Program-made: the position numbers and the translations under genes
Shown: positions 1-57,477 of the stretch, piece after piece
How positions within the stretch are numbered: the stretch's first letter is position 1
How the letters are laid out: each line of letters opens with the position of its first letter
The notes under the pieces: generated by a model
Told to the model about the DNA's origin: nothing
Databases searched by the model: none
What the model saw: only the letters and a program-made list of their open reading frames with translations
NCBI GenBank assembly: GCA_943788425.1
Contig: CALSQF010000013.1
Location: 1 to 57,477 of the forward strand
Reading direction: 5' to 3'
Length of the DNA: 57,477 nt
DNA from: an uncultured Planktomarina sp.
Lineage (GTDB): Bacteria > Pseudomonadota > Alphaproteobacteria > Rhodobacterales > Rhodobacteraceae

Positions 1-360
1 ACAGTCCAGACAGCCTTGCGAAACCATGGCACCATGCAGGCCAAGAAGTACGATATCAACAGGCATTGCTGCTCTGAGTTCGGCCAATAGCTGATCACGT
101 AGAAATTCCCACGTGTGCTGATTTACAATCCCACCGGGCTCTGCCCAAGACGCGGTTCCCTCAACAATTTGCCAGTTAAATTCGGCTGCTCGAGCGCGGG
201 CTACCGGATAGACGGCACTACACAAAGTCGGCGTCTTCGGGTGTCCTCCTGGGGGGGCATAGAAGCTTTCCTTAAAATCCTGAATATCTGTCCTCAGCGG
301 CGAAAACGTGTTAGTCTCTGTCGCAATTGACCCTAGGAAAACACGCTTGGAACTTTGCAT
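1..360 (-). CDS. M81 family metallopeptidase (MlrC-like), partial
   Basis: An open frame on the reverse strand runs from an ATG at 360 to the window edge; 120 codons are visible of a family that is usually near 480-500 residues. Residues 15-19 read ETNTF and residues 108-112 LHGAM, both typical of the N-terminal domain of microcystinase C-like (M81) zinc hydrolases. The start overlaps the stop of the ATPase gene by one base (TGATG), so it is the last visible gene of the peptide transporter operon. Family members open small peptides or cyclic amides in the cytoplasm; the substrate here is unknown. The family call rests on the N-terminal motifs only, since the rest lies outside. Confidence 0.8.
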   Translation of the reverse strand, partial: MQSSKRVFLGSIATETNTFSPLRTDIQDFKESFYAPPGGHPKTPTLCSAVYPVARARAAEFNWQIVEGTASWAEPGGIVNQHTWEFLRDQLLAELRAAMPVDIVLLGLHGAMVSQGCLDC

Positions 361-1172
361 CACGCAACCTCCTTTCCGATTTTGACCCTCGGGATAGACT
401 CGAGAAGTTTACGAGTATATTCGTGCTGGGGAGCCTCAAATATCTGGCGTTTCCGGCCAATTTCCACGATTTTTCCCTCATGCATGACCGCTACCTGATC
501 GCTGATGTGGCGCACAACACCCAGATCATGACTGATGAACAGCATCGATACACCACTATCCTGTTGCAGTTTTTTGAGAAGGTTCAGAACCTGCGCCTGA
601 ATAGACACGTCCAACGCCGATACGGCCTCATCGGCGATCACCAGTTTGGGTTTCAGGATCATAACACGTGCAATCCCGATGCGTTGGCGCTGGCCGCCCG
701 AAAACTCATGCGGATGGCGTTTCATAACCAGTGGGTCCATTCCAACAGTTTCCAGCATCACCGCTATTTTGGCGCGCGCCTCGTCCCAAGTCTTGCATAA
801 CCCGTGGATAAAAAGCGGCTCTCCTAAAGTCTGTTCAATCTTGAGGCGCGGGTTGAGGGAGGCAAAAGGGTCTTGAAATATCATTTGAATTTCGCGTCGT
901 AAGGGACGGAATTCATTGGGTGACATCACTAAAAAATCTCGGCCTTCAAACAACGCCCGCCCAGATGTAGCTTGTTCCAGATGGGTAAGTGTACGCCCCA
1001 CCGTGGATTTTCCACACCCAGATTCACCAACAAGGCTAAGCACTTCCCCCGGAGCAATGTCGAAAGAAACCCCATCAACAGCCTTAATCAACTGCTTCTC
1101 GCCAAACATCCATGAAGCTTTGGTGCGGAAATGTGTCTTAAGGTCAATTACGCGAAGTAAAGGTTCAGTCAT
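360..1172 (-). CDS. Peptide ABC transporter ATP-binding protein (DppF/OppF-like)
   Basis: This 270-residue protein is the second ATPase of an oligopeptide/dipeptide importer. The Walker A motif GESGCGKST lies at about residues 49-57, followed by a Q-loop (FQDPFASLNP), the signature SGGQRQR and Walker B LVIADE with a D-loop SALD. I place the start at 1172, where ATG overlaps the upstream stop by four bases (ATGA); a longer frame to 1199 exists but would overlap the previous gene by 31 bases. At 270 residues it is shorter than many DppF proteins (about 320-330), lacking most of the extra C-terminal oligopeptide-transporter extension. It presumably pairs with the DppD-like ATPase encoded just upstream. 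Confidence 0.93.
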   Translation of the reverse strand: MTEPLLRVIDLKTHFRTKASWMFGEKQLIKAVDGVSFDIAPGEVLSLVGESGCGKSTVGRTLTHLEQATSGRALFEGRDFLVMSPNEFRPLRREIQMIFQDPFASLNPRLKIEQTLGEPLFIHGLCKTWDEARAKIAVMLETVGMDPLVMKRHPHEFSGGQRQRIGIARVMILKPKLVIADEAVSALDVSIQAQVLNLLKKLQQDSGVSMLFISHDLGVVRHISDQVAVMHEGKIVEIGRKRQIFEAPQHEYTRKLLESIPRVKIGKEVA

Positions 1173-2143
1173 GGCGCGACCTTTCCAGAAAAATGGCACC
1201 GGACAGAATGGCCAGGTTTGTACTCAGTCTCTTGAGGCACGCTGGTGGCGCATAACTTTGTCACCAAAGCGCAACGCGGGTGGAACGCACAGCCGGTTAA
1301 CTCTTCTTCCAATGTCGGCACTCGGCCGGGTATCGCCTCAAGCCAATCAACATCGCTATCTACCACCGGAATTGAGTTCAACAATCCGCGCGTATAAGGA
1401 TGGGCCAATTCTGCGAACAGATTTTCTGTCGCAGCGGCCTCGACCACGCGGCCGCGATACATAACCGCGACCTTATCGCAGGTCTCCGAAATCACCCCTA
1501 GATCATGGCTGATCAGAACGATAGCTGTCCCCATACGGGTCTGAAGGTCCGCCATCAAATCGAGAACTTCTTTCTGCACTGTCACATCCAACGCAGTCGT
1601 GGGCTCGTCTGCGATCAGCAGTTTAGGATCACAAGATAAAGCCATTGCGATCATGACTCTCTGACGTTGTCCACCAGACATTTGATGGGGAAAACTGTCT
1701 ACACGTTCAGACGGGTTTGGGATCCGCACAAGGCTCAGCAATTCAACCGCGCGGTCGCGCGCCTGTGCATTGGTCATTTTTTGATGCTGGCGAATGTTTT
1801 CGATGATTTGGTCACCAATGCGGTAGACAGGGTTGAGACTCGTCATCGGTTCTTGGAAAATCATCGCCATCCGGTTGCCCATGATGCTGCGCCGTTCACC
1901 GTCAGAAAGCGTCAACAAATCCATACCATCAAAGCGGATATTCCCGCCAGTGATCCGCACGGTGGTGCCCCCCAAAAGTCCCATAATCGCCAGCGCAGTA
2001 AGACTTTTGCCACAACCACTTTCACCAACGATGCCCAGAGTTTCATTGTCATCAACGTCAAAGGACACGCCTTGAACAACTGGCAAAAGCTTGCCCTTTG
2101 TCCTGACGGCTATCTCAAGATCTTGAACCTCCAGCAATGCCAT
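1169..2143 (-). CDS. Peptide ABC transporter ATP-binding protein (DppD/OppD-like)
   Basis: The product is a 324-residue ATPase with Walker A GESGCGKS at residues 40-47, signature MSGGQRQRV and Walker [13 protein letters not shown]. The C-terminal oligopeptide-transporter region carries a Cys pattern (TGCAFHPRC, then C residues further on) typical of DppD/OppD. The start at 2143 (MALLEV) lies four bases after the dppC stop and follows a G-rich stretch; an in-frame start at 2194 would run back into dppC by about 47 bases and is less likely. It should form a heterodimer with the following DppF-like protein to power uptake through the DppB/DppC channel. Confidence 0.94.
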
Positions 2144-2147
2144 GTGA

Positions 2148-2999
2148 TCAGACCCCCGCAATATCGTCTTTAAAGCGCGGATCGATGCTGTCACGCAGCG
2201 CGTCCCCCACTAGGTTCATAGAAAAAACTGATAACACAATCAGCATGCCGGGATAGATCAGAAGCCATGGGGCGCGGGTGACATAGATGCGTTCTTCGGA
2301 CAGCATATTGCCCCAACTTGGCACTTCGGGTGGCAGGCCAAGACCGAGAAAATCAAGTGCAGCGGCCTGTAACTGCGCAAAGGCAAATATGAAGCTGGCT
2401 TGCACCAGCAAAGGTGAGACGAGATTCGGCAGAATGTGACGAAAGAGAATGGAAAAGTGTCCAGCGCCAGAGCAGACAGCAGCATCAACGAACACTTCGC
2501 CCCTCAATTTCAATGTCATACCATATAGGATCCGGGCGGTGGTGGTGGCGTAGACAATACCGATCACAAGGATCGTGTTGAATACACTTCGCTCCAGCAG
2601 CGTGATCAAGGCAAGCGCCATCAGTAAAGCGGGGAAAGCCATCAGGACATCCACACAGCGCATAAGAAAATGGCCCAATCGGGTAAAATAGGCTGAGATC
2701 ATACCAATCAAGCCACCTGCTAAAAGAGCAACAGCGACGCTGCCCGTCCCAATGATCACCGTCATGCGGGCGCCATATACCGCGCGCGAGAACGTATCAC
2801 GGCCAAAGTGGTCTGTGCCAAAGAGATTTGGCCATCCCGGTTCTGCCAATCGGCCCACCGGGTCAATCTCAAGCGGATCAAAGGGAGCAATGAGCGGTGC
2901 CGCCAATGCCGCTACTGTAATCATGACGAGCCAGAGAAAACCTAATGTGGCAAGCCTGCGGCCGGCAAATGCAGTTTGGAAGAAAATCAAAGTGTTCAT
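2148..2999 (-). CDS. Peptide ABC transporter permease (DppC-like)
   Basis: This 283-residue inner-membrane permease has an N-terminal membrane segment (about residues 17-37), the periplasmic GTDHFGRD motif typical of OppC/DppC, and a five-segment BPD_transp_1 domain. The cytoplasmic loop (about residues 185-215) has the order VDAAVCSGAGHFSIL..HILPN, which resembles the EAA motif that contacts the ATPases. The gene start overlaps the dppB stop by four bases, so the two permeases are translationally coupled. The family is clear; the transported substrate cannot be read from the permease. Confidence 0.94.
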   Translation of the reverse strand: MNTLIFFQTAFAGRRLATLGFLWLVMITVAALAAPLIAPFDPLEIDPVGRLAEPGWPNLFGTDHFGRDTFSRAVYGARMTVIIGTGSVAVALLAGGLIGMISAYFTRLGHFLMRCVDVLMAFPALLMALALITLLERSVFNTILVIGIVYATTTARILYGMTLKLRGEVFVDAAVCSGAGHFSILFRHILPNLVSPLLVQASFIFAFAQLQAAALDFLGLGLPPEVPSWGNMLSEERIYVTRAPWLLIYPGMLIVLSVFSMNLVGDALRDSIDPRFKDDIAGV

Positions 3000-3943
3000 T
3001 TTAGAGATACCCTTGGATCTAACCGCGCATAGGCGAGGTCCACGGCCAAGTTGACAACCATGTATAGAACAACAATCACAAGGATGACTCCTTGTATGAC
3101 CGGATAATCCCGGCGCAAGATAGATTGAACGACAAGTCGTCCAATTCCAGGGAGCGAGAACACAGTTTCAGTCACAACCGCCTCAGATATCAGGGCAGCA
3201 AAAGTAAATCCGAACGCTGCAGCAACGGCGATCAAAGCATTGCGGAATATGTGCTTGATGGCTACCCGCGTCGGATGCAGCCCTTTCGCCCGGGCGGTGC
3301 GGACATGATCCTCGCGCGAGACATCCAGCATAGAGGCGCGGACCAACCGAACTATCAAAGCTGCGTTTGGCGCGGCTAAGGTCAGGCTCGGAAGTAGCAG
3401 ATAGCGTAAGTTTGTTATACCGCCGTGATCCGACAGCGACGGAAAGCCAGAACTCGGAAACCATCCCAGTGTAACAGAAAAGATCATGATCAGGTAAAGG
3501 CCAAGCCAGAAGGTCGGGATGGACGCAGCCAACATCGCCCCGCTTGAAGTAATCTGATCGATCCAGGTTCCTTGTCTGGTAGCAGATAAAATGCCAATTG
3601 GTAAGCCAATGAGGATGATCCAAATCATTGTCATACTTGCGAGCAAGATCGACGTCTCAGCCCCACTGCCGATGACCGATAAGACCGGTTGGCGAAAGAA
3701 AATTGAAGTGCCGAGATCGCCTTGCAAGACATTTCCCAGCCAAATAAAATATTGAACGTGGAGGGGACGGTCAAAGCCCATTTCAGCAGAAAGTTGTGCC
3801 ACCTCTTCAGGCGTCGCCGTGTCGCCCAACAGGATTGCAGCAGGATCCCCAGGGATTAGGTGCACAAAAAGAAACACCAATATAGATGCTGCCAGAAGCG
3901 TTGGGATAAGAGTCAAAAGGCGTTTTGCAGTATACGCAAGCAT
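2996..3943 (-). CDS. Peptide ABC transporter permease (DppB-like)
   Basis: The 315-residue product starts with a membrane segment (residues 9-29) and the conserved LIPGDPAAILLG stretch of DppB/OppB permeases. It continues with a BPD_transp_1 domain that contains the EAA-like loop (RTARAKGLHPTRVAIKHIFRN, of which the first 13 residues are the best match) and a C-terminal membrane segment before LDPR. It lies 71 bases downstream of the binding-protein gene. That gap contains a stable stem-loop, a common arrangement that lets the binding protein be made in excess over the membrane parts. Confidence 0.94.
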   Translation of the reverse strand: MLAYTAKRLLTLIPTLLAASILVFLFVHLIPGDPAAILLGDTATPEEVAQLSAEMGFDRPLHVQYFIWLGNVLQGDLGTSIFFRQPVLSVIGSGAETSILLASMTMIWIILIGLPIGILSATRQGTWIDQITSSGAMLAASIPTFWLGLYLIMIFSVTLGWFPSSGFPSLSDHGGITNLRYLLLPSLTLAAPNAALIVRLVRASMLDVSREDHVRTARAKGLHPTRVAIKHIFRNALIAVAAAFGFTFAALISEAVVTETVFSLPGIGRLVVQSILRRDYPVIQGVILVIVVLYMVVNLAVDLAYARLDPRVSLK

Positions 3944-3974
3944 GTTAACCTCAGTTGACTGGAATGGGTAAATT

Positions 3975-4004
3975 AGCCCCCCGCTTCAAGTTTAGCAGGG
4001 GGCT
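3975..4004 (-). terminator. Intercistronic stem-loop between dppA-like and dppB-like genes
   Basis: In the 71-base gap after the binding-protein stop, AGCCCCC (3975-3981) pairs perfectly with GGGGGCT (3998-4004) around a 16-base loop. No long U-tract follows on the reverse-strand transcript, so it is more likely an mRNA-stabilising or partial-termination element than a full terminator. That is the usual logic for binding protein > permease expression. Confidence 0.55.
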
Positions 4005-4014
4005 GGGAAGAACC

Positions 4015-5556
4015 TTACTTGGAAACGTTCCAAAAGCTTGGCCAAATCAAAGTCTGTTTGCCAAGCCCTTTCAGCTTTGGAGAGGCAATGTTGTAGGTAT
4101 AAACGTCGCCGGTCTTCATTGTTGGCACCTGTTCGTAGATCAAGGCCTGAAGCTCCGCCCAAATTTCTTGACGCTCACTCGGGTCTGAGGACGCTGTGAA
4201 ACGATCTTTCAAAGCTTTCTTTTCGGGAGTTGCCCACCAACCGGGGTAATTGTCGTTCATCACAGAGATCAAGATTGGATCCGGTACAAAACCATGGTGT
4301 GTAAAGAACAAATCCCACTGATCAGGCTGCGCACGCTTTTCAATCAATGTTGCCCAGTCATAGACCTGAAGGTCAATATTGAACCCCGCCTGCGCCAGTT
4401 GCTTGGTATAAACGATCGCACTGTCATAATGGAATGGATAGTTAGTCGAGACCATGAACTTGATTGGCTGACCGTCGTAGCCTGCCTCTGCTGCCATAGC
4501 TTTTGCTGCTTCTGCGTCTCCACGGCTGTAGTTTTCGGTGCCTGCTTTAGTAGCCCAAACACTGCCTTCTGGAGCAAAAGAGCCATTGGCGCGCCACAGT
4601 CCTTCGGGCCCAATAGAAACTTGCAAGGCGGGTGTTTTGTCGATGGCCGTCTGAATGGCACGACGCAGCGCAAAGTTTTCTTTCAATGGACCATCACTGG
4701 AGTTTAGAAAGACCAAACCAAAAATTGGCCCACCGTTAAGCATAGTTTTCACGCCCGTATCTGCATCCAAATCTGCAAACAAATCACCCGGAATGCTTTC
4801 GGCATAGTCGTAGTCTCCAGCGCGAACCCCGGCGACCCGAGTACCCACATCAGACACTGGGATAAAACGGAGTGTATCAAAATTAGTCGCTCGTTCACCG
4901 CCGTATCCGTCGGCCGCTCCCTCGGGCGAAATGTAACCGTCAAAGCGCACCAACTCTACATAGCGATTGGCCTCCCATTCGTTGAACTTGTATGGACCTG
5001 TCCCAATGTACTGATCAGGAGAGATTGGTTCCTTTGTAGCGCCTTCCATAACGCTAGCTGGATAGATCGCGGGACCACCGTTTATAAAGGCCATTAGATT
5101 TTTCCAAGGGCCGAAGGGCTCTTTAAGATTTATGGTGATCTCATAATCTCCACTCGCCTCAACACTGTCGACGTGATCAAAAATCAGGCTGCCACGTGAG
5201 CCAAATTCGCCCCAACGCTGAAGTGATGCCAGGACGTCGGCAGATGTCATAGCCTGACCATTATGAAACTTAACACCCTCGCGCAGCGCAATTACAATTG
5301 TTTTGCCATCTGCGGACACAGTTTCGCCAGATGCTAGCAGCGGTACTGGCGCATTGGACGCATTAAAGGTGTACAAACCTTCAAACATATGATGCGCAAT
5401 GGTGGTTGCCAGATCAGAGGTAACAACCTGTTGATCAAGGCTGGGAGGTTCGCCCACGGTAGCATAGCGCAACATGCCATCGGCATATGCCCCGCTTGTC
5501 AGGGTCATCAAAGCCCCCACTGCCAGCGCAGATTTCATCCAAATTTTCAGTTTCAT
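4015..5556 (-). CDS. Periplasmic peptide/solute-binding protein (SBP family 5, DppA-like)
   Basis: This 513-residue exported protein is the substrate-binding part of the ABC importer. It has a classic signal peptide (KLKIWMK basic start, hydrophobic core, likely cleavage after AYA at residue 25). The family-5 fold follows, with LREGVKFHNG (about residues 92-101) and TGPYKFNEWE in the middle, and the C-terminal lobe after that. An AAGGAG ribosome site lies seven bases before ATG. It is the first gene of the leftward operon and starts 45 bases from a TGTAA-N5-TTACA operator. Family 5 covers peptides, glutathione, nickel, opines and sugars; the M81 hydrolase at the operon end favours a peptide or cyclic amide. 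Confidence 0.94.
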   Translation of the reverse strand: MKLKIWMKSALAVGALMTLTSGAYADGMLRYATVGEPPSLDQQVVTSDLATTIAHHMFEGLYTFNASNAPVPLLASGETVSADGKTIVIALREGVKFHNGQAMTSADVLASLQRWGEFGSRGSLIFDHVDSVEASGDYEITINLKEPFGPWKNLMAFINGGPAIYPASVMEGATKEPISPDQYIGTGPYKFNEWEANRYVELVRFDGYISPEGAADGYGGERATNFDTLRFIPVSDVGTRVAGVRAGDYDYAESIPGDLFADLDADTGVKTMLNGGPIFGLVFLNSSDGPLKENFALRRAIQTAIDKTPALQVSIGPEGLWRANGSFAPEGSVWATKAGTENYSRGDAEAAKAMAAEAGYDGQPIKFMVSTNYPFHYDSAIVYTKQLAQAGFNIDLQVYDWATLIEKRAQPDQWDLFFTHHGFVPDPILISVMNDNYPGWWATPEKKALKDRFTASSDPSERQEIWAELQALIYEQVPTMKTGDVYTYNIASPKLKGLGKQTLIWPSFWNVSK

Positions 5557-5600
5557 CTCAATCTCCTTCGTTATGATGTTTCAAGTTAATTTTATTTAGA

Positions 5601-5615
5601 TGTAAATATCTTACA
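5601..5615. promoter_or_regulatory. Operator palindrome 1, leftward dpp-like operon
   Basis: TGTAAATATCTTACA has five-base inverted arms (TGTAA/TTACA) around five bases, the geometry known for operators of RpiR-family regulators such as HexR. It overlaps a candidate leftward -10 (TAAGAT, 5613-5608) whose -35 TTGACT lies at 5635-5630 with 16-base spacing, so binding would block dppA transcription. The RpiR-type gene at 6117 is the obvious candidate binder (inference). Confidence 0.7.
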
Positions 5616-5642
5616 ATTTAGCCAATAATAGTCAAATATTAT

Positions 5643-5671
5643 TTGGAAAAGTCAGCTAAACCGAGTATAAA
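5643..5671 (+). promoter_or_regulatory. Promoter of ridA-like/rpiR-like genes
   Basis: TTGGAA (5643-5648) and TATAAA (5666-5671) are separated by exactly 17 bases and point at the RidA-like gene. Transcription would start about 20 bases before its ATG, within the second palindrome. Confidence 0.6.
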
Positions 5672-5672
5672 A

Positions 5673-5687
5673 TGTAAATAACTTACA
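5673..5687. promoter_or_regulatory. Operator palindrome 2, before the RidA-like gene
   Basis: TGTAAATAACTTACA repeats the first palindrome with the same N5 spacer; the arms extend to six bases (ATGTAA/TTACAT). It sits directly after the rightward -10 box and 14 bases before the RidA-like ATG, a position that suits repression. The centre-to-centre distance to palindrome 1 is 72 bases. Confidence 0.7.
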
Positions 5688-5701
5688 TAAAGGTTACCAA
5701 T

Positions 5702-6100
5702 ATGCAAACTACTCCACAAAAAATCATCCGCTTTGACGGCGCAGACGCTGCTGCTGGCGGCACGCCGCGCCCCTTTTCTAAAGCCGTGCGTGCGGGGGAT
5801 TTTATCTATGTATCCGGGCAAGTCCCGACAGTTGACGGCGAAGTTGTCACAGGGGGGATCATCGCACAGTCAGAAGCTGTTATAGCCAATATCATCGCCG
5901 TTCTAAAACTTGCAGATTGCAGCTTGGCGCATGTGGTACAAGTCGGCGTTTGGCTGGACGATCCACGGGATTTCACCAGTTTCAATTCGGTCTTTGCTAA
6001 ATATTTCGCCGCACATCCACCCGCGCGGGCCACAGTGCAAAGTGCGCTAATGGTAGACGCCAAGGTTGAAATGGATGTAGTGGCATATAAGCCCGTATGA
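5702..6100 (+). CDS. RidA/YjgF family protein
   Basis: The 132-residue product has the compact RidA fold: KAVRAGDFIYVSGQVP near residues 25-40, the family Arg in PPARATVQ (about residue 105, which anchors the carboxylate of the imine substrate), and an acidic ending VEMDVVAY. RidA proteins hydrolyse reactive enamines/imines released by PLP enzymes and other deaminating steps in the cytoplasm. It is the first gene of the rightward transcription unit, 17 bases before the RpiR-type regulator. With the M81 hydrolase and peptide importer across the shared promoter, it probably serves the same catabolic route. Its subfamily (RidA versus Rid1-7) is not resolved. Confidence 0.9.
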   Translation: MQTTPQKIIRFDGADAAAGGTPRPFSKAVRAGDFIYVSGQVPTVDGEVVTGGIIAQSEAVIANIIAVLKLADCSLAHVVQVGVWLDDPRDFTSFNSVFAKYFAAHPPARATVQSALMVDAKVEMDVVAYKPV

Positions 6101-6116
6101 GAGGCACACCAAGACA

Positions 6117-6995
6117 ATGCTCGAAGTTATCGATCTCATCTCGCATGTGCGCACTCTGAACGGAGCTTTCCCCAAGCGCGAGCAACTGGTTGCTGATTTT
6201 GTGCTGGCAAACCTTGAGGGAATCTCTTTTCTTTCGCAGCACGAGATTGCAGCGGCAACCGAGGTTTCTGTCGCGACAGTGAATCGATTCTGTACAACAA
6301 TCGGCTGCGAAGGGTTCCGCGACTTTCAAATCAGACTTGCGCAAAACGTGGCGGTCAGTTTGCAATACCTTGGGGGGGCAAGCGGAGATCAATCTGAAAC
6401 CGGGCAATTGGTAACACAGGTGTTCAGTACATTGGTCGACACTCTGACGCTGGTTCGTGGGCAACTGGATAGTGAGGCGATTGAACAAGCAACAGACAAA
6501 CTTGCCGATGCCCGCCGCATAGCCTTTCTTGGTGTTGGCGGGGGCTCTGCCAATGTTGCTCGTGAGGGGGCCAACAGGTTTTTTCGGCTTGGTATTCCCG
6601 CAGAGGCGCATGCCGACGGTTATCTCCAGCGCATGCTATCCTCGACCCTGATCGAAGGTGATGTGCTGGTCGCAATTTCATCAAGTGGTCAACCTGCTGA
6701 ACTTTTGGATAGCATTGCAATCGCCAAACAATATGGCGCAACTACGATCAGCTTAACCAAAACCGGCTCAGACCTTGCACTGCTAACGGACATTTCAATC
6801 CAAATCGATATTCCTGAAGATCAAGACATTTACAAACCCTCAGCCTCGCGTCTTGTCTACATTGCGATTGTCGATGTCCTGGCCGCCGGTGCTGCGAGAA
6901 AGCGGCCAGAACGAGTCAAAGAGAACCTGCGGCGCATCCGAACATCGCTGTTGCCATTGACCAAAGACCCCGGACCTAAACCAATCGGAGATTGA
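6117..6995 (+). CDS. MurR/RpiR family transcriptional regulator
   Basis: This 292-residue regulator has an N-terminal RpiR helix-turn-helix (residues about 1-80; the recognition part reads EVSVATVNRFCTTIGCEGFRDFQ) and a C-terminal SIS domain (about 130-265, with FLGVGGGSANVA and AISSSGQPAELLD) that normally binds a phosphosugar or similar ligand. It is co-transcribed with the RidA-like gene and divergent from the peptide importer. The promoter between them contains two TGTAA-N5-TTACA sites. Its likely job is local repression of both transcription units until an intracellular metabolite binds the SIS domain. Confidence 0.92.
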   Translation: MLEVIDLISHVRTLNGAFPKREQLVADFVLANLEGISFLSQHEIAAATEVSVATVNRFCTTIGCEGFRDFQIRLAQNVAVSLQYLGGASGDQSETGQLVTQVFSTLVDTLTLVRGQLDSEAIEQATDKLADARRIAFLGVGGGSANVAREGANRFFRLGIPAEAHADGYLQRMLSSTLIEGDVLVAISSSGQPAELLDSIAIAKQYGATTISLTKTGSDLALLTDISIQIDIPEDQDIYKPSASRLVYIAIVDVLAAGAARKRPERVKENLRRIRTSLLPLTKDPGPKPIGD

Positions 6996-7567
6996 TTTGT
7001 GCGGCCCTATTATTGAGAACTCGCATCTAATTGCTGGTGTAGCCTAAATCTATGCGCTCAATAATTGACGCCACTTAGCGAGAGCGGCAGCGCGGTTCAG
7101 CTTGAAGTTGGTGCGTGAATAAAGATGCAGTTACCAAACAAAACAATCCCCCAATGAATCTACAACGCTAATATTAAAGGCCCGTGGTCCGAGACGCGGG
7201 GCCCTGGGATAGGGACGGGGCGGTCCTGCGCCCTACGTCTCAACTGCAGCGATCAGGCACAGTAACCCTTGCCGTTGATCCACGGACCGCGGCCCGAGCA
7301 AAACTAACACAACGCTGATTGAGCTCGTGCAACCCCGACAGATAGGTCGACAATACTAGCTCCCATGCCCATGGCCCTTGGCACCATGTCGGGGGTATTT
7401 TGATGGAACTACCATGGATATTGTTTTCTTCTTGGAAGGAGGTTCAATCTTGGAGGCTTCAAGTGTGACTGCAAAACTTTACCTCATAGATGGACGCCTC
7501 AATTATGCCTTTGCCTCTGCGCCTCTGACAGGATTTTTCATTGCGACCTGTGACAAGTTTTAACATT
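6996..7567. other. Non-coding stretch with possible transposase-tail remnant
   Basis: No convincing gene is visible. On the reverse strand a short open stretch ending with TAG at 7050-7052 reads FKLNRAAALAKWRQLLSA at its end; it looks like a transposase or integrase C-terminus, but only about 25 residues remain and the family is not identified. An inverted repeat ATTATTGAG/CTCAATAAT spans 7009-7065. GC-rich imperfect inverted arms flank 7180-7300 (GTGGTCCG versus CGGACC). An ORF at 7378-7563 lacks a ribosome site and recognisable content. Confidence 0.4.
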
Positions 7568-7675
7568 ATGACCAAACTCTCAACCATCCCACAGCACCAA
7601 CTCGGCACCACCTGCGGCCTCTGTAAGCACCATACTATGCTAGAGAAAAGAGCCAGTCTATTTTTGAAAAACTAA
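7568..7675 (+). pseudogene. N-terminal fragment of a small CxxC zinc-ribbon-like protein
   Basis: ATG at 7568 opens a 35-codon frame with TTCGLCKH at residues 14-21, a single CxxC zinc knuckle, ending in an unrelated tail and TAA. Two-CxxC proteins of this type normally continue with a second knuckle of the form RARCxxCG. Exactly such a piece occurs twice downstream (8047-8184 and 8691-8803), separated from this start by unrelated genes. I read this as the severed 5' part of one gene. The resemblance to a known small-protein family is from memory and unverified; the frame could also be an independent mini-gene. Confidence 0.45.
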
Positions 7676-7941
7676 AAACTAGCTAAAATATCGCCTTCGC
7701 AAACAGATACTATTACGGAGCCATTTTCAGCTGCTACTCCCTCTCTAACCCTTACCAAGGCTGCGTGGGCAGTTTCCTTATCTGGCCAAACCATCATACT
7801 TCTTGCTGTGGTCGGACTGGTCTGCACATAGAAAAAGTTAACCGCACCTAAGGATTTGAACTCTAATATATACTCGTTCTGTTTGTCGTAGAAGTTTTCC
7901 GGTATTGAATCGAATGACCAATCAGCTGATGTTGCAAACAT
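7672..7941 (-). CDS. Hypothetical protein, 89 aa
   Basis: I do not recognise this gene. It encodes an 89-residue soluble, acidic protein without membrane segments or cysteine clusters; the pattern of alternating hydrophobic residues (NFFYVQTS, GSVIVSVCEGD) suggests a small alpha/beta or ferredoxin-like dimer fold, though that is a guess. A good ribosome site (GGAG) lies eight bases before ATG 7941, which supports a real gene. It lies convergent to, and overlaps by four bases, the zinc-ribbon N-terminal fragment, and is followed on the other side by the first repeat copy. It is AT-rich, like the rest of this island. Confidence 0.65.
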   Translation of the reverse strand: MFATSADWSFDSIPENFYDKQNEYILEFKSLGAVNFFYVQTSPTTARSMMVWPDKETAHAALVRVREGVAAENGSVIVSVCEGDILASF

Positions 7942-8046
7942 TTCATTTTCTCCATTAATAACAACGTGGAAAAGTTATGATAGTTAAACATGTTTGATCA
8001 AGTCTATATCTTAGAGTGGTAATCATAGTCATAACGACAACTTAGA

Positions 8047-8184
8047 AGGTACGTCAGAGAGCCAGATGCCATAACTGTGGCGTGAAGGGTAACAACACGT
8101 ATCAGATCGTTTACACGGGTAATTCAAGTAGTCGGAGACTACGCCTCCTTGATGTTGCGATGGATGGTGCTGGGGTTAGGTAGC
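8047..8184 (+). repeat. Direct repeat copy A: zinc-ribbon C-terminal coding tail
   Basis: The 135 bases 8047-8181 match 8691-8801 nearly base for base except for a 24-base insertion (aligned at 8121-8150). In frame they encode RQRARCHNCGVKGNNTYQIV and then the tail DVAMDGAGVR before TAG (8182-8184 region); the 24-base insertion adds eight codons without breaking the frame. A TAG at 8043-8045 lies just upstream in frame and no good start is seen, so this copy is a gene fragment unless GTG inside it is used. The insertion contains a perfect hairpin GTAGTC-GGA-GACTAC (8128-8142). Confidence 0.8.
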
Positions 8185-8197
8185 ACTAATCAAAACT

Positions 8198-8581
8198 TCA
8201 CATAAAGCCCCAGATTGATCCAAGTTGAGTAACTGCGACGCCGCCGAACATAACTGTAACGACCGCCTTAAACATTCCCCAAGGAGCCTTCCTAAACTTC
8301 GCACCAAAATTTGTCGCTGCCTCATCGGCATCCATATCGTCTGCGTTGGCTTTAAGGTCATCCATGCAGTCAAATGAGTTTATCATTACAAAAACGAATG
8401 TAGCTACAATCATTGCTGATATTGCAAGTGTTGGTAAGCGACCAGCTTGTGCAATAATAAACAAAGTGACCAAATTGCTTAGAGTTCCAATAGTAAAGCC
8501 CCAATATAAATCACGACCTCTAGTGGCTCCATTACGTTGACGACGATCACGATCAGAAGTAGAATTCATTAAGTTCGTCAT
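8198..8581 (-). CDS. Hypothetical membrane protein, 127 aa
   Basis: I do not recognise this gene. The product has a charged N-terminus (SDRDRRQRNGATRGRD), two close hydrophobic segments (about residues 30-48 and 50-70), an acidic cytoplasmic-looking loop rich in Asp (DDLKANADDMDADEA) and a third hydrophobic stretch (about 103-125). A GGAG ribosome site precedes ATG 8581 by six bases. An 8-base inverted repeat GATTATAA/TTATAATC (8611-8632) lies 30 bases upstream and overlaps a possible -10, so it may be self-regulated. It sits exactly between the two direct-repeat copies. Confidence 0.65.
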   Translation of the reverse strand: MTNLMNSTSDRDRRQRNGATRGRDLYWGFTIGTLSNLVTLFIIAQAGRLPTLAISAMIVATFVFVMINSFDCMDDLKANADDMDADEAATNFGAKFRKAPWGMFKAVVTVMFGGVAVTQLGSIWGFM

Positions 8582-8690
8582 TATTCACTCCATTTTGAAA
8601 GCTAACTGTTGATTATAATGCATGTTATAATCGTTCAAACCAGTTTAATTTTTGCATCGCTTTTTGGTGAATCACCCTGTCCTGCTAACG

Positions 8691-8803
8691 AGGTACGTCA
8701 GAGAGCCAGATGCCATAACTGCGGCGTGAAGGGTAACAACACGTATCAGATCGTTTACACGGGTAACTCTGATGTTGCGATGGATGGGGCTGGGGTTAGG
8801 TGA
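8691..8803 (+). repeat. Direct repeat copy B: zinc-ribbon C-terminal coding tail
   Basis: Bases 8691-8801 repeat copy A without the 24-base insertion and end with TGA (8801-8803). The frame EVRQRARCHNCGVKGNNTYQ extends upstream to an ATG at 8609. The residues just before the repeat (GESPCPAN) could still belong to the same protein, but the first 15-20 residues overlap the promoter of the 127-residue gene and look unrelated. Keeping the same frame and stop position in both copies indicates coding ancestry rather than a non-coding repeat. Confidence 0.8.
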
Positions 8804-8888
8804 GCCAATATGAATCAGATTCATGAAACACCAGACAAAGCAATTAAGGCACGAACTCTAGATCACTTCATTTTAGTTTTCTGAGTTT

Positions 8889-8940
8889 CGTGTGTGGTTG
8901 ACGTGTGTGGTTAACGTGTGTGGTTAACGTGTGTGGTAGC
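8889..8940. repeat. Tandem repeat, 13 bases x 4
   Basis: Four units of CGTGTGTGGTTAA start at 8889, 8902, 8915 and 8928. The two central units are identical; the first ends in GA and the last in AGC. The array lies about 60 bases past the 3' end of tRNA-Ser, at the edge of the AT-rich island. Units contain GTTAAC at their junctions. No coding role is apparent. Confidence 0.85.
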
Positions 8941-9001
8941 TAGTTCAGTAACATCCAAAAAATCGTTTATTTTTAATAATATAAACACAGGTTTGGGTGG
9001 G

Positions 9002-9091
9002 TGGCGGAGACGAAGGGATTCGAACCCTCGAGACCCTTCCGGGCCTACTCCCTTAGCAGGGGAGCGCCTTCGTCCACTCGGCCACGTCTCC
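9002..9091 (-). tRNA. tRNA-Ser (GCT anticodon)
   Basis: The reverse strand folds as a class II tRNA: 5' arm GGAGACG pairs with CGTCTCC before the encoded discriminator and CCA (9004-9002). The anticodon stem CTCCC/GGGAG encloses loop CTGCTAA with anticodon GCT at 9057-9055. A long variable arm follows, then a T-loop GGTTCGAATCC. It decodes AGC/AGU serine codons. The 3' end faces the AT-rich accessory segment, a common integration position; I see no second copy of the tRNA 3' end within the window. Confidence 0.97.
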
Positions 9092-9134
9092 GTTGATCCG
9101 TTTAACGGGGAGTTGGGCTGGGGACAAGGTCGAT

Positions 9135-10059
9135 TTAGCTGAGTTTCGCCACATTGTTGAAAAAATTCTGCTTCACCGCCTCGGCTTGCACATCCGTACA
9201 GACATTTACCAGCTGGGCAGTTGAACTTTCCTCTATAATCATTTCGCCAGAACGGTCGCCGTGGCATGTCACGCGCAAAGCATGGGGCTCCGTGGTGAAG
9301 AGTTCAGGCGCGATGCAGGCCACCAGCGCAGAAGGATCATGCATGCCGCATCCGGCAAATTTTCCAACAGTCTCATAGAAATCGATGTAATAATCTGCCA
9401 TATCGCGCAAAAGCCCACCCATTTTCCGACTTTCAGACGCCAAGCCCGCAAAAGAAGCTGCGTGGGCAGATCACCCGGTTCGTCACGTCAAGACCCACCA
9501 GCGTGATATTGCACCCATAGCGCAGCACATAATCGGCCGCATGGGGATCATGATAAAAATTGGCCTCCGCAGCCGAGGTGATATTGCCCCCTGCCCGCAG
9601 ACTGCCGCCCATGACAACCATGCCCTTGAGATTGCCGCAAAACGACGGATCGAGTTCCATCGCCGCGGCAATATTGGTTAAAGGCCCAATGGGACAGAGC
9701 AATAATTCCCCCTGATGCGCGCGCGCCATCCGTACCAGATACTCCGGAGCGGTCTCCACCAAGGCGTGACGCTGGGAAATGGGCACATCAAGCGTTCCAA
9801 GACCCTCGCCCCCATGCACCGCAGAGGATGGTGGAAATGGCGGGAGCATGCGGGGGCGATGCATCCCTTCCGCCACAGGAATCTCAATCCCCGCTTGTTC
9901 CAGCAAATACAGCGCATTGCGCGTGGCTTTGGGGGTTGTCACATTGCCAAACACGGTTGTCAGACCCAAAAGATCAATCTCAGGAGCGGCAATGGCGTAA
10001 AAAATCGCCATGGCATCATCAATGCCTGGATCTGTATCGACGATCAGTTTAAGCGCCAT
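9135..10059 (-). pseudogene. Inosine-uridine preferring nucleoside hydrolase, one-base frameshift
   Basis: The first frame (10059 to about 9450) starts with the family motif DTDPGIDDAMAI (residues 8-19) and reaches GLDVTNRVI with the conserved substrate-side segment. The second frame (about 9450 to 9135) continues directly with AGLASESRKMGGLL to a normal C-terminus. Removing one T from the TTTT run (plus strand AAAA 9450-9453) restores one 307-residue protein, the usual family length of about 310. The enzyme would split ribonucleosides into base and ribose. This is either a recent mutation or a homopolymer sequencing error; codon use and conservation after the break argue that decay is not old. 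Confidence 0.88.
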
Positions 10060-10099
10060 TGCGCCCCCTCCCCCTGCCGGTGAGCCGATTGTGCCGCCC

Positions 10100-11197
10100 C
10101 TAGGTATTAAATAGGAAATGCATCACATCACCGTCTTGCACGACATAAGATTTTCCCTCAGCGCGCATTTTGCCGGCCTCTTTTGCAGCAGACTCGCCGC
10201 CAAGCGCGGCAAAATCTTCATAGGCTATGGTCTCAGCGCGAATGAACCCGCGCTCGAAATCACCATGGATAACACCCGCAGCCTGCGGCGCGGTTGTACC
10301 CTGTTTGATCGTCCAGGCCCGAGCCTCTTTAGGGCCGACTGTGAAATAGGTCTCAAGCGCCAAAAGCGCGTAGCCTGCGCGGATCAGGCGATCGAGGCCA
10401 GCTTCCTCAAGCCCCATTTCGTCAAGAAACATCTCAGCCTCTTCGTCGTCAAGCTGGCTAATCTCTTCTTCGATCTGCGCGGAAATGATCACATGGCTGT
10501 TGCCCTGCTCTGCGGCCATTTTCGCCACAGCGTCTGAATAGCGATTGCCAGACGCCGCATCAGACTCGCCCACGTTGCAGACATAGAGGATCGGCTTAGT
10601 GCTGAGCAATTGCAGCATTTTCCATTGCTTGGCATCTTCTGGATCGACCTCAACTGTGCGGGCTGGCTTGCCCTGCTCTAAAGCGGCCAAAGCAGCGCGT
10701 AGCAGGCGCTCTTGCTGCACCGCTTCCTTGTCACCGCCGCGCACTTTTCGCACGATGTTTTGAAGGCGCTTCTCGACGCTTTCCATATCCGCCAGCATAA
10801 GTTCTGTATCGATGGTATCGGCATCTGCAATGGGATCTACATGATCAGAGACATGCACCACATCCCCGTCTTCAAAACAACGGACCACATGGGCGATTGC
10901 GTCAGTTTCGCGGATATTGGCTAGAAATTGATTGCCCAGCCCCTCGCCTTGGCTTGCGCCTTTGACGAGCCCGGCGATGTCCACAAAGGTCATGCGCGCC
11001 GGTATGACAGTCGCTGAGTTGGCAATCTGTGCCAGATTGGCCAAGCGCGCGTCTGGCACGTTAACCTCACCAACATTCGGCTCAATGGTGCAAAATGGAA
11101 AATTCGCCGCCTGCGCTGAAGCCGTTTTGGTCAGCGCGTTAAACAAGGTGGATTTGCCAACATTTGGCAAGCCAACGATACCCATTCTAAAACCCAT
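10100..11197 (-). CDS. ychF: Redox-regulated ATPase YchF (Obg-family, EngD/Ola1)
   Basis: The 365-residue product has G1 GLPNVGKST (residues 8-16), the ATP-favouring specificity motif NVGE in place of NKxD (LYVCNVGESD), and the C-terminal TGS domain ending VQDGDVMHFLFN. YchF binds ribosomes and hydrolyses ATP; it is nearly universal. The start at 11197 (MGFRMGIV) follows AAGGAG by six bases; an upstream in-frame extension to 11311 has no family similarity. It is divergent from trpA, with 177 bases between. Confidence 0.96.
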   Translation of the reverse strand: MGFRMGIVGLPNVGKSTLFNALTKTASAQAANFPFCTIEPNVGEVNVPDARLANLAQIANSATVIPARMTFVDIAGLVKGASQGEGLGNQFLANIRETDAIAHVVRCFEDGDVVHVSDHVDPIADADTIDTELMLADMESVEKRLQNIVRKVRGGDKEAVQQERLLRAALAALEQGKPARTVEVDPEDAKQWKMLQLLSTKPILYVCNVGESDAASGNRYSDAVAKMAAEQGNSHVIISAQIEEEISQLDDEEAEMFLDEMGLEEAGLDRLIRAGYALLALETYFTVGPKEARAWTIKQGTTAPQAAGVIHGDFERGFIRAETIAYEDFAALGGESAAKEAGKMRAEGKSYVVQDGDVMHFLFNT

Positions 11198-11374
11198 GAT
11201 GCACTCCTTCATTTTCAAACCGCTCTTATCTGCGCCGGTCCAGCAGAGCAAGCAGAACTGCGTTGAGTGGGCGGCGCGGCAAATGTCACAGAATGCTCTA
11301 TGCTTGGCCAAAGTATATTGAACTTGGCCCGCCTTTACGGCATGTCAGGACATAAGCAATATGAAGGGCCAGAT

Positions 11375-12166
11375 ATGACACGGATCGACGCAAAATTTGC
11401 AGAACTCAAAGCCGCCGGAAAAAAGGCTTTTGTGACCTATGTCATGGCTGGAGATCCGACCTATGATAGCGCATTAGAGGTGGTCAAAGGCCTGCCCGCC
11501 GCCGGGGTTGATATCATAGAATTGGGCCTGCCCTTCACCGATCCAATGGCCGATGGCCCCACCATTCAATTGGCTGGGCAACGCGCGTTAGAGGCCGGAA
11601 TGACCCTCGACAAAACCCTGCAAATGGTCCGAGAGTTTCGCGAAACCGATGACATAACGCCAATTGTGTTGATGGGCTATTACAACCCAATTTATTCGCG
11701 CGGAGTCGCGCGTTTTCTTGCCGAAGCCAAAGAGGCAGGCATCGATGGGATGATTGTGGTCGATCTGCCGCCGGAAGAAGACAGCGAACTGTGCATTCCC
11801 GCTCAAAAGGCCGGCCTGAATTTTATCCGCCTGGCCACGCCGACCACCGATGATAAGCGCTTGCCCAAAGTCCTCACCAACACCTCTGGCTTTGTCTACT
11901 ATGTCTCAATCAATGGCATCACCGGCGCTGCGGCCGCGCAGGCCAGCAACGTTGGACCAGAAGTCGCGCGCATCAAAGCGGCCACCGATTTACCAATCAT
12001 CGTGGGCTTTGGAATTCGCACCCCGCAAAATGCGCATGATATCGCATCCGTGGCCGATGGCGCGGTTGTTGGCTCGGCCATTGTTGATGAAATTGGCGCC
12101 GGAAAGTCCCCTGCGGAGATCTTGGCCTTTGTCAAATCTCTCGCCGACGGGGCACATTCCGCTTAA
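11375..12166 (+). CDS. trpA: Tryptophan synthase alpha subunit
   Basis: The 263-residue TIM barrel cleaves indole-3-glycerol phosphate to indole and glyceraldehyde 3-phosphate and channels indole to TrpB. The catalytic acids are visible in [18 protein letters not shown] (Glu in IELG and Asp in DPMADG), with the phosphate-binding [10 protein letters not shown] near residue 210. I choose MTRIDAKF at 11375 because it matches the family start; a longer frame to 11267 is unrelated. No trpB or other trp gene lies next to it here, so trpA stands apart from the rest of its pathway in this window. Confidence 0.96.
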
Positions 12167-12184
12167 CGACGAAGGAGCTGGCAT

Positions 12185-12625
12185 ATGCCGCTGAACATCC
12201 GCCCTCTTGTAGCTGACGACCGGGTCGTTTGGGGGCAGATGTGGCGCGACTACCTGTCGTTTTACGACACGGCGATTGCACCTGAAATTTATGAAACGAC
12301 CTTTGCACGGCTGATCAATCCGACCAATCGTGTGCAAAATGCGCGTGTCGCCGAGCTGGACGGCGCGGCGGTGGGCATTGTCCATTACATTTATCACGCC
12401 CACAATTGGCGCACAGAAGATGTATGTTATTTACAAGATCTCTATGTCAAAGATACGGTCCGTGGGCAGGGTATTGGCCGCGCTTTGATCGAGGCCGTTT
12501 ACGCTGCGGCCGATGCCAATGGCACGCCAAACGTTTATTGGATGACCCAAGATTTCAACGAAAACGCGCGTGTGCTCTATGACCGGATCGGCACGCTGAC
12601 TCCGTTCATAAAATATTCGAGGTGA
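12185..12625 (+). CDS. GNAT family N-acetyltransferase
   Basis: This 146-residue single-domain acetyltransferase has the acetyl-CoA binding motif A as [20 protein letters not shown] (about residues 86-105; pyrophosphate loop RGQGIG) and a C-terminal [14 protein letters not shown] helix typical of the superfamily. GAAGGAG precedes the ATG by eight bases. It lies 18 bases after trpA and five before deoD, so it is probably co-transcribed with both. The acceptor substrate (amine, amino acid or protein) is not predictable. Confidence 0.88.
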
Positions 12626-12629
12626 TATC

Positions 12630-13334
12630 ATGACCATTCACATTGATGCGCAACCTGGCGAAATTGCCCAAACTGTGCTCTTGCCCGGGGACCCTCTGCG
12701 CGCAAAATGGGCGGCGGAGACCTTTTTGGAAAAGGCAAAATGCGTCAACCAAGTGCGCGGCATGCTGGGCTATACGGGGCTTTGGCGCGGCAACCCTGTG
12801 ACCATTCAAGGATCTGGCATGGGCATGCCGAGCCTCTCCATCTACGTCAATGAATTGATAAAAGACTATGACGCCAAAACTTTGATCCGCATCGGCTCGG
12901 CCGGTGGTATGAGCCCCAAGGTCAAGCTGCGCGATGTGGTGATTGCCATGACCGCCTCCACCCTTTCCACCCCATCCCTTGGCATGTTCAAAGAGATCAA
13001 TTTTGCTCCTTGTGCCGATTATGGCCTGCTGGAGGCGGCTGTAACCGCCGCACGCCGGCGCAGCATCGACGCCCATGTGGGTGGAATTTATTCGTCAGAT
13101 GTCTTTTATGATGAGCGCCCCGACCTCAACGAGCAAATGACGCGTCATGGGATTTTGGCCGTCGAGATGGAAACAGCGGAGCTTTACAATCTGGCGGCTC
13201 GCCACAATCGGCGCGCTTTGGCGGTATGTACCATTTCTGATCATCTGCTAACCCATGAGGCCCTGCCCTCTGAAGAGCGCGAACGCAGCTTTGGGAATAT
13301 GGTGGAAATAGCCCTGGAAGCCGCTTTCGCCTAG
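12630..13334 (+). CDS. deoD: Purine nucleoside phosphorylase (DeoD-type)
   Basis: The 234-residue protein has the family length and motifs: [11 protein letters not shown] near residues 18-28 (phosphate site), RIGSAGGMS at about 87-95 and [12 protein letters not shown] (about 178-189), where Glu and Met hold the ribose; ISDH near 204-207 carries the purine-site Asp. It phosphorolyses purine (deoxy)nucleosides for salvage. A GAGGTGATATC ribosome region precedes ATG. It ends ten bases before the convergent sdhB. A damaged nucleoside hydrolase 2.5 kb upstream would act on overlapping substrates. Confidence 0.95.
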
Positions 13335-13344
13335 CGACCTGTGT

Positions 13345-14124
13345 CTAGACCCGCCGTTCGACCATCATTTCTTTAATAGACGCAATTGATTTTGCCGGAT
13401 TCAAACCTTTTGGACAGGTCTTGGTGCAATTCATGATGGTATGACAGCGATAGAGTTTGAACGGGTCTTCCAGATTATCCAAGCGCTCTCCGGTCGCCTC
13501 ATCACGGCTGTCAATAATCCAGCGATAAGCATGTAACAAAGCCGCTGGGCCGAGATAGCGATCACCGTTCCACCAATAGGACGGGCAAGACGTCGAGCAG
13601 CAGGCGCACATCACACATTCATAGAGCCCATCTAGCTTTTTGCGATCCTCAATCGATTGCAGCCACTCCTTCGCCGGACGGTTGGTCTTTGTCTCAAGCC
13701 AAGGCATAATTGACGCATGCTGCGCATAAAAATGCGTCAAATCAGGAATCAGATCTTTAACGACCGGCATATGCGGCAAGGGATAGATCTTCACGTCCCC
13801 CTTGATCTCATCCATGCCATAGATGCAGGCCAGCGTGTTCACACCATCGACATTCATCGCGCAGGAGCCACAAATACCCTCGCGACAGGAACGGCGGAAG
13901 GTCAGAGTGGGATCAATTTCGCTCTTAATCTTGATGAGAGCGTCCAAAACCATGGGGCCGCAGGTGTCCATATCTACGAAATAAGTGTCCACCTGTGGAG
14001 TTTTGCCATCATCAGGGTTCCAACGGTAAATCTTGAAAACCCGTAGATTTGTCGCGCCTTCCGGTTTCGGCCAGACTTTACCGCGGGTGATGCGGGAATT
14101 TTTTGGGAGTGTCAGTTGTACCAT
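13345..14124 (-). CDS. sdhB: Succinate dehydrogenase iron-sulfur subunit
   Basis: The 259-residue electron-transfer subunit carries a 2Fe-2S cluster motif [11 protein letters not shown] (about residues 75-85, with a further Cys in NTLAC), then [12 protein letters not shown] for the 4Fe-4S cluster and [12 protein letters not shown]-type cysteines ([16 protein letters not shown]) for 3Fe-4S. It sits on the cytoplasmic face of complex II between SdhA and the membrane anchor. The start at 14124 follows a GGAG site; an in-frame start at 14175 has no such support. It is the last gene of the sdhCDA-hyp-sdhB unit. Confidence 0.97.
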
Positions 14125-14221
14125 ATTATTTCTCCACAGAGCAGACGCAAACAGCGCCATGCAGCCTATCAACAAGCAACGTCAACTGTCTCATCGGGTG
14201 ATATGCCAAAGCCCGCATCCC

Positions 14222-14524
14222 CTAAGACAGCTTTTCAGTCAAACAGCTCAGCACCGTCGGGCGCTGGATAATTTCATTGGCCAGATCAATTATGACCGGG
14301 CTGGGTGCCATGCCAGCAAAAGCAGCGATGCGAGACACTTCCTCCGCCTTGGCCGCTAAGACCATACATTCTGCAAGGGACTGCGCATTCGTTGGATCCA
14401 ATTGTTCCTGCGCCAATGGAGACAATACCGTCAAAGCCGCAAGCTGAGATTGGGAAAATTCAGCAAGAGCTGCCCCCCCGATCCAAGAGACAGCCGCTGC
14501 AGCAAAATACCCCATAGGCCGCAT
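14222..14524 (-). CDS. Hypothetical exported protein between sdhA and sdhB
   Basis: The 100-residue product begins with a hydrophobic stretch and a plausible signal cleavage site (GGAALA before EF, about residue 21). The rest is a small helical, alanine-rich protein with two cysteines (in LAECMVLAAKA and LSCLTEKLS). ATG overlaps the sdhA stop by one base (TGATG), so it is translated with complex II. I recall small ORFs at this place in other Rhodobacterales but no assigned function. It could be a periplasmic assembly or stability factor for complex II, which is inference from position only. Confidence 0.7.
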   Translation of the reverse strand: MRPMGYFAAAAVSWIGGAALAEFSQSQLAALTVLSPLAQEQLDPTNAQSLAECMVLAAKAEEVSRIAAFAGMAPSPVIIDLANEIIQRPTVLSCLTEKLS

Positions 14525-16329
14525 CAGAACGTTCTCACTTTCGGTGCGATCTGCGCCAGGGAAATGCCCCCTTCGTCTTCGGTTGTCAGCCGTTCGGTAA
14601 TCACTGGTCGGTAGCTCAAATCAACCTGTGATTCATCCACCCGAGCGATGGTATGCACGCGCCAATTGTCATCGTTACGTTCGGTGAAATCCTCATGCGC
14701 ATGTGCACCACGGCTTTCCTTGCGCGCCTCTGCGCCTACGATTGTCGCCATGGCGTTCGGCATCAAATTGGTAAGCTCCAGAGTTTCCATAAGATCGGAA
14801 TTCCACACCAGGCTGCGGTCTGTCACTTTAATATCTCTCATTTTATCGGCCACAGCGGTCATCTTATCGACCCCATCGGCTAAGGTCTTCGAGGTCCGGA
14901 ACACCGCCGCATCCGCCTGCATGGTTTTTTGCATTTCGAGGCGCAGATCTGCGGTGGGCAAATGACCCGCCGCGTGGCGCAGCCCATCAAAGCGGTCAAA
15001 AGCTTTGTCCACAGACGCCATATTCATCGCCGCCGCTGGAGCGGCCGCATCGACGGTTTTACCTGCACGGATCGCAGCGGCGCGGCCAAAGACCACCAAA
15101 TCAATCAATGAGTTCGAACCCAAACGGTTGGCCCCATGAACCGAGGCACAGCCCGCTTCGCCCACAGCCATCAGGCCGGGAACAATGGCATTGGGGTCTT
15201 TGGCTGTTGGGTTCAGCACTTCACCCCAGAAATTCGTTGGAATGCCGCCCATGTTATAGTGCACTGTAGGAAGAACTGGAATTGGTTCCTTGGTCACGTC
15301 AACGCCGGCAAATATCTTGGCAGATTCTGAAATTCCCGGCAGGCGCTCCGCGAGGGCTTCGGGTTGTAGATGGCTCAGATTGAGGTAGATATGGTCCCCC
15401 TCAGGTCCCACACCGCGCCCTTCGCGAATTTCCATAGTCATACAGCGCGAGACATAATCGCGCGGCGCCAAGTCTTTATAATTCGGCGCATAGCGCTCCA
15501 TGAATCGCTCATCTTGCGAATTGCTTAAAAATCCACCCTCACCGCGCGCACCTTCTGTGATCAAGCAGCCCGATCCATAGATGCCCGTGGGGTGAAATTG
15601 CACAAATTCCATGTCCTGCAACGGCAGCCCCGCCCGCGCGACCATGCCGCCACCGTCGCCAGTGCAGGTATGCGCCGATGTCGCACTGAAATATGCGCGC
15701 CCATAGCCGCCCGTGGCCAATACAACAGTTTTGGCGTTGAACACATGCATGGTGCCATCATCCAGCTTCCAGCACACCACCCCTTGGCACACGCCATCCT
15801 GTGACATTACCAAGTCAATGGCGAAATATTCGATGTAGAATTCTGCATTATTCTTCAAAGACTGGCCGTAGAGCGTATGCAAAATGGCGTGCCCCGTCCG
15901 GTCGGCGGCGGCACAGGTGCGCTGCACCGGCGGACCTTCACCAAATTCTGTCGTATGGCCACCAAAGGGGCGCTGGTAAATTTTTCCCGCCTCAGTGCGC
16001 GAGAAAGGCACGCCGTAATGTTCCAGCTCATAGACTGCCTTGGGCGCCTCGCGGGCGAGATATTCCATGGCATCTGTATCGCCAAGCCAATCGGATCCTT
16101 TGACCGTGTCATACATGTGCCACTGCCAGCTGTCAGGGCCCATATTGCCCAGACTTGCAGCAATGCCACCCTGAGCGGCCACCGTATGGGAGCGAGTTGG
16201 GAAAACTTTTGTGACGCAAGCTGTGCGCAAGCCTTGTTCGGCCATCCCGAGTGTCGCGCGCAAACCTGCGCCCCCAGCCCCAACCACCACAACATCGAAA
16301 TCATGGGTTTCATATTCATAAGCAGCCAT
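14524..16329 (-). CDS. sdhA: Succinate dehydrogenase flavoprotein subunit
   Basis: The 601-residue catalytic subunit oxidises succinate to fumarate. The Rossmann FAD motif [11 protein letters not shown] lies at residues 15-25. [13 protein letters not shown] (about 46-58) carries the His that binds FAD covalently, and [20 protein letters not shown] carries active-site residues. The C-terminal capping part ends near [11 protein letters not shown]. It is 18 bases downstream of sdhD and one base overlaps the following small ORF. Confidence 0.98.
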
Positions 16330-16347
16330 AGGTATGGTCTCCGAAAC

Positions 16348-16719
16348 TTAAAGGGCGAGGCGCGCGATGGCGAAAACAGCCGCAGCGATGGCCGCGTAGG
16401 ACACACAGGTCATGATGATAATCCAGACCTTACGGGCCAGGCCGTGTACATAGTCCTCAATCAGTACGGTCACGCCGTTTTTGAAATGCAGCAATGCAAC
16501 AATGAAGGTCAAAAGCGCGACCAATGCGGGAAACGGGCGGGCAAAGTGGGCTGTTACCGCCTCATAGTCTTGTCCAATCATTGGTCCCACAGTGAACAGA
16601 AAAACTGGCACGAGCATGAGCAAAGCCACGGAGGAAATCGTCATACCCCAAAAATGCTCCGTTCCGGTTTTCGCAGCGCCAAGGCCGCTTGCGCGTTTGC
16701 GGTCGGTCAAAAAAGCCAT
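16348..16719 (-). CDS. sdhD: Succinate dehydrogenase membrane anchor subunit
   Basis: This 123-residue protein has three predicted membrane helices (about residues 26-46, 58-78, 95-120). The HFKNGVTVLIEDYVHG segment joins helices two and three and resembles the quinone and haem-proximal region of SdhD. Its place between sdhC (12 bases upstream) and sdhA fixes the identity, as sequence conservation of anchors is low. Confidence 0.9.
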   Translation of the reverse strand: MAFLTDRKRASGLGAAKTGTEHFWGMTISSVALLMLVPVFLFTVGPMIGQDYEAVTAHFARPFPALVALLTFIVALLHFKNGVTVLIEDYVHGLARKVWIIIMTCVSYAAIAAAVFAIARLAL

Positions 16720-16731
16720 ATCATGCGCTCC

Positions 16732-17115
16732 TTACAGCCAAATTACAGTGAGAGCGGTGAGAAGTAGCGATCCGATGATCATCATCCAACCCATACGCTC
16801 TGCGGTTTTCAACTCCAATCCGCGACCGGTGTCCCAAATCAAATGACGCAGGCCGCCGAGCATGTGATACCAAAGCGCCCAGAGCGACAGAAGAAAGACC
16901 AAGTCGCCGAACCAGCTTGTGATCACGCATTGCACCCAAGCAAAAGCCACTGCGCTGGTCGATGCCGCTAAGAGCCAAGCGATCAACAAAAGCGTCGCGG
17001 CCAAAAGGGCGTTTCCTGTGATGCGCACAAATATAGAAGAAATCGATGTCATTTGAGGACGGTAGATCGTCAAATGAGGAGACAACGGGCGATTGCCACG
17101 ATTAACATCAGACAT
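16732..17115 (-). CDS. sdhC: Succinate dehydrogenase cytochrome b556 subunit
   Basis: The 127-residue product opens with the SdhC signature RPLSPHLTIYRP (about residues 8-19), then three membrane helices. HMLGGLRHLIWDTG near residues 83-96 contains the haem-ligating His. It is the first gene of the complex II unit. A GAGAGGGATATATC ribosome region precedes ATG, and a fair promoter (TTGCAC 17171-17166, GAGTAT 17148-17143, 17-base spacer) lies just upstream. Confidence 0.95.
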   Translation of the reverse strand: MSDVNRGNRPLSPHLTIYRPQMTSISSIFVRITGNALLAATLLLIAWLLAASTSAVAFAWVQCVITSWFGDLVFLLSLWALWYHMLGGLRHLIWDTGRGLELKTAERMGWMMIIGSLLLTALTVIWL

Positions 17116-17239
17116 GATATATCCCTCTCAGCTTGTCCAAGCATACTCTACGGGGTTCGTGCCATGTGCAAGCCCTGAAGGCCAGGGTTATGACGGGCAA
17201 ATTACCGCAGTCTGGGCGTTAATAGTCGTTTTTTTGCAT

Positions 17240-17272
17240 TTCGTGATCACGAATAAATTTTGTGATCACGAA
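17240..17272. promoter_or_regulatory. Paired palindromic operator upstream of sdhC
   Basis: TTCGTGATCACGAA (17240-17253) is a perfect 14-base palindrome. A second copy, with one mismatch (17259-17272, TTTGTGATCACGAA), follows at a 19-base centre distance. They lie in the 176-base gap between the end of mch and sdhC, about 125-157 bases before the sdhC ATG. No U-tract follows on the reverse strand, so these are not a terminator. They look like a dimer-of-dimers binding site for an unidentified regulator of complex II. Confidence 0.65.
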
Positions 17273-17291
17273 ACACTAGCTGGCGGCAGAA

Positions 17292-18317
17292 TTACCGCGG
17301 TATCAAGGCCCAATAATCAAGATCCAACAACACATCGCTGTGATATTTGCCGTCATCTCCGCGCAGATTCGGCGACACCCCCTTGTGCGCCACCAACCGC
17401 AAACGCAACGCACCAACGGAGGGATTAGAGGTTTCCGACTTATCCAGCACCTCACTCCAAGCGCGCAACGTGTCCCCTGCAAAGCAAGGATTGGCATGGG
17501 CTCCCCCGTTGATCGCTACAAGCATTTGCGCATTGCCCAGCCCATTGAAGGACAAGGCCCGCGCCATGGATATGACATGCCCACCATAGATTAAGCGCAG
17601 ACCATCTGGTCGAGTCGTGGCATCGAAATGGACTTTCGCAGTATTTTGCCACAAGCGGGTGGCCATCATATGTTCGGCCTCTGACAGAGTGACGCCATCA
17701 ACATGGTCTATCACTTCGCCAATGGTATAGTCACCATAGAGATAAAAACTTCCGGCTAAACCAGTGTTATAATCGGCAAAGCTCAACCCATCGGGCACAC
17801 TCAAATCCGATGCTAGAACGGCCGGTGCCAGCGTCGGCACAACGGTTTGCGGCGCAGGGGCCGCTGCATCCCTCTTACGCACCATAACCCAACGCACAAA
17901 CGACATCACCATCTCATCTGCTTGGTTGAACCCCTCACTGCGCACCCAAACAACGCCTGTTTTGCCGCTTGAGTTTTGCTTCACTCCAATGACAGTTGAG
18001 CGCGCGCGCAGTGTATCCCCGGGATAGACAGGCCGCAGCCAGCGCGCCTCTGCGTAGCCCAAATTGGCCACGGCATTTAAAGAGATATCTGGCACAGTTT
18101 TGCCAAAAACCACATGAAAAGCGATCAGGTCATCCAACGGGCTTTGCGGCAAACCACAGTTTTGCGCAAAGTGATCGGAGGAATAGAGCGCGTGGCGCGC
18201 CGGATAAAGCGCGTGATAAAGCGCCCGCTCACCGGTCCCCACCGTCCGCGGGACCGCATGATCGATGACCTGCCCCACTCGATAATCTTCAAAAAACAAT
18301 CCTGCACTGGTCTTCAT
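17292..18317 (-). CDS. mch: Mesaconyl-CoA hydratase (MaoC family)
   Basis: The 341-residue double hot-dog protein matches the length of the Rhodobacter mesaconyl-CoA hydratase (beta-methylmalyl-CoA dehydratase, about 343). It shows FFEDYRVGQVIDH at the N-terminus, LDDLIAFHVVFGKTVPDIS in the first domain and IYGGHVISMARALSFNGL in the second. The enzyme interconverts mesaconyl-C1-CoA and beta-methylmalyl-CoA in the ethylmalonyl-CoA pathway. Its place between sdhC and the DUF1737/mcl2 pair follows the order I know from Rhodobacter sphaeroides. ATG overlaps the upstream stop by one base. Confidence 0.85.
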   Translation of the reverse strand: MKTSAGLFFEDYRVGQVIDHAVPRTVGTGERALYHALYPARHALYSSDHFAQNCGLPQSPLDDLIAFHVVFGKTVPDISLNAVANLGYAEARWLRPVYPGDTLRARSTVIGVKQNSSGKTGVVWVRSEGFNQADEMVMSFVRWVMVRKRDAAAPAPQTVVPTLAPAVLASDLSVPDGLSFADYNTGLAGSFYLYGDYTIGEVIDHVDGVTLSEAEHMMATRLWQNTAKVHFDATTRPDGLRLIYGGHVISMARALSFNGLGNAQMLVAINGGAHANPCFAGDTLRAWSEVLDKSETSNPSVGALRLRLVAHKGVSPNLRGDDGKYHSDVLLDLDYWALIPR

Positions 18318-18520
18318 TATTGCTCTCCCAGTTTCATCTCAGGACTATACTCTCCGGCAACCTCCTTGACGATGGCCTGGCCACAGCGCATCACGCCCAC
18401 CGTTGCATCATGCGCATAGGTCGGATCTCCATAAAGCTCCCAGCCTTTGGACAGGGCCTCTGTCACTTTGTGGCAAAATTTAGACGAATCGTCTTCGGAC
18501 AAAAACCTGTAGATCTTCAT
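18317..18520 (-). CDS. DUF1737 domain protein, 67 aa
   Basis: This 67-residue soluble protein has the DUF1737 core YRFLSEDDSSKFCHKVTEAL (residues 4-23) and GWELYGDPTYAHD (about 27-39). Its function is not known. It overlaps mcl2 by four bases and mch by one, so the three genes are tightly coupled and it may assist the acyl-CoA enzymes. Confidence 0.85.
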   Translation of the reverse strand: MKIYRFLSEDDSSKFCHKVTEALSKGWELYGDPTYAHDATVGVMRCGQAIVKEVAGEYSPEMKLGEQ

Positions 18521-19389
18521 GCCGTGTCCTCCAGTTTTGCAATCATCGCAGCCTTAGCCAAGGTGGCGCGAGCGGTCTCAATATGCAAATTCTCCACGAT
18601 TTTTCCATCCACAACCGCAACGCCAAGCCCCTCGGCCGTCGCCGCCTCAAAGGCCGCGATTTGCCGCTCAGACAGATCAAGTTCCACATCAGAAGGTGCA
18701 AAGACTGTATTGGCAACCGCCACCTGGGCCGGATGAATCAAGGTTTTGCCGTCAAAGCCCATATCGCGCCCTTGCGCGGCCTCAATCTGCAGACCTGCAT
18801 CGTCCTTGAAGGCGTTATAAACCCCATCAACAATGACGATTCCGGCCGCTTTTGCAGCTAAGACACAGTGGCTCAACGCCGCCAACAAGGGCGCGCGCGT
18901 CGGATCGAACCTCGTGTTGAGATCCTTGGCCAAATCATTGGTCCCCATGACCATGCCCCCCATACGCGGCGCGTCAGCAATCTCTGCTGCGTTCAAAATG
19001 CCGCGCGGGGTTTCCATCATCGCCCAAATTTGAGTGTTCTCGAAGCCATCATACCGGTCCATCGCTGCGCTGAGCTGCGAAATCATTTGGGCGTTATCGA
19101 CCTTGGGCAATAAAACCGCCTCCGGTCGGGCTTCGGCAATCGCAGCAATATCTACTGCCGCCCAGGGGGTATCTAGCCCATTGATGCGAATAATTTGACT
19201 GCGAACCCCATAACCTCCGTCCGACAGATGGGCGACCAGAGTCGCCCGAGCGGAGGCTTTTTCTTCAAGCGCCACAGCATCTTCGAGGTCGAAAATTATC
19301 GAATCCACCGGCATGCTGCGGGCTTTTTCAAGCGCACGCGTCCGGCTGCCCGGTATGTAGAGAACAGAACGATAGGGCCGTAGAGTCAT
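18517..19389 (-). CDS. mcl2: (3S)-malyl-CoA thioesterase / CitE-like lyase family
   Basis: The 290-residue TIM-barrel protein belongs to the HpcH/HpaI/CitE family: RSVLYIPGSRTRALEKA near the N-terminus, IFDLEDAVALEEK (Mg-binding acid), WAMMETPRGILNA and MGTNDLAKDLNTRF. It is more CitE-like than Mcl1 lyases, and its position beside mch and sdh matches mcl2 of Rhodobacter sphaeroides, whose product hydrolyses (3S)-malyl-CoA to malate and CoA. I prefer that call over beta-methylmalyl-CoA lyase, at moderate certainty. The start at 19389 has a GAGG site; a longer frame to 19428 is possible. Confidence 0.78.
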   Translation of the reverse strand: MTLRPYRSVLYIPGSRTRALEKARSMPVDSIIFDLEDAVALEEKASARATLVAHLSDGGYGVRSQIIRINGLDTPWAAVDIAAIAEARPEAVLLPKVDNAQMISQLSAAMDRYDGFENTQIWAMMETPRGILNAAEIADAPRMGGMVMGTNDLAKDLNTRFDPTRAPLLAALSHCVLAAKAAGIVIVDGVYNAFKDDAGLQIEAAQGRDMGFDGKTLIHPAQVAVANTVFAPSDVELDLSERQIAAFEAATAEGLGVAVVDGKIVENLHIETARATLAKAAMIAKLEDTA

Positions 19390-19418
19390 TTTTAGCCTCG
19401 CAATAATGTTGCGCATAA

Positions 19419-20552
<1,134 letters not shown>

Positions 20553-20590
20553 GCGCAATTGCGGCGGCACCCGCCGCCCCCAAAAGATTG

Positions 20591-20618
20591 AAAACTCCTC
20601 GCCTCGGCGGGGAGTTTT
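20591..20618 (+). terminator. Rho-independent terminator of mdh
   Basis: AAAACTCCTCGC (20591-20602) pairs with GCGGGGAGTTTT (20607-20618) through one T-G wobble around a CTCG loop, with a T-run at its 3' side. It begins 38 bases after the mdh stop. Confidence 0.88.
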
Positions 20619-21007
20619 TGCCTTCTAACTGCGCCGCCGCTGAAAACCGCCAAGGGCAAAAATGCCTCCTGGGTGCGCGCACCCCGGCACCCTCGCGCGA
20701 TTATATCAAACCAATCAACGCACTAGGTTTCAATCTGGGTCTGAAATTCTAAATTTCTGCCAGGTGCCCATATTGAATATGGTTTTAATGACGGGTTTTC
20801 TTTGAGGTAAGCCGGCTCGGATCTTTGTTTGAGCAAAGGCTTCTGCATGACAATAGAGTATTGCAGATATTCACTTCCCAGTGGCAACACCAGGCCTGTT
20901 CCAAATTGGCATTACGCGGAGATTCATGCTCAAGACGACCATGGGCGCAAAATTGCAAACCTAATGGATGATGAAGGATCAACCGAGGGGCAAACGTCGG
21001 GACCAAG
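20619..21007. other. Intergenic region without a supported gene
   Basis: A rightward frame beginning at 20847 (weak AAAGG site) runs into the antisense of the DUF1127 gene and its composition does not resemble a protein. I see no RNA gene or repeat here apart from the mdh terminator at the left edge and the hairpin at the right edge. Confidence 0.5.
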
Positions 21008-21031
21008 TGCCTCAGGCCAGCGCCTGAGGCA
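21008..21031 (-). terminator. Strong hairpin after the DUF1127 gene
   Basis: TGCCTCAGGC (21008-21017) and GCCTGAGGCA (21022-21031) form a perfect ten-base stem with a CAGC loop. It lies nine bases past the stop of the leftward DUF1127 gene. There is no T-run, so it may protect the 3' end of the mRNA rather than terminate fully. Confidence 0.6.
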
Positions 21032-21039
21032 TAGCTCAC

Positions 21040-21261
21040 TTAGATGTAATAGGCGTCGCGGTAGACATAGCGCACGATGTCTTGACGGGACAGGCCGCGC
21101 TCGGCCAGCTCTTCATCGGTCAGGGCGCAGAGAAATTCAATCTGACGCACACGCGATTGCGCTGTGCTGATGGATACCAGGAAGTTAAGAATGCCGTTGA
21201 ACACTCGGTTCAGACCGGCGGCGATGCGGTTGCCGTGTGGGACGTCTACGATAATTGCCAT
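21040..21261 (-). CDS. DUF1127 domain protein, 73 aa
   Basis: The 73-residue basic protein ends in the YjiS-like DUF1127 domain: RQIEFLCALTDEELAERGLS and then RQDIVRYVYRDAYY. Small DUF1127 proteins in alphaproteobacteria have been linked to RNA binding and to phosphate/carbon metabolism, often with small RNAs; no role can be read here. ATG 21261 has CAGGAG upstream at a good distance; the longer frame to 21357 is not needed. It appears monocistronic, with a strong hairpin downstream. Confidence 0.88.
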   Translation of the reverse strand: MAIIVDVPHGNRIAAGLNRVFNGILNFLVSISTAQSRVRQIEFLCALTDEELAERGLSRQDIVRYVYRDAYYI

Positions 21262-21371
21262 TTGAAAAGCTCCTGTGTCGCGTTGACCCGTAAGTAGGTA
21301 CGATCCACAGGGTTGGGCAGTGCAAAAAACCACATTCCCGCTATGCAACCGCTGCATAGATCAGCTGGCGC

Positions 21372-21668
21372 CTAGCGGTCCTGGGCATCTCCTTCGGTGC
21401 CGCTCGTCACAGATTTGATCACTTTGAACAAGCGCAGTCCGAAAAGACCCAAGAGTCCACCGAACAAAACCGTGAAAGCCGAGACCACCACACCCGAGGA
21501 TATCGCAGCGATGGCGACGCCGAGTAGCAGAAAAACGAAGGTAATCGTGCGGTATTCAACCTCATGCACAGGAAATTTATCCAAACGCGGCTGAATCAAC
21601 TTGGTCAAGAATGGCTCTACAAAAGGGGTGGCGAAACCTGCAATCACAGAAAGGACAAAGGTCAACAT
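21372..21668 (-). CDS. Small membrane protein, 98 aa
   Basis: I do not recognise a named family. The product has an N-terminal hydrophobic segment (residues 2-22), an amphipathic linker (FLTKLIQPRLDKFPVHEVEYR), two further membrane segments (about 41-60 and 62-82) and a charged tail. The linker and HEVEYRTITFVFLLLG pattern look conserved-type rather than random. It lies between the DUF1127 gene and the divergent pyrC. Confidence 0.65.
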   Translation of the reverse strand: MLTFVLSVIAGFATPFVEPFLTKLIQPRLDKFPVHEVEYRTITFVFLLLGVAIAAISSGVVVSAFTVLFGGLLGLFGLRLFKVIKSVTSGTEGDAQDR

Positions 21669-21821
21669 CGGCGCATCTCCTATTTTCGTGACTATTTACC
21701 GAACCATTATCATGGGTCGTACCGCCGCGCCATACAAGAGGTGCGCGCTTGATTGCAAACGCTCTCTATGTAAAGCAAATTTGCCCTGGCAGCGCCCCTC
21801 CGGCCCGGTTAAACAGCAGCT

Positions 21822-22862
21822 ATGACAGATCGTTTGACTCTCACCCGCCCCGATGATTGGCATCTGCATTTACGCGATGGCAACATGCTGAAGGCTGTGG
21901 CACCGGAAAGCGCGCGTAATTTTGGACGCGCCATTATCATGCCAAATCTGGTCCCGCCGGTGGTGACCGCAGCCCAGGCCGCAGCCTATCGTAGCCGCAT
22001 TATGGCCGCCCTGCCCGCTGGGTCGGATTTCCAACCGCTCATGACACTCTATTTGACCGAACAAAGTGACCCAGAAGACTTGGCCGCGGCCCATGCCTCG
22101 GGACTGGTGACGGCGGCCAAACTTTACCCTGCCGGAGCGACGACCAATTCAGCCAGCGGCGTGAGAGATTTTGACAAGCTGCAACCGGTGCTGGAGAAGA
22201 TGGCCGAAATTAGTATGCCCATGTGCGTGCATGGCGAGGTCACCGATGCGGATATTGATATTTTTGATCGCGAGGCGGTGTTTATTGACCGGGTTCTCGA
22301 TCCTCTGCGCCGCCGGGTGGCGGGGCTGAAAGTAGTTATGGAGCATATCACAACCGCCGAGGGCGCTGACTATGCAAAATCTGATCCGGGCCAGCTGGCC
22401 GCCACAATCACGACCCATCACCTGATCATCAACCGCAATCACATTCTCGCTGGCGGAATAAAGCCCCATTATTATTGTCTGCCTGTTGCCAAACGCGAGA
22501 CCCATCGCATGGCCCTGCTTGACGCGGCAACAAGCGGCAATCCGTGTTATTTCCTAGGCACCGACAGCGCCCCCCATACCGATGAGGCAAAGCAGGGCGC
22601 CTGCGGATGCGCCGGTGTGTTTTCGGCTACAAATACCATGTCGTGTTTGGCGGAAGTTTTTGAAGCTGCCGGAGCGCTGGATCGGCTCGAAGGTTTCACC
22701 GCTCTTTTTGGCCCAAAGTTTTACGGCCTGGCGCCGAATGCCGATACGATCACCCTCACGAAGGGCGACCCGGTACAATTTCCCAAGCATATCGACTCGG
22801 GCGCCGGTACGGTCACTCTCTTCAATCCTGGCTTTGATCTTCACTGGACCGTGTCGAGCTGA
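21822..22862 (+). CDS. pyrC: Dihydroorotase (class II)
   Basis: The 346-residue zinc amidohydrolase closes carbamoyl aspartate to dihydroorotate in pyrimidine synthesis. DWHLHLRDG (HxH pair, residues 12-20), [11 protein letters not shown] (carboxylated Lys near residue 102), then HITT and [13 protein letters not shown], and the catalytic Asp in GTDSAPH (about 247-253) are all present. Length is typical of PyrC. pyrE starts 26 bases downstream and gives the next-but-one step of the pathway. Confidence 0.97.
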
Positions 22863-22888
22863 GCGCATAGCAACAAAGGGCCCTGCTC

Positions 22889-23566
22889 ATGATACCAACA
22901 AGCTATCCCGACCAACGTGAAATCGCGCGATTGACCGCTAGAATGCTGCTGGAAATTAAAGCCGTGCATTTCAATGCCGATGAGCCCTTTATATTGGCCT
23001 CTGGCAAGCCATCTCCAACCTATATAGATTGCCGCAAACTGATTTCCTTCCCGCGTATTCGCAGCACTTTGATGGATTTTCTGACTGTGACTGTGATGCG
23101 CAACGCCGGGTTTGAAGCATTTGATAATGTCGCCGGCGGCGAGACCGCCGGTATTCCATTTGGCGCCTGGGTGGCCGAGCGGATGGCGCTCCCGATGACC
23201 TATGTTCGGAAAAAACCCAAAGGCTACGGCCGCAACGCCCGCATTGAAGGAGCCATGTCCGAAGGGCAACGAGTTCTGCTGGTAGAAGATCTGACCACCG
23301 ATGGTGGATCCAAGATCTCTTTTGTCGATGCCATTCGAGAGACCGGCGCAACCTGCGCGCATACGGCGGTGATTTTTTATTACGGAATTTTCCCGCAGAC
23401 CGAAAAAACCCTCGGCGATCATGGGGTGACTTTACATCACCTATGCACGTGGTGGGACGTTCTGGTGGAAGCCCGAGCGCAGGGCGCATTTGATAGTAAG
23501 ACCCTGCGCGAGGTGGAAATCTTTTTGAAATCTCCCGAAGCGTGGCAAGACGCGCGCGCCAAATAA
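22889..23566 (+). CDS. pyrE: Orotate phosphoribosyltransferase
   Basis: This 225-residue type I phosphoribosyltransferase joins orotate to PRPP to give OMP. The PRPP-binding motif [13 protein letters not shown] (about residues 129-141) is intact; the N-terminal hood includes [20 protein letters not shown], and [10 protein letters not shown] provides the loop Lys residues. It forms a two-gene unit with pyrC. Confidence 0.96.
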
Positions 23567-23593
23567 TTTCCTAGGATAAACCTGTGTACAGAA

Positions 23594-23722
23594 TGTGGAC
23601 AAGCTGGCGCGCTGTGGCGGCTCTATTGCGCTGCAAAGTACACAGGCAGTCGCGCGCTACTAGATCTAGCGCAGGATCGACAAATTAGCCGGTATGAGCT
23701 CCCAATCCCTGGCTTATCCACA
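23594..23722. promoter_or_regulatory. DnaA-box-like sites upstream of dnaB
   Basis: TTATCCACA, a perfect DnaA-box consensus, lies at 23714-23722, and a second, one-mismatch site (TTGTCCACA on the reverse strand) at 23594-23602. Both are in the 230-base gap before dnaB. A nine-base inverted repeat CCTGTGTAC/GTACACAGG spans 23581-23646. No AT-rich unwinding element or box cluster is visible, so gene control by DnaA is likelier than an origin. Confidence 0.55.
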
Positions 23723-23796
23723 GGTTGTGCACCGATCTGTTCCACATGGCCAAACATCCTGAACTGCAGTAAGCGTGGACCATTGAGGAGACGGAT

Positions 23797-25287
23797 ATGA
23801 GTGAGATTGCGAATCTGCAGCCCCCCGCGAGCGACGTGGCGCCTCTTGGCGTGCCGCATTCCATTGAGGCCGAACAACAATTGCTTGGCGCCATCCTCAC
23901 GAACAACGATCTATTCGACCGCGTCGCGCAAATTTTGCGAGCTGAACATTTTTATGACCCGGTACATGCGCGGATATTTGAGACCGCAGCCGCCCGCATC
24001 GCCAAAAATAATCTAGCCAGCCCCGTCACTTTGAAGGCCTTTTTGGAAGATGATGCGGGGCTCGCGGAATTAGGTGGGCCTGCATATTTGATGCGACTCG
24101 CAGGCGCGGCAATATCCTCTTTTGCCGTGCGCGATTATGCCGAAATGATCTACGACCTCGCCATCCGCCGCGAGTTGATCGACGTGGGCAATGAGATCGC
24201 TGCGAAGGCGGCCCGCGTTGAAGTGCAAAGCGAGTCTAACGAGCAAATTATTGAAGCTGAACAAAAACTCTATGCCTTGGCTGAGCAAGGCCAGACCGAG
24301 CAAGGCTTCCAATCGTTTCTCACCGCCGTCACCGATGCGGTTAAAGTCGCCAATGCCGCCTATCAACGCGAAGGCGGACTCGCCGGCGTATCGACCGGGC
24401 TGATTGATATGGACAAAAAGCTGGGCGGGCTGCACCGGTCAGATCTTCTAATCTTGGCCGGTCGCCCCTCAATGGGCAAAACGTCATTGGCCACCAATGT
24501 CGCGTTTAACATCGCACGCGCCTATAAAAAAGGGATCACACTCTCTGGTGAAGAGGGTGCAGTTGACGGCGGGGTTGTTGGTTTTTTCAGCCTTGAAATG
24601 TCCGCCGAACAGCTTGCATCGCGTATTTTATCTGAAGTGGCGGAAATCCCCTCAAACCAAATTCGTCGGGGTGATTTTACTGAGGGCGAGTTTCGCCGAA
24701 TTGTCGATGCGGCTAAGGAGCTGGAGGCGGCGCCTTTGTTCATTGATGATACCCCGGCCCTGCCGATCAGCCAGCTGGCCGCCCGCGCACGCCGTTTGAA
24801 GCGAACCCATGGGCTGGACGCATTATTTGTGGACTATCTGCAACTGGTCCGCGGCACTGGACGGTCAGAAAACCGGGTGAATGAGATTTCCGAGATCACT
24901 ATGGGCCTCAAAGCCATCGCCAAAGAGCTTGATATTCCAGTGGTCGCCCTTTCACAGCTCTCGCGTCAGGTGGAAAACCGTGAAGACAAGCGGCCACAAT
25001 TGTCAGATCTGCGCGAATCTGGCTCGATTGAGCAGGATGCGGATGTGGTAATGTTTGTGTTCCGCGAAGAATATTACAAAGAACGCGAAAAACCGGGCGA
25101 TCACGAGCTCGACAAAATGGCCATATGGCAAGAAGAAATGGAGCGGCTGCATGGGAAGGCCGAGGTGGTCATCGGAAAGCAGCGGCATGGGCCAATTGGC
25201 ACAGTCGAGTTGAGTTTTGAAGGGCAGTTCACCCGCTTTGGCAATCTCGTCAAACCATGGCAACAATCGCTTGAGGATGAATTCTAA
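23797..25287 (+). CDS. dnaB: Replicative DNA helicase
   Basis: The 496-residue hexameric helicase unwinds DNA at the fork. It has the DnaB N-terminal domain (PHSIEAEQQLLGAIL, residues 19-33), a linker helix and the RecA-type core with Walker A GRPSMGKTSLA (about 222-232), Walker B LFVDYLQL and the SQLSRQVE finger. The ending LSFEGQFTRFGNL is standard. A short insertion after the Walker A helix (SGEEGAVDGG) replaces the usual tight turn; I recall this from other Rhodobacterales. GAGGAGAC precedes ATG. Confidence 0.98.
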   Translation: MSEIANLQPPASDVAPLGVPHSIEAEQQLLGAILTNNDLFDRVAQILRAEHFYDPVHARIFETAAARIAKNNLASPVTLKAFLEDDAGLAELGGPAYLMRLAGAAISSFAVRDYAEMIYDLAIRRELIDVGNEIAAKAARVEVQSESNEQIIEAEQKLYALAEQGQTEQGFQSFLTAVTDAVKVANAAYQREGGLAGVSTGLIDMDKKLGGLHRSDLLILAGRPSMGKTSLATNVAFNIARAYKKGITLSGEEGAVDGGVVGFFSLEMSAEQLASRILSEVAEIPSNQIRRGDFTEGEFRRIVDAAKELEAAPLFIDDTPALPISQLAARARRLKRTHGLDALFVDYLQLVRGTGRSENRVNEISEITMGLKAIAKELDIPVVALSQLSRQVENREDKRPQLSDLRESGSIEQDADVVMFVFREEYYKEREKPGDHELDKMAIWQEEMERLHGKAEVVIGKQRHGPIGTVELSFEGQFTRFGNLVKPWQQSLEDEF

Positions 25288-25368
25288 AGCATCAGTCGAT
25301 TGACCCTCTGCCCAATTCGGCGCATAAAATCCCGGTGAAATTTATAAATAGCAGGACCGAAGCGCCCC

Positions 25369-26412
25369 ATGAGCACAGGAAATTTAACGATTAATCTGAA
25401 GGGGATCACCAACAATTGGTCCACTTTAGATCGCATGTCTGCCGAAAATGTTGAAACGGCCGCTGTGGTCAAAGCCGATGGCTATGGTCTGGATTCCGGG
25501 CGGGTTGCACGCACGCTCTATCCTGCGGGGGTGCGACATTTCTTTGTGGCCGCCGCAGAAGAGGCCTCGGCAATTCGCCGTGAATTGGGCGATAATGTGA
25601 CTATTTATGTATTCTCTGGGCACATGCGGGGCGATACGGACATGATCCATGATCTGCATCTCGTGCCCTTGCTTAACTCTTTGGACCAGCTGACGCGCCA
25701 TTTGGAAGCCCTACCCGGCCATGCCTTTGGGGTCCAGCTTGACACCGGCATGAACCGCTTGGGCATGGAGGCCTCGGAATGGGAGGCGGTACGGGATTTG
25801 GTGGTTGGATTAAACCCAAGTTTGGTCATGAGTCACCTGGCCTGTGCCGATGAACCCGATCATCCGATGAACCGGCAACAATTGGCGCAATTTTGCGCAA
25901 TGACCGATGGCTTGGGCTTGAAACGCTCGCTGGCCGCGACGGGCGGGATACTACTGGGACCGGAGTATCATTTTGACATGACCCGCCCGGGTATCGGCCT
26001 GTATGGCGGCGCGCCCTATGCTCAGGCCGAAGCTGTGGTGCATTTGTCTTTGCCGGTGATTCAAATTCGCGATGTTGCGGAAGGGGAAACCGTGGGCTAT
26101 GGCAACAGCTGGAGCGCCAGTGCCCCTGCCCGGATCGCAACTGTCGCCGCCGGCTATGCCGATGGGCTGCTGCGCGCCCTGTACAATAACGCGTCGCTGT
26201 GGCACGAGGGCCAAGCCTGCCCCATCGTCGGACGGGTCTCAATGGATATGATTGGCGTGGATGTCACAGCCTTGCCACAACCGCCCGAGACTTTGGATAT
26301 CCTGTGTCCCTATCAATCGGTGGATGAATTGGCAGATAAAGCCGGGACGATCGGTTATGAAATTCTCACATCGCTGGGCGCCCGCTATGCGCGGCGTTAT
26401 GTGAATCAATGA
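25369..26412 (+). CDS. alr: Alanine racemase
   Basis: The 347-residue PLP enzyme interconverts L- and D-alanine for peptidoglycan. The Schiff-base Lys is in [14 protein letters not shown] (about residue 35), the opposite catalytic Tyr in [11 protein letters not shown] (about 244), and the C-terminal [10 protein letters not shown] contributes to the second half-site. The last four bases overlap the start of the permease gene, so it is coupled to mlaE. Confidence 0.95.
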
Positions 26413-27197
26413 ACGCGCAGATGATCTTGATTGTCCGTGCGCTGGGGCGCTTATGCATCGATGCGATTTCCGCTTTGGGCCGTTTGGTGCTCTTTGCGCT
26501 GGCCACCCTGTCCCATGTCTTTCGCCCGCCATTTTATCTGCGCGAATTTTTCACCGCGCTGTTGAATGTCGGCTACCTGTCCCTGCCCGTCGTCGGGTTG
26601 ACCGCCCTGTTCACCGGGGCGGCTTTGGCTTTGCAAATTTACTCCGGCGGGTCGCGCTTCAACGCTCCTGAGGTTGTGCCGCAAATTGTTGCTATTGGCA
26701 TGGTGCGCGAATTGGGACCGGTTTTGGTGGGGTTGATGATTGCTGCGCGTGTCACAAGTTCCATCGCCGCTGAAATGGCCACGATGAAAGTCACGGAACA
26801 AATTGATGCGCTTGTCACCCTGTCCACCGCCCCGATGAAATATTTGGTGATGCCGCGGGTCTTGGCTGGGCTCATGGCGGGGCCCGTCTTGGTCGCCGTG
26901 GCCGATAGCATCGGCATTTTTGGCGGTTTTATCGTCGCCACACAAACCCTAGGCTTTAACCCCGCCACCTATATTTTAAACACGATGAACTTCCTAACCT
27001 CTGCCGATATCCTCTCCTCAATGGCCAAGGGCATGGCCTTTGGGTTTATCGCCACATTGATGGGATGCTATTATGGGCTGAACTCGGGCCGCGGCGCGCA
27101 GGGCGTGGGCGCGGCAACCAAAGCTTCCGTGCAAGCGGCAGCGGTTTTGATTTTGGCGGCAAATTTCCTGCTCACAGCGGTATTCTTTACAGCATGA
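26409..27197 (+). CDS. mlaE: MlaE-type ABC transporter permease
   Basis: The 262-residue permease belongs to the MlaE family, which moves phospholipids between membranes for outer-membrane asymmetry. Characteristic segments are the [19 protein letters not shown] turn, [36 protein letters not shown] and the C-terminal [16 protein letters not shown]. About six hydrophobic stretches are present. It overlaps alr and mlaF by four bases each. No MlaD (MCE) or MlaC gene follows; those partners must be encoded elsewhere. Confidence 0.92.
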
Positions 27198-27940
27198 TAA
27201 CCTTTGAAAACATACATAAATCCTTTGGCTCCAATCATGTGCTGCGTGGGGTGAATTTAACCGTCGAGCGCGGCGAAAGCATGGTAATCGTCGGCGGTTC
27301 GGGCACCGGAAAATCTGTTTTGATCAAAACAGTTCTAGGGCTCATCCAACCGGACAAGGGGCGGATTTTGGTCGATGGGCAAGATGTCACCAAGGTCAAA
27401 CGCGACGCCTTTCTGAGCCGTTTTGGCATGCTGTTTCAGGGCGGTGCACTCTTCGACTCAATGCCGGTCTGGCAAAATGTAGCGTTCCGGCTTCAGCGCG
27501 GCGCGCTCAAACGCCCCCTGGCAGAGGCCCGCGAAATTGCCATCGAAAAATTACGCCGCGTGGGTCTGGCGCCGGACGTGGCAGATCGCTTTCCGGCCGA
27601 GCTCTCTGGCGGCATGCAAAAACGTGTCAGCCTTGCGAGAGCCATTGCCGCCGAACCAGAAATTATCTTCTTTGATGAACCCACCACCGGGCTCGACCCC
27701 ATTATGTCCGGTGTCATCAACGAATTGATCCGCGAAATCGTCGTGGAGATGGGGGTGACGGCCATGACCATAACGCATGACATGACCTCTGTGCACACCA
27801 TCGCCGATAAAGTGGCCATGCTGCATCGCGGGACCATTCAATGGTGCGGTCGTCAGACAGATATGGCGCAAAGCGGCGATCCCTATGTGGAGCAATTTGT
27901 GAATGGTCGCGCCGAAGGTCCAATTGAGACCCTGCGTTAA
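27194..27940 (+). CDS. mlaF: MlaF-type ABC transporter ATP-binding protein
   Basis: This 248-residue ATPase has Walker A GGSGTGKSV (about residues 35-43), the Q-loop FGMLFQGGALFDSM typical of MlaF/MCE ATPases, signature LSGGMQKRVSLARA and Walker B IIFFDEPTTGLDP. It pairs with MlaE. The start at 27194 forms an ATGATAA junction with the mlaE stop; the longer open frame to 27065 lies inside mlaE and is not used. Confidence 0.93.
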   Translation: MITFENIHKSFGSNHVLRGVNLTVERGESMVIVGGSGTGKSVLIKTVLGLIQPDKGRILVDGQDVTKVKRDAFLSRFGMLFQGGALFDSMPVWQNVAFRLQRGALKRPLAEAREIAIEKLRRVGLAPDVADRFPAELSGGMQKRVSLARAIAAEPEIIFFDEPTTGLDPIMSGVINELIREIVVEMGVTAMTITHDMTSVHTIADKVAMLHRGTIQWCGRQTDMAQSGDPYVEQFVNGRAEGPIETLR

Positions 27941-28017
27941 ACAGTAACTTTCAACATTTTCAGGCTTACTTTATCGGCAGCACCCTATATCTCAAGGCCA
28001 GATGAAAAGGACACCAC

Positions 28018-29376
28018 ATGGCCAAAGCGACATTCACCTGCAGCAAATGCGGCGCGTCTCATAGCAAATGGGCCGGTCAATGCGACAGCTGCATGGAGTG
28101 GAACACTCTGGTGGACCAAGGTCCGCTCTCGGCGGGGCCGGGTAAAACTCTTGGCGGCAAACGGGGCCGGACCATCACGCTGACCGATCTGGCCACGGTG
28201 GAAGAACCACCCGCGCGCACCATGGCTGGCGTGGCAGAATTGGACCGGGTATTGGGGGGCGGATTGGTCAAGGCCAGCGCCCTCTTGGTCGGTGGGGATC
28301 CTGGGATCGGCAAATCCACTCTTTTGCTGCAAGCCGCAGCGCGTTTTGCCCGCAATGGTTTGAAGGTCATTTACATCTCCGGCGAGGAAGCCACCGCGCA
28401 GGTGCGCATGCGCGCCCATCGCCTTGGTCTTAGCGAAAGCCCTGTGATCCTCGCCTCTGAGACCAATCTGCGCGATATTCTGACCACCTTGGATGCTGAA
28501 AAGCCCGATTTGGTCATCATCGATTCCATTCAAACCATGTGGGCCGATCACATCGAAGCGGCCCCCGGCTCGGTTAGCCAAGTAAGATCCTCCGCCCATG
28601 AGCTGACCAGCTATGCCAAACGCAAGGGCGTGGCGGTGATTATGGTCGGGCATGTCACCAAAGATGGGCAAATCGCCGGGCCCCGGGTGGTGGAGCATAT
28701 GGTCGATACGGTTTTATACTTCGAAGGCGAGCGCAATCATCAGTTTCGCCTGTTGCGCGCCGTGAAAAACCGCTTCGGGCCGGCCGATGAAATTGGTGTT
28801 TTTGAGATGACCGGCAAGGGTTTGGTCGAAGTCAAAAACCCCTCTGCTCTCTTTTTGTCCGAACGCGGCAAGACAACAGCAGGCTCCGCGGTCTTTGCCG
28901 GGATAGAGGGCACGCGCCCAGTCCTCTGCGAATTTCAAGCCCTTGTCGCCCCCTCGCCGCACGGGCAGGCGCGACGCTCCGTTGTTGGCTGGGATGGGCA
29001 AAGGCTGGCGATGATTCTTGCCGTATTGGAAGCCCGCTGCGGCATCCCCTTCACCGGTCTAGATGTCTACTTAAATGTGGCCGGAGGTATGCGTGTCACA
29101 GAACCGGCGGCTGACCTGGCCGTGGCCGCAGCCTTAATTTCCGCCCGCGAAGACGCAGCTTTGCCAAGAGATGCCGTTATTTTTGGAGAAATTTCGCTCT
29201 CAGGCGCGTTAAGACCCGTCTCTCAGGCAGAAAATAGGTTGAAAGAAGCGCAGAAACTTGGTTTCTGTCAGGCGCTGGCGCCGGCCGCCAAAAAACTTGA
29301 AGAAATTGCGGGAATGACATTTCGGCCGATTGATGATTTGGCTCAATTTGTTGAAGACCTGTTCGGAAGCCGCTGA
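28018..29376 (+). CDS. radA: DNA repair protein RadA (Sms)
   Basis: The 452-residue protein processes recombination intermediates. It has a C4 zinc finger (CSKCGASHSKWAGQCDSC, residues 8-25), a RecA-like ATPase with GGDPGIGKST (about 92-101), the RadA signature KNRFGPADEIG and a Lon-like C-terminal domain (GGMRVTEPAADLAVAAALIS). A ribosome site AAAAGGAC lies before ATG. cvpA starts 23 bases downstream. Confidence 0.97.
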   Translation: MAKATFTCSKCGASHSKWAGQCDSCMEWNTLVDQGPLSAGPGKTLGGKRGRTITLTDLATVEEPPARTMAGVAELDRVLGGGLVKASALLVGGDPGIGKSTLLLQAAARFARNGLKVIYISGEEATAQVRMRAHRLGLSESPVILASETNLRDILTTLDAEKPDLVIIDSIQTMWADHIEAAPGSVSQVRSSAHELTSYAKRKGVAVIMVGHVTKDGQIAGPRVVEHMVDTVLYFEGERNHQFRLLRAVKNRFGPADEIGVFEMTGKGLVEVKNPSALFLSERGKTTAGSAVFAGIEGTRPVLCEFQALVAPSPHGQARRSVVGWDGQRLAMILAVLEARCGIPFTGLDVYLNVAGGMRVTEPAADLAVAAALISAREDAALPRDAVIFGEISLSGALRPVSQAENRLKEAQKLGFCQALAPAAKKLEEIAGMTFRPIDDLAQFVEDLFGSR

Positions 29377-29399
29377 ATAGCGCAGAGTGGAGAAGCACA

Positions 29400-29954
29400 G
29401 TGGACGGTTTTACAATAGTCGACGGTGGTGTCGCGGTCGTGATCGTGATGTCAGCATTGTTGGCCTATTCTCGTGGCGTTGTGCGCGAAATTACAGCGAT
29501 TGCGGGCTGGATCGCCGCGGCTTTTGTCGCATTTGTCTTTGCTGACACAGCGAAACCTTTGGTTCGGCAAATTCCTTATCTGGGCGATATGTTGGGTGAC
29601 AGCTGCGAATTGTTGATTGTCGCCAGCTTTGCCATCGTCTTTGCGCTGTCCTTGCTCTTGGTCTCCCTCTTCACACCGCTGTTTTCGGCCATTGTGCAAC
29701 GCTCCATCTTTGGGGGCTTTGACCAAATGCTGGGCTTTTTCTTCGGAGTGGCGCGCGGTGTTATCTTGGTGGCCGTCGGGTTTTTCATCTACTTCACCGT
29801 GATGCCGAACCAAGATATTGTGGCGCTAGAGACATCACGCTCAGCCGCAGTCTTTGAGCGCTATGTGGACGATGTACAGGATCAAAACCCGGAAGCCGCA
29901 TTGGGTTGGTTAAGAACTCAATACGATCAACTGGTTGGCGAGTGCAGCGCATAA
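29400..29954 (+). CDS. cvpA: CvpA family membrane protein
   Basis: The 184-residue inner-membrane protein has four hydrophobic segments (about residues 8-28, 30-50, 65-90, 103-125) and the CvpA-type GFFFGVARGVILVAV segment. Homologues are linked to colicin V production and purF expression, with no settled activity. It uses a GTG start 12 bases after GGAG. Its position between radA and purF is the common alphaproteobacterial order. Confidence 0.92.
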   Translation: MDGFTIVDGGVAVVIVMSALLAYSRGVVREITAIAGWIAAAFVAFVFADTAKPLVRQIPYLGDMLGDSCELLIVASFAIVFALSLLLVSLFTPLFSAIVQRSIFGGFDQMLGFFFGVARGVILVAVGFFIYFTVMPNQDIVALETSRSAAVFERYVDDVQDQNPEAALGWLRTQYDQLVGECSA

Positions 29955-30119
29955 ATTCCCTTTAAACGTCGGTAATTTTAACCGATCGCTCCAGAACGCA
30001 GGCCGTGTTTTTTTTCATTTTTATGAGAAAAACACCGTGTTTTTCGCATTGTCAAAGTGACATGCCTGCTGTGATGGCGTAAGGCATGGGGTGTAACGTC
30101 ATATACCGGAGCCTATCGC

Positions 30120-31589
30120 GTGACCCAACCGTTGGACCAGATGCACACAAATCCCTTTGACGACGATAAACTGCGCGAAGAATGCGGCGTGTTTGGGGTG
30201 ATTGGGACAGCGGATGCGGCGAATTTCACCGCCCTTGGCTTACATGCTTTGCAACATCGCGGCCAGGAGGCTGGCGGCATTGTCACCCATGATGAAACCC
30301 TCGGCTTCAATTCTGTGCGCCGCTTTGGCTATGTTCGCGACAATTTTACCAGTGCAAAAATTATGGAGCAGCTGCCGGGCGATCTGTCGATCGGACATGT
30401 GCGCTATTCGACCGCCGGATCCAAGGGCAACACGGCGATGCGCGATGTGCAGCCCTTTTTCGGTGAGTTTTCCATGGGCGGCGCGGCGATTGCGCATAAT
30501 GGCAATATTACCAATGCCAATTCTCTGCGCAAAGAATTGATTGGACGCGGGTCGATTTTCCAATCCTCCTCGGACAGCGAATGCATTATTCACCTCATGG
30601 CCCGCAGCCTCCAGCAGAACATCCCGCAACGGATGGAAGATGCGTTGCGCCGCGTTGAAGGGGCGTTTTCCATCGTTGCCATGACACAAACCCAGCTGAT
30701 TGGCGTGCGCGATCCGTTGGGCGTGCGGCCTTTGGTCTTGGGTCAATTGGGCGATGGTTGGGTACTGAGCTCCGAAACCTGCGCTTTAGATATCACTGGC
30801 GCCGAGTTTGTGCGCGAAATTCACCCCGGCGAGATGGTGGTTATCACCGCCAATGGCGTCGAAAGCAGTTACCCTTTTCGCCCGGCGCGGCCGCGGTTTT
30901 GTGTCTTCGAGCACATCTATTTCAGCCGCCCCGACAGCATCCTCGGCGGCCGAAGCGTTTATGAAACCCGCGAGGCCATCGGCCGCGAATTGGCCAAAGA
31001 AGCGCCGGTAGAAGCCGACCTCGTTTGCCCTGTGCCCGACAGTGGCACGCCTGCGGCGATCGGATTTTCACTTGAATCGGGCATTCCCTACGCTATGGGC
31101 ATCATTCGCAATCAGTATATGGGCCGGACCTTCATTGAGCCCAGCGAGCAAATTCGCAACATGGGCGTGCGTTTGAAGCTAAATGTGAACCGGGCTTTGA
31201 TCCGCGGCAAGCGGGTAATTTTGGTGGACGACAGCGTTGTGCGCGGAACCACATCGCGCAAGATTAAAGAAATGATCCTAGACGCTGGCGCCGCTGAAGT
31301 GCATTTCCGCATCGCCAGTCCGCCAACGGCTTGGCCCTGCTTTTATGGAGTAGATACGCCAGATCGCGAAAAACTATTGGCCGCGACCATGTCCGAAGAG
31401 GAGATGCGCCAACATTTGGCCGTCGACAGTTTGAAATTTATCTCGCTGAATGGGCTTTACCGCGCGGTTGGCGGCACCGACCGCGACAGCGCACAGCCGC
31501 AATATTGCGACGCTTGTTTCAGCGGCGACTATCCCGTGATACCCTCAGATCAAATTTCCAGCGGGTTTCAAATGAAGGCTGCTGAGTAG
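30120..31589 (+). CDS. purF: Amidophosphoribosyltransferase
   Basis: The 489-residue enzyme commits PRPP and glutamine to purine synthesis. The Ntn-type nucleophile Cys is at residue 22 (EECGVFGVIG), so a 21-residue propeptide is removed; this is longer than in some relatives. The glutaminase domain has IGHVRYSTAGSKG, and the transferase domain has the PRPP motif VILVDDSVVRGTTS. The start is GTG after GGAG. An AT-rich inverted repeat (GTGTTTTT/AAAAACAC, 30005-30035) lies in the 165-base gap after cvpA. Confidence 0.97.
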   Translation: MTQPLDQMHTNPFDDDKLREECGVFGVIGTADAANFTALGLHALQHRGQEAGGIVTHDETLGFNSVRRFGYVRDNFTSAKIMEQLPGDLSIGHVRYSTAGSKGNTAMRDVQPFFGEFSMGGAAIAHNGNITNANSLRKELIGRGSIFQSSSDSECIIHLMARSLQQNIPQRMEDALRRVEGAFSIVAMTQTQLIGVRDPLGVRPLVLGQLGDGWVLSSETCALDITGAEFVREIHPGEMVVITANGVESSYPFRPARPRFCVFEHIYFSRPDSILGGRSVYETREAIGRELAKEAPVEADLVCPVPDSGTPAAIGFSLESGIPYAMGIIRNQYMGRTFIEPSEQIRNMGVRLKLNVNRALIRGKRVILVDDSVVRGTTSRKIKEMILDAGAAEVHFRIASPPTAWPCFYGVDTPDREKLLAATMSEEEMRQHLAVDSLKFISLNGLYRAVGGTDRDSAQPQYCDACFSGDYPVIPSDQISSGFQMKAAE

Positions 31590-31624
31590 CGCCGGGCCCC
31601 TTGACCTGCTGCGCATTTGCCCCC

Positions 31625-32290
31625 ATGACGCGCCATATGACATATCCCCTTCTCATCACTGGCGCCTCGCGTGGGCTTGGCGCAGCTTTGGCGCTTCAGC
31701 TTGCGCAGAAATTTCACATTGTCGCTGTAGCAAAGACCACGGGTGGGCTTGAAGAATTGGATGACCGCATCCAAGCCTGCGGTGGCCAAGCAACCCTCGC
31801 GCCCATTGATGTCACGGATGTAAATGCCGTGCGCCACCTGTGCCGATCGATCCATGATCGCTGGGGCGGGCTGCACCTATGGGCCCATTGCGCAATACAT
31901 GCCGCCCCTCTGGCGCCGACCAATTGCATAGATGCCCGCGATTGGGACAAGTCAATCAAGCTCAACGTCACCACCACTGGCATGTTGATCCCCAATATCG
32001 CGCCCTTATTGCATCAGAGCGGAACTGCTGTTTTCTTTGACGATCCCTGCGGCGGGAAAAAATTCTTTGGCAGCTATGGCGCCACAAAATCGGCGCAGAT
32101 TGCCTTGGCCAAAAGCTGGCAGGCAGAGACCGCTAAAACCGGTCCCAAAGTCGAAATCCTCACCCCCGCCCCCATGCCCACGGCCACGCGCGCGCGCTTC
32201 TATCCCGGTGAAGATCGCATTGCCTTGAGCAGTTGCGACAGCGAAGCGGCCCGGATAATTACAGCCCTAGACCTGTTTGCCGCCGCGTAA
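31625..32290 (+). CDS. SDR family protein, atypical active site
   Basis: The roughly 221-residue protein has the NAD(P)-binding GASRGLGAALA (about residues 11-21), LNVTTTGML (structural Asn) and YGATKSA with the catalytic Tyr and Lys. The position of the catalytic Ser is occupied by Asp-Pro (VFFDDPCGG), which may lower or change activity. It resembles YciK-type reductases; the substrate is unknown. Starts at 31625 and 31637 are both possible, and neither has a clear ribosome site, so coupling to purF 35 bases upstream is likely. Confidence 0.8.
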   Translation: MTRHMTYPLLITGASRGLGAALALQLAQKFHIVAVAKTTGGLEELDDRIQACGGQATLAPIDVTDVNAVRHLCRSIHDRWGGLHLWAHCAIHAAPLAPTNCIDARDWDKSIKLNVTTTGMLIPNIAPLLHQSGTAVFFDDPCGGKKFFGSYGATKSAQIALAKSWQAETAKTGPKVEILTPAPMPTATRARFYPGEDRIALSSCDSEAARIITALDLFAAA

Positions 32291-32380
32291 CTGCGTATAT
32301 TTTTACCTTGCTGGAGAAAATGCTTGGGCTGCGGGTCGATCAGGCTTGCCCGCCGCGGCACAACCTTTTAACCAAGGTCT

Positions 32381-33163
32381 ATGCGTATACTTATCACAAA
32401 TGACGACGGAATTATGGCGCCCGGCCTGCAGGTGCTGCATGATCTCGCAATCCAGCTGGCTGGCCCCGAGGGTGAGGTTTGGACAGTGGCGCCACAATCT
32501 GAGCAATCGGGTGTTGGCCATTGTATTTCTTACACGAAACCCGTGCTTGTGCATCAATATGCGGAGCGAAAGTTTGCAGTAGAAGGCTCTCCGGCCGATT
32601 GCATCCTGGCTGGGCTCAACGATCTATTGCCCCAGCGCCCAGATTTGGTTTTATCCGGCGTTAACAAAGGCAATAACTCGGCGGAAAATACCGTCTATTC
32701 CGGCACCATTGGTGCGGCGATGGAAGCGGCTCTTGCCGGGGTTCCCTCTATTGCCCTTTCGCAGTTTTACGGACCGCAAAACACGGATTTGGACAATAGT
32801 TTTGAGGCCAGTGCCGGTCACGGTGTTGCGGCCATTCAAGCCTGTCTGGATGCGGGTTTTGCGCGCGCTGAAGATTATGCATTGTTTTACAACATTAATT
32901 TCCCACCTGTTCCGGCCTCTGGAGTCTTGGGGATGAAGGCTGTTAAACAAGGGTATCGTGGTGACGGGGCCTTTGGTGCACATGCCACCAATGCGCCAAA
33001 TGGCCGAAAATTCTTATTCATGCACGGCCGGCCCCAGCAAGCTCCAACACAGGATGGCACTGACGCCGCGGCTAATTTGGACGGCTATATCTCTCTCACA
33101 CCCATGCGCGCAGATTTGACCGCGCATGACCAACTGGCAAACCTGGCTAGAATTCTGGGCTAA
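32381..33163 (+). CDS. surE: 5'-nucleotidase SurE
   Basis: The 260-residue metal-dependent phosphatase has the SurE N-terminus LITNDDGIMAPGL (Asp pair at residues 8-9), VAPQSEQSGVGHCIS and GVNKGNNSAENTVYSGTIGA (about 93-112) around the metal site. It dephosphorylates nucleoside monophosphates in stationary-phase survival. pcm follows after three bases, a classic stress-survival pair. Confidence 0.96.
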   Translation: MRILITNDDGIMAPGLQVLHDLAIQLAGPEGEVWTVAPQSEQSGVGHCISYTKPVLVHQYAERKFAVEGSPADCILAGLNDLLPQRPDLVLSGVNKGNNSAENTVYSGTIGAAMEAALAGVPSIALSQFYGPQNTDLDNSFEASAGHGVAAIQACLDAGFARAEDYALFYNINFPPVPASGVLGMKAVKQGYRGDGAFGAHATNAPNGRKFLFMHGRPQQAPTQDGTDAAANLDGYISLTPMRADLTAHDQLANLARILG

Positions 33164-33166
33164 AAG

Positions 33167-33814
33167 ATGGACCCAGCCGCTGAACGCAAAATGCAATTTT
33201 TGTTCTCCCTGCGCTCACATGGTGTGACCAACAAGCGTGTGCTCACGGCTATGGAGAAAGTCGATCGCGGCAAATATATTCGCGGAACCTTTGAAGATCG
33301 CGCCTATGAAGACACGCCGCTGCCCATTGCCTGTGGTCAGACCATCTCCCAGCCGTCCATTGTGGCCTTGATGACCGAAGCGCTGGACGTGCAACCGCGC
33401 AGTAAGGTTTTGGAAATTGGCACGGGGTCAGGCTATCAGGCGGCCATATTGAGCCAATTGGCCCGGCGGGTTTATACCGTGGATCGACACAGCCGTCTTG
33501 TCAAAGCCGCGCGTCGGGTGTTTGAGGCCGAGGATATTTCTAATATCATTGCCTTTACCGCCGATGGCAGCCGCGGGCTGCCAGAGCAAGCGCCCTTTGA
33601 TCGTATCCTCTTGACCGCCGCAAGCGAAGATCCGCCCGGCCCCCTGTTGGCACAATTGCGCATAGGCGGTATTATGGTTTTGCCAGTCGGGCAGTCGGAT
33701 ACCGTGCAGACTTTGGTCAAGGTGACGAAAACCGAAGAGGGTTTAGATTACCAAGAGCTCAGAGCCGTGCGCTTTGTGCCGCTTCTCGAAGGTCTGGGCA
33801 AAGAGAGTAACTAA
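33167..33814 (+). CDS. pcm: Protein-L-isoaspartate O-methyltransferase
   Basis: The 215-residue methyltransferase repairs isoaspartyl damage. It has the PCMT pre-motif [17 protein letters not shown] (about residues 43-59) and SAM motif [15 protein letters not shown] (about 76-90), followed by YTVDRH and a C-terminal LPVGQ. It lies between surE and the NlpD-like lipoprotein gene, which is the usual order for this trio. Confidence 0.96.
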
Positions 33815-33852
33815 GAGACCTCACAATAAGAGGTCCGGGTGAGGAGAGTATA

Positions 33853-34986
33853 ATGGCACTGAAATTTGGCACGAAGTACATAATACCGTTTCTTGCAGCC
33901 ACGGCAATTGCAGGCTGCACGAATAGTTTTAGCTTGGATGTCCGCGATCAATTTGGCGGGATTTTAGACACAACAAGCGCGGCTGCAACTGCGGTGGCGG
34001 AGCGCCCTGAGCCCGATGCACGCGGGGTCATCACATTCCCAAGCTATCAAGTTGTCCTGGCCAGAACAGGTGATCGAATTGGCGATGTCGCCGCACGCAT
34101 TGGCGTCAATGCAGATCGGTTGGGCCGATTTAATGGCATCCCGCAGGAGGCGATCTTGCGCTATGGCGAAGTGATTGCCCTGCCCTCAAATATGACAGCT
34201 GTGGCAGCAGATGGCGCCCCGCTCACCCCAACCGTGGTAGACATTAGTGAATTGTCAGATGATCCAAGCGCCGGACCAAAGCCCGCAGAGCCCAAGCGCC
34301 ACCGGGTCGTTGATGGTGAAACGGTCTATACAATTTCTCGGCTCTATTCGGTCTCTGCCGAGGATCTCGCGAAATGGAACAGTCTTAGCCTGACCACGGA
34401 GCTGCGTCCTGGGCAGTATCTGTTGATCCCTATCACTCAAAACCGACCCACTCCAGTCAGCGCGCCAGGCGAAGGCTCGATCACCCCCACACCGCCCAGC
34501 AGCACCCGCCCGCAACCGCGCAGCGAACTGCTCCCAGCTGAGGTGATGACGACGCCAGCGACCGCCGACGCCACGGCGCCTGTGACCGTGCCTGTGCCTG
34601 TGGCCAATACCGGCCCCGTAACCCAAGCCTCGCAAAGCGACGCCCGCTTCATGCGGCCGGTCAGCGGTACGATTATTCGCAGCTATAAAAAAGGGACAAA
34701 TGAGGGCCTTGATATTGGGGCCCCAGAGGGCGCGGCGGTATCTGCCGCCGATGTCGGCACCGTCGCGGCCATCACCGAAGACACAAAGGGCGTTGCTATT
34801 GTTGTCATCAAACACGCCGATGGATTGCTGACAGTCTACACAAATGTCGACAACCTATTGGTGAAGAAAGGAGATGCGGTCACGCGCGGCCAAGAGATCG
34901 CCAAGGTACGCGCGGGAACGCCTTCATTTTTGCACTTTGAAGTGCGCAAAGGCCTCGAATCCGTCGATCCCGATGACTATATTTAG
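33853..34986 (+). CDS. nlpD: NlpD-like LysM/M23 lipoprotein, degenerate metal site
   Basis: The 377-residue envelope protein has a lipoprotein signal with lipobox IAGC (Cys at residue 22) and two LysM domains (about residues 56-112 and 153-195; the second reads VVDGETVYTISRLYSVSAED). A Pro/Thr-rich linker follows, then an M23/LytM domain from about 265. Two zinc ligands are replaced: NEGLDIG instead of HxGxD and FLHFEV instead of HLHFEV. Like NlpD/EnvC, it should therefore activate a cell-wall amidase rather than cut peptidoglycan itself. The surE-pcm neighbourhood supports nlpD. Confidence 0.9.
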   Translation: MALKFGTKYIIPFLAATAIAGCTNSFSLDVRDQFGGILDTTSAAATAVAERPEPDARGVITFPSYQVVLARTGDRIGDVAARIGVNADRLGRFNGIPQEAILRYGEVIALPSNMTAVAADGAPLTPTVVDISELSDDPSAGPKPAEPKRHRVVDGETVYTISRLYSVSAEDLAKWNSLSLTTELRPGQYLLIPITQNRPTPVSAPGEGSITPTPPSSTRPQPRSELLPAEVMTTPATADATAPVTVPVPVANTGPVTQASQSDARFMRPVSGTIIRSYKKGTNEGLDIGAPEGAAVSAADVGTVAAITEDTKGVAIVVIKHADGLLTVYTNVDNLLVKKGDAVTRGQEIAKVRAGTPSFLHFEVRKGLESVDPDDYI

Positions 34987-35004
34987 AATGCAAGATTTGG
35001 CGAC

Positions 35005-35844
35005 CTAGACCACCACCCCATGGCGGCCGGCCAAATCTACGAAGAATTGCCAGGCCACGCGGCCCGAACGAGAGCCGCGTGTCGCCTGCCATTCGATCGC
35101 CTCTGCACGCAGCACCTCAGGGTCTACCGCGACCCCATGAGCCGCGCAGTAGCCCTCAATCATACTCAGGTATTGATCTTGATCACACGGATGAAAGCCC
35201 AACCACAGCCCGAAACGGTCCGACAGGCTGACCTTTTCTTCAACGGCCTCGCCCGGATTGATAGCGCTTGATCGCTCGTTTTCGATCATATCGCGGGGCA
35301 TGAGATGCCGGCGGTTTGAGGTGGCATAGAAGATCACATTGTCTGGACGCCCCGCGATGCCCCCATCCAAAACAGCTTTGAGAGACTTATAATGCTGGTC
35401 ATCATGGGAAAAGGATAGATCATCACAGAACAGTAAAAAGCGATAGGGCGCGCCGCGTAGCAAGGCCAGAAGGCGCGTGACCGACGGCAAATCTTCGCGT
35501 TGCAGCTCGACCACTTTCAACGGCAGGCCTTGCGCATTGATCTGCGCATGCACCGCTTTGACCAGAGAGGATTTTCCCATCCCTCGCGCGCCCCACAACA
35601 GCGCATTATTCGCCGACATGCCGCGCGCAAAGCGCAGGGTGTTTTCAAGCAAAACGTCCCGCGACCGGTCGATGCCGACGAGCAGATCAAGATCAACCCG
35701 AGACACTTTGGCAATCGGCTCCAACTGATCGGGGCTTGTGTGCCACAAAAACGCCTCCGCCTCGGCAACGTCAGGAGCCTCAAGCGGGGCGGGCGACATA
35801 CGCTCTAGCGCATTGGCAATTCGGATCAAAGCCGCATCACTCAT
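35005..35844 (-). CDS. DUF815 family ATP-binding protein
   Basis: The 279-residue AAA+-like protein has Walker A WGARGMGKSSL (about residues 84-94), Walker B LLFCDDLSF and a sensor-like ATSNRRHLMPRD, all typical of DUF815. Its function is not established. It ends 18 bases from the convergent nlpD gene, and its start overlaps the tatC stop by four bases, so it is the last gene of the Tat unit here; a link with Tat export is only positional. Confidence 0.9.
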   Translation of the reverse strand: MSDAALIRIANALERMSPAPLEAPDVAEAEAFLWHTSPDQLEPIAKVSRVDLDLLVGIDRSRDVLLENTLRFARGMSANNALLWGARGMGKSSLVKAVHAQINAQGLPLKVVELQREDLPSVTRLLALLRGAPYRFLLFCDDLSFSHDDQHYKSLKAVLDGGIAGRPDNVIFYATSNRRHLMPRDMIENERSSAINPGEAVEEKVSLSDRFGLWLGFHPCDQDQYLSMIEGYCAAHGVAVDPEVLRAEAIEWQATRGSRSGRVAWQFFVDLAGRHGVVV

Positions 35845-36731
35845 GCTTGCCCCCCGGTGCCATCTTCATCCTCATCCGCAAACAGATCTTCGTCAGAGAC
35901 GCCCTGCTCTTTCAAGAACGCGTTGCGTTTACGCTCCACATAGACAACCAACCAAATCGATATTTCGTAAAGCCCATAAACCACCACGAAAAGAATAATT
36001 TGAGTCACCACATCCGGTGGCGTGACGATCCCAGCGAGGATCAAAATACCAACAATAGCATATTTGCGCACAGCCCGCAGGCCTATCGCAGAGACCAAGC
36101 CCGCTTTGCCCATCAAGGTCAGCAAAACTGGCAATTGGAAACATATGCCGAAGGCCATGATGAATTTCAAAACAATGTCCAAAGTCTCGCGGACTGACCC
36201 GAGAAACCGCGTCTTCAAGGCGGTATCAGCCACTTGCACCTCAGTTCCCGTCAATAAGGCGGTCACCGTCGGCATGATATCGGCATATCCAATAAAGAAG
36301 TTGAGAGCCAGCGGACTGACGACATAATGGGCAAAAGCAGCCCCCATCAGGAAAAGAACAGGCGAGGCGATGATAAAGGGCAAAAAGGCATTTTTTTCGG
36401 CCTTATATAGGCCTGGCGCGACAAAGCGCCAAAGTTGATAGCCGATCACAGGCGAAGAGACCCCGAGGCCAAAAATCACCGATATGCGGATCAAAACAAA
36501 GAATTTTTCTTGTGGCGCCGTGAAAATCAACTGTGCGAGTTCACCGCGGCGGCGTAAAATTTCGGCAATGGGTTCAGCCAGGAAATTCAAGATATATTCC
36601 GCCACGAAGAAACAGGCGAACAGACCAACGATAAAGGCAAGCGCAGCCCGGATTAGGCATGTGCGCAGCTCTGTCAAATGTTCGATCAGAGGGGCAGAAG
36701 AATCGTCTAGGTTTTCGTCTTCGCGGCTCAT
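35841..36731 (-). CDS. tatC: Sec-independent translocase subunit TatC
   Basis: The 296-residue membrane receptor for twin-arginine signal peptides has six predicted helices. The N-terminal [15 protein letters not shown] (residues 17-31) holds the conserved signal-binding Glu, and [11 protein letters not shown] follows helix 2. The tail beyond residue 260 is long, charged and acidic ([10 protein letters not shown]). It overlaps tatB and the DUF815 gene by four bases on either side. Confidence 0.96.
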
Positions 36732-37282
36732 GTATCTTTACCAGGTTTTGGAGCAGCCTTTTTAGCCGCAGATTTTTTGGGCGTCGCCGATTTTTTCGCA
36801 GCCGCTGGTTTCTTGGCTGCCGCAGGTTTCTTAGCAGCCGCAAGTTTCTTAGCCGGCGCGGGTTTTTTAGCTGCCGCAGGTTTTTGGGTCTCCTTGGAGG
36901 CCACGGCCTTCGTCACTTTTTCCGCGTCAAGGCGCTGCTGCGCTCTTTCAGCCATGGCATCATGCATTTTCTTGGCTTTTTCAGCCCGCTCTTCTGACAG
37001 TTTTCCAATTTCAGATCCCGGTACGAAATCTTTCCACTTGGTGGTCGGATCCGAGACGCTGCGCACCCCGTCTTTGAGAGAGTTGACCGAGTCCATCGCA
37101 TCTTTCACGCCCGCATCATCAGCAGCGTCGTTCATCGCCCGGCTGAAATCACGGGCCATGGCCTTGGCTTTACCGACAAATTGACCAATTTTGCGAAACA
37201 CGCCGGGCAATTCTTTAGGACCGATGACAATCAGCCCCACGACAGCCGCGACCAGTATCTCAGCCCATCCCAATCCAAACAT
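36728..37282 (-). CDS. tatB: Sec-independent translocase subunit TatB
   Basis: The 184-residue protein has the TatB N-terminus [20 protein letters not shown] (residues 3-22, with the conserved Glu), the [12 protein letters not shown] hinge and a long amphipathic helix. The C-terminal 55 residues are an Ala/Lys/Pro tract of AAAKKP-like repeats coded by a repetitive DNA stretch (about 36735-36890). Such histone-like tails vary between strains and could promote slippage at the DNA level. Confidence 0.94.
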
Positions 37283-37317
37283 CGAGACCCTTCCTTATGT
37301 CAAAGAGGTAATAGTGA

Positions 37318-37545
37318 TTAGGATTTGTCTTTTTCCGTATCAGGCGTCACATCTTTTGCGCCTTCGGATGCGGCTTCCTCAATCTCTTGCTGGCCATCAT
37401 TGACGCCTTTTTTGAAGGCGGTGATGCCTTTGCCCATTTCGCCCATCATGGCAGAGATTTTTCCGCGGCCGAATAGAACCAAGACGACAAGGGCTATGAT
37501 CAAATAGCCCATCGGAGGGATGTTTGTGAGAAATGCAGGGGTCAT
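37318..37545 (-). CDS. tatA: Sec-independent translocase subunit TatA
   Basis: The 75-residue pore-forming protein has a single membrane helix (about residues 13-27, MGYLIIALVVLVLFG), the FGRGK hinge and an amphipathic helix MMGEMGKGITAFKKG, then an acidic tail. The start at 37545 has AAGGAT eight bases upstream; a shorter start at residue 12 is nearer to the usual TatA length before the helix. It is first in tatABC and divergent from the WYL regulator. Confidence 0.92.
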   Translation of the reverse strand: MTPAFLTNIPPMGYLIIALVVLVLFGRGKISAMMGEMGKGITAFKKGVNDGQQEIEEAASEGAKDVTPDTEKDKS

Positions 37546-37661
37546 ATCGTGTATCCTTAGATGAAGTGTTGGCTGTTTCTAAGCCAGTTGTGCCGGAGCA
37601 GAAAGCAGGTTCGCAACATTTTGCCGTTGTGTGGACACTCAACTGCCATTATTCTGTCAGT

Positions 37662-38345
37662 ATGGCACGCAAAGACCGTCTTTTTTCCCTGATTCAAATC
37701 CTACGCGATGGAAATCTCTACCGGGCTTGCGATTTGGCAGAGCTTGTTGGCGTGTCGCTCCGTACGCTTTATCGCGACATGGACACTTTGGCAGCTTCTG
37801 GCGTGCCCATTCGCGGTGAGCGCGGCCTCGGATATCAAATCACCGCCGCCTACACGCTGCCGGCGCTCAATTTGACGAAAACTGAGCTGGAGGCGCTGCA
37901 TTTGGGATTGGCAGCCGTGGGGGAAAGTGAAGATGCCGAGCTTTCGGCCGCCGCAAAAGCCCTGTCGCGGCGCATAGACGGGGTTTTACCCGAAGATAGC
38001 GCTGCAGCCTCGGGTTGGTCCTTTGCCACCTACCCTTTCGCCGATGCCGCCCGCGGCTTTCAGCATATGCCAAAACTCAGGCAGGCCATTCGTTCGAAAC
38101 AGTTGATGCAGATTACGATTGGCTCCCAAATACGGCGATTGCGACCTTTGGCGCTGGATTATTGGGGGCGGCTGTGGACCCTAGCCGCTTGGTGTGAAAG
38201 CACGCAGGGGTTTGTCACCCTCCGGGTGGATGAAATCACGCGGCTTGACGCCATGCCAGCCGTATTTGTTGAGGAGCCCGGCAAATCCTTGGTCGATTAT
38301 TTGGCGTGGAGCAAACATCCCGACCGCGCACGCCATCGATCATAA
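37662..38345 (+). CDS. YafY/DeoR-type transcriptional regulator with WYL domain
   Basis: The 227-residue regulator has an N-terminal HTH_11 (LFSLIQILRDGNLYRACDLA then VSLRTLYRDMDTL, residues 6-45) and a C-terminal WYL-type domain (PLALDYWGRLWTLAAWCE, with YWG in place of the usual YY/YW pattern). WYL regulators often sense nucleic acids or metabolites. The start at 37662 (MARKDRL) matches the family; the longer frame crosses the tatA promoter. It faces the fbpC-like ATPase gene convergently, 13 bases away, so its target is not obvious. Confidence 0.88.
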   Translation: MARKDRLFSLIQILRDGNLYRACDLAELVGVSLRTLYRDMDTLAASGVPIRGERGLGYQITAAYTLPALNLTKTELEALHLGLAAVGESEDAELSAAAKALSRRIDGVLPEDSAAASGWSFATYPFADAARGFQHMPKLRQAIRSKQLMQITIGSQIRRLRPLALDYWGRLWTLAAWCESTQGFVTLRVDEITRLDAMPAVFVEEPGKSLVDYLAWSKHPDRARHRS

Positions 38346-38358
38346 CCGCGCTTGGGCG

Positions 38359-39435
38359 TCATTCAGAGCGGGGAAAGACGTAGCAATTCTTGCGTGGCGC
38401 CAGCAGCCAAAACAGCGTGTCAGGCTTTGGCAAAAACACTGAGGGCACCGAAGCGGTCAGCACCGCGCCTTGCTCAAGCTTAAAATCGACCAATGAATTC
38501 TGCCCCAAAAAACGCGACCGCAGCACCTTGGCGCGCGCCGCATGGCCCATGGCATCGGTCGGGCTGGGGCCTTGGCCAGCACGGTCAAAATCAATGCGAA
38601 TGTGTTGCGGGCGGATGACGATGTCCAATATCGTGCCATCTGCATGACCGGGCGCGAAGAATTCGCCGAAGGGCGTTTTGGCCAGGGCGCCTTTAACTTT
38701 TCCCACCATGACATTGATATCACTAAAAAATGATGCAGCGTCTTTATCGATCGGCGAATTATAGATTGTATAGGGCGCGCCTTTTTGCACAATCTTGCCG
38801 TCTCGCATCAGGGCAATCTCATCGGCCATTTTCATCGCCTCGCCAGGATCATGCGTCACCATTAAAACTGCCGTGCCCGCTTCGCGCAGAACCTCGAGCG
38901 TCTCATCACGGATTCCATCGCGCAAGCGATCATCTAGGCCGGAAAACGGCTCATCAAGAAGCATGATTCTGGGTCCCGGCGCCACCGCGCGGGCCAATGC
39001 CACCCGCTGCTGCTCCCCGCCGGATAATTCATGGGGCATCTGAGCGCCATAGCCGGCCAGATCGACCCGCTCCAAAAGCTCTTCGGCCCGCGCACGACGC
39101 ATCGACTTTGCGCCTTTCAGACCAAAAGCGACGTTTTCCCAAACAGATAGATGTGGGAAAAGTGCAAAATCTTGGAACATCATGCCGATGTTGCGCAGCT
39201 CAGGGGGTTGCGAGCGCGTGCCATCACAGACCAATGCGCCGTCAATCAACACCTCGCCGCTATCTTGCCGCTCAACCCCTGCCACAATGCGCAACGTGGT
39301 CGATTTCCCGCATCCCGAGGGGCCCAGCAGGCACGTCACCTGCCCCGGTTCAAGCCGCAGGCTGACATCATCCACCGCGAATTGACCGGCAAAGCGGCGC
39401 GACAAGTTTCGGATTTCAAGTCTCGGATTCGACAA
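38359..39435 (-). CDS. FbpC-like ABC transporter ATP-binding protein (orphan)
   Basis: This 358-residue ATPase has Walker A GPSGCGKST (about residues 38-46), the Q-loop MMFQDFALFPHLSV, signature LSGGEQQRVALARA, Walker B IMLLDEPFSGLD and a C-terminal TOBE-type regulatory region (IVIRPQHIRIDF onward). The profile fits ferric-iron/putrescine/sulfate-type importers (FbpC/PotA/CysA group). No permease or binding-protein gene is in reach on either side, so it must work with components encoded elsewhere or serve several importers. Confidence 0.88.
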   Translation of the reverse strand: MSNPRLEIRNLSRRFAGQFAVDDVSLRLEPGQVTCLLGPSGCGKSTTLRIVAGVERQDSGEVLIDGALVCDGTRSQPPELRNIGMMFQDFALFPHLSVWENVAFGLKGAKSMRRARAEELLERVDLAGYGAQMPHELSGGEQQRVALARAVAPGPRIMLLDEPFSGLDDRLRDGIRDETLEVLREAGTAVLMVTHDPGEAMKMADEIALMRDGKIVQKGAPYTIYNSPIDKDAASFFSDINVMVGKVKGALAKTPFGEFFAPGHADGTILDIVIRPQHIRIDFDRAGQGPSPTDAMGHAARAKVLRSRFLGQNSLVDFKLEQGAVLTASVPSVFLPKPDTLFWLLAPRKNCYVFPRSE

Positions 39436-39490
39436 CAGAAGCGCCTAACTGACAAAAACACTCAGGCTTATGTATGTGGCATGCGGTGAT

Positions 39491-40531
39491 TTAGCAACAG
39501 CTGGCCTCTGCGGCATCAGCTTCAAAAGGAGACGCAGCGCCGCAGCCTTCGAAAATGCCATAGTGCGTATCAAATGAGCCGATGAACTCGAAATGCGCCG
39601 CAAATCGCGTTTGCGCCAGCATATTCCAAGTATTCCCACAGACCGGGAAGACCTTCCCCGTTTCGATCCAATGATGCCCATCCAGCGGCAGACCATGAGG
39701 GCAATTTTCAATTGTCCCTTTGTAGATCACCGCCTGCCCGTAGTCCTCGCAATCACTTTCCAAATCCGCCAATTTCCATAGGCGATAGGTGGCGGAGGTA
39801 AATTTTAGCGGCGCTACCGCGGCTTCCAGCACGGGGTTTTCAATGGTGATGGGGCGATGGGTGACCAAACGCGGATCTTTGAAGCCTGCCATTCCCGCAT
39901 GGTTAAGAAAATCATTCCAATACAGAGCTCCAGACAGGCATTCGCCATAGAGCACCTCATCGCGCGCCATAGCCTCTGGCACGCGGCGATCGGCATAGAC
40001 ATCCGAAAAATACATCTCGCCACCGGGTTTGAGCAGCTCATAAGCCCCCTGCAACACCGCTTGCTTATCGCTCGCGAGATTGACCACGCAATTGGAGACA
40101 ATCACGTCGAAGGAGTCCGGATCCAGCGGTAAATCTCCGAGCGATTCAATATAACCTTTGTGAAACGCAACATTTGATGCGCGATATCCAAATGCCTCCC
40201 GATGATAGTCTTGAAAGCTTCGGGCGACATCGAGCTGCGCGTCGGTCATATCCACACCGACCACAAAGCCCTCTTCGCCCACCATTTGCGACAGCGCATA
40301 AACATCCCGGCCCGCGCCGCAGCCAAGATCTAATACCCGCGCGCCCTTGAGGGCTTCGGGCGCAATCAAACCGCAGCCATAATAGCGCATCAGCACCGCA
40401 TCATGCAGCTGCGCTAGGATTTTCTTCAACCAGCTGGGCATTTCGGCCGGCTCGCAGCAGGCATTGGTTTGAAGATCGGCCGAAGACTGCAAGGTTTTGC
40501 CATAATATTCTTGCACGTTTTCATGTTTCAT
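39491..40531 (-). CDS. arsM: ArsM-like arsenite methyltransferase
   Basis: The 346-residue SAM-dependent methyltransferase has motif I VLDLGCGAGRD (about residues 66-76). The ArsM cysteine set is present: a Cys pair at 25-26 (NACCEP), Cys148 (SNCVVNL) and Cys198 (YGECLSG), which bind As(III). The C-terminal domain (FPVCGNTW, HYGIFEGCG) is that of the longer ArsM group. It would methylate arsenite in the cytoplasm. The first good start is ATG 40531, with TTG 40534 just before it. No arsR or arsenite pump gene is adjacent. The family is clear; the substrate is inferred from cysteines. Confidence 0.85.
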   Translation of the reverse strand: MKHENVQEYYGKTLQSSADLQTNACCEPAEMPSWLKKILAQLHDAVLMRYYGCGLIAPEALKGARVLDLGCGAGRDVYALSQMVGEEGFVVGVDMTDAQLDVARSFQDYHREAFGYRASNVAFHKGYIESLGDLPLDPDSFDVIVSNCVVNLASDKQAVLQGAYELLKPGGEMYFSDVYADRRVPEAMARDEVLYGECLSGALYWNDFLNHAGMAGFKDPRLVTHRPITIENPVLEAAVAPLKFTSATYRLWKLADLESDCEDYGQAVIYKGTIENCPHGLPLDGHHWIETGKVFPVCGNTWNMLAQTRFAAHFEFIGSFDTHYGIFEGCGAASPFEADAAEASCC

Positions 40532-40650
40532 CAATAAAGCCCTTCAATATGTTTCGTTTCAAAATCCGCCGCGCATTGCTTGCCGCGCATGCCCGGTCAT
40601 ACCTTTGGACATTCGCTTGAAAAAGGAAAGCTCTACGCGGCGTGATCCGG

Positions 40651-41430
40651 TTAAATTGTGGCGTTTGTCGCGCCACCATCAAGCAAAATATTCTGCCCCA
40701 CCATAAATCCCGCATGTTGCGAGCATAAAAACGCACAGGCCGCTCCGAATTCTTCAGCAGTGCCATAGCGGCGCGCGGGAATCGTGGCCTGTCGCTGGCT
40801 TTGCGCCTGCGCCATTGTGATACCTTGGGCCTTTACGATGCCACTGTCGAGTGAGACCGCCCGGTCCGTGGCATGAATGCCGGGCAAAAGATTGTTAATC
40901 GTAACGCCATGTTCGGCCACTTGTCGTGCCGTTCCTGCAACATATCCGGTCAACCCCGTGCGGGCGGCATTGGACAGGCCAAGAACCCCGATAGGCGCTT
41001 TGACCGACTGGCTGGTGATATTCACCACCCGGCCCCAACCGCGGGTCATCATTGCCGGCAGGCAGGCTTTCATCAAGGCAATCGGCGTTAACATATTGGC
41101 GTCAAGAGCTGCGATAAAATCAGCGCGATCCCAGTCGGACCATAGCCCTGGCGGCGGCCCTCCGGCGTTGGTCACCAAAATATCGACATCCCCGGCTGCG
41201 CTCAGCAACATCTCCTGCCCCTCGGGCGTGGTGACATCGCAGGCCACCTCGGTGACAGATACCCCACAGTTAGAGCGAATCTCAGAGGCCGTGGCGGCCA
41301 ACACATCACCATTCCGCCCATTGATCACCAGATGAACCCCTTCACCGGCCAAAGCCTCAGCACAGCCCCGCCCAAGACCTTTTGAAGAGGCACACACCAA
41401 AGCTTTCTTGCCAGAAATTCCCATATCCAT
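40651..41430 (-). CDS. SDR family oxidoreductase lacking the YxxxK motif
   Basis: The 259-residue protein folds as a short-chain dehydrogenase: nucleotide loop ASSKGLGRGCAEAL (about residues 14-27), NAGGPPPG, the catalytic-Ser region NITSQSVKAP and C-terminal LDGG. Where Tyr-x-x-x-Lys is expected, the sequence reads GLSNAARTGLTGY, so Tyr is replaced by Ser and Lys by Arg. I recall a coherent subfamily with this GLSNAAR pattern, so it is not decay; its chemistry is unknown. A GAGGAAATAAACA site supports ATG 41430. It lies 119 bases upstream of arsM on the same strand. Confidence 0.85.
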   Translation of the reverse strand: MDMGISGKKALVCASSKGLGRGCAEALAGEGVHLVINGRNGDVLAATASEIRSNCGVSVTEVACDVTTPEGQEMLLSAAGDVDILVTNAGGPPPGLWSDWDRADFIAALDANMLTPIALMKACLPAMMTRGWGRVVNITSQSVKAPIGVLGLSNAARTGLTGYVAGTARQVAEHGVTINNLLPGIHATDRAVSLDSGIVKAQGITMAQAQSQRQATIPARRYGTAEEFGAACAFLCSQHAGFMVGQNILLDGGATNATI

Positions 41431-41626
41431 TGTTTATTTCCTCGTTAAGTATTCACAAAGTCTAGCATTTGGGAGGGTCTTATGACACCAGTCCTTGTTA
41501 AAAAATACGTGCTAATTGAACAAAAAAGTTACCAAAGCATAAATTTGAGTTTACGTATATAAAATTTTCTCACACATATGGGGGATATTATCCTTTAGTA
41601 GAACGTTTATACCTGAATAATTTCAA

Positions 41627-42582
41627 ATGATGGCAAAGGTGCAGGCCTTCACAATTTATACGAGCGGGCAGCTCGCCGCGGTGCAAGGCGTTAACTATGG
41701 CGATCTCTTGTCCCATAAGACAGATCTATATCTCGAAGATATTCATCGTCTAAAGGCAAAAGCCCAACCCACCCGATTGACTTTGCAAGCGGACGCTTCT
41801 GGTCAGAGGCTTCGTGTGGCGCCTCATAGCGCCATTGGTGCAATCGGCGCGGCAGTCTACCTGGACTGTAAAATCACCCTCATGTCCGATGTCGGGCAGA
41901 CCTTCGGCGCTCTGATCTTTGTAGAGGTTGAACTTGGAAAGATTAAACAAGTCTATCTATCTGGATTCTGCGCCATGCGGCCCGATACAGACTATCGATT
42001 ACTAGCATTGAGTCCCATGTTAATCTAGGCAAATTGGCCGAGCTGAGCTATCCAATTTTCTATCCCGGTACGCAAATCACCCTAGCTGACCGGCGCCTAT
42101 GCGCTGTCGAGGATCTCAAACCCAGGCAAAAGCTTCTCACTCAGGACTTCGCAGAGCAAAACGTGACAGGCGTTGAGATCAAAACCCAACGCAAGCAGGG
42201 CGAGAACCGTCCTATATGGATCGCGAAATCCTACTTTGGCACAGATCGCGATCTCATCCTGAGCGCAGAGCACCACATCTGATATCCCCAAACCGATGGC
42301 AGCCACGGGGGACGATTCATCAAAGCAATGCATTTGTACAGTGGCACAACAATCGATTGGGTGGAGGCTGGTTTTGTGGATTGCGTTCAAATACGTTTTG
42401 CCATTTCGCACTTGGTTTTTGCCAATGGCCTTGCTGTGCAATCTCGCATGCGCGGCGAAGATCGGAGCAGCGAGGCATCCGAAAGATTGCCGCGGGCTGT
42501 GCAATCCTCATCTCACCCCGCAAAACCCAGCCGGCGCGCTCTGTATTTGCCCAGTGGCCTGCCTTATAAAAATGTCGGCTAG
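41627..42582 (+). pseudogene. Decayed Hint (Hedgehog/intein) domain protein
   Basis: Three pieces line up as one Hint_2-type protein. Frame 1 (41627-42028) has KITLMSDVGQTFGALIFVEV and ends DTDYRLLALSP. A shift near 42030 leads to frame 2, FYPGTQITLADRRLCAVEDL and then DLILSAEHH. A TGA at 42280-42282 interrupts it, and the same frame continues with GTTIDWVEAGFVDCVQIRFA to 42582. The Hint nucleophile Cys that should start CFxPGT is replaced (IFYPGT), and the His-containing block is intact only in part. One frameshift, one stop and loss of the nucleophile indicate a pseudogene of a secreted/self-processing-type protein. Confidence 0.72.
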
Positions 42583-42669
42583 AGCTGGGCCACTCGAAAA
42601 AACCGCCCATGCCACCTGTGTGAGACAGGATTTCTTGCCAATGGCATCATCCCAACCTATACGCGGGTC

Positions 42670-44268
42670 ATGTTAGACAACCGCCCCACCCTTCCACCAG
42701 AAATTGCCCGCCGGCGCACCTTTGCCATCATCAGCCACCCTGATGCCGGCAAGACCACTTTAACGGAAAAATTTCTGCTTTACGGCGGCGCCATTCAAAT
42801 GGCCGGGCAAGTACGCGCCAAGGGTGAGGCCCGAAGAACGCGCTCAGATTTCATGAAAATGGAGCAAGATCGAGGCATCTCGGTATCCGCCTCAGCCATG
42901 TCATTTGACTTCCAAACCTTTCGGTTCAATTTGGTGGACACCCCGGGCCACTCGGATTTTTCCGAAGATACTTATCGCACGCTCACAGCTGTTGACGCGG
43001 CCGTAATGGTCATTGACGGCGCCAAAGGTGTTGAAAGCCAGACCCAAAAGCTCTTTGAAGTCTGCCGCCTGCGCGATCTGCCAATATTGACGTTTTGTAA
43101 TAAAATGGACCGCGAAAGCCGTGACACTTTCGATATCATTGATGAGATTCAACAAAATCTCGCGATTGATGTCACGCCCGCCTCTTGGCCCATTGGGCGC
43201 GGTCGGGAATTCATTGGCACCTATGACCTCTTGCGTGACCGATTGGAACTTATGGACAGAGCAGACCGCAATAGAGTGTCTGGATCTCTAAAAATCAATG
43301 GATTGGACGATCCAGCCCTGGCAGAACATTTGCCTGCGGACCTTCTTGAAGTGTTTCTTGAAGAGATTGAAATGGCCAAAGAGCTGTTGCCAACTATGGA
43401 CCGTCAGGCGCTGCTGGATGGTACTTTAACCCCAATTTGGTTCGGTTCGGCCATCAATTCCTTTGGGGTACAAGAATTGATGCAGGGCATCGCTGATTTT
43501 GGCCCCGAGCCACAGCCGCAAAGGGCAGAACCGCGCTTTCTCGCCCCGGAAGAGCTCAAAGTGGCGGGGTTTGTGTTCAAAGTGCAGGCCAATATGGACC
43601 CTAAACACCGCGATCGCGTCGCCTTTGTACGCTTGGCTTCAGGCCACTTCAAACGCGGGATGAAATTGACGCATGTGCGCAGTAAGAAGCAGATGTCGAT
43701 TTCCAACCCGGTCCTCTTTCTTGCTGCCGACCGTGAACTGGCCGAGGAGGCTTGGGCGGGGGACATCATTGGCATTCCGAACCACGGACAATTGCGCATT
43801 GGCGACACGCTGACAGAAGGGGAAACGCTCCAGGTAACTGGCATTCCGAGTTTTGCACCAGAATTGCTGCAATCTGTCCGCGCAGGCGATCCGCTTAAAG
43901 CCAAGCACTTGGAAAAAGCCCTCATGCAATTTGCCGAAGAAGGCGCAGCCAAGGTCTTTAAACCGATGATTGGATCAGGCTTTATTGTCGGAGTGGTGGG
44001 AGCCTTACAATTTGAGGTGCTAGCCAGCCGCATTGAGCTTGAATACGGGCTTCCGGTGAGGATGGAGCCCAGTCAATTTACCTCGGCCCGCTGGGTCTCA
44101 GGGCCGCTGGACAAGATCGACGCCTTCGCACAGACCAACAAACAGCATATGGCGCGGGACAATGATGACGACATGGTGTTTTTGACGCGGCTACAATGGG
44201 ACATTGACCGCGTCGCACGCGACTATCCAGATGTGGCATTGACCGCGACGAAAGAAATGATGGTATAA
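42670..44268 (+). CDS. prfC: Peptide chain release factor 3
   Basis: The 532-residue GTPase recycles RF1/RF2 from the ribosome. G1 is SHPDAGKTT (about residues 21-29), switch I lies in RGISVSASAMSF, G3 is VDTPGHSDFSEDT and G4 NKMD (TFCNKMDRESRD). The domain arrangement and length match RF3, and the C-terminal region is complete (GALQFEVLASRIELEYG). Confidence 0.96.
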   Translation: MLDNRPTLPPEIARRRTFAIISHPDAGKTTLTEKFLLYGGAIQMAGQVRAKGEARRTRSDFMKMEQDRGISVSASAMSFDFQTFRFNLVDTPGHSDFSEDTYRTLTAVDAAVMVIDGAKGVESQTQKLFEVCRLRDLPILTFCNKMDRESRDTFDIIDEIQQNLAIDVTPASWPIGRGREFIGTYDLLRDRLELMDRADRNRVSGSLKINGLDDPALAEHLPADLLEVFLEEIEMAKELLPTMDRQALLDGTLTPIWFGSAINSFGVQELMQGIADFGPEPQPQRAEPRFLAPEELKVAGFVFKVQANMDPKHRDRVAFVRLASGHFKRGMKLTHVRSKKQMSISNPVLFLAADRELAEEAWAGDIIGIPNHGQLRIGDTLTEGETLQVTGIPSFAPELLQSVRAGDPLKAKHLEKALMQFAEEGAAKVFKPMIGSGFIVGVVGALQFEVLASRIELEYGLPVRMEPSQFTSARWVSGPLDKIDAFAQTNKQHMARDNDDDMVFLTRLQWDIDRVARDYPDVALTATKEMMV

Positions 44269-44435
44269 CGGCCTATTCGCCGCGGCGGCCATGCCAGCAT
44301 GCGGGTTTGACCTATGGCAGATTACCGCCTATACGAGCGGAGTTGGCAAGGGGCCAACCCTGCGATGGGCGCGAATGACCTGCGTCCAAACACGTTGTGC
44401 AAAATTCTTGTCGCAACACATCTTAATGGACGTAC

Positions 44436-46085
44436 ATGATAAAATTCACTGACCTAAATTTGGACGCTAAAGTCCTTAAATCCATCGCCGAAGCGGGCTA
44501 TGACACCCCTACCCCCATTCAAGCTGGAGCCATTCCGCCGGCACTCGAAGGAAAAGATGTCTTGGGCATCGCACAGACCGGAACCGGCAAGACTGCCAGT
44601 TTTACCCTGCCCATGATCACCTTGCTGGGGCGTGGCCGCGCGCGCGCGCGAATGCCCCGCAGTTTGGTGCTTTGCCCGACCCGCGAATTAGCCGCGCAAG
44701 TTGCTGAAAACTTCGACACCTATACGAAATACAGCAAATTGACCAAAGCTCTGCTAATTGGCGGCGTGAGCTTCAAAGAGCAAGACAAGCTGATTGACCG
44801 AGGCGTCGATGTGTTGATTGCAACACCCGGTCGGCTGCTCGATCACGTTGAACGCGGCAAGTTACTTTTGACCGGCGTGCAGATCATGGTGGTGGATGAG
44901 GCAGATCGGATGCTCGATATGGGTTTCATTCCAGATATTGAGCGGATCTTCAAACTCACCCCCTTCACCCGCCAAACCCTATTTTTTAGCGCGACAATGG
45001 CGCCAGAGATCGAGCGGATCACCAATACGTTCCTCTCAGCGCCTGCAAAAATAGAGGTGGCCCGCGCCGCCACCACCTCCGATACCATCACCCAATCTGT
45101 CATCATGTTCAAAGCCAGCCGCAAAGATCGTGATGGCAAAGAGAAACGGGCACTCTTGCGGGGCATGATTGCCAGCGAAGCGGAAAACTGCACCAATGCC
45201 ATTATCTTTTGCAATCGTAAGATGGATGTGGATGTAGTGGCCAAGTCCATGCAAAAATACGGCCTTGATGCAGCGCCAATTCATGGCGATCTGGATCAAT
45301 CTAAGCGCATGGAAACGCTTGATAATTTTCGATCCGGCGCCCTGCGATTTCTGGTGGCCTCTGATGTGGCGGCGCGCGGGCTTGATGTGCCGAATGTGAG
45401 CCATGTTTTCAACTATGACGTTCCCAGCCATGCGGAGGACTATGTCCACCGCATCGGTCGCACAGGCCGGGCCGGAAAGTCTGGCACAGCGATGATGATT
45501 TGCAGCCCCCGAGATGATAAGAATTTTGCCGCAATCGAAGGGCTGGTGAAAATGGAAATTCCCCGGATGGAGCACGCGATGTCTGGCAAGACTGCCGAGG
45601 CTGAAACAGCTTCCGAGGATCGCACAGAAAAGAAACCGGCAAGACGCGGCCGCACTGTCAAAGCAAAGACATTACCTGCAGAGCCACCGTCCGAGGCGCA
45701 GGCCCTGCCAGAGGCAATCGATACGGCTTCGGCGCCAGAAGATGCTGCGCCGGCAGTCGTGGCCACAGCTGAAGACGCAGCGCAACCGCTCACCCCAGCA
45801 CGCGAAGATCATAAAAACAAGCGCGGTGGCCGTGGACGTGGTCGCAGCCGCGACGCAGAGCCGCGCAACAACAATCGTGGTGGGGCGGCTTTGGATGCCT
45901 CCATGCCCAATTTTATTGCGCAAAGTTTCACCGAACGTTTGTTGGCAGAGGGCAGAGATCCATCGGCTTCCAATACCGCGCCCGAGGATGCTGAACAGCT
46001 CAGCAGCGACGGTGACACCGAAGATCTTAGCCTGACGGCCCAGGCGCCAGAGGACAATACGTCTTTTCAGGAAGACCACGCTTAA
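44436..46085 (+). CDS. DEAD-box RNA helicase (RhlE-like)
   Basis: The 549-residue helicase has the Q motif (TPTPIQAGAIP), Walker A AQTGTGKT (about residues 45-52), PTRELA, VDEADRMLD, SAT and the HRIGRTGRAG motif of domain 2. The C-terminal 170 residues are a low-complexity, Ala/Glu/Pro-rich tail with an RG-rich patch (RGGRGRGRSRD) that likely binds RNA. RhlE-like proteins act in ribosome assembly and RNA decay. The convergent neighbour is RNase J, a functional partner type, with a hairpin terminator in between. Confidence 0.94.
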   Translation: MIKFTDLNLDAKVLKSIAEAGYDTPTPIQAGAIPPALEGKDVLGIAQTGTGKTASFTLPMITLLGRGRARARMPRSLVLCPTRELAAQVAENFDTYTKYSKLTKALLIGGVSFKEQDKLIDRGVDVLIATPGRLLDHVERGKLLLTGVQIMVVDEADRMLDMGFIPDIERIFKLTPFTRQTLFFSATMAPEIERITNTFLSAPAKIEVARAATTSDTITQSVIMFKASRKDRDGKEKRALLRGMIASEAENCTNAIIFCNRKMDVDVVAKSMQKYGLDAAPIHGDLDQSKRMETLDNFRSGALRFLVASDVAARGLDVPNVSHVFNYDVPSHAEDYVHRIGRTGRAGKSGTAMMICSPRDDKNFAAIEGLVKMEIPRMEHAMSGKTAEAETASEDRTEKKPARRGRTVKAKTLPAEPPSEAQALPEAIDTASAPEDAAPAVVATAEDAAQPLTPAREDHKNKRGGRGRGRSRDAEPRNNNRGGAALDASMPNFIAQSFTERLLAEGRDPSASNTAPEDAEQLSSDGDTEDLSLTAQAPEDNTSFQEDHA

Positions 46086-46122
46086 AGCGATCTGGGCATA
46101 ACAGACAATTGCAGCAAATATT

Positions 46123-46150
46123 CCCTGCCCCCTGGCAACATCGGGCAGGG
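46123..46150. terminator. Hairpin between convergent helicase and rnj genes
   Basis: CCCTGCCC (46123-46130) pairs with GGGCAGGG (46143-46150) around a 12-base loop in the 80-base convergent gap. It can serve both strands; no strong T-run follows on either. Confidence 0.6.
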
Positions 46151-46165
46151 TCTGAAACGGTTTGC

Positions 46166-47830
46166 TTACGACAAACGGCTAATCACAACTGTGACTTCTG
46201 GCTTTTTGCCAATCTCCGATTGGGCGGAATGCCGTGCAATGCGGCGCAGCTCGTCTTCAAGCTTTTTATCGTCAAGCAACGTCTTGCGACCTGCACGCAT
46301 CATAAATTGGTTCAAGTCTTCTTCAAGAACTTCGGCCAAACCAGCGCGGCTATTACCAATTTCTGGCAGACCCTTGATTTCACACCAAGGTTCGCCCAAC
46401 GGGCCATCATCATCCAATATCACACTCACCATCACGTGACCGTTGAGCGACATGCGAATACGGTCGCGCACCACCCCATCCAAAGCACCGATCTGCACAG
46501 ATCCATCAATATAGGTGCGACCTGTTTCAATGAATTCCTCAACCTTAGGCGCGTTGCCTGACAGGTTGATTACCATCCCATTGACCGCAACAACCGATTG
46601 CATCCCCTTGGCTTTGGCCAAATTGGCATGCGCACGCAGATGGCGGTGTTCGCCATGCATGGGCACCAAAATCTGTGGCTGCATCAAAGCGTGCATCGTC
46701 TCCAGATCCGGGCGGTTGGCATGGCCCGACACGTGATAAGCCCCGGTAGAGTCATCCACCACATCCACGCCAATTTCAGACAGTTGGTTAATGATCTTAA
46801 TCACGCCACGTTCGTTGCCTGGAATGGTTTTTGATGAGAAGAGGAACAAATCCCCTTCCTTCAACTTATGCCCACGATATTTACCATTGGCCAATTGCGC
46901 AGAGGCTGCGCGCCGCTCGCCCTGACTGCCAGTGACCAAGAACATCAGATTGCCCCGCGGCACATCCAAAGCTTCCTCCAGGCTAATCACCGGAGGAAAA
47001 TCTGATAAAACACCAGCTTCAAGCGCCGCTTCCACCATTTTGTTCATCGCACGTCCCATAAGACAGACCGAGCGCCCCGCACGGCGCGCTGCCTCTGCCA
47101 GGGTTTTGACCCGTGCCACATTGCTGGCGAAGGTGGTGGCCACCACCAATTGATCGGCGGATGCCACCAATTGCGTGATATTGTCACCCAAAGTCGCCTC
47201 AGACCGTCCCGGGGACAAAGAAAATACGTTGGTGCTGTCACAAACCAAAGCCTTGACGCCGGGTTTGGCAATCTCGCCCCAAAGGACAGGATCCCAACCT
47301 TCGCCGACCAACGGCGTCTCATCCAGTTTGAAATCCCCCGTATGCACAACCCGCCCTTCGGGCGTGTCGATCACCAAACCCGAACTTTCAGGAATCGAGT
47401 GGCTGATGGGCAGGAAACCCACTTTAAACGACCCCAAAGCCACTTGGTCAGGCCAAGCTCCCATGACCGTCACCGCATTGGCGGCCACACCATGCTCCTC
47501 CAGTTTCCGCCGGGCGATATTGGCCGTGAAGGCGCGGCTGTAGATTGGGGCGCCCAGCCGGGCATATGTATGGCCGACCGCTCCCACATGGTCTTCATGT
47601 GCATGGGTAATGAACACGCCATCAATGCGGTCTTTGCGCGCCTCGAGCCAAGAAATATCAGGAATAATCAAATCAACCCCGGGGGAGCTATCCATATCTG
47701 GAAAGGTCACGCCAAGATCAACGACAATTAGGCGCTCTTTGTCTTGGGGTCCGTACCCGTAGACATAACAATTCATTCCCACCTCTCCGGCGCCGCCGAG
47801 AGGGAGATACATTAAACGTTCTTGGCTCAT
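46166..47830 (-). CDS. rnj: Ribonuclease J
   Basis: The 554-residue metallo-beta-lactamase/beta-CASP nuclease has HAHEDH at residues 76-81 (two zinc ions), LGGAGEVGMNCYVY at the N-terminus and the beta-CASP GSQGERRAA segment, with a C-terminal RNase J domain. RNase J has 5'-3' exo- and endonuclease activity and matures rRNA in alphaproteobacteria. ATG 47830 overlaps the coaX stop by one base. Confidence 0.96.
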   Translation of the reverse strand: MSQERLMYLPLGGAGEVGMNCYVYGYGPQDKERLIVVDLGVTFPDMDSSPGVDLIIPDISWLEARKDRIDGVFITHAHEDHVGAVGHTYARLGAPIYSRAFTANIARRKLEEHGVAANAVTVMGAWPDQVALGSFKVGFLPISHSIPESSGLVIDTPEGRVVHTGDFKLDETPLVGEGWDPVLWGEIAKPGVKALVCDSTNVFSLSPGRSEATLGDNITQLVASADQLVVATTFASNVARVKTLAEAARRAGRSVCLMGRAMNKMVEAALEAGVLSDFPPVISLEEALDVPRGNLMFLVTGSQGERRAASAQLANGKYRGHKLKEGDLFLFSSKTIPGNERGVIKIINQLSEIGVDVVDDSTGAYHVSGHANRPDLETMHALMQPQILVPMHGEHRHLRAHANLAKAKGMQSVVAVNGMVINLSGNAPKVEEFIETGRTYIDGSVQIGALDGVVRDRIRMSLNGHVMVSVILDDDGPLGEPWCEIKGLPEIGNSRAGLAEVLEEDLNQFMMRAGRKTLLDDKKLEDELRRIARHSAQSEIGKKPEVTVVISRLS

Positions 47831-48600
47831 CAAATTTCCTTATTGAATTGATGGATCACGGTAAGACCGTGCATTGTAAGCTCATCTTCGTAAGCATCGA
47901 ACAGATGAACTGAGTGTTGAAAAAGCGGCGCCAGGCCGCCCGTAGAGATAACTTTCATCGGTTTGCCGTGTTCTGCTTTGATCTGCTCGCAGATCTCCCG
48001 CACCAGGCCAACATAGCCCCAAAACACACCCGACTGCATGCAGGCCACAGTATTGGTGCCGATCACACGTTGGGGCCTTGAGATATCCACATGAGGCAGT
48101 GCCGCGGCCGCTTGATGCAATGCTTCAAGGCTGAGATTAACCCCCGGCGCAATGGAGCCGCCGACATAAGCACCATCGCTGTCGACCACATCAAAGGTGG
48201 TGGCTGTCCCAAAATCTACAATAATCAGATCGCCGCCGAACAAATCATGCCCAGCCACGGAATTGACCAACCGATCCGGTCCGACCGCCGTGCCCGCATC
48301 GACACGAACATCAATCGGAAGCCGGCAATCCGTACGCCCAACCACCAGCGGCCGCGTCCCAAAGTATTTATCTGCCAGAACCCTAAGGTTCAGCACAACC
48401 CGCGGGACGGTCGAGGAAATCACCATCTCATCAATGTCGCTGGCGATGCCATCGAGGGTCATCAACGTATTGAGCCAGACAAAATATTGGTCGGCTGTGC
48501 GTTTATGGGACGTGGCAAGCCGCCAGTTGGCGATGAACTGAGTGCCATCCCAAATCGAGAACACTGTATTGGTATTTCCGCAGTCAATCGCGAGTAGCAT
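47830..48600 (-). CDS. coaX: Type III pantothenate kinase
   Basis: The 256-residue ASKHA-fold kinase makes 4'-phosphopantothenate, the first step to coenzyme A. Phosphate loop DCGNTNTVFSIWDG (residues 6-19), GRTDCRLP, DLIIVDFGTATTFDVVDSDG (catalytic Asp and metal acids) and GGSIAPGVNLSLEAL are all typical of CoaX. It is 11 bases after birA and overlaps rnj by one base. Confidence 0.96.
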   Translation of the reverse strand: MLLAIDCGNTNTVFSIWDGTQFIANWRLATSHKRTADQYFVWLNTLMTLDGIASDIDEMVISSTVPRVVLNLRVLADKYFGTRPLVVGRTDCRLPIDVRVDAGTAVGPDRLVNSVAGHDLFGGDLIIVDFGTATTFDVVDSDGAYVGGSIAPGVNLSLEALHQAAAALPHVDISRPQRVIGTNTVACMQSGVFWGYVGLVREICEQIKAEHGKPMKVISTGGLAPLFQHSVHLFDAYEDELTMHGLTVIHQFNKEI

Positions 48601-48611
48601 CTTTACGGGCC

Positions 48612-49355
48612 CTAGAAATAGATATCAGCGGCTGGTATGACCCTCTTGCCGCCTGCCGTCAACAGCAGCAAATTGCCCTGTGCATCCAGCCCTTCAAAAC
48701 GGCCGGTGATCTCCTCTTGGCCTGTGCGCGCAGTAATATTCTCACCTAAACGCGCCGCATGCGCCGTCCATTCCGCGCGAACTTCGGCAAAGCCTTGCTC
48801 GTCTAAAACCGCCTCAACCGCTGCAAATTCTGCCGCAAGCATTGAAAGAAAGGCATCCGGGAAAAGGCTCTGGCCGGTCACATCCGCCACGCCAATCGGA
48901 GCAAAACTGGCCTGCGCGACATCCTGAGGCGCATGACTAAGGTTCACCCCTATCCCGATCGTCAACCGCTCCACCAGCTGTCCAGACCCGAAAGATTCAA
49001 GCAAGATCCCAGCGACTTTCCCGCCATTCAGCAAAACATCGTTTGGCCATTTTTGAGCCAGAGCCCCTGCGTCCACCACGCTGGCCAAAGCCCTCCGCAA
49101 AGCGCAGGCTGCAACGAATGACCGCTGCGCGGCCTTTGAAGGGGAGCAGCGAGGCTGCATAACCAAACTGGCAGAAAAGGCGCCGGCTGGGCTTAGCCAA
49201 CTGCGCCCCTGCCGTCCGCGGGCATGAGTTTGCGTGCCGGCCAAGATCCAATGCGGAAATCCCTGGGCCCCGTCATAACTGCGCGCCAAATCCATTGTGG
49301 ATGCCGCCCGCGCATGAAAACTAGCGCTGACGCCAGATGGCAAGTTAATTTGCAA
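48612..49355 (-). CDS. birA: Biotin--[acetyl-CoA-carboxylase] ligase
   Basis: The roughly 247-residue monofunctional biotin ligase has the biotinyl-AMP loop [15 protein letters not shown] and [19 protein letters not shown] with the catalytic Lys. It lacks the N-terminal repressor HTH of E. coli BirA. The start is uncertain: TTG at 49355, preceded by GGAG, fits the family and overlaps nuoN by 11 bases; an ATG/alternative frame back to 49412 would overlap by 68. Biotin attachment would serve acyl-CoA carboxylases, including those of the ethylmalonyl-CoA pathway. Confidence 0.9.
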
Positions 49356-50787
49356 GAGACTCCGCCGCCAATTGCGCCAAAGGCTCGATGCCAAATAGGC
49401 TAAAGGCTGCACCCACGGTGATTAGAGCGGTAGAGACCACCAAAATCAAAGTAAGCCGACGCGGCGTCTGCGTATCGAGCGGCTCACTGTCCGCGCCAAA
49501 ATACATGAAGTAAACGATGCGTATATAATAGTAGGCGCCAATCACAGAGGCCACCACCCCGGCTATCGCGAGCCAAGCCAAACCCGCCTCATAAGCGGCA
49601 CGCAGCACGTAGAATTTGCCGAAAAATCCAACCATCGGCGGGACACCTGCCATAGAGAACATAATGAAAACCACGCAAAGGGCGCGCAAGGGCTGATATT
49701 TTGACAGCATGCTAAGGGACGCAATGTCGCTCACGGGGCGGCCGTCTCGCTCCATGGAGAGGATCAGGGCAAACATGCCGATGTTCATGGAGATATAAAT
49801 TGCCATATAGATCAGCATGGCTTGGACGCCGAACACGGTGCCCGCGGTCAGCCCCATCAAAGCAAACCCCATATGGGCAATCGAGGAGTAGGCCATCAGA
49901 CGCTTTATGTCTTTTTGTCCAATCGCCGCCACTGCGCCAAGAAACATTGAAAAGACAGATAAAACGGCTACAATTTGCTGCCAGTCGGCAGTCACACCGC
50001 CGAATGCGTCATGCACAACCCGCGCAAATAGACCCATCGCCGCCATCTTTGGCGCCGTAGCAAAAAAAGCGGTGACAGGTGTTGGCGCCCCTTCATAGAC
50101 ATCTGGCGCCCACATGTGAAACGGCGCTGCAGAGACCTTAAAGCCCATGCCAGCGATCACGAAGACCAAGCCCAACAACAAACCGATGGATATATCCCCA
50201 TCGCTGGTTGCGGCCATAATACCGGAAAATTCTACCGTGCCGGCAAAGCCATAGACCAAAGAGGTGCCATACAGCAGGAGGCCAGACGACAAGGCTCCCA
50301 GCACAAAATATTTCAATCCCGCTTCGGTCGATCTGGCACTGTCACGGCGGAAAGCTGCGATCACATAAAGCGCCAAAGATTGCAGCTCTAACCCCATATA
50401 GAGTGTCAAAAGGCTTCCAGCGGAGACCATCACCATCATACCGACAACCGACAGGGCCACCAACAGCGGGTATTCGAACTTCAGCATATCGTGTTTGGCC
50501 GCGTAATCCTGGCCCATGACCAAAATCAAAGCCGCCGACAGTAAGATCACGATTTTGCAAAAGCGCGCGAAGCTGTCATCCATGAACATCCCGTCAAAGG
50601 CGGCTGTGCCAGTTGGCGTACCCATCGCCAAGACCAACGCCAGAAGCAAAAATACACCGCTGGTCAACCAAATCGACAGCACCGCATGCCGATCCTTGCC
50701 GGTATAAACGAAAACAACCAAAGCCAGCATAGCATAAAGCGACAGAAGAACCTCAGGGAGAACAGTCGTGAAATCAGAAGCGATCAT
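49345..50787 (-). CDS. nuoN: NADH-quinone oxidoreductase subunit N
   Basis: The 480-residue antiporter-like subunit of complex I has about 14 hydrophobic segments. It keeps the Lys and His of the proton path in [21 protein letters not shown] and the broken-helix region [20 protein letters not shown]. It ends inside the start of birA and begins 16 bases after nuoM. Confidence 0.96.
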
Positions 50788-50803
50788 GATCCAAAATTCC
50801 CCT

Positions 50804-52354
50804 TTAATGGGACGCAGTGGATGCGGCCGAACTCACAATGCCGTGAGCGGCCACATTGCTGTGATAGGTTTCAACCAAAGCCGCAACCGACGGCCCAATG
50901 ATGTCAAGAATAAGCGCCGGATAAACACCCAAAATCAGTGTCATTGCCACAAGAGGGGCAAAGATCATCTTCTCACGCGGCGCCATATCGGTAATGGATT
51001 TCAAGCTCTCTTTGATCAAATCGCCCAATACCACGCGGCGATACAGCCACAAAGCATATCCAGCCGATAAAATCACCCCAGAGGTCGCAAAGAGCGCCAC
51101 CCAGGTGTTCACTTGAAAAATCCCCATCAGGGTAAGGAATTCACCCACGAATCCAGATGTGCCGGGCAGGCCAACATTGGCCATAGTAAAGAACATAAAG
51201 ATCAATGCATAGCTGGGCATCCGATTGACCAAGCCACCATAGGCGTCAATGTCGCGGGTGTGCATCCGGTCATAAATCACCCCAACACACAGGAACAAGG
51301 CGCCAGAGATAAAGCCATGACTCAGCATCTGGAATATCGCGCCATCAATCCCTTGCTGATTGGCGGCAAATATTCCCATAGTGACATAACCCATATGCGC
51401 TACTGATGAATAGGCAATCAACTTTTTCATATCTTGCTGCGCCAAGGCGACCAGTGACGTGTAGACGATCGCAATCGCCGACATCCAAAACACCAAGGGT
51501 GCTAGAAAATCGGAGGCGACAGGGAACATCGGCAAAGAGAACCGCAGAAACCCGTAGCCACCCATTTTTAGCAAAATAGCCGCAAGCACCACAGAGCCAG
51601 CCGTGGGCGCTTGCACATGGGCGTCCGGCAACCAAGTGTGCACCGGCCACATCGGCATTTTCACCGCAAAAGAGGCAAAGAAAGCCAGCCACATGAGTGT
51701 TTGAGCCCCACCAATAATATGAAATCCTGCAACACTCAGAGTTTCAGATCCAAAATTATGGCTCAAAAGCACGACCATATCCGTCGTACCTGCATCAGCG
51801 AACATGGCCACCATGGCAACCAGCATCAGAACCGAGCCTAAGAAGGTGTAGAGAAAGAACTTGAACGACGCATAAATCCGCTCTTTTCCGCCCCAAATGC
51901 CAATGATCAGGAACATTGGGATCAAACACGCTTCAAAAAACATGTAAAACAATACCAGATCCAAAGCGCAGAACACGCCGATCATCAGGCTTTCAAGCAC
52001 CAAAAAGGCGATCATGTATTCCTTTAAACGATGCGTGACATTCCAAGAAGCTGCAACAACCAAGGGCATCGTGAAGGTGGTCAGCAAAACAAATAACAGG
52101 CTTATCCCATCGACCCCCATCTTATACTGCATGCCCAACAGCCAGCTGCGCTCTTCGACAAATTGAAAGCTCGTATCATTTGGCTCAAAACCCGACAGCA
52201 GCATAAGGGAGGCCAGAAATGTAAACCCGGTCGCTGCCAGCGCCAAATATTTCACATTGTTTTGAGAGGCCTCACCATCCCCGCGGGCCAAAAGCGCCAA
52301 AATGATCGCTGCGACCAGAGGAATGAATGTAATTAGGCTAAGAAGGTTGCTCAT
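50804..52354 (-). CDS. nuoM: NADH-quinone oxidoreductase subunit M
   Basis: The 516-residue proton-pumping subunit has ECx-type helix residues in [20 protein letters not shown] (conserved Glu), [20 protein letters not shown] and [19 protein letters not shown]. Its ATG overlaps the nuoL stop by one base (TAATG). Confidence 0.96.
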
Positions 52355-54466
52355 TATTTACCTCCCGCGATGGTCATCCAAGTAACCAAGGCTGCGATAC
52401 CGATGACCATGCCGAAAGCATAGGTGAAAATATAACCCGACTGCATGCGCCCGGCCCATTTGGTAAAGAAGGGGATAATCCCCATGGCCAAACCGTTGAT
52501 GCCGCCGTCAATGATTTTGCCATCTCCAATTTTCCAGAAGCTCCGCCCCAACCATTGCGCAGGGCGCAGGAAGATCACATCGTAAATTTCATCAAAATAC
52601 CATTTGTTGAGCAAGAAGCGGTAGAGCACGGGATTGCTCTCAGCCACCCGGCGCGGCAGGTCCAGTTTTGTCATGTAAAACGCCCAAGCCCCCGCAAACC
52701 CCAATACCATGGCGATAAATGGCGATAATTTGACCAACCAATGGACGTGATGGGCATCGTCAAGCACCGTGTTGCTTGGCGCCATATAGATGGCACCGCG
52801 ACCCAGTTTGTCCTCGCCGCTGTCATGCGCGACCGCATCGGCGTCAGAGCGGCTGGCCGCGCTCGTGGCCGCATGTGCAGGCGCAATCAAGCTAAACCCA
52901 TCCAGCCCATAGCCCTCGGCGTGATCTGCATCTTCCTGGATGATCCCAAAGAACACCTCAACCTTGTGATGATCGCCAAAAAACGGCTTGTAAAACACCA
53001 TGCCAGAGAAAATCGCCCCAACCGCCAGCACCGCAAGCGGCACCAACATGACCTTTGGGCTTTCATGGGCGTGCTCATGGGTGTGTTTGTCACCACGCGC
53101 CGCGCCAAAGAAGGTCAAGAACATTAAACGCCAGCTGTAAAAACTGGTGAACATCGCAGCTATCACCAACATCCAGAAGGCATAGCCCCCCATTGTTCCC
53201 GCATAGGCACTCTCAATAACCGCGTCTTTCGACAGAAAGCCGGCAAAACCATAGTGCGTGAGGGGGATACCCACACCGGTGATCGCGAGCGTGCCGATCA
53301 TCATAGCCCAGAATGTATACGGCAGTTTCTTACGCAAACCGCCATAATTGTGCATATCCTGCTCGTGATGCATGCCGTGAATAACCGAACCCGCACCTAA
53401 AAACAGCATCGCCTTGAAAAAGGCATGGGTTAAAAGGTGGAACATTGCCACGGAATAAACCCCAAGCCCTGCGGCGACAAACATATATCCCAGCTGCGAG
53501 CAGGTTGAATAAGCGATCACCCGTTTGATGTCATTTTGGACGAGACCGACAGTGGCCGCAAAGAAGGCCGTGGACGCCCCCAAAAAGACGATAAAGCTCA
53601 TCGTATCGGGTGCAAACTCCATGATGGGAGACATGCGGCAGACCAAAAAGACCCCCGCTGTGACCATGGTCGCCGCATGGATCAAGGCAGACACAGGCGT
53701 CGGGCCTTCCATCGCGTCCGGCAACCAAGTGTGCAAGATCAACTGCGCAGATTTGCCCATCGCACCGACGAACAGCAAGAAGGCGATCAGGTTCGCCGCG
53801 TTCCAATCGCGCCACAAAAACTGCAGCTCCATCGTGGCCAGCTGCGGACCGATCAGGAAGATGTCCTCAAACTTGATACTATCAGCCACAAGATAAAGGC
53901 CAAAGATACCAAGCAAAAATCCAAAATCGCCAACACGGTTCACCACAAAAGCTTTGATCGCAGCCGCGCCTGCGCTTTGTTTGCGAATATAAAACCCAAT
54001 CAGCAAATAAGAGGCCACGCCCACACCTTCCCAGCCAAAGAACAGCTGTAATAGGTTGTCAGAGGTCACCAACATCAACATGGCAAATGTGAAGAACGAC
54101 AGATAGGCAAAGAACCTTGGCCGATAGCTCTCGCCGTCCCGGAAGTGATCATCATGTGCCATATAGCCCATGGAATAGAGATGCACCAAAGCCGAGACGG
54201 TGGTGATCACAATCAACATAATCGTCGTCAGACGGTCCATACGAATGGCCCAATCGGTCGACAAGGTTCCGCTCTCAATCCAGCGCAAAATATGAATGCT
54301 TTCAGTCTGGCCCGTCAAAGCTGAGGAACAGCACCCAAGACAAAAGCGCCGACAGAAACAAAAGACCAGTGGTCAAAACCTGCGCCGCTTTATCGCCGAT
54401 AACCCCATGACCGAAGCCTGCAATCAAAGCCCCCACCAATGGAGCGAAAAGGAGTATAGTTTCCAT
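52354..54466 (-). CDS. nuoL: NADH-quinone oxidoreductase subunit L, apparent one-base frameshift
   Basis: The 654-residue frame seen from 54318 lacks the NuoL start. From ATG 54466 a second frame reads [20 protein letters not shown] and runs to LSFDG, where it should join [14 protein letters not shown]. One extra base in the GG at plus 54309-54310 breaks it, and removing it gives about 703 residues, normal for NuoL. The core HxxH-type path ([20 protein letters not shown]) and the long lateral helix region near the C-terminus are present. A loop near residue 540 of the full protein is Ala/Asp-rich. A loss of this subunit would disable complex I, so a sequence error is likely, but this is not proven. 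Confidence 0.9.
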
Positions 54467-54472
54467 AACGCC

Positions 54473-54778
54473 TTACCCTTTCATTACGTTGACGTCTTCA
54501 ACGTCAATCGAGCCTTTGTTACGGAAGAAACACACTAAAATCGCCAAACCAATGGCCGCTTCGGCGGCTGCCACAGTCAATACAAACAGCGTGAAGATTT
54601 GCCCAACATAGTCACCAAGGAAGGCCGAAAAAGCAACGAAATTGATATTCACACTCAGCAGCATCAATTCGATGCTCATCAGCAAGATGATGATATTTTT
54701 GCGATTTAGAAACAGCCCAAAGATACCAATCACAAACAGGGCCGCCGCAACGGCCAAATAATGTTCAAGTCCGATCAT
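54473..54778 (-). CDS. nuoK: NADH-quinone oxidoreductase subunit K
   Basis: The 101-residue subunit has three membrane helices and the essential Glu in [16 protein letters not shown] (about residue 37) and in [13 protein letters not shown] (about 72). It overlaps nuoJ by four bases and ends six bases before the proper nuoL ATG. Confidence 0.96.
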
Positions 54779-55380
54779 AGTCCCTGCCCCGGTTTCACGT
54801 CTTTCAATTCCATAGCTTTTGCGGGATCACGCATCATCTGAGCGACCACATCCTGGCGCTTAACATCGACCCGATGGCGCAGCGTCAGAACAATTGCCCC
54901 AATCATCGCCACCAACAGAACCAAGCCGGCCAATTGGAAAATCAATATATAGTCATCATAAAGAATGACGCCCAGCTCGCCCGTATTGGTTCCAGCGCCG
55001 AATTCAGCGGCTAAGCGCCCCTCATATCCGGCGGAGTAGTCCCAAACGCCAAACGCAAACATCAACTGGATTAAGACAATCACGCCGATCACCAACCCGA
55101 GCGGCAGATATCTTGCCATCTCGGCTTTCAATTCAGCAAAGTCCACATCAAGCATCATCACCACAAAAAGGAACAATACCGCAACGGCCCCTACGTAGAC
55201 GATGATCAGCAGCATGGCCACAAACTCCGCTCCCAGTAGGACAAAGAGGCCCGCCGCCGAGAGAAAAGCCAAAATCAGCCACAAAACCGAATGCACAGGG
55301 TTGCGCGCCACGACTGTGAAAATGCCCCCGATCAAAGTGGACATTGAGAATGCGTAGAACGCGAGTTCCGCGATACCCAT
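54775..55380 (-). CDS. nuoJ: NADH-quinone oxidoreductase subunit J
   Basis: The 201-residue membrane subunit has five helices with the pi-bulge helix region [20 protein letters not shown]. The start at 55380 (MGIAEL) has GGAAGG upstream; the longer frame to 55464 would run through nuoI. It lies 22 bases after nuoI. Confidence 0.95.
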
Positions 55381-55402
55381 TGTAATTCCTTCCCTTGGCC
55401 GC

Positions 55403-55897
55403 TTAGCGATATGGCGCGTCGAGTTCGAGATTGCGGGCAATCTCAGCTTCCCAACGGTCGCCATTTTCTAGCAGTTTGGATTTGTCGTAAAATAACTCTT
55501 CACGCGTCTCGGTTGAGAATTCAAAATTCGGTCCCTCGACAATCGCATCCACTGGGCAGGCCTCTTGGCAAAATCCACAGTAAATGCATTTTGTCATATC
55601 AATATCGTAACGGGTTGTGCGCCGGCTACCGTCATCGCGCGGCTCGGCGTCAATGGTTATGGCCTGCGCCGGGCAAATCGCTTCGCAGAGCTTACAGGCA
55701 ATGCAGCGTTCTTCTCCATTCGGATAGCGCCGCAAAGCATGTTCACCGCGAAACCTCGGGCTTAAGGGCCCTTTTTCATGTGGGTAGTTCAAAGTCGCCT
55801 TTGGGCGGAAAAAATACTTTATGCCCAATTTGAACGCGGCCCAAAAATCTTGCAGCAAGAAATATTTGACCGTGCGTGTATAATCAATATTTGCCAT
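55403..55897 (-). CDS. nuoI: NADH-quinone oxidoreductase subunit I
   Basis: The 164-residue ferredoxin-like subunit carries two 4Fe-4S motifs, [14 protein letters not shown] and [14 protein letters not shown], which pass electrons as clusters N6a/N6b to N2. The N-terminal helix [20 protein letters not shown] attaches it to the membrane arm. I use ATG 55897; the longer frame reaches into nuoH. Confidence 0.97.
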
Positions 55898-55901
55898 TGG
55901 T

Positions 55902-56939
55902 TTAGCCTCCCACTGTCCAGCGGGCATAGACGCCCCAGAACCAACCAAATTTCGCTGCAAAGGCCACAAAGACCACCCAGACCAAGGAGAAGGGCAGAAA
56001 CACTTTCCAGCCCAAACGCATCAGCTGATCGTAGCGATACCGCGGCACCAAGGCTTTGACCATGGCAATAAGGAAAAAGAAGATCGCCATCTTCCCAACC
56101 ATCCAGACCGGACCATCGGCAATGAAAGGTACAGGCGACGCCCAGCCCCCGAAAAACAACAAGGTGATCAAAGCACACATCAAGAAAATCGCGATATACT
56201 CACCAGCCATGAAGAGCAAAAACGGTGTCGAGGAATATTCCACCTGATACCCTGCAACGAGCTCTGACTCGGCCTCAGGCAAATCGAAAGGTGGACGATT
56301 GGTTTCCGCCAAAGCGCTGATGAAGAACAAAAACACCATTGGGAAATGCGGGATGAAATACCAGTTGAAAAAGCCCAAATCGCCATTTTGCGCCGCCACA
56401 ATTGCACCAAAATTCATGGATCCCGTCGAGATAATCACACCGATGATAATCAAACCCATCGAGACCTCGTAGGAAATCATCTGCGCGGCGGAGCGCAGAG
56501 AGCCAAGGAACGGGTATTTCGAATTGGACGCCCAGCCCCCCATAATGACGCCGTAAACTTCGAGCGATGACACTGCGAAAACAAAGAGTAGGGCCACGTT
56601 GATATCGGCCAAAACCCAAGTGCTATCAAAGGGGATTACGGCCCAAGCCAACATCGCCAATACAAAGGAAACGAGCGGCGCCAATATAAAGACAGGACGA
56701 TCCGCACCCGCGGGGATCACAATTTCCTTAACAACATATTTCAAGGCATCGGCCACGGTCTGCAGCAAGCCAAATAGTCCCACAACATTTGGCCCGCGCC
56801 GCATCTGAACCGCCGCCCAGATTTTGCGGTCGCCATAAACCAAAAATAGCAAGCTGATCATCACAAAGCCAACCACAGCAAGGGTCTGGCCCAAAAGGAT
56901 CACCGCGACCCCAAGGTTTGTGGAAAAGAATTCGTTCAT
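55902..56939 (-). CDS. nuoH: NADH-quinone oxidoreductase subunit H
   Basis: The 345-residue subunit forms the quinone entry with NuoB/D. It has eight hydrophobic segments, [20 protein letters not shown] near residues 43-62 and the acidic loop [20 protein letters not shown] that faces the quinone chamber. It overlaps the upstream 85-residue ORF by four bases and precedes nuoI by four bases. Confidence 0.97.
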
Positions 56940-57193
56940 ACCTTTGGTATCCCTCGTTCCTCGCGTTCAGCAGTGCTGATGTGCGCCTGAATATTGGCTG
57001 ACAGGACAGCCGGGTCGTTTGATGGGCTGTAAACCGTATCTTGTCTAAAAATACCAGCCTTCACCGCATGGTTTTTCGATGAAATTATCGCTCTTTGCGC
57101 CGCAAAACCGTTGCAGCCCCAAAGACCGTGCCAAGTCGCATCAATCTTTGGCCCGCAATAGCGGTCTTGCCGGTTCGTCAAAGACACATCCAT
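56936..57193 (-). CDS. Small ORF between nuoG and nuoH, 85 aa
   Basis: No family is recognised. The 85-residue soluble protein is polar, with two cysteines (DRYCGPK and WGCNGFA) and a Glu/Arg-rich C-terminus. It starts 4 bases after nuoG (GGAG eight bases before ATG) and overlaps nuoH by four, so it is translated with complex I. Rhodobacter nuo operons are known to include extra unidentified reading frames; this could be one. Confidence 0.75.
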
Positions 57194-57197
57194 GAGA

Positions 57198-57477
57198 TTA
57201 CTCCGCCGCAAGAGGCGCGGAATTCCGCGCTTTTGCATTGGCCGAAAGCTCCGCCATCAAAACACTGGCCCGTGCAATCGGATTGCTGAGATAATAATCA
57301 CTTATCGCCTGTCCAAAATCACCCTGAGCCATTTTTACACTTGTCACGGCCTGCCATTCATTTTCTGGCACAACATCAATCGCAGCCAAATGGGGGACCG
57401 CTGCCACCATGTGCGTGCGCAACTGCGCCAAGTTATCAAAGGGCAGCGCTGCGCCCAACTCAGCCGACATCGCCCGA
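57198..57477 (-). CDS. nuoG: NADH-quinone oxidoreductase subunit G, C-terminal end
   Basis: The frame is open through the window edge and ends at TAA 57198; 92 codons are visible. The residues ([29 protein letters not shown], then FYxTNPIARAS-like [19 protein letters not shown]) match the extreme C-terminus of alphaproteobacterial NuoG, which carries iron-sulfur clusters in its unseen N-terminal part. Its position before nuoH supports this. Confidence 0.9.

Follow-up and report, generated by a model that had tools for sequence, protein, structure and literature searches.

Small genes between fragments of a dispersed zinc-ribbon gene in Planktomarina: a possible cassette array exchanged through gene-fragment homology

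Introduction

The DNA analyzed here, referred to throughout as the window, is a contig of 57,477 nucleotides from an uncultured Planktomarina sp. (CALSQF010000013.1). At one place in it a small zinc-ribbon gene, which we call ZnR, is present as one N-terminal piece and two copies of its C-terminal tail, with a small unrelated gene in each gap. This raises the question of how single genes come to lie between fragments of one other gene, and whether the arrangement is an accident of one locus or one instance of something more general. Genomes and loci other than the window are given by our G and L numbers.

Layout of the window locus

Between positions 7568 and 8801 the window reads as a ZnR N-piece, a leftward gene of 89 amino acids, a C-tail, a leftward gene of 127 amino acids, and a second C-tail (Table 1). 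The preliminary description had given this order, N, cargo 1, C, cargo 2, C, and the parts are found where it placed them. Its account of the cargo genes as short, leftward, AT-rich, and supplied with ribosome sites also holds, with 42.6 and 42.7% GC against 53.6% for the window and GGAG before ATG. The boundaries changed somewhat: of the N fragment drawn at 7568-7675, only 7568-7645 (q3-80) is family specific, and 7646-7675 is unrelated sequence in the same open frame; the tails lie where 8047-8184 and 8691-8803 had been proposed, with their exact ends corrected to 8047-8181 and 8690-8801.

Table 1. Features of the window around the ZnR pieces
Feature	Position	Strand	Remarks
61-codon open frame	7378..7563	+	ends ...CDKF; stop 4 nt before ZnR
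ZnR N-piece, q3-80	7568..7645	+	92% identity to L045 copy
Cargo 1, 89 aa	7672..7941	-	
Operator-like leader of cargo 1, ACCACTCTAAGATATAGACTTGATC	7996..8020	-	matrix score 26.9 (one of the 14 sites used to build the scoring matrix); pattern match with 2 mismatches
ZnR C-tail 1, q127-237	8047..8181	+	contains 24-nt in-frame insert, 8126-8149
Cargo 2, 127 aa	8198..8581	-	membrane-like by eye; also in L062 array
Weak operator-like site upstream of cargo 2	8637..8661	-	matrix score 10.7
ZnR C-tail 2, q126-237	8690..8801	+	96% identity to L045 copy
tRNA-Ser(gct)	9002..9091	-	borders variable block

The N-piece starts with ATGACC, as do other copies with an intact left end, and a frame with the CDKF ending also precedes ZnR in L069/L160. 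The two tails match each other over 79 nt at 97% and then over 32 nt at 97%, and besides an 18-nt array this pair is the only direct-repeat family of at least 40 nt in the 57-kb window (14-nt seeds). About 45 nt, q81-125, are absent from both the N-piece and the tails, so that N and C do not add up to a whole gene here. Three inverted repeats of at least 18 nt lie between 5000 and 12000, none of which brackets a unit; no transposase was found around the units, whose cargo proteins have no Pfam match, and besides tRNAs no RNA families were found.

The insert within tail 1 is AAGTAGTCGGAGACTACGCCTCCT, and the same or a similar insert stands at that place in L057, L060, L061, and L062; another mini-insert was seen by eye near the q113 split point in G165 L192. 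A tandem 13-nt repeat (CGTGTGTGGTTAA) occupies 8889-8937, between tail 2 and the tRNA-Ser, and a GTGTGTGGTT stretch resembling it follows a ZnR end at about 13670 in G011 L148.

ZnR is a dispersed gene of the genus

The intact form of ZnR is about 78 codons in one open frame, MTKLSTIPQHQLSITCGLCKHHTML...CHNCGVKGNNTYQIVYTGNSDVAMDGA. A query combining the N-piece and the tail finds copies in which both form such a frame, and the 11 distinct near-full copies, together with distant homologues in other genera, bear out the earlier assignment of the N- and C-pieces to one gene family. Differences among the near-full copies fall on third codon positions 2.2 to 3.2 times as often as on either of the others, indicating that ZnR encodes, or until recently encoded, a real protein. 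A CxxC ... CxxC pattern is conserved in the aligned small ZnR proteins, in keeping with a predicted zinc ribbon, and the Pfam families CpXC and Zn_ribbon_4 match below cut-off only. Structure models have a mean pLDDT of 46 for ZnR and 53 for cargo 1, too low for a structure search.

With the full 245-nt L045 query at E 0.01, there are 15 ZnR matches in the window's own genome, 20 in G011 (one contig of 3.29 Mb, which we take to be P. temperata RCA23), and at least 27 in G003, where 40 of 42 candidates were scored. A search with the tail at E 0.001, scoring at most 14 candidates per genome, found matches in at least 10 of 61 genomes, all of the same genus. A protein-level search of 295 family genomes matched ZnR in 13, of which 11 belong to other genera; nine of these 11 have a single match, and identities are 30 to 56% apart from one of 83% (G313). 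ZnR is thus a dispersed element of the genus Planktomarina, present mostly as truncated copies. A phage or plasmid origin was considered and rejected, there being no match among phage or plasmid records; one viral contig did match.

Other repeats in the array regions

The regions that hold ZnR arrays contain further repeats. Window 6999-7132 is another dispersed repeat, with 24 matches in array stretches (itself included); in L268 it reads like the terminus of an IS240-type DDE transposase (Pfam DDE_Tnp_IS240, below cut-off), and these repeats are therefore probably relic IS ends. Two more dispersed families of about 130 to 150 bp, resembling gene fragments, are represented by L038 9149-9298 and L153 4276-4405. 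A 1.17-kb sequence is present four times in array regions of G011 at 99.8 to 100% identity (L148 13750-14923, L149 1551-2730, L150 8363-9540, and L151 8586-9760) and is likely a recently active IS. The 18-nt repeat array of the window (36765-36890) probably codes for an alanine/lysine-rich stretch, histone-H1-like by eye.

Breakpoints within ZnR

We compared copies from the window and 54 loci, with 120 copies placed and 102 distinct after removal of duplicates. The set includes 19 of the 29 loci from one search together with L200; several of the 10 omitted loci duplicate regions covered by G003 or G006 stretches, and overlap with L152 and L158 led us to omit L221 and L222. Twenty-three copies begin at q4 or earlier, at or next to ATGACC, and differ in their upstream sequence. 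The 13-nt zone q108-120 holds 24 of the 76 internal starts (those beyond q20); in 20,000 uniform draws the fullest 13-nt window held 11.2 on average and never more than 20. Of the 50 ends located at or before q200, 12 lie in q103-118. Since the copies are related, this clustering is indicative only.

The preliminary description had proposed repeated insertion at one point of one gene. The clustered breakpoints agree with a preferred point, but not with one gene hit repeatedly in place: what is found instead is a genus-wide element, with 102 distinct copies in the stretches examined, whose units appear to be exchanged between loci.

Cargo genes and their operator-like leader

Neither cargo 1 nor cargo 2 has a match in Pfam, NCBIfam, PHROGs, or PADLOC, and no PADLOC match that would point to a defense role was found for six proteins. 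The closest homologue of cargo 1 is 56% identical (G005), with weaker ones of 29 to 45% in other genomes of the genus. Neighboring ZnR copies 150 to 1600 bp apart define 42 intervals with a median of 565 bp, a set in which repeated cargos are counted and which is not independent. The largest open reading frame is antisense to ZnR in 23 intervals and sense in 16, with none in three, and some of the longer intervals contain larger genes. There are 14 intervals that run from an N-piece to a C-piece; 12 have an open frame, antisense to ZnR in 11, and these represent seven distinct cargos, MAPEG being present four times and GYD three times. Intervals of this kind measuring 401 to 546 bp with one antisense gene recur, and single-gene units each with one repeat copy are present in L062 and in many of the 42 intervals. 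Families in or beside arrays include MAPEG, GYD, DUF3303, DUF1330, DUF3764, DUF6854, and AlaE, with SnoaL_2 below cut-off.

Many cargos start with a 25-nt motif near ACCACTTCAATATTTAGACTAGATT, often 9 to 16 nt from a tail. It is clear upstream of cargo 1 and weak upstream of cargo 2. In 21 of the 42 intervals a motif scoring at least 16 lies near one end (16 reading leftward and 5 rightward), a count that is partly circular because the matrix was built from 14 such sites; the other 21 are without a strong match. With 1 to 3 mismatches the motif is also present outside the arrays: in G003 L246 it stands in the space between HxlR and the DUF3764-, cupin-, and SnoaL-like genes (assignments of these three below the Pfam cut-off) from which the regulator diverges, and in G000 L262 it separates HxlR from a DUF3764-like gene; a similar HxlR and DUF3764-/cupin-/SnoaL-like arrangement with the motif is present, by resemblance, in another genus (G165 L240). 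We infer from these neighborhoods that the leader is a predicted operator of the HxlR family. Searched as a plain pattern allowing 3 mismatches, the motif has 44 matches in eight genomes versus 64 for a reversed control, 36 versus 25 in the array-rich G000, G001, G003, and G011, and 6 versus 7 in G000 alone.

Apparent exchange of units between loci

The preliminary description had suggested a search for other cargo genes between the repeats, and these are found at L062 (FZLS01000154.1), which repeats the layout and holds further cargo: N, MAPEG, C, cargo 2, C, a DUF3764 gene, what by eye is the remnant of a tail, a gene of 90 aa, and C. The cargo 2 unit of L062 differs from window 8075-8750 by 2 mismatches in 676 nt (99.7% identity), and the homology breaks inside tail 1 on the left and inside tail 2 on the right, with different sequences beyond. 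In the wider set, 49 pairs among the 102 distinct copies have one flank in common (identity of at least 0.78) and the other different (at most 0.55). Nine of the 49 have a switch inside ZnR at an LLR of at least 4, a threshold that is uncalibrated and applied to pairs that are not independent; the other 40 are below it. The nine switch points are scattered, at q40, 65, 138, 145, 154, 158, 191, 191, and 210. Of 115 long blocks of homology that array loci share, several likewise start or stop at ZnR copies, as for L148 4142-4872 with L163 and L148 4779-5568 with L151.

The reading that we favor, at slightly less than even confidence, is a small cassette array built on dispersed ZnR fragments, with units exchanged between loci and strains through the homology of their flanking ZnR pieces. 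Its basis is observed: a dispersed element, clustered breakpoints, a common cargo unit with switched flanks, and switches inside ZnR. The typical unit would hold a single small gene; many of these genes would run antisense to ZnR, and many would have an operator-like leader of their own. The ZnR fragments on either side would supply the homology for exchange, and a unit would enter with parts of its flanking tails, the crossovers falling inside them. The motor is presumably RecA-type homologous recombination, probably acting on incoming DNA. The first entry of a gene into ZnR near q113 would be a separate event, perhaps illegitimate joining or the action of a tyrosine integrase, and if the leader is an HxlR-family operator, a unit may join the same regulon wherever it is inserted. 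Of these steps, exchange by homology through the tails has the best support; alone, it does not account for different cargos entering near the same point, nor for copies with intact left ends starting at or next to ATGACC. The cassette-like reading of the preliminary description was thus right in kind and extends wider than one locus.

Tyrosine integrases beside ZnR tails

The layout had been described as lacking a visible recombinase, which is correct for the window locus but not elsewhere, where DUF6538 tyrosine integrases abut ZnR tails. Proteins with a DUF6538 domain that also match Phage_integrase have their 3' end beside a tail in G011 L152 (the same block being present in G003 L158), in G165 L189, and in a viral contig (L200), that is, in three genomes of two genera and one viral contig. 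The L189 integrase is 63% identical to that of L152, and the L200 integrase is from a distant family, with a Phage_integrase match below cut-off. G165 has an integrase followed by a ZnR piece (residues 26-59), an RDD gene, and a second ZnR piece (residues 38-64), each piece facing the end of the preceding gene.

It is conceivable, if unlikely, that such an integrase drives the arrays: a DUF6538 recombinase would recognize a site in the 3' half of ZnR and insert single genes near q113, a tail would be left at each junction, and homologous exchange would be secondary. The piece-gene-piece order in G165 and the clustering of breakpoints at q2-4 and q108-120 are consistent with this, and we retain it mainly because of the integrases that adjoin tails. 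The scattered switch points argue against it, as does the absence, by eye, of a common core or a constant duplication at the junctions; the window locus is without an integrase, and none stands at an element end next to an att site in the window block. We note also that, compared with L163, the L200 integrase has roughly its final six codons replaced at the junction, which resembles an illegitimate join, and that in L163 itself 2.8 kb separate the integrase from the closest ZnR piece; the DUF6538 integrases may therefore be ordinary cargo. Rather unlikely, in our estimate, is the broader proposal of a platform independent of IntI and attC and spanning at least two genera, in which DUF6538 recombinases would collect single genes at a site in ZnR and a common HxlR-type operator would bring them into one regulon.

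The tRNA-Ser locus and possible islands

The flank of the window locus was matched in 14 of 20 genomes of the genus, and seven of the 14 were compared. In all seven, homology with the window begins at 8978-9002; to the left of this only ZnR pieces match, with the addition of the cargo 1 leader in G003. The preliminary description had called for a search for empty sites in relatives, and none was found at this locus among the seven, in all of which the left flank of the window is absent as well.

A border at a tRNA gene would also fit a history in which integrative islands or satellites accumulated and decayed, ZnR being an island end gene and the array what is left of several islands that landed next to one another, for instance at tRNA-Ser. 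In G017 L226 the same tRNA is accompanied by a ZnR relic that contains an in-frame stop, a distant ZnR homologue stands beside a tRNA-Ser/ychF-like pair in G118 L177 (by eye from the frames), and L200 carries a VapE-like protein in addition to its integrase. We nonetheless regard this account as quite unlikely, as only small genes without phage or defense family matches lie between the ZnR pieces of the window, and no tRNA was found in 12 of 24 array stretches of 8 to 19.5 kb.

Decay and attC sites as alternatives

Ordinary decay, in which a multicopy gene is broken by IS elements, deletions, and duplications and the regularity is due to chance, would explain the many copies truncated at varied points and the IS240-like transposase remnants and other repeats of the same regions. 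It is very unlikely and already disfavored in view of the clustering of internal starts, the recurrence of N-to-C intervals of 401 to 546 bp with one antisense gene, and the finding that one cargo unit stands between tails in two genomes at near identity and with different neighbors.

That the arrays are clusters of attC sites without an integrase (CALINs), with the ZnR tail as the attC site, is scarcely credible and likewise disfavored: TIGR02249 was above cut-off in none of 21 genomes (13 of this genus; G165 not among the 21), DNA folds of 10 stretches gave z values from -1.32 to +1.10, the tail lies within a gene with a coding pattern of third-codon differences, and the switch points are scattered. 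The likeness consists in one gene per repeat, a tail length near 110 to 125 nt, tail ends that pair in the predicted fold of two tails (L151 and L053), and, at the tail end, a GTTAGGT, or ACCTAAC in the opposite orientation, that resembles the R-box consensus. By eye, GTTAGGT is found at one end of several tails and there is no constant box at the other end. The ends AACCCCAGCCC/GGGCTGTGG pair in some tails in an R/L-box-like manner, and this candidate was rejected since the folds are no better than shuffles and the copies differ; an AAC and GTT junction signal was dropped because AC can come from ZnR itself. A fixed crossover point at the repeat end was not seen, the nine resolvable switches among 49 pairs (at the uncalibrated threshold) being spread over q40-210. 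Scattered switch points, no IntI above cut-off in the 21 genomes, and no attC-like fold together favor homologous recombination in the tails over an integron crossover.

Implications and relation to known systems

If the reading of ZnR arrays as exchanged cassettes is correct, there would be a gene-cassette economy in pelagic bacteria that uses fragments of a protein-coding gene in place of attC sites, and in which the exchanged units often carry their own operator. The arrays would be a concrete case of how marine genomes gain or swap single small genes without integrons, and they pose the question of the motor, homologous exchange or a phage-type integrase.

We found no published description of ZnR arrays in the open-licence literature. 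Related processes are described for other systems. In homology-facilitated illegitimate recombination during DNA uptake (PMC3240628), incoming DNA would be anchored in one repeat copy and its other side would join at variable points; here the breakpoints may point to such joins. The islands mobilized between short direct repeats without a recombinase of their own (PMC5426353) are similar in that DNA lies between repeats and the unit has no site-specific recombinase, and they differ from ZnR arrays, which have many small units, one repeat family, and a repeat that is a gene fragment. A further comparison is with islands or satellites of the integrative kind that carry a tyrosine integrase and a VapE-like protein; these meet the arrays where an integrase 3' end adjoins a ZnR tail, in the three genomes and the viral contig, whereas the window units are without such genes.

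Integron arrays consist of small genes in line beside repeat copies, with cargo reshuffled between genomes and units near 600 bp. ZnR arrays resemble them and CALINs in all of these respects, the lined-up small genes each by a repeat copy, the reshuffled cargo, and the unit size of about 600 bp. They differ in having no IntI above cut-off and no attC-like fold, and in that the repeat is part of a protein-coding gene, the switch points are scattered, and many of the cargos carry an operator-like leader of their own.
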